This document shows positions 1-47,711 of a stretch of 47,711 nucleotides of DNA, piece by piece. A model generated the notes under the pieces. The model saw only the letters and a program-made list of their open reading frames with translations. It ran no database searches and was not told the DNA's origin. Where the stretch lies: the NCBI GenBank assembly GCA_001899685.1, contig MKWG01000038.1:1-47711 (forward strand), read 5' to 3'. The DNA is from Sphingobacteriales bacterium 44-15 (lineage in GTDB: Bacteria; Bacteroidota; Bacteroidia; Chitinophagales; Chitinophagaceae). Both the position numbers and the translations under genes were made by a program. Each line of letters opens with the position of its first letter. The stretch's first letter is position 1.

Positions 1-1
1 A

Positions 2-481
2 GAAGTAGACAAACTGGTTGGATTTAACTTTCACGTAGAGAGTAATAATGGTCTGGCGGCAGAAAAAGATCTCACGGTCAATACGACTACTTCAGGACAG
101 CAGATCATGTACAGCAGGAAATGGAAGCTGCTCTCAAGAATGTGGATCTCCATAACTCCTCCTGCAGAGGATATGAAAGATTGTGAAAAAGATAATGTCT
201 ACTCCTGGAACGAAGACAGCACCTATAATATTAATTTCGGAAGCAATGCCTGTACCTTCGACGGATTTAATGTGTTTGACCGCTGGGAGCTGAGCGAAGA
301 TGAAAAAACACTGACACAGGTATACCATTCCCTGTTTGATCCTTCTGCCATCACTACGGAAACCTATACGATCAAAACGTTGACAAGCACAAAGATCGTC
401 ATGTCGCAGTTGATTGACCTCACAGTATTCGGCTTAACAGACCATGAAGAATTTGAATCCACTTTTGAACCGGCGCCATAA
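2..481 (+). CDS. Lipocalin-like protein, N-terminally truncated by the window edge
   Basis: The frame is open from base 2, so the real start lies outside the window and the first internal ATG (107) is not the start. The visible 159 residues contain a lipocalin-like core: a GKWK-type opening (here SRKWKLLSR), a PPAEDMKDCEKDN segment, a second cysteine after a Tyr-rich strand, and a WELSEDEKTLT strand typical of small secreted or lipoprotein lipocalin-like proteins of Bacteroidota. Those usually bind small hydrophobic ligands, but nothing here shows the ligand. It ends 10 bp before the DUF4185 gene and is probably co-transcribed with it. The family call rests on pattern resemblance only. Confidence 0.55.
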   Translation, partial: EVDKLVGFNFHVESNNGLAAEKDLTVNTTTSGQQIMYSRKWKLLSRMWISITPPAEDMKDCEKDNVYSWNEDSTYNINFGSNACTFDGFNVFDRWELSEDEKTLTQVYHSLFDPSAITTETYTIKTLTSTKIVMSQLIDLTVFGLTDHEEFESTFEPAP

Positions 482-491
482 AACAAACAGC

Positions 492-1715
492 ATGAAAAAT
501 TGTAAAGAGACAGCCTTTATCGCGGCAGCGTTCGCCATAATGTCCTGCAACAATAATGACATAAGCAGTAAGGCTGAAGAAGACAGCCTCTCCTTAACAC
601 ACCTGCAGTTCAGCGTGGAACGCGCAGATGACTGGTCGGGCATGTTCCTGCGCAGGCACGGATGGTTTGGAGGAGACGGCATATTTGCAACAACTGCAAA
701 CGGTGTGGAAAAGGAAGGATCGGCAAAAGAAAGCGAAACAATCATCTGGTTCAGCGACACCATGTTTGGCGATATTGTCAATGATTCTTTGCAGACCGGC
801 TATGGAATGATCAACAATTCCGTTGCCTGCCTGCAGGGAGGAAAACCTGATACGGCCGCCATAAGATTTTACTGGGATCAAACCCCGGAAGGAAAGCCCA
901 GGTCTGTTTTTATTCCCCACACACCCGCTGCTAAAGAGAAAGAATATTACTGGCTGGGGGATGGCTTTACGAACCAGGAAAAAAACAATGATATCTATAT
1001 TTTCGGGCACCGTATCAGCAATATTCCGGGCGTAGCTGTTTTCGGATTCAGGGAAGAGGGCAATACGCTCATCACTATCCCGGCCAACGAAAAGCCGCCA
1101 TACAAAAACATGCGCCAGTTGGATATTCCCTTTTTCCAGAACCAGCAGGTGGATGCAGTAGGATCGTTTGGAGCAGGCATACTGGTAAATACTGCCAATG
1201 CCGGAGCGCCAAAGCCAGACGGGTATGTGTATATATACGGCGTGAGAGGTAAAGCAAAAGAAGTGATGGTGGCACGGGTGAAGCCTGCCGATATTGAGAC
1301 CTTTAGCGAATGGAGATTCTGGAACGGCACAGACTGGACTGCTGATGTGAACAATATTAAACCTATAGCCGACAGGGCATCCAATGAGTTAAGCGTTACA
1401 CCGCTGGCCGATGGCAGATTCCTGATGGTCTTTCAAAAAGACGGGCTGGGAAAATTTGTAGGCATGCGGTTGGGGTCTTCGCCTGCAGGTCCATTCGGGC
1501 CTATAATAGATGTATATGATGTAAGTGAAGACCTTAAAGAGAGTAAAAATCTTTTTCCCTATAACGCCAAGGCGCACCCTGTGCTCTCTGCACCGGGAGA
1601 ACTGCTGATCAGCTATAATATCAATTCTTTCGATTTTGACAAAGACATAAAATTATTTCCCAATCTCTACCGGCCGAGGTTTATACGAATGAAGTACCAA
1701 TTAGGTAAAGAGTAA
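492..1715 (+). CDS. DUF4185-type secreted lipoprotein (putative glycosidase-like propeller)
   Basis: A 407-residue protein. The start at 492 is preferred over the upstream ATG at 444 because it avoids overlapping the preceding gene and puts a lipoprotein signal first (MKNCKETAFIAAAFAIMSC, lipobox ending at Cys19). The body has the GWFGGDGIFA and WFSDTMFGD motifs and repeated beta-propeller-like blades of DUF4185/DUF5005 proteins, which share a fold with five-bladed glycoside hydrolases. It would sit on the outer membrane or in the periplasm. It lies between a lipocalin-like gene and a GH92 gene, which fits a glycan-processing role. The family has no firmly assigned reaction that I can name. 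Confidence 0.72.
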   Translation: MKNCKETAFIAAAFAIMSCNNNDISSKAEEDSLSLTHLQFSVERADDWSGMFLRRHGWFGGDGIFATTANGVEKEGSAKESETIIWFSDTMFGDIVNDSLQTGYGMINNSVACLQGGKPDTAAIRFYWDQTPEGKPRSVFIPHTPAAKEKEYYWLGDGFTNQEKNNDIYIFGHRISNIPGVAVFGFREEGNTLITIPANEKPPYKNMRQLDIPFFQNQQVDAVGSFGAGILVNTANAGAPKPDGYVYIYGVRGKAKEVMVARVKPADIETFSEWRFWNGTDWTADVNNIKPIADRASNELSVTPLADGRFLMVFQKDGLGKFVGMRLGSSPAGPFGPIIDVYDVSEDLKESKNLFPYNAKAHPVLSAPGELLISYNINSFDFDKDIKLFPNLYRPRFIRMKYQLGKE

Positions 1716-1719
1716 GTCT

Positions 1720-1808
1720 GGTTTCAGGTTACAGGTTTCAAGTTAGTATGCACCTAAAACCTGTTGTTGAATTTGCAATCTGCAACCTGTAACCTGAAAC
1801 CTGTAACC
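1720..1808. repeat. Imperfect inverted repeat built from GGTTwCA units
   Basis: Two 25-bp arms (1720-1744 and 1784-1808) are inverted copies of each other at about 21 of 25 positions. Each arm is itself a short tandem run of a GGTTwCA unit. The element fills the gap between the DUF4185 and GH92 genes and ends 24 bp before the GH92 start. It could form a hairpin in the transcript and so affect expression of the downstream gene, or be a dispersed palindromic element of the genome; only the structure itself is seen. Confidence 0.7.
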
Positions 1809-1832
1809 TCCCCCATCCACCAAAGTTCACAC

Positions 1833-4559
1833 ATGAAAATACGTTCCTCCTTCTTTACTATTATACTGCTGGCAGGCTGCTATACCATGCAGGCCGGAAC
1901 AGGGAATATTGCGGGTAAAGCAACCATAACGGTATCTACCCAGCTGGGTGATGCTTATTCCGGCAATAATGCTGCTGACGGGATAATCGGGGTTGACGGC
2001 AAAGGAGAATGGGCCTGTGAAGGTAAGACTACCGACTGGGGATATATCCGTTTTCCATGGATACAGCTTACATGGAATGAGCCTCAGCTGATCAACAAGA
2101 TCGTGCTGTACGATCGCCCTTCTCCTGTGGATAATATCGCCGGAGGCAAGCTTGTTTTCAGCGACGGGTCTGAACTATGGGTCAACCAGATCCCGGCAGA
2201 CGGAACAGGCAAGGCAATACAATTCCCTGCAAAAAAAGTTACCTGGGTAAAATTTGTGGTTACCGATGGCAGCGGCGCTGATCTCGGTTTTTCTGAAATA
2301 GAAGTATTCCCCTCTCCCACGCAAATGAATGATTATGTATCATGGGTAGATCCTTATATAGAAACCAACAGGGGAAGGTATTTTTTCTTTATAACCGGCA
2401 GTGTGCCGTTCGGCATGGCCACCAGCGCCCCGCTTACCAGGAATAAAAATCAGAACGGGGGAGGATACAACTATAATGAAACAGAAATACTGGGGTTTGA
2501 ACAGATCCATACCTGGATGATATCAGGGGTTGAAATAATGCCCGCAACCTTAAAAGAAAATCCTGCTGCCGGTCAGCAGGGATGGAAATCCGCTTTTAAT
2601 CATGATGATGAAATTGTACAGCCGGGCTATCACCGTGTGATGCTGCAGAACAATAAAATATGGGTGGAGCAAACCGCAACGGAGCGCGTAAACTTTTACA
2701 GGTTCACTTATACAAAAGATACAGACGCCCGTATCATCATTAACCTGGGCGGCTATGTAGCTAACAGCACAATGGAAAATGCGCATATCACCAAAGTGAA
2801 TAATACCGAAATAGAAGGCTGGTTCAGCTCGGTGAAAAGATACTGGGGCGGCCCCAAAGAGGTGAAGATATTTTTCGTCATTCAGTTTGATAAATCCTTT
2901 GATCACCTGGATGCCTGGCAGGGAACAAAGGAGCAACAAAATATTGCCACGGCTTCCGGCGACAGCCTTACGCTGAGCGCTGCCTATACCCTCAAAAAAG
3001 GAGATAGGCTTCAAATGAAAATAGGGCTTTCTTATACCACCGTTGCTAATGCGAGGAATAATCTCAATACAGAATGCACTACCTGGGATTTTGAATCGGT
3101 GAAAGATAATACACAACAGGTATGGAATGATTGGTTAGGAAAGATCGCGGTAAAAGGAGGAACTGAAAAAAATAAAATAAAGTTCTATACCGATCTCTGG
3201 CATGTACTGCTGGGCAGGCAAAAGATCACGGATGTATCCGGCGATTACCCGGACAGGACCACCGGGAAAAGAGAAGGCAACTTCACCGATGCCGTTTTCA
3301 GGATCAAAACCGTTCCCAAAGATGCCAAGGGCAAGCCTGCATTCCAGATGTATAATTCCGATGCATGGTGGCTCACACAATGGAACCTGAACATTCTCTG
3401 GGGATTGGCCTGGCCGGAAATGATGGATGAGCTTTCCGCATCCATGATCGAGTATGCCAATAACGGTTATTTATTGCCACGGGGGCCTTGTGGCGGCGGA
3501 TATTCCTATATTATGACGAGCTGTCCTGCATCCAATCTTATCATCAGCACTTATATGAAGGGTCTGCTGACCAAAGTGGATGCCCGTCATGCTTATGATG
3601 TAGTGAAACGGAATCATTTACCCGGTGGCATGCTTGGCTCAAAAGAAGACATTAATTTTTATACTCAAAAAGGATGGTGGCCGGATAACGCCGGGATCAC
3701 TATAGAAGCTGCTTTCCAGGATTGGGGCATTGCGCAGATGGCATATACATTAGGAAAGAAAAAAGACTATAACTTTTTCAATGACCGCTCCCGGGGATGG
3801 ACAAAATGTTTTGACAATGAGACAAAATGGTTGCTGCCCAAAAATAGAAAAGGGGAGTTTATTCATAAAGACCCGTTGAGCGGCAATGGCTGGATTGAAG
3901 CCAATGCATGGCAGGCTACCTGGGGCTTATCGCACGCATTGCCGGAGCTTATCACGAAGATGGGAGGAGCGGATACTTTTTGCCAGCGGCTCAATTATGC
4001 ATTTGAGCAATCGAGAGCCAGCAATTTTGTATTCGGCTATACCGAAGGATATGTCAGCTATGCCAACCAGCCGGGCTGCTCCAACGCACATGTGTTCAGC
4101 TATGCCGGCAAGCCCTGGCTCACACAATACTGGGTGCGCCGGGTAAAGGAACAGGCTTATGGCGACATCACACCTGATATGGGATATGGAGGACATGATG
4201 AAGACCAGGGGCAAATGGGAGCAGTGAGCGCCCTGATGTCTATCGGGCTATTCAGTATCACCGGCAATGAGTCTGTTAACCCTGTATATGAAATTACCTC
4301 TCCTGTATTTGATGAAGTGGTCATCAAGTTAGACAGGCGCTACTATAGCGGGGATACATTTACCATCATCACTCACAACAACAGCAGCAGTAATGATTAT
4401 ATACAAAAGGCAAGCCTGAACGGGCAGCGCTATGATAATTTCTGGTTTACGCATGACCTTTTTTCAAAAGGCGGCAGGCTCGAGTTATGGCTGGGAGATA
4501 AGCCCAATGAAAAATGGGGTGTAAAACAATTACCTTCGCTGCAACCTAATACAAAATAA
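1833..4559 (+). CDS. GH92 family glycoside hydrolase (alpha-mannosidase type) with N-terminal carbohydrate-binding-like domain
   Basis: A 908-residue secreted protein. The start at 1833 gives a signal peptide (MKIRSSFFTIILLAGCYTMQAG); the longer frame from 1764 runs through the upstream inverted repeat. Residues about 25-160 form an F5/8-type C (discoidin-like) beta-sandwich. The rest is GH92: VDPYIETNRGRYFF at the N-terminal beta-domain, an (alpha/alpha)6 barrel with WNLNILWGLAWPEMMDE, and GGHDEDQGQ near residue 786 with the acidic residues expected at the catalytic base. GH92 enzymes are calcium-dependent inverting exo-alpha-mannosidases acting on N-glycans and fungal mannans. The linkage cannot be read from sequence. 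A ROK kinase follows 7 bp downstream. Confidence 0.9.
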   Translation: MKIRSSFFTIILLAGCYTMQAGTGNIAGKATITVSTQLGDAYSGNNAADGIIGVDGKGEWACEGKTTDWGYIRFPWIQLTWNEPQLINKIVLYDRPSPVDNIAGGKLVFSDGSELWVNQIPADGTGKAIQFPAKKVTWVKFVVTDGSGADLGFSEIEVFPSPTQMNDYVSWVDPYIETNRGRYFFFITGSVPFGMATSAPLTRNKNQNGGGYNYNETEILGFEQIHTWMISGVEIMPATLKENPAAGQQGWKSAFNHDDEIVQPGYHRVMLQNNKIWVEQTATERVNFYRFTYTKDTDARIIINLGGYVANSTMENAHITKVNNTEIEGWFSSVKRYWGGPKEVKIFFVIQFDKSFDHLDAWQGTKEQQNIATASGDSLTLSAAYTLKKGDRLQMKIGLSYTTVANARNNLNTECTTWDFESVKDNTQQVWNDWLGKIAVKGGTEKNKIKFYTDLWHVLLGRQKITDVSGDYPDRTTGKREGNFTDAVFRIKTVPKDAKGKPAFQMYNSDAWWLTQWNLNILWGLAWPEMMDELSASMIEYANNGYLLPRGPCGGGYSYIMTSCPASNLIISTYMKGLLTKVDARHAYDVVKRNHLPGGMLGSKEDINFYTQKGWWPDNAGITIEAAFQDWGIAQMAYTLGKKKDYNFFNDRSRGWTKCFDNETKWLLPKNRKGEFIHKDPLSGNGWIEANAWQATWGLSHALPELITKMGGADTFCQRLNYAFEQSRASNFVFGYTEGYVSYANQPGCSNAHVFSYAGKPWLTQYWVRRVKEQAYGDITPDMGYGGHDEDQGQMGAVSALMSIGLFSITGNESVNPVYEITSPVFDEVVIKLDRRYYSGDTFTIITHNNSSSNDYIQKASLNGQRYDNFWFTHDLFSKGGRLELWLGDKPNEKWGVKQLPSLQPNTK

Positions 4560-4566
4560 TTCGGGT

Positions 4567-5418
4567 ATGAACTTAGTTGCCGGGGCAGATATCGGAGGAT
4601 CGCATATTACCGCCGGGCTGGTTGATATAGACAACAGGAAGCTGATTGATTCGTCTATGGTAAGAAAACATATTGACCCGGCTGCGGATAGTGATACTAT
4701 TATCCGGGAATGGTGTGAAGCCATACTGGATTGTCATACAACTGCCGGTATTGACATTCAAAAGATAGGTATTGCCATGCCGGGACCGTTTGATTATGCA
4801 AACGGCATCAGCTATATCAAAGGGTTGCACAAATATGAGAACCTGTATGGGCTGAATATAAAAAATAAGATGGCAAAACAGTTGCAGGTAGATCCGGCGC
4901 AGATCAGCTTTAAGAATGACGCGCAGGCCTTCCTGGCGGGAGAATTATTTTGCGGTTGTGCAACGGGGTATAGTAATGTGGTTGGCATTACACTGGGTAC
5001 AGGACTTGGTTCTGCCACTTATTATAATAATGAGCAGCGGGAAGGCGACCTGTATTGTATGCCGTTCAGGGCAGGGAAAGCGGAAGATTATATTTCCTCC
5101 CGCTGGTTCGTTTTTGAATATGAAAAGCTGACCGGCAATACAATAAAAGGTGTAAAAGAGCTTGCCGACAGCATGCATACCGACCCGCATGCGGCTCACT
5201 TGTTCGACACCTTTGGCGCCACGCTGGCGGAAGTGCTGCTGCTTCGCTACAAGGATCAAAATCCAGAGATCATTTTTATCGGCGGCAATATTGCACATGC
5301 CTGGGATTGCTTTATTCCTTCTGCGATCAAATACATGGAAGAGCAACACAGTACCATCAAATTAATAAAAGCCATACTGGGCGAAAGAGCCGCTTTAATC
5401 GGCGCATGTTGTGAGTGA
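4567..5418 (+). CDS. ROK family sugar kinase-like protein
   Basis: A 283-residue cytoplasmic protein with the ROK/hexokinase-fold signatures: the phosphate-1 loop GADIGGSHIT at the N-terminus, GIAMPGPF, the KNDAQAFLAGE segment of the sugar site, and GITLGTGLGSA as phosphate-2. The Cys-rich zinc motif of classical ROK kinases is not evident, and the protein is slightly short for the family. It follows the GH92 gene by 7 bp on the same strand, so it probably phosphorylates a hexose (for example mannose) released by that operon. The substrate is inferred from context only. Confidence 0.85.
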   Translation: MNLVAGADIGGSHITAGLVDIDNRKLIDSSMVRKHIDPAADSDTIIREWCEAILDCHTTAGIDIQKIGIAMPGPFDYANGISYIKGLHKYENLYGLNIKNKMAKQLQVDPAQISFKNDAQAFLAGELFCGCATGYSNVVGITLGTGLGSATYYNNEQREGDLYCMPFRAGKAEDYISSRWFVFEYEKLTGNTIKGVKELADSMHTDPHAAHLFDTFGATLAEVLLLRYKDQNPEIIFIGGNIAHAWDCFIPSAIKYMEEQHSTIKLIKAILGERAALIGACCE

Positions 5419-5421
5419 ACC

Positions 5422-7236
5422 TTATTGCACTTTATCCACCCATATCCTGTTAAAGAGAAGCTTTTCTCCTGCTGCAGGATCAGCTTTTAATTTCACTTCG
5501 TAAAATCCTGCTTTAGGAAAGTTAAAAGTGCCGATATGGTCGTTTACAAATTCTTCGGTATAGCTGTCGTGAGGCTCTACTACTACTTTTCCTGTCGGCT
5601 TCAATTGCTGGTGGATCATCTGTCTGTCGGCGGATACATCCACTGCCATGTCAATGCCGGAGGAATTATGAAAAGAAAGATCTACTTTATAGCTTCCCGC
5701 TTCCGGTATATACAATCTCCATACCAGCACACCGGGATGATCCACTACCAGGTGAGTTGGTCTTAATCCATCATACTTCACCAGCTTAAATGCTACTGAA
5801 TTATCGGCAGTATTTTCTCCGCTGAGCGCAAAGCCGCCGAAAGTGGATTCTGCCGCTACCTGCCTGTCAGGATCAATGGGCTGATTGTAGTGCAAAACAA
5901 TTGTAGAAACAAAATGATCACCCGGCTGGTCAGGCAATTGAATATGCATCAATGGACCCTGCTGTGAAAATGGCAACAGCTTTTTACCTGATGAAGTGAT
6001 CAGCGCTATGCTTTGAGGTTTTGATATGATACCTGTCACGCGCAGGATATGATCAAGCGGCCAATTATATACCTGGAGGTATACATCCTGTTTGTTATTC
6101 CTAGTAAGCTTTGTAGTGATCCTTCCCCAGTCATATTGTCCTGCTCTTAATGCAAGTCCTGTACTGCCATATACAGACTCCCCGTTTTTTGACATCCATG
6201 CACCTATATCTTCCAGCCGCCTTATACCCTCGTAAGGAACAGAGCCGTCTGCCCGCGGACCTATATTGAGGGTATAACCACCGTTGAGGCTTACATTGTC
6301 AATAAGCGATTCCAGCAACTGGGTGGTGGATTTCCATTGGTTTTCCAGCGCATTATATCCCCAGGAATGCGCGATCGTGCCGGGAGTTTCCCAGGGATGA
6401 TCGTTGTACACCGTACCGAATTGATTATCGCCCAAAGTCTGGAAGTCAATGCCGGGCGTATCTGCCGGAAGTCCCAGGCGGGAATTGATAAGACAATTGG
6501 GCTGCAGTTTTCGTACCAGTTCAATCACCTGTTCCAGTTGCTCCTTCTTCACAATAGTCGTTTTATGATCCACCCACATATCAAACCACAGCATGGCAAC
6601 ATCGCCGTAGTTGGTAAGCAGCTCTCTCAGTTGCGGCAATACCTTTTCCTGCCAGTAAATATTGTATTGCTCATCCGTAATGCGGCCGGTGAGTTCCTGG
6701 TTGTGATCCCATCCGTACAGATGTTCCCAGTCGAGCCAGTGCGAATAATAAAATCCCAGCTTGATGCCATGCTTTTTACAGGCTGCTGCCAGTTCTTTAA
6801 GCACATCACGGTGAGTGCCGCTCAGCTTGCTCAGGTTATAATCGCTTACCCTGGAATTCCATATAGCGCAGCCGTCATGATGTTTGGCGGTAATGATGAT
6901 ATATTTCATCCCGGCCTTCTTTGCCAGCAATACCCATTCTTCTGGGTTGATCTTGTTCCAGTCAAAACGTTTCGCTAAAGAAGCATATTCTTCTTTCGAT
7001 ATCCTGTTGCGGTAGCGTATCCATTCCGCATAATTATTGGTATTCCGCAATCTTTCTCCTTCCCAGATGCCTTCAGCAGCGCTATACAATCCCCAATGGA
7101 TAAACATCCCGAAACGGGCTTCCTTAAACCATTGCACGCGCGCTTCAGGGCTCTTTGCCTGCTGCGCCAGAAGGGAAGATGAAAAAAGAAAAGCAAAAAC
7201 GGGCAACAACAGATAGTTGGCTTTATTCAAATCCAT
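5422..7236 (-). CDS. Alpha-L-fucosidase, GH29
   Basis: A 604-residue secreted retaining fucosidase. The start at 7236 gives a clean signal peptide ending in SSSLLAQQ; the frame is open to 7269. The GH29 barrel is marked by FGMFIHWGLYS, YIIITAKHHDGCAIW and VAMLWFDMW, in which Asp near residue 219 is the expected nucleophile. After about residue 350 come the fucosidase beta-sandwich and a further C-terminal beta-domain (residues about 470-604) resembling a carbohydrate-binding module. It removes terminal alpha-L-fucose from plant or host glycans in the periplasm. It converges on the ROK gene with 3 bp between the stop codons. The partial RhaT-type deoxysugar transporter at the right edge of the window fits use of 6-deoxyhexoses. 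Confidence 0.93.
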   Translation of the reverse strand: MDLNKANYLLLPVFAFLFSSSLLAQQAKSPEARVQWFKEARFGMFIHWGLYSAAEGIWEGERLRNTNNYAEWIRYRNRISKEEYASLAKRFDWNKINPEEWVLLAKKAGMKYIIITAKHHDGCAIWNSRVSDYNLSKLSGTHRDVLKELAAACKKHGIKLGFYYSHWLDWEHLYGWDHNQELTGRITDEQYNIYWQEKVLPQLRELLTNYGDVAMLWFDMWVDHKTTIVKKEQLEQVIELVRKLQPNCLINSRLGLPADTPGIDFQTLGDNQFGTVYNDHPWETPGTIAHSWGYNALENQWKSTTQLLESLIDNVSLNGGYTLNIGPRADGSVPYEGIRRLEDIGAWMSKNGESVYGSTGLALRAGQYDWGRITTKLTRNNKQDVYLQVYNWPLDHILRVTGIISKPQSIALITSSGKKLLPFSQQGPLMHIQLPDQPGDHFVSTIVLHYNQPIDPDRQVAAESTFGGFALSGENTADNSVAFKLVKYDGLRPTHLVVDHPGVLVWRLYIPEAGSYKVDLSFHNSSGIDMAVDVSADRQMIHQQLKPTGKVVVEPHDSYTEEFVNDHIGTFNFPKAGFYEVKLKADPAAGEKLLFNRIWVDKVQ

Positions 7237-7519
7237 AAGCAATATATGATGATGGTTGCTAAGATACAAAACTTAGGTATTGACAGCAGGGGCATCTGTT
7301 CATCTTCGGGAGACTGCTTCTCCGCAGTGAAGTACATCTTTACATGAGGTGTCCCGCATGCGGCTCGCAGTGACGGGTAAGAGTGTTATCATTTGCATGC
7401 TTTCATTATCCTAAAGTTACAGTATCATCATTCACTCGATACTCTTTAATTCAAGCCTTCTCTCTGATTTTTATTGTAACTTTATAAAGCATCCTATTGG
7501 GCATTAAAAGAATGATAAT

Positions 7520-7744
7520 ATGGAAAATTGGAAAATAATCATGAGTTCTGATGCGACTATGCCCTTTGAAGTATACCTCGCAAAAAACTATCTGGAGTCA
7601 GAGGGGATAGAAACACAATTGCAAAATGAACTGGCAGCACAGGTGTATTCAAGTGCTGCTGACGAGGCAAAACTCTTAGTTAAAGAAAGTGACTGGGAGC
7701 AGGGAATACAAATATTGACGAAGGGAGGGTATATAAAAATGTAA
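7520..7744 (+). CDS. DUF2007 domain small protein
   Basis: A 74-residue protein with the DUF2007 (putative signal-transducing protein) pattern: an N-terminal beta-strand, the FEVYLAKNYLESEGIETQL helix-strand typical of this ferredoxin-like fold, and a short C-terminal strand after a WEQGIQIL helix. No signal peptide, so cytoplasmic. It stands alone, with no same-strand gene close on either side. Function is unknown; members often sit next to or inside metabolite-transport or membrane proteins. Confidence 0.75.
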   Translation: MENWKIIMSSDATMPFEVYLAKNYLESEGIETQLQNELAAQVYSSAADEAKLLVKESDWEQGIQILTKGGYIKM

Positions 7745-8076
7745 AAGCTTCTTTTGACGGTGGTATCGGGGAAAGTCTAAAGGGCTTGAATTTAAATAGC
7801 CCTCAACAAAGTTGGGGGAGGGTAAAAGACAAATGAACGACACAGGCTGAATGACGCAGTTTAAAGCAGGTATTTTACTAACCCCCCGAGACAGTTCCCT
7901 TCCATCCAACCACTGGTAGCTATTTTTATGCCTTTGCGATGCTGGTGCCCAAAAACGATCCGGCAAAAAAATCTAACGGTAGTTCATAGTGATTAATTCA
8001 TTGGATATAACAGGTTGACAGTAGTGAAAATTGAGCCGTTAGCATCTACATAAAAGCGAGCAAACGAAATAAATAT
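7745..8076. other. Intergenic stretch, no gene seen
   Basis: No convincing reading frame. Just after the DUF2007 stop there is a perfect 6-bp inverted repeat (AGGGCT 7781-7786 and AGCCCT 7798-7803) without a clear T-tract, so it is at best a weak terminator. The rest has no recognisable structure. Confidence 0.5.
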
Positions 8077-9636
8077 CTATACATCGCAATTGCTTTTCAG
8101 GCTGAACTTATATATCAAAATCCCGCACAAAGCCCCGCTTATAAGTCCGCCTATATGAGCGGCATTATCTATTCCGCCCGTCAATCCCAATAGCAGGTTT
8201 ATTGCCACATAAATGCTAATCATTATAAATATGCCTCTTTTGTGTTCTTTTGGAAAAGCATTTGTCAACAACAATCCCAATATAGCGCCATATAATCCAA
8301 AAATAGCCCCTGAAGCGCCTACACTTATGGTATTATGATACCACCAGATACTTGCAAGGCTTCCAGATAATCCTGATAAAACATAAAGTATAAAATATCC
8401 ATTTCTTCCAAAAGCAGGTTCAACAAACATGCCTCCTAATACAAGCCCATAGATATTCAGGAACAGGTGCATAAATCCTCCGTGCACAAACATGCTGGTA
8501 AAAAGCCTCCACCATTCGCCACCAAGCACTTCAGCACGCCGGTTCGCTCCCCACTGCAAAAGTTCATAACCATTTGCTGAAACAGGGTTAATACCTGAAA
8601 AAAACATCAGCAAATAAACCAGAATATTTATATCCAGGATAATTGAAGTAGCAAAATGACCGCCCGCAGGGATGAGATATCTAAACATGTCAACAAGATC
8701 GTCAGGCCTCGGCTTTTTACCCGACAAAAATCGTTTTCTTTCCTTTTCGCTATACCCGGGCCAGATAAGCGCAAATAAAAAAAACGATAAACCAATGGCA
8801 AAAGCACCAAATATCCATGCCAGCTTATGCCCGTTCCGCTTTTCATAAGATCTCTGCACCGGCGTCAAAAGAATAAAGTCATCACCGGCGACGGGTTGTT
8901 TTATTCTTGCTTCAATAGCTTTTAAAAAACCGACTCTGTCATCAGACGTGGGAGCTCTCTCAAAGTGATCCAGATCATGATACCTGTACTGCTTCAGCTT
9001 TTCTAAGCATTCTTTTCTAAATGTTTCGTATGCCTCTTCTTTTTTATCATCACTGATCCTGTTACTGATTTGCCTTCCAAACTTTATCCCATACCAGTTT
9101 TTGGGGATCGCTTCTGTTGTTTCCAAAGAATCGTTTATTATCGGCACAACAAAGTAGGTGGTAAAATCCAGGTGCTCATTGTACTTTCCACTGGTGCGCA
9201 CATCAGTAAAGCCACCGCGGAACGAGGGCTGAACGGAAAATTTTTGTAACGAATAATATCTTGCCTTTTTATATTTATTGATTTGGTCAATATTTGTTAT
9301 TGCCTGGAGCTTCCCTGTAGCTGTAGTCAAATATTCCTGGGAAATCAGCAGCATCGCTGTCAAAGTGAGCCACGCAATAAACTGGAAGAACAAGCTTCCC
9401 TTTTCCCTGTCTTTCTTAAAAACCAGTACCCGCAATCGTTGCCTTAACCAAAGCGTGATGGGAATCCATGGGAAAATAAGCGGGATCCACATACCCCAGA
9501 TCTCTTCCCTGATGTTGAGAACTGAAAATTGAATGGACAATATCCATCTCAGTAAAGCCAACCCGACTACAGATATGAAGATTATACCTAAAAAGACAGG
9601 CAGAATATGTTTTAATTTCTTCAGGTATGTTTTCAT
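8077..9636 (-). CDS. Rhomboid family intramembrane serine protease with long N-terminal extension
   Basis: A 519-residue membrane protein. The C-terminal ~200 residues are a rhomboid core: HGGFMHLFLNIYG, the nucleophile motif GASGAIFG (Ser near 442) and AAHIGG with catalytic His near 494, spread over several transmembrane helices. The N-terminal ~310 residues hold about three more membrane segments and a soluble stretch with no motif I recognise. Rhomboids cut single-pass membrane substrates within the bilayer. The gene lies 75 bp downstream of the acyl-carrier-like membrane protein on the same strand, so they may form one transcript. The substrate is unknown. Confidence 0.9.
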   Translation of the reverse strand: MKTYLKKLKHILPVFLGIIFISVVGLALLRWILSIQFSVLNIREEIWGMWIPLIFPWIPITLWLRQRLRVLVFKKDREKGSLFFQFIAWLTLTAMLLISQEYLTTATGKLQAITNIDQINKYKKARYYSLQKFSVQPSFRGGFTDVRTSGKYNEHLDFTTYFVVPIINDSLETTEAIPKNWYGIKFGRQISNRISDDKKEEAYETFRKECLEKLKQYRYHDLDHFERAPTSDDRVGFLKAIEARIKQPVAGDDFILLTPVQRSYEKRNGHKLAWIFGAFAIGLSFFLFALIWPGYSEKERKRFLSGKKPRPDDLVDMFRYLIPAGGHFATSIILDINILVYLLMFFSGINPVSANGYELLQWGANRRAEVLGGEWWRLFTSMFVHGGFMHLFLNIYGLVLGGMFVEPAFGRNGYFILYVLSGLSGSLASIWWYHNTISVGASGAIFGLYGAILGLLLTNAFPKEHKRGIFIMISIYVAINLLLGLTGGIDNAAHIGGLISGALCGILIYKFSLKSNCDV

Positions 9637-9711
9637 AGCAATGCTATCAGAATTTAAATCCCTCTTCGGTTTTTATCATTACATTATGTACCGGCCTCGC
9701 TCTTGGGGTAA

Positions 9712-10413
9712 CTAATCAATTCCTAAATCATCTGCAATTCTCTGATGTGGTTGTATCTGCTCGGGATCAATCCCCATCATATCCGAGATAATATGATTGA
9801 TCACAGATTCTATTTCCTTTCTGTTTGCAGCTTCATCCGCAACAATAGTCCCGTAATTTAGCGCTAATACATGCATAGTAAATGACCTGAACGTCTGCGA
9901 TCCGATTTTCGTACGCTTTGGTTCAAGCAATTTTGAAAAAAGACTGGTCAAGCAAAAGCCCCCGGCAGGGATAAGAAGCGCCCATTTTGAACAGTCAAAA
10001 AAGATGATAAGGACAAGCGAAACAACGAGCCCTCCCAGGATGGTAAGAAGCCCAAATGTATTTAGAAACATAGCCCAGGGTTTTGTAAGCACAAGAGGAG
10101 GCAATTCCAGGTTTAATGCCCGGGCAAGATCCAAATAAGACCGCCTACGACGATATTTTGGGAAAATTTCTTCCGGCGGCGTATCCGGGCGCAATTGAGC
10201 GGGCGGAAAATTAAACTTTTCTGAGAAGGTCTTTCTGAGCCTGTAAAAAAGCGCCTGCGATGTACACCTGTCGTTATACCTGCCGGCAAGCTGCTTCCAT
10301 ACGGCATTATGGAAATCTCCTATAGTTACAATCTTCTCTGCATCTCTGCCGGGAATTTGAATCCCGAAAGTGGTTTCCACCTTCATCAAAATTTCTACGC
10401 TGTCTAATCCCAT
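9712..10413 (-). CDS. Membrane protein with acyl-carrier-protein halves at both ends in permuted order
   Basis: A 233-residue protein. It starts with MGLDSVEILMKVETTFGIQIP, which matches helix II onward of an acyl carrier protein, and ends with a segment (about 198-233) matching ACP helix I and stopping at IADDLGID, exactly where the phosphopantetheine serine would follow. The codons upstream of the ATG (stop-V-I-G-D-I) do not encode helix I, so the start is sound. Spacing to the IP motif suggests Ser5 aligns with Thr39 of E. coli ACP, leaving no serine at the carrier position. The middle has two hydrophobic segments (about 113-160). Function is unknown; a rhomboid gene follows 75 bp downstream. 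ACP resemblance is seen; permutation is inference. Confidence 0.7.
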   Translation of the reverse strand: MGLDSVEILMKVETTFGIQIPGRDAEKIVTIGDFHNAVWKQLAGRYNDRCTSQALFYRLRKTFSEKFNFPPAQLRPDTPPEEIFPKYRRRRSYLDLARALNLELPPLVLTKPWAMFLNTFGLLTILGGLVVSLVLIIFFDCSKWALLIPAGGFCLTSLFSKLLEPKRTKIGSQTFRSFTMHVLALNYGTIVADEAANRKEIESVINHIISDMMGIDPEQIQPHQRIADDLGID

Positions 10414-10442
10414 GATATCACCAATAACTTATCCGGTTCCGG

Positions 10443-10554
10443 GTTAATTATGATATGTCGTATTGTCCGGGTGAATGGGCAATAGTGCATGGTGAATTTA
10501 TTCACTATTCACCATTCACTATTCACAAAAATGATGCGGCATATTATGGTTAAC
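10443..10554. repeat. Long imperfect palindromic element, copy 1 (MITE/REP-like)
   Basis: A 112-bp element bounded by GTTAATTATGATATGTCG on the left and its near reverse complement ending at GGTTAAC on the right. Its centre is built of repeats of GAATGGTGAAT/ATTCACCATTC-type units that can fold into a long hairpin. A related copy lies at about 18400-18510 in the opposite orientation and shares the flank GTCGTATTGTCCGGGT. It sits between the acyl-carrier-like gene start and the mutS stop. It encodes nothing, so it is probably a non-autonomous dispersed repeat. Confidence 0.75.
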
Positions 10555-10571
10555 ACAACACTCTATCCTTT

Positions 10572-13178
10572 CTATTTCAACAACCCCTTGATCTCATTCA
10601 GCTTCAGCAGCGCCTCCACAGGCGTGAGGCGGTTGATATCTGTGCTCTCCAGCATTTTACGAATATCGTCAAACACTTCGGTATGGGCATCGAAGATCGA
10701 GAGCTGCATCTGCGGCACAGCTAACTGCTTTACTGCTTTGGATACTTCACTACCATCGCTGTCGGCATGCTTGTCTTCCAACTGCTTTAAGATGGCATTG
10801 GCACGGCTGATGAGCGCAGGCGGCATACCGGCCATCTTTGCTACGTGTATACCAAAGCTGTGGGTGCTGCCACCCGGTGCCAGCTTGCGGAGAAAAATAA
10901 TTTTGTTGCCAGATTCTTTATTGGTAACATGATAATTCTTCACCCGCTGCAATTTATTTTCCAGCTCATTGAGCTCATGGTAATGCGTGGCGAATAATGT
11001 CTTGGGACGATGCGGGGAATCGTGCAGAAATTCAGCGATGCTCCATGCAATGGAAATCCCGTCGTAAGTAGAAGTGCCCCTGCCGATCTCATCCAGCAGT
11101 ATCAGGCTGCCGGGAGAAATATTATTGATAATGCTGGCGGTTTCATTCATCTCTACCATGAAAGTAGATTCACCGCCGCTCAGGTTGTCAGAGGCGCCGA
11201 CACGGGTAAATATTTTATCCGTCAGCGGGATGCTGGCAGATGCTGCCGGCACAAAGCTCCCTATATGCGCCATCAGCGTGATAAGGGCGGTCTGGCGGAG
11301 CAGGGCGCTCTTACCGCTCATATTGGGACCGGTGAGGATTATGATCTGCTGTCCCGATGGATCCAGCGTAATGTCGTTGGTAATATATTGCTCACCCGGA
11401 GGCAGGTAACGTTCTATTACCGGGTGGCGGCTTTCTTTCAGCTCAAGCGCGGTACCGTCATGCAGTCCGGGTTTTTTATAGCCGTATTGCAGGGCATTAT
11501 TCGAGAAGCAGGTAAGACAGTCGAGTATTGCGAGGATATTGCCGTTCACCTGCATCGGCGCTATATAGTCCTGCAGCTCCAGCAGCAGCTTATCATAAAG
11601 CTCCAGTTCTATTTGTAGTATCTTTTCTTCCGCGCCGGTGATCTTTTCTTCATAATGTTTCAGCTCGGGGGTGATATACCGTTCCGCGTTGGCCAGCGTC
11701 TGTTTCCGGATCCAGCTCTCCGGCACCTTGGATTTGTGTGAATTGGTTACTTCGAGGTAATAACCGAACACATTATTAAAGCCTACTTTGAGCGAAGATA
11801 TGCCCGTTGCCTGCGTTTCCTTCTGCTGCAATGCTACCAGGTATTCCTTCCCGCCGGTGGCAATGCTTCTCAGCTCGTCCAGCTCTGCATGTATGCCCGC
11901 GGCGATCATGCCTCCCTTGTTAGACTGCGCCGGAGGATTGTCAACGATTTCTTTATTGATCTTATCGGCAATATACTGGCAGGGATTCAGCGCATCGGCC
12001 AGCCTTTTCAGGTAATCGTTGCTGCTGTTTGCACAAATATTTTTTATCTCCTGTATATGCTGCAGGCCCCTTGCTATATGTTTTATTTCACGCGGGTTGA
12101 TCTTCTTCAAAGGTATTTTGCTCACCAGTCTTTCCACGTCGCCGCATTGCCTGATATGCTGTACAACAGCTAAGCGAAGATCTGTTTCCTTTATAAAATA
12201 TTCCACAAGGTTTAACCGCTCGTTAATGCGTCCGGTATCTTTCAATGGCAATACCAGCCAGCGCTTCAATAATCTGGCGCCCATGGGAGAAACGGTATTG
12301 TCCATCACCTTCTGCAGTGTATTACCGCTTTCCGCACTCATGCCCAGCAGCTCCAGGTTGCGTATAGTGAAGCGGTCCATCCACAGGTGCTCCTCCCTGT
12401 CAATCCGCTGGATGGAAGTGATATGCTGCAGGTTGGGATGCTCGGTGTCTTTGAGATAATGCAATACCGCCCCGGCAGCGATGATACCTGCACGCATGTT
12501 CTCCACGCCATATCCTTTGAGGGAATGCGTGCCGAAATGCTTCAGGAGGCTTTCGGTAGCATACCCTTCTTCAAACAGCCAGCTTTCCAGTGTATAAGTA
12601 TAAAACCTGGTACCGAAAGTTTCCTTGAACTGCTTCTGGTAATTACGCTGAAAAACCACTTCCGCAGGGCGAAGGCTCTGCAGCAGCTTATCTATATACT
12701 CTGTATTACCTTCCGCTGCAAAAAATTCACCCGTGGAAATATCAAGGAAAGCAGCGCCTACTACATCCTCCCCCATATACACGCCTGCCAAAAAGTTATT
12801 GCTGTTATGCTCCAGCAATTTATCGTTTGTTGCTACTCCGGGGGTCACCATTTCAGTTACCCCGCGCTTTACAATACCTTTTGCCGATTTAGGGTCTTCG
12901 AGCTGGTCGCAGATAGCCACGCGGTAGCCCGCCTTCACCAGCTTGTGAAGATAGGTATCCAGCGCATGATGCGGGAAGCCCGCCAGTTCGGACGATGATG
13001 CCGCTCCATTATTTCTTTTGGTAAGCGTGATACCCAATACCTGCGATGCCTTGATGGCGTCTTCGCCGAATGTCTCATAAAAATCTCCTACCCTGAAAAG
13101 CAGTATAGCATCCGGGTATCTCTGCTTGATAGCCCGGTGTTGCTGCATCAGGGGGGTGTCTGTGTTTGCTTTCGCCAT
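10572..13178 (-). CDS. mutS: DNA mismatch repair protein MutS
   Basis: An 868-residue MutS1 protein. The start at 13178 (MAKANTDTPLMQQH) is chosen over the frame's upstream ATG because it matches the family N-terminus. Mismatch-binding domain I has the Phe-X-Glu motif in GDFYETFGEDA. The clamp and lever helices follow, then the ATPase domain with Walker A GPNMSGKSALLRQ (about residue 616) and Walker B LILLDEIGRGTSTYDG (about 693). It recognises mismatches and recruits MutL. Length and motif order are complete. It is a housekeeping gene flanked by unrelated genes and by a palindromic repeat downstream. Confidence 0.98.
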   Translation of the reverse strand: MAKANTDTPLMQQHRAIKQRYPDAILLFRVGDFYETFGEDAIKASQVLGITLTKRNNGAASSSELAGFPHHALDTYLHKLVKAGYRVAICDQLEDPKSAKGIVKRGVTEMVTPGVATNDKLLEHNSNNFLAGVYMGEDVVGAAFLDISTGEFFAAEGNTEYIDKLLQSLRPAEVVFQRNYQKQFKETFGTRFYTYTLESWLFEEGYATESLLKHFGTHSLKGYGVENMRAGIIAAGAVLHYLKDTEHPNLQHITSIQRIDREEHLWMDRFTIRNLELLGMSAESGNTLQKVMDNTVSPMGARLLKRWLVLPLKDTGRINERLNLVEYFIKETDLRLAVVQHIRQCGDVERLVSKIPLKKINPREIKHIARGLQHIQEIKNICANSSNDYLKRLADALNPCQYIADKINKEIVDNPPAQSNKGGMIAAGIHAELDELRSIATGGKEYLVALQQKETQATGISSLKVGFNNVFGYYLEVTNSHKSKVPESWIRKQTLANAERYITPELKHYEEKITGAEEKILQIELELYDKLLLELQDYIAPMQVNGNILAILDCLTCFSNNALQYGYKKPGLHDGTALELKESRHPVIERYLPPGEQYITNDITLDPSGQQIIILTGPNMSGKSALLRQTALITLMAHIGSFVPAASASIPLTDKIFTRVGASDNLSGGESTFMVEMNETASIINNISPGSLILLDEIGRGTSTYDGISIAWSIAEFLHDSPHRPKTLFATHYHELNELENKLQRVKNYHVTNKESGNKIIFLRKLAPGGSTHSFGIHVAKMAGMPPALISRANAILKQLEDKHADSDGSEVSKAVKQLAVPQMQLSIFDAHTEVFDDIRKMLESTDINRLTPVEALLKLNEIKGLLK

Positions 13179-13261
13179 AAGGGAGGCCAAAAATAAGGAA
13201 TTGGGGCGGATAGGCTGTCGGGTTTCAGGTTTCCTCAAGATCACTTACTACTCACCACTTA

Positions 13262-14155
13262 TCACTTTCTCACCCTCACCTCATCCTTCCCCGGAAAATC
13301 CTTTGGGAGCGGCTGTGTCACTTTTCCCGTAGCTACCCACTCCACGCCTCTTTGCAGGAACGTGATAAAACCCGTGCACTGCTGCGACTCATTAGCATGC
13401 CCCAGCGTGGTATGAAATATCCTTCCTTTTCCGTAAGAGATCACCATCATAATAGGTTCATCTCTTCCTGTTCCCCGTTCCTCTTTAGCGCTGTAGGCGC
13501 TCGCCAGTATCGTCATGTGCTCTGCCGGTCCGCGCAGGCGGTCATACAACTCATCTTTATTATGCATCCAGCTATCAGGCACGCCGCGGGTAATGGGATG
13601 ATCTTTGTCGCGTATATCTATTCTAAATGCATGGAAAGTTCCATGACTACCTCCTACCCCGGAGCTATTGTCCCGCAATATTTTACCGGTACTGTCATAA
13701 TATACATAAGGGCCATCCTTCTCGTTGCGGCCTCCCCAGCCGCCAAGCCCGATCATCTTGTTATATTCCACCCACTCCGGGAAAGCGTTGTCTGCAGCAT
13801 GTACGCTCACCATACCCCCGCCGGAACGCATATATTTTTCAAACGCCTCTTTTGTAGATTGCGGCCATGCATCTCCGTTATAGTTCATTACCACTGCCTT
13901 GTATTGCTCAAAATCCGGCTTAAACCCTTCCATTGATCCGCCATGAGAAGGTGTGGTGGCAATATCCACCGTAAAAAGGCCTGTTGCCTCCAGCCAGCCT
14001 TTCATCATTTTGGAGGTCTGCGGCCAGTTATCATGATTATTCTGCCCGTCAATGATAAGCACTTTTATTTTCCTGTCTTTCTGGGCCGGTACAGATACTG
14101 AGAATATCCCCAGCATTGCTACAATCATCAACGCTTTGCTATAAATTCTGCGCAT
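13262..14155 (-). CDS. Secreted ThuA domain protein
   Basis: A 297-residue protein with a signal peptide (MRRIYSKALMIVAMLGIFSVSVPAQ). The single ThuA domain (class I glutamine amidotransferase-like fold) carries KVLIIDGQNNHDNW, a YKAVVMNYNGDAWP strand, GGGMVSVHAADNAF, and the C-terminal GKGRIFHTTLGHANES motif. ThuA proteins are tied to trehalose and 3-keto-sugar metabolism in rhizobia. This version is periplasmic. It is the last gene of a three-gene minus-strand run after the copper-propeller protein (83-bp gap) and the DUF1080 protein, which fits a shared 3-keto-glycoside pathway. The exact reaction is not established. Confidence 0.88.
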   Translation of the reverse strand: MRRIYSKALMIVAMLGIFSVSVPAQKDRKIKVLIIDGQNNHDNWPQTSKMMKGWLEATGLFTVDIATTPSHGGSMEGFKPDFEQYKAVVMNYNGDAWPQSTKEAFEKYMRSGGGMVSVHAADNAFPEWVEYNKMIGLGGWGGRNEKDGPYVYYDSTGKILRDNSSGVGGSHGTFHAFRIDIRDKDHPITRGVPDSWMHNKDELYDRLRGPAEHMTILASAYSAKEERGTGRDEPIMMVISYGKGRIFHTTLGHANESQQCTGFITFLQRGVEWVATGKVTQPLPKDFPGKDEVRVRK

Positions 14156-14238
14156 AGAAAAGATGTTTTATAATTTAGGTATAAGGCATAGGGGGTAAGG
14201 TGTAGGGCTTATCACTTACCACCTATCATTATCTCCCC

Positions 14239-16281
14239 TCACCTCGTCACCACCAACACTCCCCGCATCGCCAGGTAATGCCCGGGAAAAGTGCATATAT
14301 AAGGATACTCCCCGGGTTGATCCGGTGCGGTGAAATATATCGTTTCCGACTTTGTAGGCTCTAATAATCTTGTATGAAAAAGCACATCCTGCATCGCCGG
14401 CACATACGATACTCTTTCTCCCGCCAGCCCCAGCCTGGTGGCCGCCTCTCCTACACTGTTGGCAGCACCCGGGCGCGTGATCACCATATTATGCATCATA
14501 TCATCATTATTGTTAAACACCAGCTTTACATGCTCTCCTGCCTTTACGGTAAGCGTTGTTTTGTCAAATTTCAGTCCCGGCTTTGTACCCATTGTAAGAG
14601 TACGGTCTACTTTATTCTTCCAGGAAGCCGGCATCCGGGTGAGATATTTGGCGTTTGCCGCAACTGCAGAAGGCGATGCTTTACCGGCATTATTCATCAC
14701 GTGATGGTGACTCATTGACTGCACTTTGTTAGCATCTGTAATAGCCAGCTTGCCACCATCCGGTATCTGGTTGAGCGTATAGTATCCAAAATTATGCAGC
14801 AGCGTATTACGGTCAGCAGACAATACGCCTTCTGCTTTGATCTCATGAATATATCCCAGCTTCAGACTGTCTATCACCAGCCTTACCTTCATACGGTCCG
14901 GAGATACTTCTATCGCTCTTACAGGACAGGCGCCTGAATTAATGATAGGACTGCCGTAATTGTGATGATACTGATAAGTAAATCTGGTAACGGCATAAGA
15001 AGCGCCATCCCGCGCTGCAACAGCATCCACAGGCTGGGTAAATGTAATTTCAAATCCATCCGGTCTTGCTTCCACGCTCTTCATTTCAAAAGGTGTTTTC
15101 CCGTTCCAGGATAATCTTTGCAGGCCGTACGGCGCTCTGCCGGTTGCCCCCCAGCCCCTGGATGTCATTCCTACAAACATGCTGCCGTCCGATCCCCAGT
15201 TCATACGCAGTATACCCGAAGAAAATCCCTCACGGAAAGGGAATACGATACCCTGGTATACGCCTTTTACTTTCTCAAGAAATACCCGCATGATCTTACT
15301 CTGACCCTGGTCGCCTACAAAAAGCTGTCCTTCAAAAGGCCCCATCTTTCCTTTATTATCATAATTGAGTATACCCGAAGTGGATATCCCCAGGATGGTA
15401 TGCGGGAACCAGACAGAAGGCGGCTTAAGCCCCGGCACTCTTTGCGCCACATCATACTTTGGTTCATTGGTATCAGGTATATCCTCTTTCTTAAGTTTTA
15501 CATTCGATTCCGGCAATCCCGACCACACAAGGCTTGCAGGGTTCCCCACAAAATCTCCTTCGGCTACATGTGTTATGCTCCCCGACCCCACCCAGTCGCC
15601 CTGGTTTTCCGAATAAAAAATATCTCCTTTGTCATTGAGCGCAAAAGCTGCCGGAGAACGCATCCCTGCTGCATAGGGCTTCATCTTCCCGTCGGGCGAT
15701 ATCTTGATCATCCAGCCATGCCATTTGGATAAGCTCTCGCCATGATCGCCTACCCAGGCAAGGTTGAGCGTAATGATCATATTGCCGTCTTTGTCCAGCA
15801 CTGGTCCATACGCAAACTCATGGTAGTTGCCGGCAAGCGGCCAACTGTAAACAGTTTCATACTCATCCGCTTCCCCGTCGCCATTCAGGTCGCGCAGGCG
15901 GGTAAGCTCGGAACGCTGCACAGCATAGATATCTCCCCTGATATAGTTAAGCCCCAGCACTTCATGCATTCCCTGCGCAAAGAGGCGATAGCGCGGCATA
16001 GCGCCGTTCTTCATGTAGGGATTACTGATGATCCATACTTCTCCGCGGCGTGTGGAAACAGCAAGCTCATCATTGGGAAGAAAGGTCATTCCGCCAACTT
16101 CCAGTAAAATATCGTCGGGGATCGGCACAGAAAGAATTTTATAAAAATCTTCCTCTTTCTGCACATGTACTGTAGTGTCCTTTTGAGCGTAAGCACCGGT
16201 TATCCCCAGCACACAGGTACAAAGAAGTGCAGCAACCGCATACTTAACAATTTCATTCAGCTTTTTATATATGATGATCAT
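14239..16281 (-). CDS. Beta-propeller sugar-dehydrogenase-like protein fused to a blue-copper (auracyanin/azurin-type) domain
   Basis: A 680-residue exported protein. Residues about 40-410 form a six-bladed propeller of the soluble glucose/sorbosone-dehydrogenase or 'membrane-bound dehydrogenase' type (GGMTFLPNDELAVSTRRGEVW, LTRLRDLNGDGEADEYE, FVGDQGQSKIMRVF). A linker domain follows. The last ~110 residues are a cupredoxin with all type-1 copper ligands: His about 597 (DDMMHNM), Cys663, His668 and Met672 in CTFPGHYLAM, with azurin spacing. It could oxidise a sugar and pass electrons through copper. No CxxCH haem motif is seen. It lies 12 bp downstream of the DUF1080 gene in the same operon. 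Oxidase activity is inferred. Confidence 0.85.
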   Translation of the reverse strand: MIIIYKKLNEIVKYAVAALLCTCVLGITGAYAQKDTTVHVQKEEDFYKILSVPIPDDILLEVGGMTFLPNDELAVSTRRGEVWIISNPYMKNGAMPRYRLFAQGMHEVLGLNYIRGDIYAVQRSELTRLRDLNGDGEADEYETVYSWPLAGNYHEFAYGPVLDKDGNMIITLNLAWVGDHGESLSKWHGWMIKISPDGKMKPYAAGMRSPAAFALNDKGDIFYSENQGDWVGSGSITHVAEGDFVGNPASLVWSGLPESNVKLKKEDIPDTNEPKYDVAQRVPGLKPPSVWFPHTILGISTSGILNYDNKGKMGPFEGQLFVGDQGQSKIMRVFLEKVKGVYQGIVFPFREGFSSGILRMNWGSDGSMFVGMTSRGWGATGRAPYGLQRLSWNGKTPFEMKSVEARPDGFEITFTQPVDAVAARDGASYAVTRFTYQYHHNYGSPIINSGACPVRAIEVSPDRMKVRLVIDSLKLGYIHEIKAEGVLSADRNTLLHNFGYYTLNQIPDGGKLAITDANKVQSMSHHHVMNNAGKASPSAVAANAKYLTRMPASWKNKVDRTLTMGTKPGLKFDKTTLTVKAGEHVKLVFNNNDDMMHNMVITRPGAANSVGEAATRLGLAGERVSYVPAMQDVLFHTRLLEPTKSETIYFTAPDQPGEYPYICTFPGHYLAMRGVLVVTR

Positions 16282-16293
16282 GATGTTCGAAAA

Positions 16294-17718
16294 TTACCAG
16301 ATAAGAGAATAAGTTACAGGATCATTAGATTTTACCGGGATGAGCAATTCCCGGCTGTCGCCTATCTGCCGGATAAGCGGTTTTAATTTATCGCTCACCG
16401 CGATGTAGTACTGCTTTCCGTCCACAGCATACATGTCCTTACCCGAAGGCTCAATTTTATTTCCTGCAACAACGCGTATATACAATCCTGCCGGCGCATT
16501 GGCAACAGTAATGGTTCGTGTCAATCCTTTAGTATCCGGTACGGATATCTTGTCGGTAACATTTATGTTATTAAAGCTGTACCTGAATGAAGGCGATCTT
16601 GCAGCATCAAGCACATACCCTTTATTATGCATATCATCAAACGCAAGCGTTTCCGGCCATCGGGTAGCATTTACGTCAGGCAAGACCGCAAGAGAAGGCG
16701 CGTCAGATAAAACGATCACGCTGCCCAACGGTACAATACGCTGATATGGCTCGCCCCTCCCGTGCCACAAATCGGTAGCATCGGCAAACTGTCCGCGCCA
16801 TACCTGGAACAATGCGCCCTGCTTCATATCATAAGAATAGTTCACTTCCTTTGGATCGCCTACAGAAATACCGTGCGTAAGCAATTTGTCTTTATAGCTG
16901 ATAAAGCTTCTCAATAAATAAGGACTTCCCTTTGCTTTGATCAATATAGGATCATCAAGGTCGATATCCGCCGGTGTTGAGTTGTCGCCCGTCAACGAAC
17001 GGTATGAAATATTCCTGAAAGCCACATTCCCGTGATCCCCCTGCAGCAGCAGCGGTCCTTCAGACTTTTCGTCCTGGAATGCTGCAGAACGTGTAGGGCC
17101 TGTCACTTCCGCCTGTTGCTGCACCAATACGCCGTTAAGGTATACTGCCTCAAAACGTGCATTTTCTGTTTTCTTTCCCTGGCTGTCAAACCTGGGAGCG
17201 CGGAACCTGATGCGCATATGCTGCCATAAGCCGGGCGCTTTGGCTGTATTCATCAGCGGCGCCATACCCTCATAGCCTTTTTTATCTCCCGGGCGCTTAT
17301 CATCCCAGCGCTGGTAGATGCCTCCGCAGTCAGCATAACCGGGATCGGTATTACCCCAGCTGTCAAACAACTGGACTTCATAACGCCCTTCCAGATAAAT
17401 ACCCGAATTAGACCCCTTCGGCATCATAAAATCTAATTCCAGCTCTATATCACCAAAATTTTGTTTGGTCACTAAGTGAGTATTGTCTTTCTGCGAAATA
17501 AGATTTACCACGATGCCCGTTCCCGGGAGCGCGCTCATTATGCCTTCGGTATTGAGATCCGCCACTGCATCGCCGGCTACAGACCAGTTGGAACCGGGAC
17601 TGTCAAATGCATCGAGGTTGTTAAGTGGTATGGAAGTAAATGCTGTCTGCGCCTGGGCATAACCGTGCAACATACACGCAGCGCATAAAAAGAAAAAGAG
17701 ATAGCTGCTTTTGCTCAT
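16294..17718 (-). CDS. DUF1080 (3-keto-disaccharide hydrolase-like) protein with extra C-terminal domain
   Basis: A 474-residue secreted protein with signal peptide ending at HGYAQAQ. Residues about 25-240 are a DUF1080 jelly roll, with DIELELDFMMPKGSNSGIYLEGRYEVQLFD-type core strands, a GGIYQRWDD loop and the NGVLVQQQAEVTGPT strand. DUF1080 is the family now named 3-keto-disaccharide hydrolase. Residues about 250-474 form a second beta-rich domain (KLLTHGISVGDPKEVNYS, QGALFQVWRG) that I cannot assign. It is first in the operon with the copper-propeller and ThuA genes, and divergent from the TonB receptor. It probably cleaves an oxidised glycoside in the periplasm; the substrate is unknown. 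Confidence 0.87.
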   Translation of the reverse strand: MSKSSYLFFFLCAACMLHGYAQAQTAFTSIPLNNLDAFDSPGSNWSVAGDAVADLNTEGIMSALPGTGIVVNLISQKDNTHLVTKQNFGDIELELDFMMPKGSNSGIYLEGRYEVQLFDSWGNTDPGYADCGGIYQRWDDKRPGDKKGYEGMAPLMNTAKAPGLWQHMRIRFRAPRFDSQGKKTENARFEAVYLNGVLVQQQAEVTGPTRSAAFQDEKSEGPLLLQGDHGNVAFRNISYRSLTGDNSTPADIDLDDPILIKAKGSPYLLRSFISYKDKLLTHGISVGDPKEVNYSYDMKQGALFQVWRGQFADATDLWHGRGEPYQRIVPLGSVIVLSDAPSLAVLPDVNATRWPETLAFDDMHNKGYVLDAARSPSFRYSFNNINVTDKISVPDTKGLTRTITVANAPAGLYIRVVAGNKIEPSGKDMYAVDGKQYYIAVSDKLKPLIRQIGDSRELLIPVKSNDPVTYSLIW

Positions 17719-17909
17719 TTGCCTGTTGGATTTTATTGGGTAAAAGGTGGATACAAGTGGAAGTGAAGGTATGTTTTACATAACTATTTTACAAATGAGT
17801 TTTTGTGCTAAGCGGCAACACTGCCCTTAAGCGCCGCCTGGTCACAGTTTATTCCTGTTTTAGCCGATGAGGCAATGAGATTACCTGCCAAAAAAAAATC
17901 TCAAATAAA

Positions 17910-17952
17910 TAGTCTATAAATTTTGTAGACTAAAAAATAATGCTGACTTTTG
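17910..17952 (+). promoter_or_regulatory. Dyad operator copy 1 with overlapping promoter
   Basis: TAGTCTA (17910-17916), 9-bp spacer, TAGACTA (17926-17932), a perfect dyad. Its spacer ends in the -33 element TTTG (17922-17925); 19 nt later comes GACTTTTG (17945-17952), a near match to the Bacteroidota -7 box TAnnTTTG. The promoter points toward the TonB receptor 724 bp away. Operator overlap with the -33 box suggests repression. Confidence 0.65.
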
Positions 17953-18339
17953 TGTCATGACATTGATCCCGGTACATAAGATGCGCTATTGTTGCCGCCC
18001 GGCAACATACTCATAGCAAAGGCTTTGCTGCCTTATACTTCCAATACATGAACATCTATCCGAACACTATAAAGCCCGGGGTATGCTTTCATCTGCAGTT
18101 AGTTGTATTCATTAGGCATCCACCAGGCACAAACTAATCCATTGTTTATCCGCAATATGATTTCATGGGCAAGCAATCGTTAAGACAGGCGTCTCGTTTC
18201 TACGGGACGCTTACTATCCGATCATCAATAATACAGATAGGGCATTTATTCTTAAAAGCGCCTTCTGCATTATATTCCCGGCAATGACCGTTGGGAACAG
18301 CCAGATCTTATTATAGCATCAGAATAAAATAAAAACAAA

Positions 18340-18384
18340 TATAGTCTATAATTTTTGTAGACTATACACATTATACTACTTTTG
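18340..18384 (+). promoter_or_regulatory. Dyad operator copy 2 with perfect overlapping promoter
   Basis: TATAGTCTA (18340-18348) and TAGACTATA (18358-18366) form a perfect 9-bp-arm dyad with a 9-bp spacer. TTTG (18354-18357), 19 nt, then TACTTTTG (18377-18384) is an exact TTTG-N19-TAnnTTTG promoter toward the TonB receptor. Layout is the same as in copy 1. Confidence 0.78.
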
Positions 18385-18399
18385 CAGCGATTTGCTTAA

Positions 18400-18510
18400 A
18401 ACAGATAGCTGCATTCAGCAAGTAAATAGTGAATGGGCAATAGTGAATGGTGAATTTATTCGCTATTCACCATTTACCCGGACAATACGACTTATTATAA
18501 TATAATTAAC
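18400..18510. repeat. Palindromic element, copy 2 (MITE/REP-like), in the receptor leader
   Basis: An inverted-orientation relative of the element at 10443-10554. It shares the GAATGGTGAAT/ATTCGCTATTCACC core and the flank CCCGGACAATACGAC (18477-18491), ending at ATAATTAAC. The left end is degenerate and its boundary uncertain. It lies between the copy-2 promoter and the receptor start, so a transcript from that promoter would carry its hairpin. Confidence 0.65.
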
Positions 18511-18624
18511 TCAGCACTAGTTCATACTAATGCGTAACATTGAAAACACCTGTATAACAGCAGGCTGAATTTCCCCGGGCATACCGCCCGATGTTGGGAA
18601 GCGCAGCCGGCAATTTTTTTTAAC

Positions 18625-18655
18625 TTATTAGTCTATAAAATAAATAGACTAATAA
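18625..18655. promoter_or_regulatory. Dyad operator copy 3 just upstream of TonB receptor start
   Basis: TTATTAGTCTA (18625-18635) and TAGACTAATAA (18645-18655) are perfect 11-bp inverted arms with the same 9-bp spacer as copies 1 and 2. The dyad ends 20 bp before the receptor ATG at 18676. No TTTG/TAnnTTTG promoter overlaps it, so it may act as a roadblock or leader-level operator. Confidence 0.72.
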
Positions 18656-18675
18656 AAACTCATCAAAACAAGTTT

Positions 18676-21216
18676 ATGAAAGGACTTCTCGTAATGCTCC
18701 CTGTACTATTGCCGGCGCTGTTATTTGCTCAATTTACCGGGCGGATTGTTAATGAAAACAATGAAGGCATTCCTTATGCCAGTATCGCCGTTAAAAAAAG
18801 CACCGTTGGCACCGTAACAGACACCGCTGGGAACTTTGTCTTACCACTTAAAGACCTGCAGTTCCCCTTTACCCTGCTGGTTACATCTGCCGGCTTTGAA
18901 TCGCGCCAGCTGTTTGTACGCGATCAAACCATAAACAACCTGTTGATACAACTGCAACCGCTTTTTCAAACCGATACTATTGTAGTTACTTCGCGCAGGA
19001 GGCGTGAAGTATTGCAGAATGTACCGGTATCTGTGTCGGTGGTCACCGGCGCACTGATCAATGATGCAGGTGCTTTTAACGTAAACCGTTTAAAGGAGCT
19101 GGTGCCTTCCGTACAGTTATATTCTTCCAACCCCAGGAACACAGCCTTAAATATAAGAGGGCAGGGAACAACTTTTGGTCTCACCAATGATGGTATTGAA
19201 CCGGGAGTAGGATTTTATGTAGATGGCGTATACTATGCCCGCCCTGCAGCCGCAACACTCGATTTTATTGATGTGGAGCGCATTGAAGTGCTGCGCGGAC
19301 CACAGGGCACATTATTTGGAAAGAACACTACTGCCGGTGCATTTAATATAGTAACAAAAAAACCTTCTTTTAAGCCGGGCGCAAATGCCGAGATAAGCTA
19401 TGGCAACTATGGATACATCCAGGCCAAAGCCTCTGTAACGGGAGGGTTGGGAAAAAATTTCGCAGCCCGTCTTTCTTTCTCCGGCACACAACGGGATGGT
19501 GTGCTCGATAATGTAATTACCGGAGAAAAGATAAATGACATCAATAACCTTGGTTTCAGGGGACAGTTGTTATACAGCCCTTCAAGCAAAGTGGAGATCA
19601 CGCTCTCCGGCGATGCTTCCAGTCAGCGCCCCAACGGCTATGCCCAGGTGTTCGCGGGTGTGGTTCCCACGCAAAGAGCAGCTTACAGGCAGTTTGAGCA
19701 GATCATTGCCGACCTGCATTATCAATTACCCAGCCGCAATCCGTTTGACAGAAAAATTGATCAGAATACCCCCTGGCGTTCCGATAATGACCTTGGAGGT
19801 GTTTCGCTGAATGCCGACATCAAGATTGGTTCAGGCACCCTTACCTCTACTACTGCCTGGCGCTACTGGAAGTGGAACCCTTCCAATGACCGTGATTTCA
19901 CCAGCCTGTCGGTGCTGAATCTTTCCCAGGCTCCTTCCAAACACCAGCAATGGTCGCAGGAGATCCGGTATGCAGGCAATTTTTCTTCGAGGCTCAACGG
20001 CGTAGTGGGTGTCTTTGCTATAGGGCAGGATCTTAAAACCGATCCCTATCATACGGAAGAATCCGGTTCGGCACAATGGCGCTTTTCACAGAGCAGCACC
20101 AGTCCCAAATGGAGCACGCCGGGATTATTTGAAGGGTATGGCATACACACTGTATCAACGCTCAATACTTTCAGCGGTGCAGTTTTCGGGCAACTGGATT
20201 TTGCACTTACCGACCGTCTGCACATTTTAGGAGGGCTGCGTTATAATTATGACTGGAAAAAAGTTGACTTCAACCGCAAAACGTACGGAGGATTAGATAC
20301 GAACGACCCGGACCTGATTGCAATGAAGAAATCAGTATACAGCGACCAGGTCTTTAAAACCAATACCGACAATACAAACCTTTCAGGCCTGCTCACGCTT
20401 AACTATAAAGCAGGTAACCAGATCAACACCTATGCTACTTTCTCCACCAGCTACAAATCGGTAGGGCTTAACCTCGGCGGCTTACCTACTGCCGATGGAG
20501 AGGTGATGACAGATCTTGCAGTGATCAAACCGGAATATGTGCAGCATATCGAAGCCGGCATTAAGACCACTCCTGCTCCCGGCTCCACGCTCAACCTTAC
20601 TATTTACAATACCGGCATAAAAGATTACCAGGCCCAGGTACAGACTGCAGAGCCGGGCGTCAACCGTGGATACCTTGCCAATGCTGAGAAGGTTCGGATA
20701 CGCGGTGCAGAGCTCGAAGGCAGCTCCCGGATAGGAAGACATTTCTCTGTAGGTGGCGGCGTGGCTTATACGGAAGGAATATATGTATCATTTAAAAATG
20801 CACCTGTACCGCTGGAAGAAACCGGAGCGCCATCTGCATATAAAGATATTTCAGGTGGTGATTTGCCGGGTATTTCAAAATGGGCAGTATCGCTGAACGG
20901 CGAATACAGTACCCCTGCCAGCTTTTTTGGTAATCCATCCAGATTCTTTATTGCTGCAGACGGATATTACCGCTCAGCATTCTCTTCAAGTGCTTCCCCT
21001 TCTATATACATGAACATTGACGGGTATGCGCTGCTGAACGCCCGGGTAGGTTTTCGCACTGCGAAAAAAGGATTTTCAGCTTTTGTGTGGGGAAGGAACC
21101 TGCTGAACAAAAATTATTTTGAACAATTGTTGCCTGCCTCCGGGGGCTCAGGCTATTATGCGGCTGTACTGGGTGATCCTGCCACTTATGGCATTACGTT
21201 GAGATACGCCCTGTAA
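18676..21216 (+). CDS. TonB-dependent outer-membrane receptor with N-terminal carboxypeptidase-regulatory-like domain
   Basis: An 846-residue receptor. A signal peptide (MKGLLVMLPVLLPALLFAQ) is followed by a CarboxypepD_reg-like domain (about 20-95), a plug domain (VPVSVSVVTGALINDAG, GFYVDGVYYARP, IEVLRGPQGTLFGKNT, about 105-230) and a 22-strand-type barrel to the C-terminus. No STN domain and no adjacent SusD, so it is a stand-alone siderophore- or small-molecule-type importer rather than a SusC. It is divergent from the DUF1080/copper-propeller/ThuA operon and preceded by three identical operators, suggesting co-regulated uptake of that operon's substrate. The ligand is not readable from sequence. 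Confidence 0.93.
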   Translation: MKGLLVMLPVLLPALLFAQFTGRIVNENNEGIPYASIAVKKSTVGTVTDTAGNFVLPLKDLQFPFTLLVTSAGFESRQLFVRDQTINNLLIQLQPLFQTDTIVVTSRRRREVLQNVPVSVSVVTGALINDAGAFNVNRLKELVPSVQLYSSNPRNTALNIRGQGTTFGLTNDGIEPGVGFYVDGVYYARPAAATLDFIDVERIEVLRGPQGTLFGKNTTAGAFNIVTKKPSFKPGANAEISYGNYGYIQAKASVTGGLGKNFAARLSFSGTQRDGVLDNVITGEKINDINNLGFRGQLLYSPSSKVEITLSGDASSQRPNGYAQVFAGVVPTQRAAYRQFEQIIADLHYQLPSRNPFDRKIDQNTPWRSDNDLGGVSLNADIKIGSGTLTSTTAWRYWKWNPSNDRDFTSLSVLNLSQAPSKHQQWSQEIRYAGNFSSRLNGVVGVFAIGQDLKTDPYHTEESGSAQWRFSQSSTSPKWSTPGLFEGYGIHTVSTLNTFSGAVFGQLDFALTDRLHILGGLRYNYDWKKVDFNRKTYGGLDTNDPDLIAMKKSVYSDQVFKTNTDNTNLSGLLTLNYKAGNQINTYATFSTSYKSVGLNLGGLPTADGEVMTDLAVIKPEYVQHIEAGIKTTPAPGSTLNLTIYNTGIKDYQAQVQTAEPGVNRGYLANAEKVRIRGAELEGSSRIGRHFSVGGGVAYTEGIYVSFKNAPVPLEETGAPSAYKDISGGDLPGISKWAVSLNGEYSTPASFFGNPSRFFIAADGYYRSAFSSSASPSIYMNIDGYALLNARVGFRTAKKGFSAFVWGRNLLNKNYFEQLLPASGGSGYYAAVLGDPATYGITLRYAL

Positions 21217-21314
21217 CCCGCCGTCGTTATTGCCGGAAAGTTGGTTTCGGTACATACCACAAGGTTAGATGCTTTGCAGTTATATTTTGCGCACAGGATA
21301 AAAGTGAAATAAAG

Positions 21315-21343
21315 AACCCGTCAATACTTTATTGACGGGTTTT
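21315..21343 (+). terminator. Rho-independent terminator after the TonB receptor
   Basis: A perfect 12-bp stem AACCCGTCAATA / TATTGACGGGTT with a 3-nt loop runs into a short T-run, about 100 bp after the receptor stop. Its right half and following bases recur at 35298-35330. Confidence 0.8.
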
Positions 21344-21368
21344 GCAATACAATGATGATAATACTTAC

Positions 21369-21391
21369 TGCGGTGAGGGCGGAATTCGAAC
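21369..21391 (-). other. tRNA 3'-end-like remnant, possible attachment site
   Basis: Read on the minus strand this gives GTTCGAATTCC followed by GCCCTCACCGCA, which resembles a T-loop, T-stem and acceptor 3' strand with discriminator G, as in serine tRNAs. The T-stem does not pair properly and no anticodon arm follows, so it is not a tRNA gene. Such fragments are often left where elements integrate at tRNA 3' ends. It sits at the point where composition becomes more AT-rich. The rest of 21217-21526 holds only the terminator. Confidence 0.35.
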
Positions 21392-21526
21392 TTGCAGGAC
21401 TCGTTAAGATCCATACAAATTTACTTTTAAAGTATACGCATTTTCTATCAGAACAAACTTCCATCTAAAGTTTCAGGTAACCATGCACGTTTGAATTAAT
21501 ATTTAGGTAAGCATTTTTAAATTGAA

Positions 21527-22375
21527 TTATTCATACTTTGAAGCAACGCGGTTGTTATTAAGAGATGTAAGCTCTATCTTTCTAAAAACTATTTCTGCTC
21601 CTTCCGATTGTAATTGAATACGTCCACTGGACGGATTTACATTGTATGCATAATTAACAAGTACTCCATTAAGATAAATAGCAATTGTGTTATCTCTTAC
21701 ATAACATTCTATTCTATTCCATTGTCCGATTGCCTTTTCTTTATCGTTTTCTCCACGAAAGCCCTTTAAGTCTTTCCATTGCGGATCTCTTCCATACCAG
21801 TTTACTCTTCCCGACAGAACTGTGACAGGTTTTCCAGCAGGATCAAATACATAACAATTGTCCTGTTTTTCGGGACCTACTGTAACAGTAATTTTAAAAT
21901 TGTCTGTTCCATCACCTACCACAAGAATATCTCCGGTTCCCCCTTCAATAATTTGACATTCGATTGAATGCATCCATATTCCTCCAACTTCTCCATCACT
22001 TCCTTTTGAATGCAGTAAAATTCCACCATCCATAGCTTTATTTTCCCGGGGATGATATGCCTTTCCCGTCCATTTATATTCTGCTAAAAGTTTATAATTG
22101 TCGTATTCTTCATTAGTAGTTAAACATCCCAGCTCCTCTCCTGAAATGTGTAGTAATTTGTTTTTTACAGTGAATACTTGCTTAGGGTCGTTATTACGAC
22201 CCTTATTTTTCAAAAAAGTATACCATCCTTCGAGATTCTCTCCGTTAAACAATTGGATAGATTTATTTTTCTTAGGAATTTTTCTGAAAACTGTCTGTTG
22301 GCCAAAAATGCTGTTTAAAGAGCTATACCAAAGGTTTATTAGTATAAGCATACCTATCAATCTTATTATTGCCAT
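21527..22375 (-). CDS. DUF1080 (3-keto-disaccharide hydrolase-like) protein
   Basis: A 282-residue single-domain secreted protein with an N-terminal signal segment (MAIIRLIGMLILINLWYSSLNSIFGQQ). The DUF1080 jelly roll is marked by IQLFNGENLEGWYTFL, the GGILLHSKGSDG loop, MHSIECQIIEGGTGD and the strand YLNGVLVNYAYNVNPSSGRIQLQSEG. It is the canonical short form, unlike the two-domain copy at 16294. It is the distal gene of the SusC/D-led run, 179 bp after the DUF6067-like gene. It probably hydrolyses an oxidised glycoside intermediate; the substrate is unknown. Confidence 0.88.
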   Translation of the reverse strand: MAIIRLIGMLILINLWYSSLNSIFGQQTVFRKIPKKNKSIQLFNGENLEGWYTFLKNKGRNNDPKQVFTVKNKLLHISGEELGCLTTNEEYDNYKLLAEYKWTGKAYHPRENKAMDGGILLHSKGSDGEVGGIWMHSIECQIIEGGTGDILVVGDGTDNFKITVTVGPEKQDNCYVFDPAGKPVTVLSGRVNWYGRDPQWKDLKGFRGENDKEKAIGQWNRIECYVRDNTIAIYLNGVLVNYAYNVNPSSGRIQLQSEGAEIVFRKIELTSLNNNRVASKYE

Positions 22376-22554
22376 ATTTTATCATATTTATTATAAATAA
22401 CAATAGTACTTATTTTAACTTCTTAGCCACGCCGATATATTATGAAACACCCGCCTGTTTATTGCCATAAAACCTCAACGATTTAAACAACAATTACCCT
22501 AAAGACACGCTCGTTTCGCACCTTGATGTTCACTCTCTTCACAATCGCTTTATA

Positions 22555-25497
22555 TTACCTTTTTGAAATAATAATAATCAGATCATTTTTAGGTTCTATA
22601 GTCAATGTCTCCGACATATTTATCTCTCTGCTTCGCTGATAGCCTTCAATTTCAGGTGATCTCAATTTTACTTTATTAGGTTCAAGCCCAAGCCTTTTCC
22701 AATCCAATTGGAGCTTCACCTTTTCCTTTTGATTGCTCCAGCTACCTAAAACAATCAACACACTCCCTGATTTTACATATGAAGTTGCCTTTATTTGTTC
22801 ATTATTTGTTTGCACCAACGGATGTGCATCCCAATATCCTACCATCTTTGAATCAGAAATACCAAATTCATCCCAAAGTTTCCATATAGGATAAAACCCG
22901 CGATGAGTCATTGCGTAAATCATTCCTCTCTTATTATTTACACTCATATGCATTAAAATATCATTGGGTATACCGAAAGGAATACCACTCACTTCTGTTA
23001 GCCAAAAATCGGCTGGCATCAAATCAAAGTTGAAGCCTTCACCGAACCAGGTCTTATCGATATAAGGAAACATTTCCATATTTTGATTAGCGGAGCCTAA
23101 TGAAAATGCTGTATTGGAATGCAGATCGATCATACAACCAGGCTTAGTCATCTCCATCACTCTTCGCATCCTTTGAATAATATGACGATCAAACGAAACA
23201 TCATCCAGGTACAGTCCATCAATATCCATATTTTTCATTAGCCAATTCAAACCTTCGATATAATAGTTGTACCAGCGTGATTCACTTCCGTTTAATATAG
23301 CTGCATCTACCATACCATTTCCAATATGCGTATACCACTGGGGCGTATAGCCAGTTACAAGGTGCTCCTGCAACCATTGATAGCCCCCACCCCGTCCACC
23401 AGCCAATACTTCATTACCAAGGCTCCTGAGTGCCCAGATTTCCGTTAGATGATTGCTTAATTCTCTTACAGTATAATAAATTTTCACCTTCCAGTTTTTT
23501 TTATGCCATTCTTCAACGATCTCTTTCATTTTCTTTTGTGCAATGAAAGGATAGTTGATATACGGATTGAACTCAGTGGCATGGTGGATGTTCATCACGT
23601 TGCCACCATTAGCTATAACTTCCGGCGTAGGAAATGTACCGTGATAATAGCGATTAAAGAACTGCTTTTTTGTATCGAAAGGTTTTACAGGTGTGATCAG
23701 TAATGCAAATTCATATTCAACTGATTGACCTGCTTGCATATCTCTGGCACCACTATAAGCACTGGCAGTTACAACGCTATCGTTTGAATCTACACGAAAA
23801 CCTCCATTCATACCATTGTACCAACTGGCCGGAGGATTAGGTTGGTAAAGATTCAATAATGGTCCATGATATTGTCCGCCTCTTAATTCACATTGAACTC
23901 CTCCTAATGTATTGCCTATCCAGAAACTATCCTCAGTTTTAATCCAACGTGAAATGTGACTGGGAGGTGTGTATCCTCCCATACGCCCCATGCCCACCAT
24001 ATAAGTAGCAAATTCTTTTTTAAAAGGCAGCTCCAACCGGATATCCTGGATGTAAATGGATTTTTTTGCTGTTAACTTGTACCGATAATGCATTCTTCCA
24101 TCAAACTCCATTTTAGCAATGCACTCCACAAAAAAGCTATCACTTTCAGAGCTTGTACTCCAGGAAACTGAACCAGGTTTCTGCTCTACAAACTCCAGCG
24201 GCTTATATTTAAGCAGGTGGATTTTATTATTTACTTCAACAGTAAAACGTATTGGCGTTGCAAGAATGTTATTTGCCAACGGAGTCTGTATCAATGCCGG
24301 TAATCCTGTAGAAGATAATTGAACTGTTTTACCGGTTGCCACAATGGACTCATTATGTAACTTCAAACTTTCGTAATCAAGCGTAGGCTGATCAGCAATT
24401 CCTAAGGAGGAATTGAGCCAACGCAACCGGGAGTGCCTCCAGGTTTCTCCGTCGCCACGATCAGCTAATAACTTATCTTCAATTTGCAAGCGCACTGGAA
24501 TAACTTGTTGCCCGGCATTTTGTGTTTGTACTCCAATATTGCCTTCATAAATTCCGGGTATGGCATTGGAAGGAATATCCACACCTATCCATAATGGCTG
24601 GATACCTTCTTTCGCTAGATCTATTTTTTTAGTAAAAGGCTTTCCCCGGGTATCTACCCCGTTTGTATTGAAACAAGTAAAAGCACTGGCGGGAATCTCG
24701 TTCCCATTTTTATCTTTTATATCAGAAAATATCAGCCTTATATCGCGCAGATTTTTTTGTGCTGCATAAACACCAATCTGAAGTGTATAATATTCATTTT
24801 TTTGAGCAACACCTTTAAATATGCTGCCTGGCGATCGCTTTATCCACCGAAGCGGCAACACATCCAACATCCTGATGGGATAGACGCGATCTTCCGGGAA
24901 AAGCAGGAAATCCGATTGGTGCTTTTGAAGGTAATTACTCACTTCCATAACTGTAGCAGTGACTTCCATTGGATAGAAAGAGTGAAATGCCCTCCTTGCC
25001 TGAATCTCTTCTACTTTTACCTCTTTAACATCAACAAACTGTCTGCCTGTTTTGTAAAGATTATGTCTACTTGTCCAATCTTTATCAGGCGCCTCTTCCG
25101 GAGTAAGATAAGGACCTGGCGCATATTGTTTGAGTTCCGGCTGATAAGGCAAATAATAAAAATAATAAACACCTGTTGCTGCAACCGGGCCAAAAACGAT
25201 CTCGCATCTTTCCTGATCGATTTGTATTCTGTAAATATTTTTAATAATTTCACCGGTTTTTGCATTTATAATGATCAATCGATGATTTTCGGGCTTCAAA
25301 TCGTGGCGCCGCCACAAAAAATCAAGATGTACCGCATCCGAAGATTGTTCAACATTAATGATGGCTCTGTGATTGCCAAAATTTTCGTCCCACGGTTCAT
25401 CAGGAACGGAGTACCTGACCTCTGCCTGTTGAGTATATCCGGAATAATGCCACAGCAAATTCACCAATAGAAAAGTTAATATTGATTTGTAGTTCAT
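22555..25497 (-). CDS. Large secreted DUF6067-like glycoside hydrolase domain protein
   Basis: A 980-residue protein with a signal peptide ending at HYSGYTQQ. N-terminal beta-domains (about 25-350) include RAIINVEQSSDAVHLDFLWRR and the LQIGVYAAQKNLRDIRLIFSD segment similar to GH123 N-terminal domains. A supersandwich-like region comes next. The C-terminal barrel (about 600-900) contains NLMKNMDIDGLYLDDVSFD, a strand-end pair of aspartates typical of retaining alpha-glycosidase-like barrels, then CMIDLHSNTAF. This fits the DUF6067 glycoside hydrolase-like family. Substrate and activity are unknown. It lies between a GH32/43-like propeller gene (63 bp) and DUF1080 in the sugar-utilisation locus. 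Confidence 0.72.
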   Translation of the reverse strand: MNYKSILTFLLVNLLWHYSGYTQQAEVRYSVPDEPWDENFGNHRAIINVEQSSDAVHLDFLWRRHDLKPENHRLIIINAKTGEIIKNIYRIQIDQERCEIVFGPVAATGVYYFYYLPYQPELKQYAPGPYLTPEEAPDKDWTSRHNLYKTGRQFVDVKEVKVEEIQARRAFHSFYPMEVTATVMEVSNYLQKHQSDFLLFPEDRVYPIRMLDVLPLRWIKRSPGSIFKGVAQKNEYYTLQIGVYAAQKNLRDIRLIFSDIKDKNGNEIPASAFTCFNTNGVDTRGKPFTKKIDLAKEGIQPLWIGVDIPSNAIPGIYEGNIGVQTQNAGQQVIPVRLQIEDKLLADRGDGETWRHSRLRWLNSSLGIADQPTLDYESLKLHNESIVATGKTVQLSSTGLPALIQTPLANNILATPIRFTVEVNNKIHLLKYKPLEFVEQKPGSVSWSTSSESDSFFVECIAKMEFDGRMHYRYKLTAKKSIYIQDIRLELPFKKEFATYMVGMGRMGGYTPPSHISRWIKTEDSFWIGNTLGGVQCELRGGQYHGPLLNLYQPNPPASWYNGMNGGFRVDSNDSVVTASAYSGARDMQAGQSVEYEFALLITPVKPFDTKKQFFNRYYHGTFPTPEVIANGGNVMNIHHATEFNPYINYPFIAQKKMKEIVEEWHKKNWKVKIYYTVRELSNHLTEIWALRSLGNEVLAGGRGGGYQWLQEHLVTGYTPQWYTHIGNGMVDAAILNGSESRWYNYYIEGLNWLMKNMDIDGLYLDDVSFDRHIIQRMRRVMEMTKPGCMIDLHSNTAFSLGSANQNMEMFPYIDKTWFGEGFNFDLMPADFWLTEVSGIPFGIPNDILMHMSVNNKRGMIYAMTHRGFYPIWKLWDEFGISDSKMVGYWDAHPLVQTNNEQIKATSYVKSGSVLIVLGSWSNQKEKVKLQLDWKRLGLEPNKVKLRSPEIEGYQRSREINMSETLTIEPKNDLIIIISKR

Positions 25498-25560
25498 AAA
25501 CTGTCTAAATCTTTTCAGTTATTATCTGTAGGCTTTAATTTATCTGTCGTTTCAAAAATT

Positions 25561-27165
25561 TTATTTAACCTGAATAGAATAAAGTTTGGCATTGCTCATT
25601 TTTATGCGGAATACTATTTTTTTTCCTTTAATGCTTTGTAATCCTCTTTGATTCTGCCACTGTACTTTAGTAGCTACTGCATCAGAAGATACAGGAATGC
25701 ATTTCTCGAATGAGAAACCTTTTAAAGGTTTAAAATTTTTAGCATCGAGTAACTCCACCAGAACTTCTCCGCCAGCAGCATCAAGGTTTAACCAGATATT
25801 ATCACCGGTAAAGTCAATAACTTTAGTTGTAAGCAATCCAGGTTTATTTCCGGCATCAATCGAAATAAAGCCATCCAACCGTAATTTGGATAATCCTATT
25901 CCACCATTAACTCGCGACAAACGGCTAATTCCACCATCGTGTGTTTCTGGCTGTCCTAAATAGTAAAACCAAACCTGTTCATCTTTAATGATAGGATGTG
26001 CTGCCATCAAAATATTTCCGCCGTCAAAGTCTTCCTTGCTTCCCAGTGATAGAAAGATATCTCTATTTCCAGCCCGGTTCCATTTGTACCCATCTCTGCT
26101 AGTTGCCAATTCAGGATATAATAGTCCTGCAGAGTTATTACGCAGGCTCCCTGTTTGGTCAAACATGCATGGCATACCTATATATATTCCTTCATAGTTA
26201 AATACCGCCATGCTATAGATATCTGTATAATACTGATTAGGATTATCGTACTGCGCAGTAGGGTAAAGTCTGTTTGAATCAGCTTTGGCAGATACATTAC
26301 GTTTAGCTCCGATTTTTTGGTCGAGTTCATCAGCATGAAATACTAATTCGGGTATAGTCCACTTAATGAAATCTTTGCTCGTGGATAAATAAACACAACG
26401 ATGATTATTTGGTTGAATTGGTCTGCCATCAATCAGTTTTTCCCGTATTTTACCCGGCAGAAATCCCTTACAATAAAATCGATATTCTTTAGAAATTTCA
26501 TCATAAAGCAATTGAGTTTCATCGCTGGCTTTAACTCCTTCCTCTACAGGATTGCTCCAATGAACCCCGTCAGAAGAAAAAATAGGATGCCAACTCATTA
26601 CGCCATTTTTATACTGGTTAAGCATTGCTTTATATCTCCGATCTGCAACAGGTTCATTTCTATCATATATGGGTCCGCTGATTAAGCCATTAAGCACTAT
26701 ATTGTTTTCTTTAGATCCATAATAAGATATCGTTCTTGTGAAAGGTTTTTCCCAATTAATTAAATCACGAGAAGTAGCAAGACATATAGCCATGCCAAAA
26801 TTATACTCCTCTACTCCCCCACTCCCCTTCGGACCTAATTTGCCTGCAGCGTTATACCAGATTTTCCATATTCTTTCTTCGTCTATCCATTGTGGGCCCC
26901 GTCTGGTCTGCACCATGTTGTTTTCCCAGGGATAGCTGCCTGCAAGTACCGGATAATTTGAATATTTTTTTGGTTGATGAAGCGTACGATGTAAATTTTC
27001 TAATGTATCAATCCAGTAGTCATCTACAAATAAGATTTTGTTTATCGTATTCCCGGTTTGAGAAAACGTCCGATCAGCATTCATTAAAAAGAGAATTAAC
27101 AATGAATATGTTTTCAAAAAATGAGACTTTGTAAAAAAAGAATGGAGTATGGAAGTAGTTATCAT
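25561..27165 (-). CDS. Secreted GH32/GH43-like five-bladed propeller protein
   Basis: A 534-residue exported protein (signal segment SLLILFLMNADRTFSQ). It shows a five-bladed propeller pattern: KILFVDDYWIDTLENLHRTLH near the N-terminus, MVQTRRGPQWIDEERIWKIWYN, ATSRDLINWEKP, the repeated DRRYKAML, and SKDFIKWTIPELVFHADE. The 'blade ending with S.D.L.NWEKP' is typical of clan GH-J/F hydrolases (GH32, GH43 and relatives). A final beta-sandwich follows (about 430-534). Catalytic residues cannot be assigned with certainty. It lies between the lipoprotein gene and the DUF6067-like gene in the SusC/D locus. Confidence 0.55.
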   Translation of the reverse strand: MITTSILHSFFTKSHFLKTYSLLILFLMNADRTFSQTGNTINKILFVDDYWIDTLENLHRTLHQPKKYSNYPVLAGSYPWENNMVQTRRGPQWIDEERIWKIWYNAAGKLGPKGSGGVEEYNFGMAICLATSRDLINWEKPFTRTISYYGSKENNIVLNGLISGPIYDRNEPVADRRYKAMLNQYKNGVMSWHPIFSSDGVHWSNPVEEGVKASDETQLLYDEISKEYRFYCKGFLPGKIREKLIDGRPIQPNNHRCVYLSTSKDFIKWTIPELVFHADELDQKIGAKRNVSAKADSNRLYPTAQYDNPNQYYTDIYSMAVFNYEGIYIGMPCMFDQTGSLRNNSAGLLYPELATSRDGYKWNRAGNRDIFLSLGSKEDFDGGNILMAAHPIIKDEQVWFYYLGQPETHDGGISRLSRVNGGIGLSKLRLDGFISIDAGNKPGLLTTKVIDFTGDNIWLNLDAAGGEVLVELLDAKNFKPLKGFSFEKCIPVSSDAVATKVQWQNQRGLQSIKGKKIVFRIKMSNAKLYSIQVK

Positions 27166-27249
27166 TATTCAGATAATTTTAAGCAAATAGCGCAATTAGA
27201 AGCAGAAAGGCAAGAAGCCTTTCTGCAGAATGTGTTTAAATAGAAGAAA

Positions 27250-27756
27250 TTATTTAGCCAATATAATTTTTAGGGTCCAAATTCTTTCGACTTGTCCGTC
27301 AGCGGCGATAACTTTATATTGCTGAGGGAATGAAAAGTCGCCAGGCGTACCCATTTTAGGAGCAGTAGCTACCGGTTCTATCCTGGCAGCAGTGGATATA
27401 TTTGTTTTACATACCAAATATGATGCGGTCACTTTATCCCGTTCTGTTTGAGGAGTAAATTTGTCTGAAGATGGCACTGTAACAGTTGCTATTATAGAAT
27501 CTGTTGATGCTCCTGGAGCACTTTCTTTTAACTTGAACTGTTTGTTGGATACAGGCAATTGAACTACTCTTACCAAATTACTTCCATCAGATGAATGACT
27601 GTCTGAATCAAGATAACGATATTCGAAAAAAACATCTGTAATTTTCGCATCAGCAAACGCAGGTAATTCTTTATCCAACCCGCTTTTAAGACAGGAAGAT
27701 AATACGAACATAAGCATCAATGCTATTAATCTATTTATTTTAAGCTCATTTTTCAT
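27250..27756 (-). CDS. DUF5018-like surface lipoprotein
   Basis: A 168-residue lipoprotein. The start at 27756 (MKNELKINRLIALMLMFVLSSC) puts the lipobox cysteine near residue 22; a start two codons earlier is possible. The CLKSGLDKELPAFADAKITDVFFEYRYLD opening is a pattern seen in DUF5018-related proteins encoded just after susD in Chitinophagaceae loci. It probably acts as an accessory surface glycan-binding protein next to SusD, which ends 25 bp upstream. Binding is inferred from position only. Confidence 0.68.
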   Translation of the reverse strand: MKNELKINRLIALMLMFVLSSCLKSGLDKELPAFADAKITDVFFEYRYLDSDSHSSDGSNLVRVVQLPVSNKQFKLKESAPGASTDSIIATVTVPSSDKFTPQTERDKVTASYLVCKTNISTAARIEPVATAPKMGTPGDFSFPQQYKVIAADGQVERIWTLKIILAK

Positions 27757-27780
27757 ATACAAATTTTTATAAATAATACT

Positions 27781-29583
27781 TTACCAGTTTTCGTTCTGAG
27801 CTAACATTTCGTTGCGCTCTATTTGTCCCTGAGGAATTGGGAATAGGTAACGTCTGTTCGCAGTAAATTTTCTTTGATTCTGATTAAGAAACACCAGATG
27901 CTGCACGCTATAGCCGGTACGGTTTTCATTGATTTCTATAAAAGTAGCAGGTTCAGTTAACTCAGGAATATCTCCGGAAGGGGCTATACCATGATTAGCA
28001 TCCCCACCATATTTTCCCCAACGGAGTAGGCTCCAGTAATAATCAAATTCTTTAGCAAGGTCAACCCTCCGTTCCCTTTTGTAGTCAATCCAGGCCTCTG
28101 TAGCGGAACCGGCAGTGGATGGTGGTAGCTGACCATGCACCGTACGAGTAACATTAAGAGACTGAACTGCTTCAGCTATTTTTCCCTGTCTTAATAAAGC
28201 CTCAGCCTTATTAAGGTAAACCCGGCCTAATCTAAATACCACCCAATGATAGTCTGTTGGCACGCCTGCGGCCACTCTGGGACTAACATTATAAACTCCT
28301 TTACGCCAGAGATAATTAGAAGGGCTCATGTGCGGCCCCAATGCACCATTGGTGAGCCTATATAAATTACCTTTCACTTTCATTGAAATGGATTCACCAA
28401 ACCATGTACATGAATCGTAAACGACACTAGCGTAAAATCTTTTGTCACGATGCTGATACATTAAAGCGCTTACATCACTGTTGCCGGTTAAGCGACCTGT
28501 GTCTTCAATTATACTACTGGCAGGACTGATTCTGGTAACATTGTTTGTAAATTGTGAAGTCTCATTCCACTTCACGGCTTTCAGGGGATCAGATTGGTCT
28601 ATTACCAGATAATCATCTACCAGGTTCTGTGAAACACCCCACCAGGTCCACCCAAGAAAAATACCATCAACTTTAAAAAATGGATAACCCCCACGAGCCG
28701 CCACAGCTCCATTATTAGTATTAGGCATTACGTTCTGTAAATCACTTATGTTTTCACAATTCGTATTAACCTTGCTGCGATAGATAGCAAAAATAATTTC
28801 AGGTGAATTTTTTTTTGTTTCATTGAACATACCCTCGTAATCACTCTCCATTGAATATTTACCACTGTTAATGATGGTATCAGCTGCGGCTATCGCTTTG
28901 TCATAATAAGCATCATTGCCAGTATAAGCTGCTGCTTGCAAGGCAACCTCACTCTTTAATGCGAGGGCAGCATAACAACTGGCCTTCCCCGCTTTGGCAG
29001 TCTTTGGAAGTCCGGGAATCGCAGCATCAAGCAGTTGTATAATCTTGTCATAGGTTTCTCCCACGCTTGAAGTAAGGGGTAGCTTAAAATTATCATCAGG
29101 TGTTAGTAATGTATCTATCCACATTACTCTTCCAAACTTTCTGGCAAGATCAAAATAAGCCATAGCCTTCAGGAACCGTGCTTCAGCAACTAACTCCTTT
29201 TTATCTGAATCTGTTAATCCTGCAGAAGACGGGGCTTTATTTAACACGAGATTGCAACGTCTGATATTGCTGAAGCGGTTGAAACCAAAATCGGAATACC
29301 TATCAAAAGTTTCAAGTGCCACATTGCTGCCATTACCCGCTGCATTCACGACACTGTTGGTAGTATACGCATCGAACTGCACATGCGAAGGAGATGTTGA
29401 ATAAACGCCCAGGATACTTGCATAAGCTCCATTAATAAATGCATCTGCTGTAGCACGTGAGTTCCAGACAGTATTTTCATCAAATTTGTCAAATGGCTCT
29501 GTATCCAGAATGTTTTTTTTACAAGACAAACACAACAGAACGTTAATTGTAAGTACAGTATAAATTATAACCGACGTTTTCAT
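27781..29583 (-). CDS. SusD/RagB family nutrient-binding outer-membrane lipoprotein
   Basis: A 600-residue protein. The start at 29583 gives MKTSVIIYTVLTINVLLC followed by LSC, a lipobox with cysteine near 21, then KKNILDTEP, typical of SusD. TPR-like helices (ELVAEARFLKAMAYFDLARKFG) and the C-terminal RVYLNKAEALLRQG and EFDYYWSLLRWG motifs are present. SusD caps the SusC pore and binds oligosaccharide at the cell surface. It starts 24 bp after the SusC stop, so the two are co-transcribed. Confidence 0.95.
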   Translation of the reverse strand: MKTSVIIYTVLTINVLLCLSCKKNILDTEPFDKFDENTVWNSRATADAFINGAYASILGVYSTSPSHVQFDAYTTNSVVNAAGNGSNVALETFDRYSDFGFNRFSNIRRCNLVLNKAPSSAGLTDSDKKELVAEARFLKAMAYFDLARKFGRVMWIDTLLTPDDNFKLPLTSSVGETYDKIIQLLDAAIPGLPKTAKAGKASCYAALALKSEVALQAAAYTGNDAYYDKAIAAADTIINSGKYSMESDYEGMFNETKKNSPEIIFAIYRSKVNTNCENISDLQNVMPNTNNGAVAARGGYPFFKVDGIFLGWTWWGVSQNLVDDYLVIDQSDPLKAVKWNETSQFTNNVTRISPASSIIEDTGRLTGNSDVSALMYQHRDKRFYASVVYDSCTWFGESISMKVKGNLYRLTNGALGPHMSPSNYLWRKGVYNVSPRVAAGVPTDYHWVVFRLGRVYLNKAEALLRQGKIAEAVQSLNVTRTVHGQLPPSTAGSATEAWIDYKRERRVDLAKEFDYYWSLLRWGKYGGDANHGIAPSGDIPELTEPATFIEINENRTGYSVQHLVFLNQNQRKFTANRRYLFPIPQGQIERNEMLAQNENW

Positions 29584-29607
29584 TGTAATGTTTTTTACAG
29601 TCAATAA

Positions 29608-32600
29608 TTAAAACCCTACATTAATAGAAGCAGAATATACACGTTGAGTAGGATAGTCGTAATTGTTTGTGCTCCCGGTTTCTGCATCCATGTAGTACTT
29701 ATTGAGAGGAGAGAAAGTGAGCAGATTTGTGCCACTTAAAATAAGGCGTAGATCTGAAATAAACCTGGCATTCTTCAATAAGCTCTTCTTGAAATCATAA
29801 CCAATTTGAAGAGCTTTCAGCCGCAGGTATCTTCCGTCGACAATCCAGAAATCACTTGTTGCTACATTATTGCTTCCATTGCTTGCGACAGAGACAGGAC
29901 GAGGGAACTGAGCGCCCTGATTTGCAGGAGTCCAGTAATCCAGTTGGAAGGGATATATCTGCGAAATTTGAATTCTGTCACCAAGATAGACGCTACGGCT
30001 ACCGCTTCCCTGCCACAACATGTTGAGCATCCAGCTACGATATTTCAGGTCCAGAGTAAACCCGTAGTTAATTCTCGGGAAAGTATTCGAACCTATTCTT
30101 CTATAGTCCGCTTCATCTATTTTACCATCTCCATTGGTGTCTTCATACCAAAGGTCGCCAGGTCTAAGTAAGCCTGATGCATTACTAAGTGTAGGATTCA
30201 GAAGTATATCCTGAGCACTTTGATAATATCCATAGGTATGTAATCCAGCACCGTAATAGCCTGTTTGGTGAGTAGTACGTGTAGAAGGGTTTTTCAATGT
30301 AGCGCTATCTTCGTTGGGATTCACTTCCCATAATTGGTCAAATTTCACAAAATTTACACCTGCATTATATTCTAAATTGCCAATCCGGTTGTTATAGCGG
30401 AGGCTAAATTCATAGCCAGCCCGCCTGAATGCGCCGTTCGAGTTGACTGTGGGCAGATTTGTGCCTAAAGGATCCGTGTAGCTGACACCGGAAGGAGAAG
30501 CCAGGTAATTGATGGTTCTATTATAGAAGTAATCAAAGGTTCCACTTAGCCGGCTGTTTAAACTGGCAAAGTCGGCTCCTATATTGAATGATTCCTGGGA
30601 AAACCAGGTGATATCCGGGCTTGCAAAACCCGGATTACCAAACCCTGGAACCAACTGCCCATCTATTACGTACGCCTGTGTATTAATACTGTACCCTGGT
30701 ATATAGTCGAAGTTTCCAGCATTGCTGTTTTGGCCAACGGTACCATAAGAGGTTCTTAATTTTAAGTAATTAAGTATGTTTTCCTGGTTAAATAAATCAA
30801 AGAATTCCTCTTTAGAGATTATCCATGCCAAAGAGGCCGAAGGAAAGAAACCCCATCTTTTATCCTTGGGGAAAAGATTACCATTACCATCGTATCTGAA
30901 GCTTCCCTCCAAAAAATATTTGCTGAGATAATCATATTTGAGACGTCCAAGATAGGCAGCTCTCGCATTTTCAGATGCCGATCCATTATTTTGTATACCT
31001 GCATTGGGCCCTGCAAACAATTGATCGATATTAAACAGATAACTGGTTCGGGAAGCGCTCAGATTTTCAGAATAGCCATAATTCTCCTCATACCCGCCAA
31101 GAACTGAAATTGTGTGTTTTTTAAGAAAAGTACGGTCATATCCTAATAGAGCCTGTAATGTATAAGAATAACCGCTACCTGCGCCAGCAGAAAGATTGGG
31201 AGTATTTTGAGCTAATGGAACATCGCTGCCTACGCTGTATTGAGGCGCTGTAGCAGACCAGCTTTTATTCCAGCTTTGATCCTGCCTGAAATTACCATTT
31301 ACTCTAACCTCAAGCCCTTCAATTTTGGGAACAGACCAGGTAATATTTAATAAACCGTTCAGATTTCTATTTTCAGTACGATTATAGCCAGAACGGGGAT
31401 CCATCTCTACAAGTGGATTATCGGCGCCTGCTGCATACCTGGTTTGTGCTTCATCAGCAAAAGCAGACTCCATAGGACTACGATTCTGTATATGCCCCCA
31501 AATAAAATAATACCCCGACCCGTATTGGCTGCTTGGTATTCTCAATTCTTCAGATACTCCATAAATACCTAATGTTGTTTTCAAACCAATTTTTTCAAAG
31601 CTTCCGGTTATATTCATCCTATAGTTATACCGTTTAAGCCAGTTAGTGTTAAACGTGAATAGAGTTCCCTGGTCAAAATAGCCGATCGAACCATAAAACT
31701 GTAATTGCTTGTTGCCTGCACTAATAGAAAGGTTATGCCTTTTTTGTGGTGCGAATTTTTTAAGTGTAAGTCCTTGCCAGTCCGTGTTTGGATAATTTAA
31801 AGGATCTGTTTGATCACGGTATTTCTGAAGTACTTCCTCGGAAAAAGGGAGAAGCTCACCTGCATTAGCAGCTCGCTGATTTATGGCTAAAGCAACTTCA
31901 TAGCTTGTTATTTTCTTACTTAAAATTGTAGGCTGACTCAAATCGTAAGAGAAGTCATATCTTGCTGACATTTTACCAGCACTCCCTCTTTTGGTAGTAA
32001 CTAAAACCACACCTCCTCCGGCTACCAGCCCATAAATACCGGCAGCCCCTGCATCTTTAAGAAAACTGATATTTTCAATATCATTGATATTCAGTGTTCG
32101 AAAATCGAACTCACTTAAGATAATATCATCAATTACATAAACAGGCGTTTCGCCGCCACGAATTGAAATAGTAGGCACTTTACCCGGTCCACCGCCACTG
32201 CTTGTTACAATTAAACCGGGTACTCTGCCAGCCAAACCATCTCCCAATGTAGGAAGAGGAAGGTTAGAGAGGCTTTCACCTCTGAGGGTTGACACTGCAG
32301 CCGTATTTTTTCGAACGCTTGTTTTACCATAACCTATGATCACAGTTTCATCAAGATTTTGTCTTGCTATTTTCATTACAATATTGATGTTATTCCGTTC
32401 TCCAATCAATACTTCCTGCATCTCAAAGCCGACAAAAGAAAACACTAGCCTATCGCCTTTATCAGCAGCAATGACGAACCTTCCATTTTCATCTGCTATT
32501 GCAGTCTCATTCCTTCCTTTTACTTTAATGGTCGCCCCAGCCAGAACATTACCATTCTCATCCATAATCTTACCGCTAATCTCTGTAGGAGGCTGCGGAT

Positions 32601-33015
32601 ACTCCATAATCACATCCGTGCTAACATTTTCCTTTTTTGTTATTACTATTGTTTTTTTTATGATAGCATAATTGAATGGTTGATCTTTGAAGCATGCATA
32701 CAGTGCCTGCTCAATGGTAGAATTTTCCAACTCAACAGAAATTTTTTTAGCGTCTTTCAACAATCGTTCATTAAAAAAAAACTGATACCCACTTTGCTTA
32801 CCAATTTCTAAACAGACCTGTTCGAGTGACTTTTTTTTGACCTTCAAGGTAATTTGCTGACTGAATCCTATAGCACTTACCTGGAGGCATGCTGACAGAA
32901 GAAGAATAGCAGTTAACTTCATAATCAACAGCGTTTTGGTTAATTTTCCCGGGGAGGCCGTCAATTTACTGACATAATTTGGCCACCCAAAGGGAATAGG
33001 AAAATTTAATTCCAT
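29608..33015 (-). CDS. SusC/RagA family TonB-linked outer-membrane importer with STN domain
   Basis: A 1135-residue receptor. The start at 33015 (MELNFPIPFGW) is the best upstream start before the signal segment MKLTAILLLSACLQVSAIGFSQ; the frame is open to 33087. An STN domain (about 60-130, KKKSLEQVCLEIGKQSGYQFFF) marks signal transduction to the neighbouring FecR anti-sigma. A CarboxypepD_reg domain (about 140-225), a plug with VIIGYGKTSVRKNTAAVSTLRGESL and ISIRGGETPVYVIDD, and a barrel follow. It imports oligosaccharides with SusD. The 5' leader (33088-33119) can fold into a strong hairpin. Substrate is unknown. Confidence 0.95.
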   Translation of the reverse strand: MELNFPIPFGWPNYVSKLTASPGKLTKTLLIMKLTAILLLSACLQVSAIGFSQQITLKVKKKSLEQVCLEIGKQSGYQFFFNERLLKDAKKISVELENSTIEQALYACFKDQPFNYAIIKKTIVITKKENVSTDVIMEYPQPPTEISGKIMDENGNVLAGATIKVKGRNETAIADENGRFVIAADKGDRLVFSFVGFEMQEVLIGERNNINIVMKIARQNLDETVIIGYGKTSVRKNTAAVSTLRGESLSNLPLPTLGDGLAGRVPGLIVTSSGGGPGKVPTISIRGGETPVYVIDDIILSEFDFRTLNINDIENISFLKDAGAAGIYGLVAGGGVVLVTTKRGSAGKMSARYDFSYDLSQPTILSKKITSYEVALAINQRAANAGELLPFSEEVLQKYRDQTDPLNYPNTDWQGLTLKKFAPQKRHNLSISAGNKQLQFYGSIGYFDQGTLFTFNTNWLKRYNYRMNITGSFEKIGLKTTLGIYGVSEELRIPSSQYGSGYYFIWGHIQNRSPMESAFADEAQTRYAAGADNPLVEMDPRSGYNRTENRNLNGLLNITWSVPKIEGLEVRVNGNFRQDQSWNKSWSATAPQYSVGSDVPLAQNTPNLSAGAGSGYSYTLQALLGYDRTFLKKHTISVLGGYEENYGYSENLSASRTSYLFNIDQLFAGPNAGIQNNGSASENARAAYLGRLKYDYLSKYFLEGSFRYDGNGNLFPKDKRWGFFPSASLAWIISKEEFFDLFNQENILNYLKLRTSYGTVGQNSNAGNFDYIPGYSINTQAYVIDGQLVPGFGNPGFASPDITWFSQESFNIGADFASLNSRLSGTFDYFYNRTINYLASPSGVSYTDPLGTNLPTVNSNGAFRRAGYEFSLRYNNRIGNLEYNAGVNFVKFDQLWEVNPNEDSATLKNPSTRTTHQTGYYGAGLHTYGYYQSAQDILLNPTLSNASGLLRPGDLWYEDTNGDGKIDEADYRRIGSNTFPRINYGFTLDLKYRSWMLNMLWQGSGSRSVYLGDRIQISQIYPFQLDYWTPANQGAQFPRPVSVASNGSNNVATSDFWIVDGRYLRLKALQIGYDFKKSLLKNARFISDLRLILSGTNLLTFSPLNKYYMDAETGSTNNYDYPTQRVYSASINVGF

Positions 33016-33087
33016 ACCTTTGTTTTGTTTTGGGTTAAATGAATAAAACAGTTTTACCAATTGTCTAAAAAATTGACCCAAACTCAC

Positions 33088-33119
33088 GCCAGTAGTGCTT
33101 CACCACTCCTGGCTTTTTT
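33088..33119 (+). terminator. Hairpin between fecR and susC, terminator-like on the plus strand
   Basis: GCCAGTAGTG (33088-33097) pairs with CACTCCTGGC (33104-33113) with one mismatch and is followed by six T on the plus strand. No plus-strand gene lies upstream, so on that strand it would stop antisense transcription; on the minus strand it would be a stem in the susC leader. Confidence 0.6.
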
Positions 33120-33167
33120 GTGTCAATTCAAATGCTTTATATAAATGCCAGCACTTGCCGTTCTGTC

Positions 33168-34355
33168 TTACAGTGTTTTCTGATTAGGGTTAACAACAAG
33201 AACCTTCCCGGATATCTCTGCCTCCACATCACTGTACTGGAGAATCTTTACAAACTCTGAAAGGTTTACTTCGCGTGATATTTCACCGGTAAATATATCT
33301 GCCGGCACACCATTAGGGTATGTCACTTTTATGTCATACCAACGTTCGGCCTGGCGCATCATAGACTTAATGTCCATTTTATTAAACTTGAAAAGCCCGT
33401 TCTTCCAGGACATTACGACCTCCATATCGACATTATCCTTTACTTCTATGATATTTGTAACTATAGCTTGCTGGCCAGGACGTATAATTGCAGATTCTCT
33501 TTGTTCTCCGGAGACCTTGACAGAACCTTCCAGCAAACTCACTTTAACAGCGGGCTCATCATCATAAGCATTTATGTTAAAATGTGTTCCTAAAACAGAC
33601 ACTACTGTTTTACCCTTGGCCACCTGAAATGGCATTGACGCGTTATGCGCTACTTCAAAATATGCTTCTCCGCTAATGGTTACTTTTCTTTCGCTTCCTC
33701 TAAACGAAACCGGATAGGATATAGACGAACCCGCATTCAGCCATACATGAGAACCATCGCTCATCATCATATCTATTACCTTGCTTCCTCTGGGATTAGT
33801 GAGAGTATTGTATACAATTTGATCCGTATTGCCGGAATAAACAATCTTTCCATCAAGTGTTCTTGAAAGTTGTACGGCACCTTGTGGGATAGCGGTCAGG
33901 CTATCAACGGAAATAGTTTTGCCATCAGCTAATGTAATAGTTGCTTTTGTACCTTTTGGTGCTTCAACATCATTTGCTTTACGCTCTTTAACAATTTCAA
34001 TATTCCTGGCTGGTCCGTTAGAGAACCTGAGCCAATAGGTCAATCCGACCATGAGCAAAACAGAAGCTACCGCAGCCACACGAAACCAGGAACGCCGGTA
34101 TAGGGGAATGATCTGCAGCTCCGGGATTTGATGCAATACCTTCGCATAAATCCTTTCTTCAACGTCCTGCAACCTATCTGGATGATCTTCAGCAATCCAC
34201 CGGCTGAGTTGATCCTCATGTTGCAATGCATCAAGAAACCGCTGATTGGTGTCAGATTGCCGTTTCCACTGTTCCAGAAGCCGGGCATCTGTTTCACTAA
34301 GCGATCCCTGCAGGTACTTATTTAAAAGCAGAGCTATTCGTTGCTGTTCAGTCAT
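33168..34355 (-). CDS. FecR family anti-sigma factor
   Basis: A 395-residue inner-membrane regulator. The N-terminal cytoplasmic part (LNKYLQGSLSETDARLLEQWKRQSD) binds the sigma factor. One membrane segment (about 88-108, WFRVAAVASVLLMVGLTYWL) follows. The FecR domain (about 180-275, GSKVIDMMMSDGSHVWLNAGSS and GEAYFEVAHN) and the C-terminal DUF4974 domain lie in the periplasm. It passes the SusC STN signal to the ECF sigma factor encoded 123 bp upstream. Together with susC/D this is a complete trans-envelope signalling cassette. Confidence 0.95.
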   Translation of the reverse strand: MTEQQRIALLLNKYLQGSLSETDARLLEQWKRQSDTNQRFLDALQHEDQLSRWIAEDHPDRLQDVEERIYAKVLHQIPELQIIPLYRRSWFRVAAVASVLLMVGLTYWLRFSNGPARNIEIVKERKANDVEAPKGTKATITLADGKTISVDSLTAIPQGAVQLSRTLDGKIVYSGNTDQIVYNTLTNPRGSKVIDMMMSDGSHVWLNAGSSISYPVSFRGSERKVTISGEAYFEVAHNASMPFQVAKGKTVVSVLGTHFNINAYDDEPAVKVSLLEGSVKVSGEQRESAIIRPGQQAIVTNIIEVKDNVDMEVVMSWKNGLFKFNKMDIKSMMRQAERWYDIKVTYPNGVPADIFTGEISREVNLSEFVKILQYSDVEAEISGKVLVVNPNQKTL

Positions 34356-34478
34356 GATAAATTGTTGATCAGGATAAAATTTGCATTCGGAAACGCAGCC
34401 TAATATAAACTACAGCGAAAGAAGTCAATCCAACTAAAAAATTAATAAAAAAATTACGACGGCTTCCAACTTTGTTCA

Positions 34479-35090
34479 TCAGGCAAGTCCGCTATACCCT
34501 GATTCCAGCCAGATCAAAAGTGCTAAAAGGAGTGATTTGTCAGCAAGCGCTATCTTCAAAAGCCGGATAGCATTGGCTTTCTGGTTCTGGATAGTCTGTA
34601 CACTAAGGTTCAGCCGCAGGGCAATTTCGGATGGCTTTAATCCCTCCGCATACGACAACAGGAAAATTTCCTTCATCTTTTTGGGCATCTGCTCTACTTC
34701 AGCATATACCAGCTTCATCAGTTCCTGCCTGATCTCATGGACAACAAAATCAGGCTCTGTATTAATGGTCAGTTGTTTTTCCAGTTCTTTCTGCCGGGAG
34801 GTTTTTGCCCGTAGTTGTTTCAGAAAGTTAATGCAAGCGTTCCTGGCAGTAACATGCAGAAAAGCCCGGATATAATCCAGGGTTTCAAACCTGTCGCGGT
34901 TATTCCACAACTTTACAAATGTGTCGGCAGTCAATTCCTCGGCATCTTCTATATTGTTGACCCATTGCTGTACAAACCGGAAAACAGGGAGATAAAGCTG
35001 CTTGTATATGGCGCGGAAGGCAGCAGGCTCACCTGTCGCAAAACGCTGTATTAGTTCAGGCTCACTATAATATGTAAAATGTGATTTCAA
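34479..35090 (-). CDS. ECF RNA polymerase sigma factor (sigma-70 family)
   Basis: A 203-residue ECF factor. Region 2 (about 25-95) has FRFVQQWVNNIEDAEELTADTFVKLWNNRDRF, and region 4 (about 135-190) has LSYAEGLKPSEIALRLNLSVQTIQNQKANAIRLL, a helix-turn-helix. It has the usual Bacteroidota SusC-FecR-sigma order and should activate the minus-strand locus that follows. Its promoter is not clear from the sequence; a CAAATCTT on the plus strand near 35138 partly resembles a reversed -7 box but lacks a -33 element. Confidence 0.95.
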   Translation of the reverse strand: MKSHFTYYSEPELIQRFATGEPAAFRAIYKQLYLPVFRFVQQWVNNIEDAEELTADTFVKLWNNRDRFETLDYIRAFLHVTARNACINFLKQLRAKTSRQKELEKQLTINTEPDFVVHEIRQELMKLVYAEVEQMPKKMKEIFLLSYAEGLKPSEIALRLNLSVQTIQNQKANAIRLLKIALADKSLLLALLIWLESGYSGLA

Positions 35091-35474
35091 AATGTCGGTG
35101 GGTTAAAAATAAGGAAAACTCGTTAGATGATTTTTACCAAATCTTTCTGCTGATAAATTAAAATGCTTTGATATTGGCAAAAATTATCTTATTCTATCGA
35201 AATAAAATCCCTGATGCAATTATCAGACCGCCTGACTATTTCCTGCCATAAAAGGTCTGATTGCCTGCTGAGAAAAAAGGAATCCACCAACATTTCGTTG
35301 ACGGGTTTTTGCAATAAAGTAATGATCATCACCAGGTCCTGATGCTTCTGGCTTATTATTCATTGCCCCTCTTTTTCCTGTATTTGCCCTGACCACAATC
35401 ATCGAACTATTTGAGCCTGTTCATTGCCCCGGGATGAATACAGGACTACCTTGCCTGCAAAGGCGGTTCTCAAT
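35091..35474. other. Divergent intergenic region between sigma factor and deacetylase
   Basis: No gene. It contains a second copy of the terminator right half TTGACGGGTTTTTGCAATA (35298-35316), whose left half is degenerate (AATCCACCAAC at 35281-35291), and an Fnr-type dyad TGACCACAATCA (35390-35401) that matches TGAY-N4-RTCA but has no -7 box at the spacing used elsewhere in the window. A TTG at 35424 opens the deacetylase frame but is not favoured as the start. Confidence 0.55.
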
Positions 35475-36233
35475 ATGAACGTTCTAAAATTACCAGCGTG
35501 GTGGATGCTTTGTCTTACTATACCATGTGCTCAGGTATCAGTCGGGCAAAATAGTACTCAAAAAGAAATTCCTGTGCTATGCTACCATAATGTATGCTCA
35601 AAAGTATCCGTAGCCGGCGATCTGTGGATTGACGCTGCCAGTTTTGAAAGCCAGATACGTTCTTTAAAGGATAGTGGATACATGAGCATACTCCCGGACG
35701 ATCTTTATAGCTATTTAACAATGAGTGAGCCATTACCGCCAAAGCCTGTTATTATCAGCTTTGATGACTCGCATGCCGAACAGGCTACCATCGCCGCTCC
35801 GATTTTATACCGGTACGGGTTCAAAGCTGTTTTTTTTATCATGACTGTTACTATTGGTAAAGCAGGCTATTTATCGGCTTCACAAATCCAGGAGCTTTCG
35901 GATGAAGGGAATTGCATTGGTTCGCACTCCTATGATCATCCTCTGGTAACAGGAATAGAGGGTACTGCACTAAAATGGCAGTTTTATCAATCAAAAATAA
36001 CATTGGAAAAGCTGACCGGGAAACAGGTACTTTACGCAGCTTATCCGTATGGAGTTTGGAACCGGCAGGCAGTGGATACATTAAGAAGACTGGGCTATAA
36101 AGCCGCATTTCAGTTAAACGGTCCTAAAGACATGCTTGAGCCGTTATTTACGCTTCGGCGTATTATAACATCAGGTAAATGGTCGGGTAATACCCTGCAA
36201 AGTCATATCCGTAAAAGCTTTAAATCTCTGTGA
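35475..36233 (+). CDS. Polysaccharide deacetylase (NodB homology, CE4-like)
   Basis: A 252-residue secreted protein. The ATG at 35475 gives a signal segment (MNVLKLPAWWMLCLTIPCAQVSVG); the frame is open earlier from a TTG at 35424. NodB motifs are seen: PVLCYHNV, motif 1 VIISFDDSHAEQ with the base and metal aspartates, motif 2 GSHSYDHP with the metal histidines, and YAAYPYGVWNR for motif 3. It would remove acetyl or N-acetyl groups from extracellular polysaccharide or peptidoglycan. It is short for the family and lies alone before the stress cluster, with an Fnr-type dyad 85 bp upstream. Confidence 0.87.
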   Translation: MNVLKLPAWWMLCLTIPCAQVSVGQNSTQKEIPVLCYHNVCSKVSVAGDLWIDAASFESQIRSLKDSGYMSILPDDLYSYLTMSEPLPPKPVIISFDDSHAEQATIAAPILYRYGFKAVFFIMTVTIGKAGYLSASQIQELSDEGNCIGSHSYDHPLVTGIEGTALKWQFYQSKITLEKLTGKQVLYAAYPYGVWNRQAVDTLRRLGYKAAFQLNGPKDMLEPLFTLRRIITSGKWSGNTLQSHIRKSFKSL

Positions 36234-36360
36234 TTGGCATCCTTCATGCCTGCTTCGTATACCGCGGTACGCGAAGAGCTCAGGTCATATACTATAACAG
36301 CCGCTATACAGAAGAAATAGCATACCCTTTTGTTATCCTGATAACCATCAGTAAACCGGA

Positions 36361-36403
36361 TGGCTATCGTCATCGGACTGAGATCAGACAACATATATTT
36401 TTG
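36361..36403 (+). promoter_or_regulatory. Fnr/Crp-type dyad and -7 box for the first universal stress gene
   Basis: TGGCTATCGTCA (36361-36372) fits TGAY-N4-RTCA with one mismatch; 23 nt later comes TATTTTTG (36396-36403), an exact TAnnTTTG. The -33 TTTG is missing, as expected for an activator-dependent promoter. Same geometry as four other promoters nearby. Confidence 0.68.
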
Positions 36404-36419
36404 ATATGAAATCAGCAAT

Positions 36420-37244
36420 ATGAAAAGAATCCTATTGACACTTAATCCGGCAAATGCCAAAATCAATACGCTTGACTTTGCATGTTTTATTGCAAGATTA
36501 ACAGGGTCTGAGTTAACTGTGCTTTCCTTCGAGCCACTACCAGCTGCAAAAGCACCAGCCATAAAAGCTGAAAGAGAAATACTACATTTCGAAAAGAAAA
36601 AAAATGAATACATTTCCGACCATCTATACGAACATAACAAAGCATTGTTTTCAAATGCCTGTCAGTCCAGGGAAGTAAATTTTTCTTTTTGTGTATTTAC
36701 AACCCGTTCACCCGAAGCAGTAATTGTCGAAACGCGTTTTGCAGACCTGTTGATCGTTGACCCGGAAATTAAATTTTCCGGCGACCAGCAAGGCCTGCCA
36801 ACGGAATTTGCAAAAGAACTTCTTTTAAAAAGCGAATGCGCTGCTATACTTGCACCTTATAGCTTTGAAGGAATTGATGAGATTATATTGGCTTACGACG
36901 GCAGCAAATCGTGCGTGTTTGCTATTAAACAATTTACCTTTCTTTTTCCTGAGCTGGCAGATAAAAAAGTGACCGTGGTCCAGGTCAACAATGACGAGCC
37001 GGACAAACCAATTGTGCAGGAACAAAGGATCCGGCAGCTTTTAAATACCCATTATGACAAGGTACACTTTGAAACGCTCAACGGACAGCCGGCGTTTGAA
37101 TTAGTGAGATACCTCATTGATAAGCGGAAAACATTTGTAGTGCTTGGTGCATTTGGCCGCAATATGCTGAGCAACTTTTTAAAAGAAAGCACAGCTAATA
37201 AAGTTGTAAGCACAGCGAATTTACCTTTCTTTATTTCCCATTGA
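36420..37244 (+). CDS. Tandem universal stress protein (UspA-like), degenerate
   Basis: A 274-residue cytoplasmic protein made of two UspA-fold halves. The first begins MKRILLTLNPANAKINTLDFACFIARLTGSELTVLSFEP; the second (about 140-274) has DEIILAYDGSKSCVFAIKQF and ends in VVLGAFGRNMLSNFLKESTANKVVSTANLPFFISH, a modified G-x2-G-x9-G nucleotide loop. Bacteroidota clusters of this kind answer oxygen or energy limitation. It is followed by a coiled-coil gene 49 bp downstream and preceded by an activator-type promoter 17 bp from the start. Confidence 0.87.
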   Translation: MKRILLTLNPANAKINTLDFACFIARLTGSELTVLSFEPLPAAKAPAIKAEREILHFEKKKNEYISDHLYEHNKALFSNACQSREVNFSFCVFTTRSPEAVIVETRFADLLIVDPEIKFSGDQQGLPTEFAKELLLKSECAAILAPYSFEGIDEIILAYDGSKSCVFAIKQFTFLFPELADKKVTVVQVNNDEPDKPIVQEQRIRQLLNTHYDKVHFETLNGQPAFELVRYLIDKRKTFVVLGAFGRNMLSNFLKESTANKVVSTANLPFFISH

Positions 37245-37293
37245 CAGCCTGTCCTTATATTTTTTGCATTTAGAGATATTTAAATTCGAAAAA

Positions 37294-37671
37294 ATGATAA
37301 CCCTGAAGCTAGAACAACTGGTTTTTGAAAGCGACACCTGGAAAAGGAATCTTGCCTTTATGACAGAAGAAAATATACGCCTGAAAAGCCGCCTGTCTGA
37401 GATACTGCAGAAAAAAATGGATAAAACACTGCTCCCAAGGGCAGAAGAATTCCATAACAGCTTTTTAAAACATGATGATCTTATTAAAGTGCTAAGGAAC
37501 GACATCTCAGGCTTTGATAAATTACTTACCAGAGAACTGTTTGAAGACGGGGCAATAATCAATACAGTAGAATCGAGATTAGAGATCATAAGAAAAAATA
37601 TACAAAAGACAGAAGAAAGATTTAATACCATGAAGCTCGACTTTTATAATCAGATGCAATTTCCTTCATAA
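37294..37671 (+). CDS. Small coiled-coil protein of unknown function
   Basis: A 125-residue protein. The ATG at 37294 is preferred over an in-frame TTG at 37264. It has no signal or membrane segment and is mostly helical, rich in Glu, Lys and Leu with heptad-like stretches (IRLKSRLSEILQKKM, VESRLEIIRKNIQKTEERF). I recognise no family. It is probably co-transcribed with the universal stress gene and lies before Hsp20, so a stress role is suggested by place only. Confidence 0.75.
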   Translation: MITLKLEQLVFESDTWKRNLAFMTEENIRLKSRLSEILQKKMDKTLLPRAEEFHNSFLKHDDLIKVLRNDISGFDKLLTRELFEDGAIINTVESRLEIIRKNIQKTEERFNTMKLDFYNQMQFPS

Positions 37672-37735
37672 ATAGCCAGGCGCCTGTTCTGACATTGAGT
37701 CGTAAGCTGCTACTGACTGCTCTCATTGATTTTGC

Positions 37736-37778
37736 TGATGACGGTCGTTTGATGGATATTTCTTCAATAATAGATTTG
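37736..37778 (+). promoter_or_regulatory. Fnr/Crp-type dyad with full promoter for hsp20
   Basis: TGATGACGGTCG (37736-37747, one mismatch from TGAY-N4-RTCA) is followed directly by TTTG (37748-37751), 19 nt, then TAGATTTG (37771-37778). The dyad-to--7 gap is again 23 nt, and both promoter boxes are exact. Confidence 0.75.
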
Positions 37779-37812
37779 TTCTTCAATTAATAACAATCAA
37801 AAATCAAAAATT

Positions 37813-38256
37813 ATGGCAACGCAAGCACTTACAAGATTATCCGAGAGGATGCCTTCATTCTTTGATGATTTTTTAAAACCCTGGAATGAATGGATAAGCA
37901 AAGAAAATGGCTGGAACACATTAATGAACCTTCCTGCCGTAAACATTTCTGAACACAAAAATGAATATCAGCTGTCGGTAGCCGTACCGGGAATGAAGAA
38001 AGGCGATTTTAAGCTGGATGTAGACGGTAATATTCTTACCATCAGCTCTGAAAAAGAAGAGAACAGAGAAGAAAAGGACAAGAAATTTACAAGAAAGGAA
38101 TATAACTATTCTTCATTCAGCCGCAGTTTTACCCTGCCTGATGATGTTGAGAAGGAAAAAGTAGAAGCAAGTTATGAAGAAGGGATATTAAAGGTAAGTT
38201 TACCGAGAAAGGAAGCCGTAAAAAATTCACACGCAAAGCATATAGCCGTGAAATAG
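37813..38256 (+). CDS. Small heat shock protein, Hsp20/alpha-crystallin family
   Basis: A 147-residue chaperone. The alpha-crystallin domain (about 45-140) contains LPAVNISEHKNEYQLSVAVPG, the DVDGNILTISSEKEE loop and FSRSFTLPDDVEKEKVEASYEEGILKVSLPR with the conserved GILKVxLP motif. It holds unfolding proteins in a refoldable state. The start fits an N-terminus with FDDFLKPWNEW. It is followed by two hairpins that terminate it and the convergent response regulator gene. Confidence 0.96.
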   Translation: MATQALTRLSERMPSFFDDFLKPWNEWISKENGWNTLMNLPAVNISEHKNEYQLSVAVPGMKKGDFKLDVDGNILTISSEKEENREEKDKKFTRKEYNYSSFSRSFTLPDDVEKEKVEASYEEGILKVSLPRKEAVKNSHAKHIAVK

Positions 38257-38285
38257 GTCTGCTTATTTTTATTGCAAGGCTCTCC

Positions 38286-38311
38286 GCCCCGTCAACATTA
38301 AAAGACGGGGC
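38286..38311. terminator. Hairpin terminator after hsp20
   Basis: GCCCCGTC (38286-38293) and GACGGGGC (38304-38311) form a perfect 8-bp stem with a 10-nt loop, about 30 bp after the hsp20 stop. The T-run that follows is weak (AATTTATAT). Confidence 0.65.
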
Positions 38312-38386
38312 AATTTATATATTGACATCAACTAGCGTTATGTCAAACGTGAAACGGCAGACTTACCTGCCGTAGGCATGGCAGGC

Positions 38387-38421
38387 AGGCGATAAATGTG
38401 AGATCCTCACATTTATCGCCT
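38387..38421. repeat. Perfect 16-bp palindrome between convergent hsp20 and response-regulator genes
   Basis: AGGCGATAAATGTGAG (38387-38402), loop ATC, CTCACATTTATCGCCT (38406-38421): arms match at all 16 positions. It is preceded by CCTGCC/GGCAGG inverted bits. It ends 44 bp from the response-regulator stop and could be a bidirectional terminator or a dispersed palindromic element; no long T-run is seen. Confidence 0.7.
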
Positions 38422-38464
38422 CACTTCTCACAAAGAAACACGAAAAATTATTGTTGACATGGTA

Positions 38465-39523
38465 CTAATTAAATAATTTTTCCAGTTTAGACTGATTGAG
38501 GATCCTGATAAGTCCGTCATGTATTTCTATCAGCTTTTCATTTTTGAAATCACCAAGCGTTCTTATCAGCGATTCAGTAGCAGTGCCGGCAACCGTGGCG
38601 AGATTTTCACGGCTGATATCTATAGTGAATGGTTCTTCTTTATTCTTCCTGTATTTATCCTGGATCATTAATAGTGCGTTAGCTACTTTCTTCCTTAATG
38701 AGTTGTACGCAAGGTTTAAAAGCTGATCCTCCTTTTCAGAAATATTTTTAGCAAGGAGCTGTATGAATTTCCTGGCTATCTGCTGGTTCTTGTCAACCAA
38801 TTCATCAAAGTCTTCCCTGGGTATGACTGCCAGTTCTGTATCTTCCAAAGCCTCTGTGGTGTCTTTATAGGCGGTATTTTCAAGAAGGGCTATATGTCCC
38901 ACAAAATCACCGGCGCTGAAAAGCTCCGTTATCAGCTCTTTTCCATCTTCATTGATCTTAAATGCTTTAACTTTTCCGCGTAATACATAATAAAGACGGT
39001 TAGGATGATTTCCCTCTGAATAAATGACCTGCTTCTTTTTATAACGGTTGACATTCCGGTTTTCAGTGAGCTCCTGTAATTCACTTTTCCCGGATGAAGC
39101 TTCGAGCAGTTGGTGCACTCCATTTAAATCCGACTGAAGATCCTGCTTTAACAATTCCAGCTTTTTCAGGCGGCTGCCTACAGCATTGAGCAGCTCGGTC
39201 CCGTCAAACGGTTTGGTAAGATAATCGTCTGCTCCGAGATCCATTGCCTTACGCATATCATTGCGTTCCGTCTTTGCAGTGAGAAATATGAAAGGAATAT
39301 TTTTTGTTGCGTCATTTCTTTGTAAGGCGTGAAGCACTCCGTAACCATCCAGTTCCGGCATCATGATATCGCAAATCACCAGGTCGGGCAAATTCTCCAG
39401 GGCTTTGGATACGCCTGCTTTCCCATTCTCCGCTACAGTTACTTTATAATTTGACAGCTCCAGTATTTCTGCTGTATTACTTCTGATATCTTCGTTATCC
39501 TCAATGATCAAGATTTTTTTCAT
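38465..39523 (-). CDS. Response regulator with receiver, cyclic-nucleotide-binding-like and Crp/Fnr HTH domains
   Basis: A 352-residue cytoplasmic regulator. The receiver domain (1-120) has phospho-acceptor Asp near 52 in PDLVICDIMMPELDG and the KPF lysine. A Crp-like effector domain follows (about 150-270, GDFVGHIALLEN, AVIPREDF), then a Crp-type winged HTH (about 280-352, ISRENLATVAGTATESLIRTLGDFK). No Cys cluster for an Fnr-type iron-sulphur centre is present, so the signal must come from the kinase or a ligand. Its start overlaps the kinase gene by 23 bp. It is the best local candidate to bind the TGAY-N4-RTCA dyads seen upstream of five neighbouring genes. Confidence 0.93.
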   Translation of the reverse strand: MKKILIIEDNEDIRSNTAEILELSNYKVTVAENGKAGVSKALENLPDLVICDIMMPELDGYGVLHALQRNDATKNIPFIFLTAKTERNDMRKAMDLGADDYLTKPFDGTELLNAVGSRLKKLELLKQDLQSDLNGVHQLLEASSGKSELQELTENRNVNRYKKKQVIYSEGNHPNRLYYVLRGKVKAFKINEDGKELITELFSAGDFVGHIALLENTAYKDTTEALEDTELAVIPREDFDELVDKNQQIARKFIQLLAKNISEKEDQLLNLAYNSLRKKVANALLMIQDKYRKNKEEPFTIDISRENLATVAGTATESLIRTLGDFKNEKLIEIHDGLIRILNQSKLEKLFN

Positions 39524-41117
39524 AATGCGTATTGTTTTTAGAGAAGGCTATAATAAACTCTGTTCCCTTTTGCAGTGCACTCCTGCATTGAATAGTTCCA
39601 TTCATCAGCTCAGCGTATTTGGAAATAATATGTAATCCCAACCCGGTTCCCTGGATGTTAGTGGCGTTGGTGCCGCGGAAGAATCGCTCCATCAAATGTT
39701 TTTGATCCTCTTCCGATATTCCGATCCCCTCATCTCTTATAGAGAAAATATACTGCGTTTCATTGGTAATCGTGTGAATGATTATCCGGCTGGACTCGGG
39801 AGAAAACTTGCTGGCGTTAGATATCAGGTTCATTACAATGTGCTTTAGCAAGGAAGCATCAAGGAATACTTCGGCTGTACCTTCGTGGCGGTAATGGATG
39901 GTTTGTTCTTTCTTAAGATTATTCTTGATTTCTTCAGCCACCGAAGTAATGAACTTTTGCACATCAAACCTAGTGTACTTAACATGTATCCTCCCCTCTT
40001 CGATTTTCCCAACACTGAGAAAATCGTTCAGGATATCAGTTAGCATATTTACCGATGAAATAATTCGTTTTAAATGTCTTTCCCGCTTTAGCTGCTCCTC
40101 TCCGGTATTGTATTGCTCCAGCAGGTAGGCAGAAGATAACACAGTGCTCAGGGGCGTTCTGAACTCATGAGAAGCCATTGAAACAAATCTCGATTTTAAT
40201 TCGCCGAGCTCCTTTTCCTTTTCCAGGGATCTGGAAAGCTCCTCCTTGGAAATCTGCAATTGTTGTATGGCATTCTTCAGTTCTCTTGTTCGTTGCTCCA
40301 CAGTTTCCTCAAGCTCATCATTCAGCTTTTTTATCTCCAGCTCAGCTTTTTTTCTGATGGAAATGTCGTTTATAAAAGCTATTACATATTGTTGTTCGTT
40401 CCTTGTGTAGACGCTCAGGCTAATTTCCACGGGAAATTCCGTTCCATCCTTTTTTACAGCAAACAGATCCATTCCCAGACCCATGGGCCTGTTTTGGGGG
40501 TGCGCCGTATATTTCTCCCTGTGATGTAAATGTTTTAAATGAAATCTTTCCGGAATTAATACTTCAATCTTCCTGTTTATAATTTCCTCCTTTTTGTACC
40601 CAAATAATGTTAAGCCGAAACGGTTAATACTTACGATCTCAGCTTCTTTATTTATTTCCAAAATGCCCATGCAGGTATGTTCCAGCACAGCCTCTAGCCG
40701 TTGTTTCTCCTGAGCTATCCTTTGTTCATTTTCTTTCATGGTATCTATTCTGTCAATCACAGCCAGGTAATATGATCTGTTGTTGTTGGTAAATGCCCTG
40801 AAGATCAGTTCTCCCCAAAATAGTTTTCCATTTTTTGACACATATTCTACCTGTTCATGGAAAGAACCTTCTTCGGCTACTCTTATACGATATAAAAGCT
40901 GCTTATCAGTCAGCTTTTTTTTTCTTGATGCAAAAACAGGTAACAGGCTGATATTATCAGATGGATTGACATCAAATACTTCGCTCCAGGCGCTATTACA
41001 AAAAATGATTTTTCCCGATATTTTCTCAATTATAGCCGCACCTTCCTTAATGCCGTTGCACAAAGCCACTAAAAAGTCTTTTTTTAATACGTCTGCAAGA
41101 TTGTGTGCAGTATCCAT
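39501..41117 (-). CDS. Cytoplasmic PAS-domain sensor histidine kinase
   Basis: A 538-residue kinase with no membrane segment. Two PAS domains (about 20-130 and 140-260; the second ends FPVEISLSVYTRNEQQYVIAF) are followed by a coiled coil, the HisKA box with phospho-acceptor His about 317 (SMASHEFRTPLSTVL), and the HATPase_c N, G1 and G2 motifs (HIVMNLISNASKFS, DEGIGISEEDQ, GTGLGLHI). The cytoplasmic PAS layout fits sensing of oxygen or redox state, but no haem or flavin residue is provable. It forms an operon with the Crp-type regulator. Confidence 0.94.
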   Translation of the reverse strand: MDTAHNLADVLKKDFLVALCNGIKEGAAIIEKISGKIIFCNSAWSEVFDVNPSDNISLLPVFASRKKKLTDKQLLYRIRVAEEGSFHEQVEYVSKNGKLFWGELIFRAFTNNNRSYYLAVIDRIDTMKENEQRIAQEKQRLEAVLEHTCMGILEINKEAEIVSINRFGLTLFGYKKEEIINRKIEVLIPERFHLKHLHHREKYTAHPQNRPMGLGMDLFAVKKDGTEFPVEISLSVYTRNEQQYVIAFINDISIRKKAELEIKKLNDELEETVEQRTRELKNAIQQLQISKEELSRSLEKEKELGELKSRFVSMASHEFRTPLSTVLSSAYLLEQYNTGEEQLKRERHLKRIISSVNMLTDILNDFLSVGKIEEGRIHVKYTRFDVQKFITSVAEEIKNNLKKEQTIHYRHEGTAEVFLDASLLKHIVMNLISNASKFSPESSRIIIHTITNETQYIFSIRDEGIGISEEDQKHLMERFFRGTNATNIQGTGLGLHIISKYAELMNGTIQCRSALQKGTEFIIAFSKNNTHYEKNLDH

Positions 41118-41191
41118 AGCAGGATATTTAGTACTATTGGCAGGAAACCTCTCCTACAAGGTAAAAATAAATCTGAATTAAGAAAACGGTG

Positions 41192-41234
41192 CAAATCTAG
41201 TAGCTCCCGAATACAATTCAAATGATCCAGGTCA
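41192..41234 (-). promoter_or_regulatory. Fnr/Crp-type dyad with full promoter for the kinase/regulator operon
   Basis: Reading on the minus strand: TGACCTGGATCA (41234-41223) meets TGAY-N4-RTCA exactly, then TTTG (41222-41219), 19 nt, TAGATTTG (41199-41192). The dyad-to--7 gap is 23 nt, placing the dyad near -41. This predicts autoregulation by the encoded Crp-type regulator. Confidence 0.8.
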
Positions 41235-41295
41235 TCAGAAGAGGTAACAACCATCAATGAGCTGCCGCTGATATGGATAATGGTTGTGTGTGCTA

Positions 41296-43704
41296 TTACC
41301 GGTGCGTAGTCTCTAATGTATGGATATTCCTGCTTTTAAGGGCTTGTTCTGCTTTCTGAATATTTTCAATTCCCTTAAACAGCGCGTCGGGATTAAAAGA
41401 TATGCTGTCAATGCCCTGCTCTACAAGGAATCTGGCAAACTCAGGAAAATCACTAGGTGCCTGCCCACACAATCCTATATGCGCGCCTGCTGCTTTCGCT
41501 TTTTTGATCATCGTCGCAATCATTTCTTTAACCGCATCGTCCTGCTCATTAAACATACTGCTGAGAATAGTGGAGTCTCTGTCAAGCCCTAAAGTAAGTT
41601 GCGTAAGATCATTAGAGCCAATGGAAAATCCATCGAAAATCCGGGCGAATTTTTCAGCTAATATCACATTACTGGGGATTTCCGCCATCACGTATACCTG
41701 CAGGTTGTTCATTCCCCGCTGCAATCCCGATTGCTGCATTTCAAGCAACACTTTGTTCCCTTCTTCTATAGTTCTGCAAAAAGGTATCATTATTTTAACG
41801 TTATCCAATCCCATGTCATTTCTCACTTTCTTAATGGCTTCGCATTCCAGCCTGAAACCATCCCGGTAAAGATCATTGCAATACCGTGAAGCGCCGCGGA
41901 ATCCTATCATAGGGTTTTCTTCTTCAGGTTCAAAATCCTTCCCACCGATAAGATCAGCATATTCATTTGTTTTGAAATCGCTCATACGCACGATCACATC
42001 TTTTGGATAGAAAGCTGCTGCTATAGTACTTATGCCTTCAGCCAGCTTATCGGTAAAATATTTTTTCTTATCAGGAAAAGAATGCGTTATATGCTCAATG
42101 GACTGCTTTGCCGCACCATCTTTCAGATCATTGAAATGCACAAGCGCCATAGGGTGAATACGGATAAAATGCGTTATAATAAATTCCATTCGCATGAGCC
42201 CAACACCATCATTTGGATAAAAGGAGAGCCTGAATGACTGCTCAGGATCAGCTACGATCAGCATCGCCTTTGTAGCGGTTTTTTTTATTGTTGAAATATC
42301 CAGTGCGGTTTCGGTGAATGATGCCTGTCCTTTGTAAACAAACCCCGTTTTTCCCTCACAGCACGAAACTGTGATCAGTTCGCCGTCTGATATCTTCCCT
42401 TCAATATCGCCGCATCCAACAATGGCAGGCACACCTAATTCCCTGGCAACAATAGAAGCATGGCTGGTTCTGCCGCCTTTGCTGGTAATAATTGCAGAAG
42501 CGTTTTTTAAAATCGGATCCCAGTCCGGACTGGTCAGAGCGGTCACCAATATTTCCCCGGGTTTTAACTTATACGATTCTTCCGGCGAATCCAGCAGCCT
42601 GGCAGGGCCTGTCACTATTTTCGATCCTATGGCTTCACCCTGAACTAACGTATCGCCTTTCCCGGACAACCGGTATTCTTTTATAATAAGTGGATTTTTT
42701 TGTGCATGCACTGTTTCAGGCCTTGCCTGAATGATAAACAAATCACCGGTAATGCCATCTTTAGCCCACTCTATATCCATGGGTTTTTGATAATGCGCTT
42801 CAATAGACACCGACCAATGTGCAAGCTTGCTCACTTCTTCATCACTGAGCACAAACTGGTTTTGTTTTTCCTTTGAGGTAATGGTATTGACGACGGTTGT
42901 ATCTCCGCTGTCGCTGTAGATCATCGTCTTTGCCTTTTCACCAAGCTTTCTCTGCACAATAGCATCTTTCCCCAGCAGCAATGTGGGCTTGAAAACAAAA
43001 AATTCATCGGGTATAACGGTACCCTGTACAATATTTTCGCCAAGCCCCCAAACGCCGCTAATGTGTACAATGTTGCGAAATCCTGATTCGGGTTCCAATG
43101 TAAAAGCTACACCGGAAGAGCCCTTATCGGAACGCACCATTTTTTGTATACCTGCCGAAAGCGATACCTTTTCGTGGGGGAAGTCATTGTCTTGCCGGTA
43201 CTTTATAGCCCTGTCTGTATATAGCGATGCAAAACATTTTTGAACGGCTTTTACTAACTGCTCTTCTCCTTTAATATTAAGATAGGATTCGTGCTGGCCT
43301 GCAAAGCTGGCATTGGGCAGATCCTCAGCAGTGGCGCTGCTGCGAACAGCTACCGCAATATCGTCTTTGCCAATCAACTGCCTGTATGCGCCGATAATAT
43401 CTTCCCTGAATTCAGGAGGCATCTCCCCCTTCATAATTAATTCCCTTGCCTGCATTCCTGTTTGCGCCAGGTTTGAAAAATCAGAAATATCGAGTTGGCT
43501 CATCAGGTTATGCAATGGTAAATGAAGAGCGTTGTGGGTGAGAAATTCCTCGAAAGCAAAGCAGGTGGTAGCAAATCCATCAGGCACCTGTATACCATTG
43601 GAAGAAAGTTGGGTGAACATTTCTCCCAAAGACGCATTTTTTCCACCTACTATCTGGGTGTCGGCTATACCGATTTCACTAAACTTCTTTATATAAGCAT
43701 TCAT
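41296..43704 (-). CDS. ppsA: Phosphoenolpyruvate synthase
   Basis: An 802-residue enzyme converting pyruvate, ATP and water to PEP, AMP and phosphate. The start at 43704 (MNAYIKKFSE) matches the family; two earlier ATGs exist. The ATP-grasp domain holds VGGKNASLGEM and AVRSSATAEDLPNASFAGQHES. The swivelling domain has the phospho-histidine near 415 (GGRTSHASIVARELG). The C-terminal PEP barrel ends with LCGQAPSD, containing the catalytic Cys. It lies 17 bp after the universal stress gene and shares its promoter, so gluconeogenesis seems to be switched on with the stress response. Confidence 0.97.
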   Translation of the reverse strand: MNAYIKKFSEIGIADTQIVGGKNASLGEMFTQLSSNGIQVPDGFATTCFAFEEFLTHNALHLPLHNLMSQLDISDFSNLAQTGMQARELIMKGEMPPEFREDIIGAYRQLIGKDDIAVAVRSSATAEDLPNASFAGQHESYLNIKGEEQLVKAVQKCFASLYTDRAIKYRQDNDFPHEKVSLSAGIQKMVRSDKGSSGVAFTLEPESGFRNIVHISGVWGLGENIVQGTVIPDEFFVFKPTLLLGKDAIVQRKLGEKAKTMIYSDSGDTTVVNTITSKEKQNQFVLSDEEVSKLAHWSVSIEAHYQKPMDIEWAKDGITGDLFIIQARPETVHAQKNPLIIKEYRLSGKGDTLVQGEAIGSKIVTGPARLLDSPEESYKLKPGEILVTALTSPDWDPILKNASAIITSKGGRTSHASIVARELGVPAIVGCGDIEGKISDGELITVSCCEGKTGFVYKGQASFTETALDISTIKKTATKAMLIVADPEQSFRLSFYPNDGVGLMRMEFIITHFIRIHPMALVHFNDLKDGAAKQSIEHITHSFPDKKKYFTDKLAEGISTIAAAFYPKDVIVRMSDFKTNEYADLIGGKDFEPEEENPMIGFRGASRYCNDLYRDGFRLECEAIKKVRNDMGLDNVKIMIPFCRTIEEGNKVLLEMQQSGLQRGMNNLQVYVMAEIPSNVILAEKFARIFDGFSIGSNDLTQLTLGLDRDSTILSSMFNEQDDAVKEMIATMIKKAKAAGAHIGLCGQAPSDFPEFARFLVEQGIDSISFNPDALFKGIENIQKAEQALKSRNIHTLETTHR

Positions 43705-43721
43705 TCTCATGATCAATTGTA

Positions 43722-44549
43722 TTATTCGTGAAGAGATATTACAGGAACCTGTGTGTGAAGTACTAACCGCAGCGAATGGCTGGGGTGGAATAATTTACTG
43801 AAAAGCTTGTGTTTTTTAGGAATGACAATAAGCAGATCCAGTTTCTTTTTTTTCGCAAATTCAACAATCCCGTGTTCCATATCGGGATCATTAATAAAAT
43901 GATATTTAGGATGCAACTCACCCAACATTGCCTTCAGCCAATCCGATTCTCCTGCTGCTTCGGCGCTAACCGTATCCTGAAAATTGTCTCTTATATTCAA
44001 TACATGCAATTCAGCCTCAAATTCATTTACCAGTTCCCTGATCTCCCGGGCACGCACTGTTTCAATAACCTTCTTAAGATCGCAGGCAAGACCTATTTTA
44101 GCGATACGTTTAAATTTTGCAGTTGCCGGCACAATAAATAAGGGTGACTCCAGCCGTTCAACCGCTCCTGTTGTTTTGCCGCCTAATATAAACCGTTCCA
44201 GACCGCCCAGGCTTTCTGCGCCCATTACTACTGCATAAGGCATTACTTCTGCACAATATCCAGTTAAATTTGATAGCACGTCGCCGGCTCTTAATTCGTT
44301 ATGAATAATGATCCTTTCGCCAGTGCGATCAAGCAAATCTTCTTTTAAAGCATTGATTTTTCTTTTGGCATCAGATTCCATCTGCTCGATGCTGTATTCA
44401 GTTATTGGTACCTCACTCACCGGTTGCGGTATCGGGTACACATGAAAAAGCGTTAAATTGGCTCTGAGCATGCACGCCATATCTGCTGCATAATTCACAG
44501 CATTTATCGAAACAGGAGAAAAGTCGGTTGGAGCTATAATCGTTCTCAT
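43722..44549 (-). CDS. Tandem universal stress protein (UspA family)
   Basis: A 275-residue protein with start at 44549 (MRTIIAPTDFSPVSINAVNYAADMA), the classic Usp opening; earlier ATG and in-frame codons lie within the promoter region. The first half has VVMGAESLGGLERFILGGKTTGAVERLESPLFIVP, close to the G-x2-G-x9-G-S/T loop of ATP-binding Usps. The second half (about 145-275) is degenerate (LLIVIPKKHKLFSKLFHPSHSLRLVLHTQVPVISL). The downstream partner is ppsA at 17 bp. Confidence 0.92.
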   Translation of the reverse strand: MRTIIAPTDFSPVSINAVNYAADMACMLRANLTLFHVYPIPQPVSEVPITEYSIEQMESDAKRKINALKEDLLDRTGERIIIHNELRAGDVLSNLTGYCAEVMPYAVVMGAESLGGLERFILGGKTTGAVERLESPLFIVPATAKFKRIAKIGLACDLKKVIETVRAREIRELVNEFEAELHVLNIRDNFQDTVSAEAAGESDWLKAMLGELHPKYHFINDPDMEHGIVEFAKKKKLDLLIVIPKKHKLFSKLFHPSHSLRLVLHTQVPVISLHE

Positions 44550-44634
44550 AAATTTATTTTTTACTGCGGGTAAATAATCAGCTCCGGGCTGGACCATCTT
44601 TGGCGCCATAGCTGTCGTTCATTTAGATATCAAT

Positions 44635-44677
44635 CAAAAGTAGATCAGGTATTAGTAGGAAAGACTGACCACCATCA
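44635..44677 (-). promoter_or_regulatory. Fnr/Crp-type dyad and -7 box for the usp-ppsA operon
   Basis: Minus-strand reading: TGATGGTGGTCA (44677-44666) meets TGAY-N4-RTCA exactly; 23 nt later TACTTTTG (44642-44635) is an exact TAnnTTTG. The -33 TTTG is missing, so activation is probably needed. Confidence 0.75.
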
Positions 44678-44747
44678 ATGAAATATTTGATAGTCCTCAA
44701 ACAATATTTATCCCGTTTCTCTTTAGTATAGAATAATCTCTGCGTAA

Positions 44748-44790
44748 TGATCGGGATCATCCGAGCGGCCATATACGGTCAGCTTTTTTG
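44748..44790 (+). promoter_or_regulatory. Fnr/Crp-type dyad and weak -7 box for the zinc-ribbon gene
   Basis: TGATCGGGATCA (44748-44759) meets TGAY-N4-RTCA exactly, and 23 nt later lies CTTTTTTG (44783-44790), which keeps the TTTG of the -7 box but not the TA. The start codon is about 150 bp further, implying a long leader. Confidence 0.6.
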
Positions 44791-44938
44791 GCGTAGTGCC
44801 ATAATAGTTTTGAGCAATTAAAATTATTGTTATGCAAAAAACATTAGTTGCTTTTGACTGCACACGATATCCGAGATCTCTTTTAAAATCCGGGAGCAGA
44901 TGAGTGTGTATCGTCCTTCATTTAAAACAAAAAATGTT

Positions 44939-45217
44939 ATGAATAAAGACAAATTTTGCCAAAGCTGTAGTATGCCGCTGAAGGGCACCCATCTGTATGG
45001 AACTGAAAAAGATGGCTCTCCCAGTCTTGATTATTGCATATACTGTTATAAGAACGGAGCTTTCACCGATCCTGATCTTACACTCGACCAAATGAGGCAT
45101 TGCATGATCAGAAAAATGGATTCAGCCATGGTCCCGGAAGATATTATCGAAGCTGCTATCAATCGGCTTCCGGGCCTAAAACGATGGGCTGATACAACAA
45201 AGCAGCCAAAAAGATAA
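44939..45217 (+). CDS. Small putative zinc-ribbon protein
   Basis: A 92-residue protein with start at 44939 (MNKDKFCQSCSMPLKGTH), favoured over an ATG at 44900. Two CxxC pairs (CQSC and YCIYC) with the FCQSCSMPL and GAFTDPDLTLDQM motifs match the putative zinc ribbon domain family (PF12674 type). Function is unknown; it may act as a nucleic-acid or protein-binding adaptor. It has an Fnr-type dyad upstream like the neighbouring stress genes. Confidence 0.85.
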   Translation: MNKDKFCQSCSMPLKGTHLYGTEKDGSPSLDYCIYCYKNGAFTDPDLTLDQMRHCMIRKMDSAMVPEDIIEAAINRLPGLKRWADTTKQPKR

Positions 45218-45388
45218 AAGCGTTGTGATAAAAAAAACAACTGTCTGTCCTGTTTTGGTAAAGCAAGGAGTTCTTTAGATCCGTATTGTGATAAGCTTTC
45301 CACGTTGAAGAACAAGCAGTTTGAGAGGTAGGGGAAAAAGTCCATTTCCATAGTAAGATGTTTATAAACCTTGTATGGATGCCGGGTT

Positions 45389-47485
45389 TTATCTCCTTAA
45401 ATAAAAATTAATCCTTGAAATACCCGCGTCAGGATTGGCCTGATACCAGACGTTTCCATATTCCAACAAATACAACATTCCATCAGGGCCGAGTTGCATA
45501 TCAATAATTCGTGAAAAATGCCCTTCCGGCATAAACTCTTCCATTGCCGTATAGTTTCCATTAGTATCCATGCGGACCACTTTAATCCAATTCCTAACCC
45601 AATCATAAATGAATAGTCCACCATTATAATATTCAGGTAGCCTTTGGTCAGACAGTAAAGAGTCATTAACATAATAATATACTGGCCCAGTCATGGCTGT
45701 CCTGCCTCCTGATTCAACCCACGGAAACTCCTGGGATTCTGCATAAGGATACCATATGAATGCGTTTTGCACGGGAGGGAGAATTTTCAGACCGGTATTT
45801 CGCGGGCTATTGTTCTGAGGGGCTTGGGGGTCAAATAAATTACCGACTTTTTTATTGCTAAAGTCAACTTCTGCATAGGGTTTGTTGTTGCCAACAAAGA
45901 AGGGCCAGCCAAAATTACCTGCTCTTCTTGCCTGGTTTACTTCATCATAACCTCTGGGCCCTTCTAAACTGTCTTTATGGGCATCCGGGCCCACATCCCC
46001 CCAATACAGGAAATTGGTGCGAGGATCTATTGAAATACTAAATGGGTTTCTGCATCCCATAACATATATCTCCGGTCTGGTCTTGGCCATTCCCCGGGGA
46101 AAAAGATTTCCTTCGGGGATAGTATAGGAGCCATCCGGTTCAGGATGGATACGAAGAATTTTTCCCCGTAAATCATTTGTATTTCCCGAGCTCCTTGCTG
46201 CATCATACTCAGTTCTGCCTGCCCGCTGATCAATAGGAGCATAGCCCTTAGAAGCAAACGGGATGGTATTGTCTCCCACGGTGATAAACAGGTTCCCCTG
46301 TTTATCAAAGCAAAGACGGCCTCCTGTGTGATTACTATATGCATGTTCCTGGTGGATCTTTAAAACAACGATCTCAGTAGTGTCAATCAGGTGATTAGTT
46401 TCCGGATCATACCTAAACCGTGAAAGATGATAATTAAACTGATTGCAGGGAGCAGAATAAAATAAATATATCCAGTGGTTTTGGCTGAAACCTGGATCAA
46501 GTGCGATACCCAACAACCCGTCTTCATGTTCAGAATAAACCGGCACAGTGCCAATAATGCTCGTTTGTTTTCTATCGATATCGTATACTCTTACATTCCC
46601 TCTTCTTTCAATATAAAAAATTCTTCCGTCATCCGAAATAGACAATCCCATAGGCTCCTGGACAGAAGCATTATCTACTAACATTTCCTTTCTAAAAGCA
46701 TTTTGCTCAGGGGGAGCCGGAGTCTTTACACGGGAATAGTCTAACCCTGTATCATTACAAACATAATTTATCCCGTCATGAACCAGCCCAATGAACTTCG
46801 GGTCGGAATATGATTCCGTAGTATGCCCTAATGCCATATAAAAAGACTTTCCTCCACCGTATTCATGATACCATACCAATGGATGTATTTTGCCATGTTC
46901 ACCTCCGTGATAAGATGCTTCGTCTACGCTTACCAATACGTTAACGTTCTCGGGTATTGCCTCCCAATTATACCATTCATCTTCAAAAATCCAGGGTACC
47001 TGAAGTGACTTGGTGACCGGGAACTTTTTATCTTTATGTACAATTAATCTGGCTTTTTGTATCGTTGAATGATTTTTAAAATAAGCACCTACGAGCCCTC
47101 TATACCAATCCGAATGAGATAAAGATGCGCTGGATCCATGAATCCCCATAAATCCTCCTCCTGCTTCAATATATCTCTTAAAACACAATTGCTGCCTGTA
47201 ATTCAGGATCTCCCCGGTTGTACTTAAAAATACAACAGCATTAAATTGCTTAAGGCTGTCATCGTTGAATATTGAAGGGTCTTCAGATACAGTAAGGGAC
47301 AGGTTATTTTCATGCCCGAGTTTTTCAAACATTTTAATTCCGTCGTCAATGGATGTATGATGAAATTCTACCGTCTTTGTAAATACAAGTACTTTCCTGG
47401 AACTCCGGACAGCATTAATATTACAGCTAATGGCAAAAGAACTTAGCCAGAGAAAAAAATATATTTTAATAATGTGTGTATTCAT
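45389..47485 (-). CDS. Lipoprotein fusing a ThuA domain with a PQQ-type sugar dehydrogenase propeller
   Basis: A 698-residue lipoprotein (lipobox SSFAISC, Cys about 21). Residues about 28-245 are ThuA: KVLVFTKTVEFHHTSIDDG, GGGFMGIHGSSAS and KSFYMALGHTTESY. Residues about 260-690 are a glucose/sorbosone-dehydrogenase propeller with the typical DGLLGIALDPGFSQNHWIYLFYS, GGRLCFDKQGNLFITVGDN and YWGDVGPDAHKDS motifs. Longer homologs often add a cytochrome c and PKD domains; these are absent. It probably binds or oxidises a sugar in the periplasm. It fuses in one chain the two functions that are separate genes at 13.2-16.3 kb. A RhaT-type transporter lies just upstream on the same strand. Confidence 0.92.
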   Translation of the reverse strand: MNTHIIKIYFFLWLSSFAISCNINAVRSSRKVLVFTKTVEFHHTSIDDGIKMFEKLGHENNLSLTVSEDPSIFNDDSLKQFNAVVFLSTTGEILNYRQQLCFKRYIEAGGGFMGIHGSSASLSHSDWYRGLVGAYFKNHSTIQKARLIVHKDKKFPVTKSLQVPWIFEDEWYNWEAIPENVNVLVSVDEASYHGGEHGKIHPLVWYHEYGGGKSFYMALGHTTESYSDPKFIGLVHDGINYVCNDTGLDYSRVKTPAPPEQNAFRKEMLVDNASVQEPMGLSISDDGRIFYIERRGNVRVYDIDRKQTSIIGTVPVYSEHEDGLLGIALDPGFSQNHWIYLFYSAPCNQFNYHLSRFRYDPETNHLIDTTEIVVLKIHQEHAYSNHTGGRLCFDKQGNLFITVGDNTIPFASKGYAPIDQRAGRTEYDAARSSGNTNDLRGKILRIHPEPDGSYTIPEGNLFPRGMAKTRPEIYVMGCRNPFSISIDPRTNFLYWGDVGPDAHKDSLEGPRGYDEVNQARRAGNFGWPFFVGNNKPYAEVDFSNKKVGNLFDPQAPQNNSPRNTGLKILPPVQNAFIWYPYAESQEFPWVESGGRTAMTGPVYYYVNDSLLSDQRLPEYYNGGLFIYDWVRNWIKVVRMDTNGNYTAMEEFMPEGHFSRIIDMQLGPDGMLYLLEYGNVWYQANPDAGISRINFYLRR

Positions 47486-47539
47486 GAGCGTATTTGCTTT
47501 AAGTTGTCAAAATCAATTATCTTATTGTTCCGGTAGTGT

Positions 47540-47711
47540 TTAAATACCGGCCATATTATTACCCGCACCGATCAGCACAACGGAAAGTATTAATGCGAGA
47601 ATACCCAGCCACAGGCAGAACCGTGTTTTTTTGCCGACAGCCTTCCATTCTTTCAATACTACCCCCCACAGGTTACTGAAAATGATGATGGAAGCCATAT
47701 GAATGCTCCAG
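47540..47711 (-). CDS. L-rhamnose/proton symporter-type membrane protein (RhaT-like), C-terminal end only
   Basis: A C-terminal fragment of 57 codons running off the right edge, read on the minus strand: WSIHMASIIIFSNLWGVVLKE, then WKAVGKKTRF, then a hydrophobic helix LWLGILALILSVVLIGAGN and MAGI-stop. The FSxLWGxxLKEWKG-like motif and the last helix match RhaT-type 6-deoxyhexose symporters. It lies 54 bp upstream of the ThuA/dehydrogenase fusion and may share its transcript, feeding it or using its product. The full gene lies outside the window. Confidence 0.72.
   Translation of the reverse strand, partial: WSIHMASIIIFSNLWGVVLKEWKAVGKKTRFCLWLGILALILSVVLIGAGNNMAGI

Follow-up and report, generated by a model that had tools for sequence, protein, structure and literature searches.

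A tandem Fnr-type operator at a fixed distance from the -7 box and a proposed low-oxygen and stress regulon in a member of the Chitinophagaceae

Five promoters in the genome of Sphingobacteriales bacterium 44-15 (Bacteroidota; Chitinophagaceae) carry the same composite site, which consists of two dyads, 22 bp apart from centre to centre, and a -7 box. They lie within the window, i.e. the whole stretch of DNA analyzed, which comprises positions 1-47,711 of contig MKWG01000038.1. The operator takes the form TGAYN4RTCA-N10-TGAYN4RTCA, ends 23 nt before a TAnnTTTG box, and is half-lost in the promoter of a zinc-ribbon gene. The favored reading, to which a probability of about 0.7 is assigned, is that of a low-oxygen and stress regulon, which would be switched on by a PAS kinase acting through a response regulator with receiver and Crp parts (REC-Crp), its own operon included. 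An earlier note on this DNA had described a shared promoter site, and this observation is partly confirmed, being real but incomplete: a single dyad was taken as the unit, and the second one, 22 bp away, was overlooked. The interpretation given there is partly supported overall.

The tandem operator in the window, the genome and related loci

The first promoter, on the forward strand, serves Usp-A, a universal stress protein of 274 aa (36420-37244; PF00582, E 8e-11). Its distal dyad (TGATAACCATCA, 36339-36350) is exact, and the proximal dyad (TGGCTATCGTCA, 36361-36372), which follows it at 22 bp, has one mismatch; the box (TATTTTTG, 36396-36403) is an exact TAnnTTTG at a gap of 23. The same operon probably includes orf135 (37294-37671, forward), a small helical protein with no match in Pfam, whose relatives make up 18 of the 195 operator-adjacent genes in related loci (best 80 of 568). 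Its structure model is a three-helix bundle (pLDDT 89), for which Foldseek returned no match at E <= 0.001, the best rows being mostly designed or other helical bundles, and therefore no function is given to it. The second forward promoter precedes the gene of a 147-aa Hsp20 small heat-shock protein (37813-38256; PF00011, E 6e-28), with one mismatch in both its distal (TGACTGCTCTCA, 37714-37725) and its proximal dyad (TGATGACGGTCG, 37736-37747) and an exact box (TAGATTTG, 37771-37778), again at a gap of 23.

Two further promoters are read on the reverse strand. That of the kinase-regulator operon has a distal dyad with one mismatch (TGATGGTTGTTA, 41245-41256), an exact proximal dyad (TGACCTGGATCA, 41223-41234) and an exact box (TAGATTTG, 41192-41199) at a gap of 23. 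The other has the same arrangement, i.e. a distal dyad with one mismatch (TGAGGACTATCA, 44688-44699), an exact proximal dyad (TGATGGTGGTCA, 44666-44677) and an exact box at a gap of 23 (TACTTTTG, 44635-44642), and serves Usp-B, a second universal stress protein (43722-44609; PF00582, E 6e-21) whose true start likely lies inside its ORF, together with PpsA, a PEP synthase-like enzyme of 806 aa (41296-43716, reverse; PF01326, PF00391, PF02896). The fifth promoter, on the forward strand, precedes the zinc-ribbon gene (44900-45217; PF12674, E 1e-24). Its exact dyad (TGATCGGGATCA, 44748-44759) had been paired in the earlier note with a degenerate box, CTTTTTTG at 44783, 23 nt away; this box was dropped for the exact TAGTTTTG at 44805-44812, which lies 45 nt from the dyad, and the latter is therefore the distal member of a pair. 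The proximal member (CATATACGGTCA, 44770-44781), at a gap of 23 from the exact box, is degenerate and keeps its right half (GGTCA) alone.

In all five promoters, then, a gap of exactly 45 nt separates the distal dyad from a TAnnTTTG box without mismatches (36339, 37714, 41245-41256 and 44688-44699 on the reverse strand, and 44748). The five dyads first reported do occur at the positions given for them, and two of them, 36361 and 37736, carry one mismatch as described, while the 23-nt gap said to hold in every case does so, and with an exact box, for 36361, 37736, 41223 and 44666, and for 44748 leads to the degenerate CTTTTTTG. Within the 47.7-kb window, pairs of a dyad (<=1 mismatch) and an exact box number four at gap 23 and five at gap 45, against two in all at the remaining 59 gaps between 0 and 60. 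In Flavobacterium psychrophilum the published position of the -7 box is -12 to -5, and this position, together with the exact 23-nt gap, would center the dyads, as in the Usp-A promoter, at -41.5 and -63.5. The class II activator position proposed for the shared sites is, by inference, the probable position of the proximal dyad.

The operator extends beyond the window. Searched across the 6.0-Mb genome, a single exact dyad at a gap of 8-38 from the box gives 13 matches, three of them at gap 23 (two inside the window), against 6 in the reversed control, whereas the tandem with its box (<=3/18 mismatches) gives 29 against 3; seven of these matches have at most one mismatch, four of which fall in the 8.4-kb stretch of the five promoters. 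The FNR consensus TTGAT-N4-ATCAA occurs at 18 places versus two in the control, and the base preceding TGA in the operator motif is A or C, according to the matrix from related loci. Predicted operators are found at the cbb3 locus, where they precede oxidase genes, and at more Usp genes, an acetyl-CoA hydrolase gene and a stand-alone Crp gene, names such as FixI and CcoNO being taken from Pfam domains of the proteins of this genome and from BLAST to them. The regulon proposed as compact would consequently be a genome-wide one.

A wider view is offered by the best 80 of 568 loci that contain relatives of the window response regulator. On an untrained grid of dyad distances, the tandem and box geometry yields 185 matches in these loci, while the other distances have a median of 5 (0-28), so that the peak at spacings 22 and 23 recurs in loci never used for the first reading. 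The refutation test set beforehand asked whether sites are scattered at random distances; applied to the own genome and to these 80 loci, it left the fixed spacing standing. With a matrix trained on the very loci scored and reversed sequence as control, operators lie outside called genes in 177 of 186 cases, where genes were called as greedy longest ORFs and a site counts as "inside" if the nearest end of the ORF is over 30 nt away. In the same best 80 loci, operators are dense around the regulator genes and 22 loci have none. The site reported upstream of the regulator's own operon is present, and in 17 of the 80 a gene for a kinase or a regulator is likewise preceded by an operator. Among the 195 proteins adjoining operators there, 84 have no match among 28 reference proteins, and 20 of these 84 were run through Pfam. 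Sequence comparison thereby establishes the geometry, its conservation, its extragenic placement and its association with the regulator family.

Kinase, regulator and the putative signal

The gene of the histidine kinase (39501-41117, reverse; 538 aa, PAS-PAS-HisKA-HATPase by Pfam) overlaps that of the response regulator (38465-39523, reverse; 352 aa), which is the proposed activator. The Crp/Fnr DNA-binding domain ascribed to this neighbor is borne out by Pfam: a receiver (PF00072) with its phospho-acceptor Asp and an adjacent kinase gene mark a two-component response regulator, and a cNMP-binding-like domain (PF00027, E 5e-24) followed by HTH_Crp_2 (PF13545, E 4e-13) places the protein in the Crp/Fnr superfamily. 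The LuxR-type HTH of the FixLJ and DosR/NarL kinds was absent from it in Pfam, with HTH_Crp_2 in its place. Residues D52, K104, E317 and R321 are invariant in all 86 aligned regulators, that of the window included, and 80 of the 86 have a kinase ORF within 2 kb. The window regulator shows no cysteine pattern of FNR proper (an N-terminal cluster and a central Cys); with Cys 51 as its single cysteine, it does not belong to the Fe-S sensors that FNR represents, and the label Fnr-type holds for the DNA code and not for this protein. Across the 86 regulators the mean is 1.6 cysteines, with four or more in four proteins. The cAMP phosphate-binding cassette of CRP is marked by Arg-Ser. The Arg-Ser pair that a cAMP-dependent CRP would have is not conserved in the cassette columns of the 86 regulators, 83 of which have Glu or Asp in column 221, which we take to be the position of the cassette Arg.

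The second PAS domain of the kinase (PAS2) is predicted to be FixL/DosP-like. Its best sequence matches are the heme oxygen sensors FixL and DosP, with whose His the kinase residue H196 is aligned, as for a proximal heme ligand. In these sensors the ligand is the His on helix F, BjFixL His200 and EcDosP His77; the end-to-end offsets of the PAS2 model, 139 for BjFixL and 16 for EcDOS, bring its H61 to 200 and 77 if the alignment is gap-free. Of 80 unselected paired kinases (best 80 of 568 loci), 64 have the aligned His and 16 lack it, in some cases because a different kinase or an incomplete ORF had been paired. In the alignment of His carriers used for structure work (63 kept, 54 diverse, 36 used) it is invariant because kinases without it were removed beforehand.

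In the proposed mechanism, the PAS-PAS kinase would sense falling oxygen (or redox or NO) through its second PAS domain and phosphorylate the neighboring REC-Crp regulator, two dimers of which may bind side by side on one face of the DNA. The dimer at -41.5 would contact the polymerase in class II fashion, replacing a strong -33 element, while that at -63.5 would add stability or a second contact; the TAnnTTTG box, 23 nt past the tandem, would be the -7 element of Bacteroidota sigma-A. The Usp proteins, Hsp20, PEP synthase, the zinc-ribbon protein and the kinase-regulator operon would thereby be switched on, as would the cbb3 oxidase genes elsewhere in the genome.

An unlikely but not negligible alternative retains the regulator and the operator and replaces the signal, such that the PAS domain would respond to redox, NO, light or another ligand and govern a general stress regulon. 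Usp and Hsp20 are indeed general stress genes, heme binding cannot be read from sequence, and the position of the distal Arg of FixL is occupied by Met in the window kinase; in the structure comparison, an unannotated PAS domain comes first by Z, and LOV domains, which share the PAS fold, are also close. The heme oxygen sensors among the best matches and the frequency of the aligned His argue for oxygen, however, as does the position of cbb3 oxidase and assembly genes downstream of these operators in several lineages.

Distribution of the operator and stand-alone Fnr-type proteins

A second alternative, less probable still, accepts the operator as real and assigns it in this organism to a stand-alone Crp/Fnr protein, e.g. 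C22:77496, which has Fnr-like cysteines, or the 198-aa C22:85746, the REC-Crp protein being a mere neighbor. Six proteins of this genome that pass the Pfam cut-off are stand-alone members of the Crp family. One of them has cysteines 23, 28, 31 and 122 and keeps the Glu/Arg pair, which is also kept in C22:85746, whose own gene has a tandem operator. Yet among the eight aligned proteins of this genome over the cut-off, the GTATES-x-IR helix is found only in the two REC-Crp regulators, and the density of operators at regulator genes, including one before the kinase-regulator operon itself, also speaks against this assignment.

Comparison of 49 genomes of the class and 149 others bears on the same question; a palindromic tandem may be counted on both strands, and the reversed-control totals, by the author's tally, are 14 and 18, respectively. 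The regulator and the sites are associated to a modest degree, with site numbers differing between class genomes with and without the regulator at p 0.004. In three of 32 regulator-bearing genomes (G053, G130 and G154) no site passes the pattern cut-off, and another five genomes of that family have 1-3 sites each. The notion of a tandem wherever the regulator occurs is thereby ruled out. Conversely, four genomes in which the regulator was not found, among the 10 candidates scored per genome (so that it may have been missed), contain 6-15 sites (G150, G111, G194 and G076), which implies that another protein can use the operator. These four and G017 (2-15 sites among the five) code for an Fnr-type protein that stands alone and has a GTATES-x-IR recognition helix nearly identical to that of the REC-Crp regulator. 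Its cysteines are 10, 13, then 22 or 30, and 112 in the four genomes and 18, 21, 30 and 120 in G017. Such genomes favor the stand-alone assignment, while eight regulator-free class genomes that have a stand-alone Fnr relative (G012, G021, G029, G057, G068, G084, G095 and G142) contain 0-3 sites and count against it. The site counts rule out the notion that any Fnr relative implies sites.

In some relatives, then, a predicted stand-alone Fnr-type protein appears to work the same operators, and in four of the five genomes tandem operators stand at cbb3 genes. In a FastTree phylogeny of Crp domains (stand-alone and own-genome aligned proteins with about every third regulator, the outgroup being picked by the author), the regulators cluster weakly (0.55) and the same-helix Fnr-type proteins form a separate clade (0.96). 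A recent domain swap between the two is not supported by these groups, and the exchange is better described as one in which an old paralogue took over. These observations allow a broader proposal, tentative and somewhat short of an even chance, of one tandem code with two sensing chemistries: a cysteine-bearing Fnr-type protein on the one hand, and a heme-type-PAS kinase with a receiver-Crp protein that merges FixJ and FixK on the other. The regulator would have been exchanged while the operators and cbb3 targets were kept, and the 22-bp tandem would represent a double-dimer activation geometry at -41.5/-63.5. Confidence in the PAS kinase and REC-Crp regulon is not higher because the Fnr-type gene lies beside cbb3 operators in only one of these genomes, and because the FixI operator of the own genome has a poor box.

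That the dyads are chance matches aligned by an expectant reader is extremely improbable: one-mismatch dyads are common, and their excess in the window (88 versus 68 +/- 9 expected, reached in 3 of 100 shuffles) is too weak to give significance alone, but the distribution of spacings in the window, across the genome and in the 80 loci, with reversed or shifted controls, contradicts it.

Comparison with known systems

The switch to low-oxygen respiration in Bacteroidota is little described in the literature searched, and the present analysis specifies an operator and a regulator family and supplies a list of targets. Relatives that seemingly run the same operators with another sensor constitute a natural experiment on regulator replacement without rewiring of targets. 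Crp/Fnr homologues of Flavobacteriales and Saprospiraceae are characterized as MalR-like (PMC8510549). Among the matches listed, the titles and opening lines of abstracts mention no REC-Crp regulon or tandem Fnr-type operator in Bacteroidetes; subscription papers fall mostly outside this search, and absence is not proven.

In rhizobia, FixL-FixJ-FixK controls fixNOQP, with a LuxR-type HTH in FixJ and FixK as a separate protein. The system described here shares with it a FixL-like PAS kinase, a Crp-type DNA code and cbb3 oxidase targets, yet has its receiver and Crp parts in one protein, a tandem operator with a Bacteroidota -7 promoter, and a heme PAS that is predicted. The mycobacterial dormancy regulon, DosR/DevR, with its heme kinases and NarL/LuxR-type HTH, is similar in Usp and Hsp20 and in the low-oxygen logic and heme kinase predicted here, and differs in the HTH and the operator. 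In class II and tandem CRP/FNR promoters of E. coli, the proximal dimer binds at -41.5, as proposed here, with a second dimer upstream, whereas here the second would be fixed at -63.5, abutting the first, and the -7 box is TAnnTTTG.

NmpRSTU of Myxococcus xanthus is described as a two-component system with a heme-binding sensor kinase; it controls its own genes and an oxygen-use regulon to which a Usp, HemN and a P-type ATPase with cbb3 genes belong (PMC11841059). Targets of these kinds and, by prediction, two-component and own-gene control and a heme-binding kinase are common to both, but NmpR, an NtrC-like protein, acts together with sigma-54, NmpU uses a globin sensor, and the DNA-binding domain is a different one. 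The FnrN anaerobox regulon of Rhizobium, with the site TTGA-N6-TCAA, is described as autoregulated and as including a small heat-shock protein and fixNOQP (PMC11784457). It resembles the present regulon in the TGA-N6-TCA core, the small heat-shock and cbb3-type targets and the autoregulation predicted here, while the window regulator differs from FnrN by its receiver domain and its single cysteine, and its operator carries A or C rather than T before TGA and is a tandem fixed at 22 bp.

Operator geometry in the five promoters

The stretch codes on the + strand for Usp-A, the small ORF orf135 and Hsp20, followed on the - strand by the response regulator (38465..39523), the histidine kinase (39501..41117), PEP synthase and Usp-B, and last by a + strand zinc-ribbon gene. 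The regulator combines REC, cNMP-binding-like and HTH_Crp_2 domains, and its closest relatives belong to Chitinophagaceae-type Bacteroidota. The kinase carries two PAS domains in addition to HisKA and HATPase_c. Its gene runs into the start of the regulator gene, so the two look like one operon. Between Hsp20 and the regulator gene, a perfect inverted repeat of 14 bp around a 3-base loop (38389-38419) is perhaps the shared terminator of these converging genes.

All five TGAY-N4-RTCA dyads described in the earlier note were recovered, at 36361-36372 (Usp-A), 37736-37747 (Hsp20), 41223-41234 (kinase), 44666-44677 (Usp-B and PEP synthase) and 44748-44759 (zinc ribbon). The gap of 23 nt to the -7 box, which had been claimed for all of them, holds for four, each with an exact TAnnTTTG at exactly that distance, and fails for the zinc-ribbon dyad, which instead pairs with an exact box lying 45 nt downstream. 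When dyads with at most one mismatch were paired with exact boxes throughout the window (gaps 0-60), four pairs fell at 23, five at 45 and two at all other gaps together. A distal dyad is thus present at gap 45 in all five promoters. Four also have a well-matched proximal dyad at gap 23, of which the zinc-ribbon promoter retains half; the operator therefore consists of two dyads set 22 bp apart. A 23-residue ORF (44832-44903) placed between the zinc-ribbon promoter and its gene starts MQKTLVAFD, which resembles Usp N-terminal residues; it may be what remains of a lost Usp gene that formerly used this promoter.

In a study of Flavobacterium psychrophilum transcription starts (PMC9723704), TAnnTTTG occupies -12 to -5. 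Together with the 23-nt gap, this would centre the proximal dyad at -41.5 and the distal one at -63.5, which, for start sites placed by the F. psychrophilum box, supports the class II activator position proposed before. The matrix of related-locus sites contains no strong -33 element between dyad and box, and only weak T-richness after the dyad.

Conservation of the spacing and candidate drivers

A scan of the own genome for tandem plus box, allowing up to 3 mismatches in 18, gave 29 matches versus 3 for the reversed pattern; seven had at most one mismatch, four of them in this stretch. The related-locus sample comprised 1.36 Mb in 80 loci around regulator relatives (the best 80 of 568), where exact single dyads stood before exact boxes 34 times at gap 23 and 34 times at gap 45, with 7 at gap 24, 8 at gap 44 and 0-2 elsewhere. 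The dyad-to-dyad distance was 22 in 73 cases and occurred 0-4 times at every other value. On a grid of both distances, the peak was 185 at (22, 23), the remainder of the 22 row held 26-73, and in the 144 cells where the dyads were spaced differently the median was 5 (range 0-28). Random spacing, named beforehand as the outcome that would speak against a regulon, was seen neither in the own genome nor in the 80 loci. Where an exact proximal dyad and box were present (42 cases), the distal dyad had 0 or 1 mismatches in 29, versus 2 of 378 at control offsets. A matrix built from the same loci that it scored gave 315 strand matches of at least 15 bits, versus 4 in the reversed sequence used as control. 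These represent 186 distinct operators across 58 of the 80 loci, nine inside called genes; the remaining 22 loci, a few short ones among them, gave none.

A full-length regulator relative (E <= 1e-40) occurs in 32 of 198 genomes from across the phylum, all in the class of the window, a count that may miss regulators as ten candidates were scored per genome. Mean operators per genome were 8.9 in these 32, 3.5 in 17 class genomes without the regulator (Mann-Whitney p 0.004) and 0.28 in the 149 others (p 4e-20), whereby a palindromic tandem may be scored on both strands. The recognition helix of the window regulator is GTATESLIR, and its Glu and Arg are invariant in 86 of 86 regulators, in line with the way this family reads TGA/TCA. 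Three genomes, G053, G130 and G154 (loci L194 and L195 come from this group), carry the regulator and gave no tandem match at the cut-off of the pattern; another five from their family have 1-3. The operators of the three may be weaker or differently laid out. G154 has an 18-bit matrix site upstream of the kinase gene, and G053 has no matrix site of at least 12 bits in the 10 kb around the regulator.

Four genomes (G150, G111, G194 and G076) lack the regulator yet contain 6-15 sites. Each codes for a stand-alone Crp/Fnr protein that has a GTATES-x-IR helix as well as several cysteines near its N-terminus; G017 (2 sites) does so too. Tandem operators precede FixI or CcoNO in G150, G111, G194 and G017, the Fnr-type gene being one ORF from FixI only in G150 and sited elsewhere in the other three; the region read in G076 contains no cbb3 genes. 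An Fnr relative alone does not imply sites: eight class genomes with such a relative and without the regulator have 0-3, and G154, with both proteins, has none at the cut-off. A tree sets the regulators apart from the Fnr-type proteins, weakly. The situation is best described as two old branches of one family that appear to use one operator code, either being the probable driver according to lineage. A 197-198-aa Crp protein with a tandem operator upstream is encoded in the own genome (L158:4732-5328, site C22:86358) and in G150 (L190:1616-2209, site C3:215528), and could form a second tier like FixK.

Predicted targets and putative sensing

The 195 operator-adjacent genes of the related loci, called as greedy longest ORFs, include relatives of orf135 (18), Usp proteins (four references with 18 matches in all), Hsp20 (17), a kinase (15), CcoNO (13), FixI (10), a pyridoxamine-oxidase-like protein (5), a regulator (4) and baeRF3 (3). 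Another 84 were unmatched; Pfam searches with 20 of them identified some as FixS, BON, a radical-SAM protein, a Glu/Leu-type dehydrogenase and a chaperonin. In 17 of the 80 loci, an operator lies upstream of a gene for a kinase or a regulator. Relatives of orf135 (37294-37671) occur in 28 of the 80 loci, and many of these genes converge on the kinase-regulator operon; a tandem operator adjoins 18. The window copy matches no Pfam family and its predicted structure is a three-helix bundle; orf135 is a candidate regulon member.

The own genome codes for a second regulator of this kind; cbb3 genes and the gene for FixI, an ATPase of the copper type, directly adjoin it. Targets predicted there by position, beyond the five, are FixI (its operator, between it and the second regulator, has a poor, two-mismatch box), CcoNO, a PNPOx-like gene, acetyl-CoA hydrolase, the 198-aa Crp gene, baeRF3 (followed by PfkB and aldolase genes), and two more Usp genes. 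Other tandem matches precede ORFs without known function or are without an assigned target. A second cluster with tandem operators (L154, C7:194000-213500) combines baeRF3, PfkB, aldolase, two Usp and acetyl-CoA hydrolase genes.

The best solved relatives of the second kinase PAS domain are FixL (E 1.6e-11) and DosP (1.8e-11). Its H196, present in 64 of 80 kinases, aligns with the His that serves both proteins as heme ligand. The predicted model (pLDDT 93.7) has FixL and EcDOS as best Foldseek matches, with LOV and other PAS domains close behind, and VIA-align Z ranked an unannotated PAS first. The kinase likely senses via heme; it has Met at the position of the FixL distal Arg, so ligand behaviour may differ.

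In the mechanism proposed, the geometry, conservation and domain content of which are observed, falling oxygen would activate the kinase, and the phosphorylated regulator would bind as a pair of abutting dimers, 22 bp (2.1 turns) apart and on the same face of the DNA. Contact with polymerase would come from the -41.5 dimer, the -63.5 dimer would add to it cooperatively, and the kinase-regulator operon would feed back on itself.

Comparison with known systems

The combination of this REC-Crp regulator architecture and this tandem operator in Bacteroidota was not found among the literature matches listed. Crp/Fnr activators and FixL-type kinases are known, as are low-oxygen regulons. Elsewhere, low oxygen controls gene sets that resemble the targets predicted here: a small heat-shock protein and fixNOQP are FnrN-dependent in Rhizobium (PMC11784457), and the NmpR regulon of Myxococcus includes a Usp, HemN, and a P-type ATPase together with cbb3 genes (PMC11841059).
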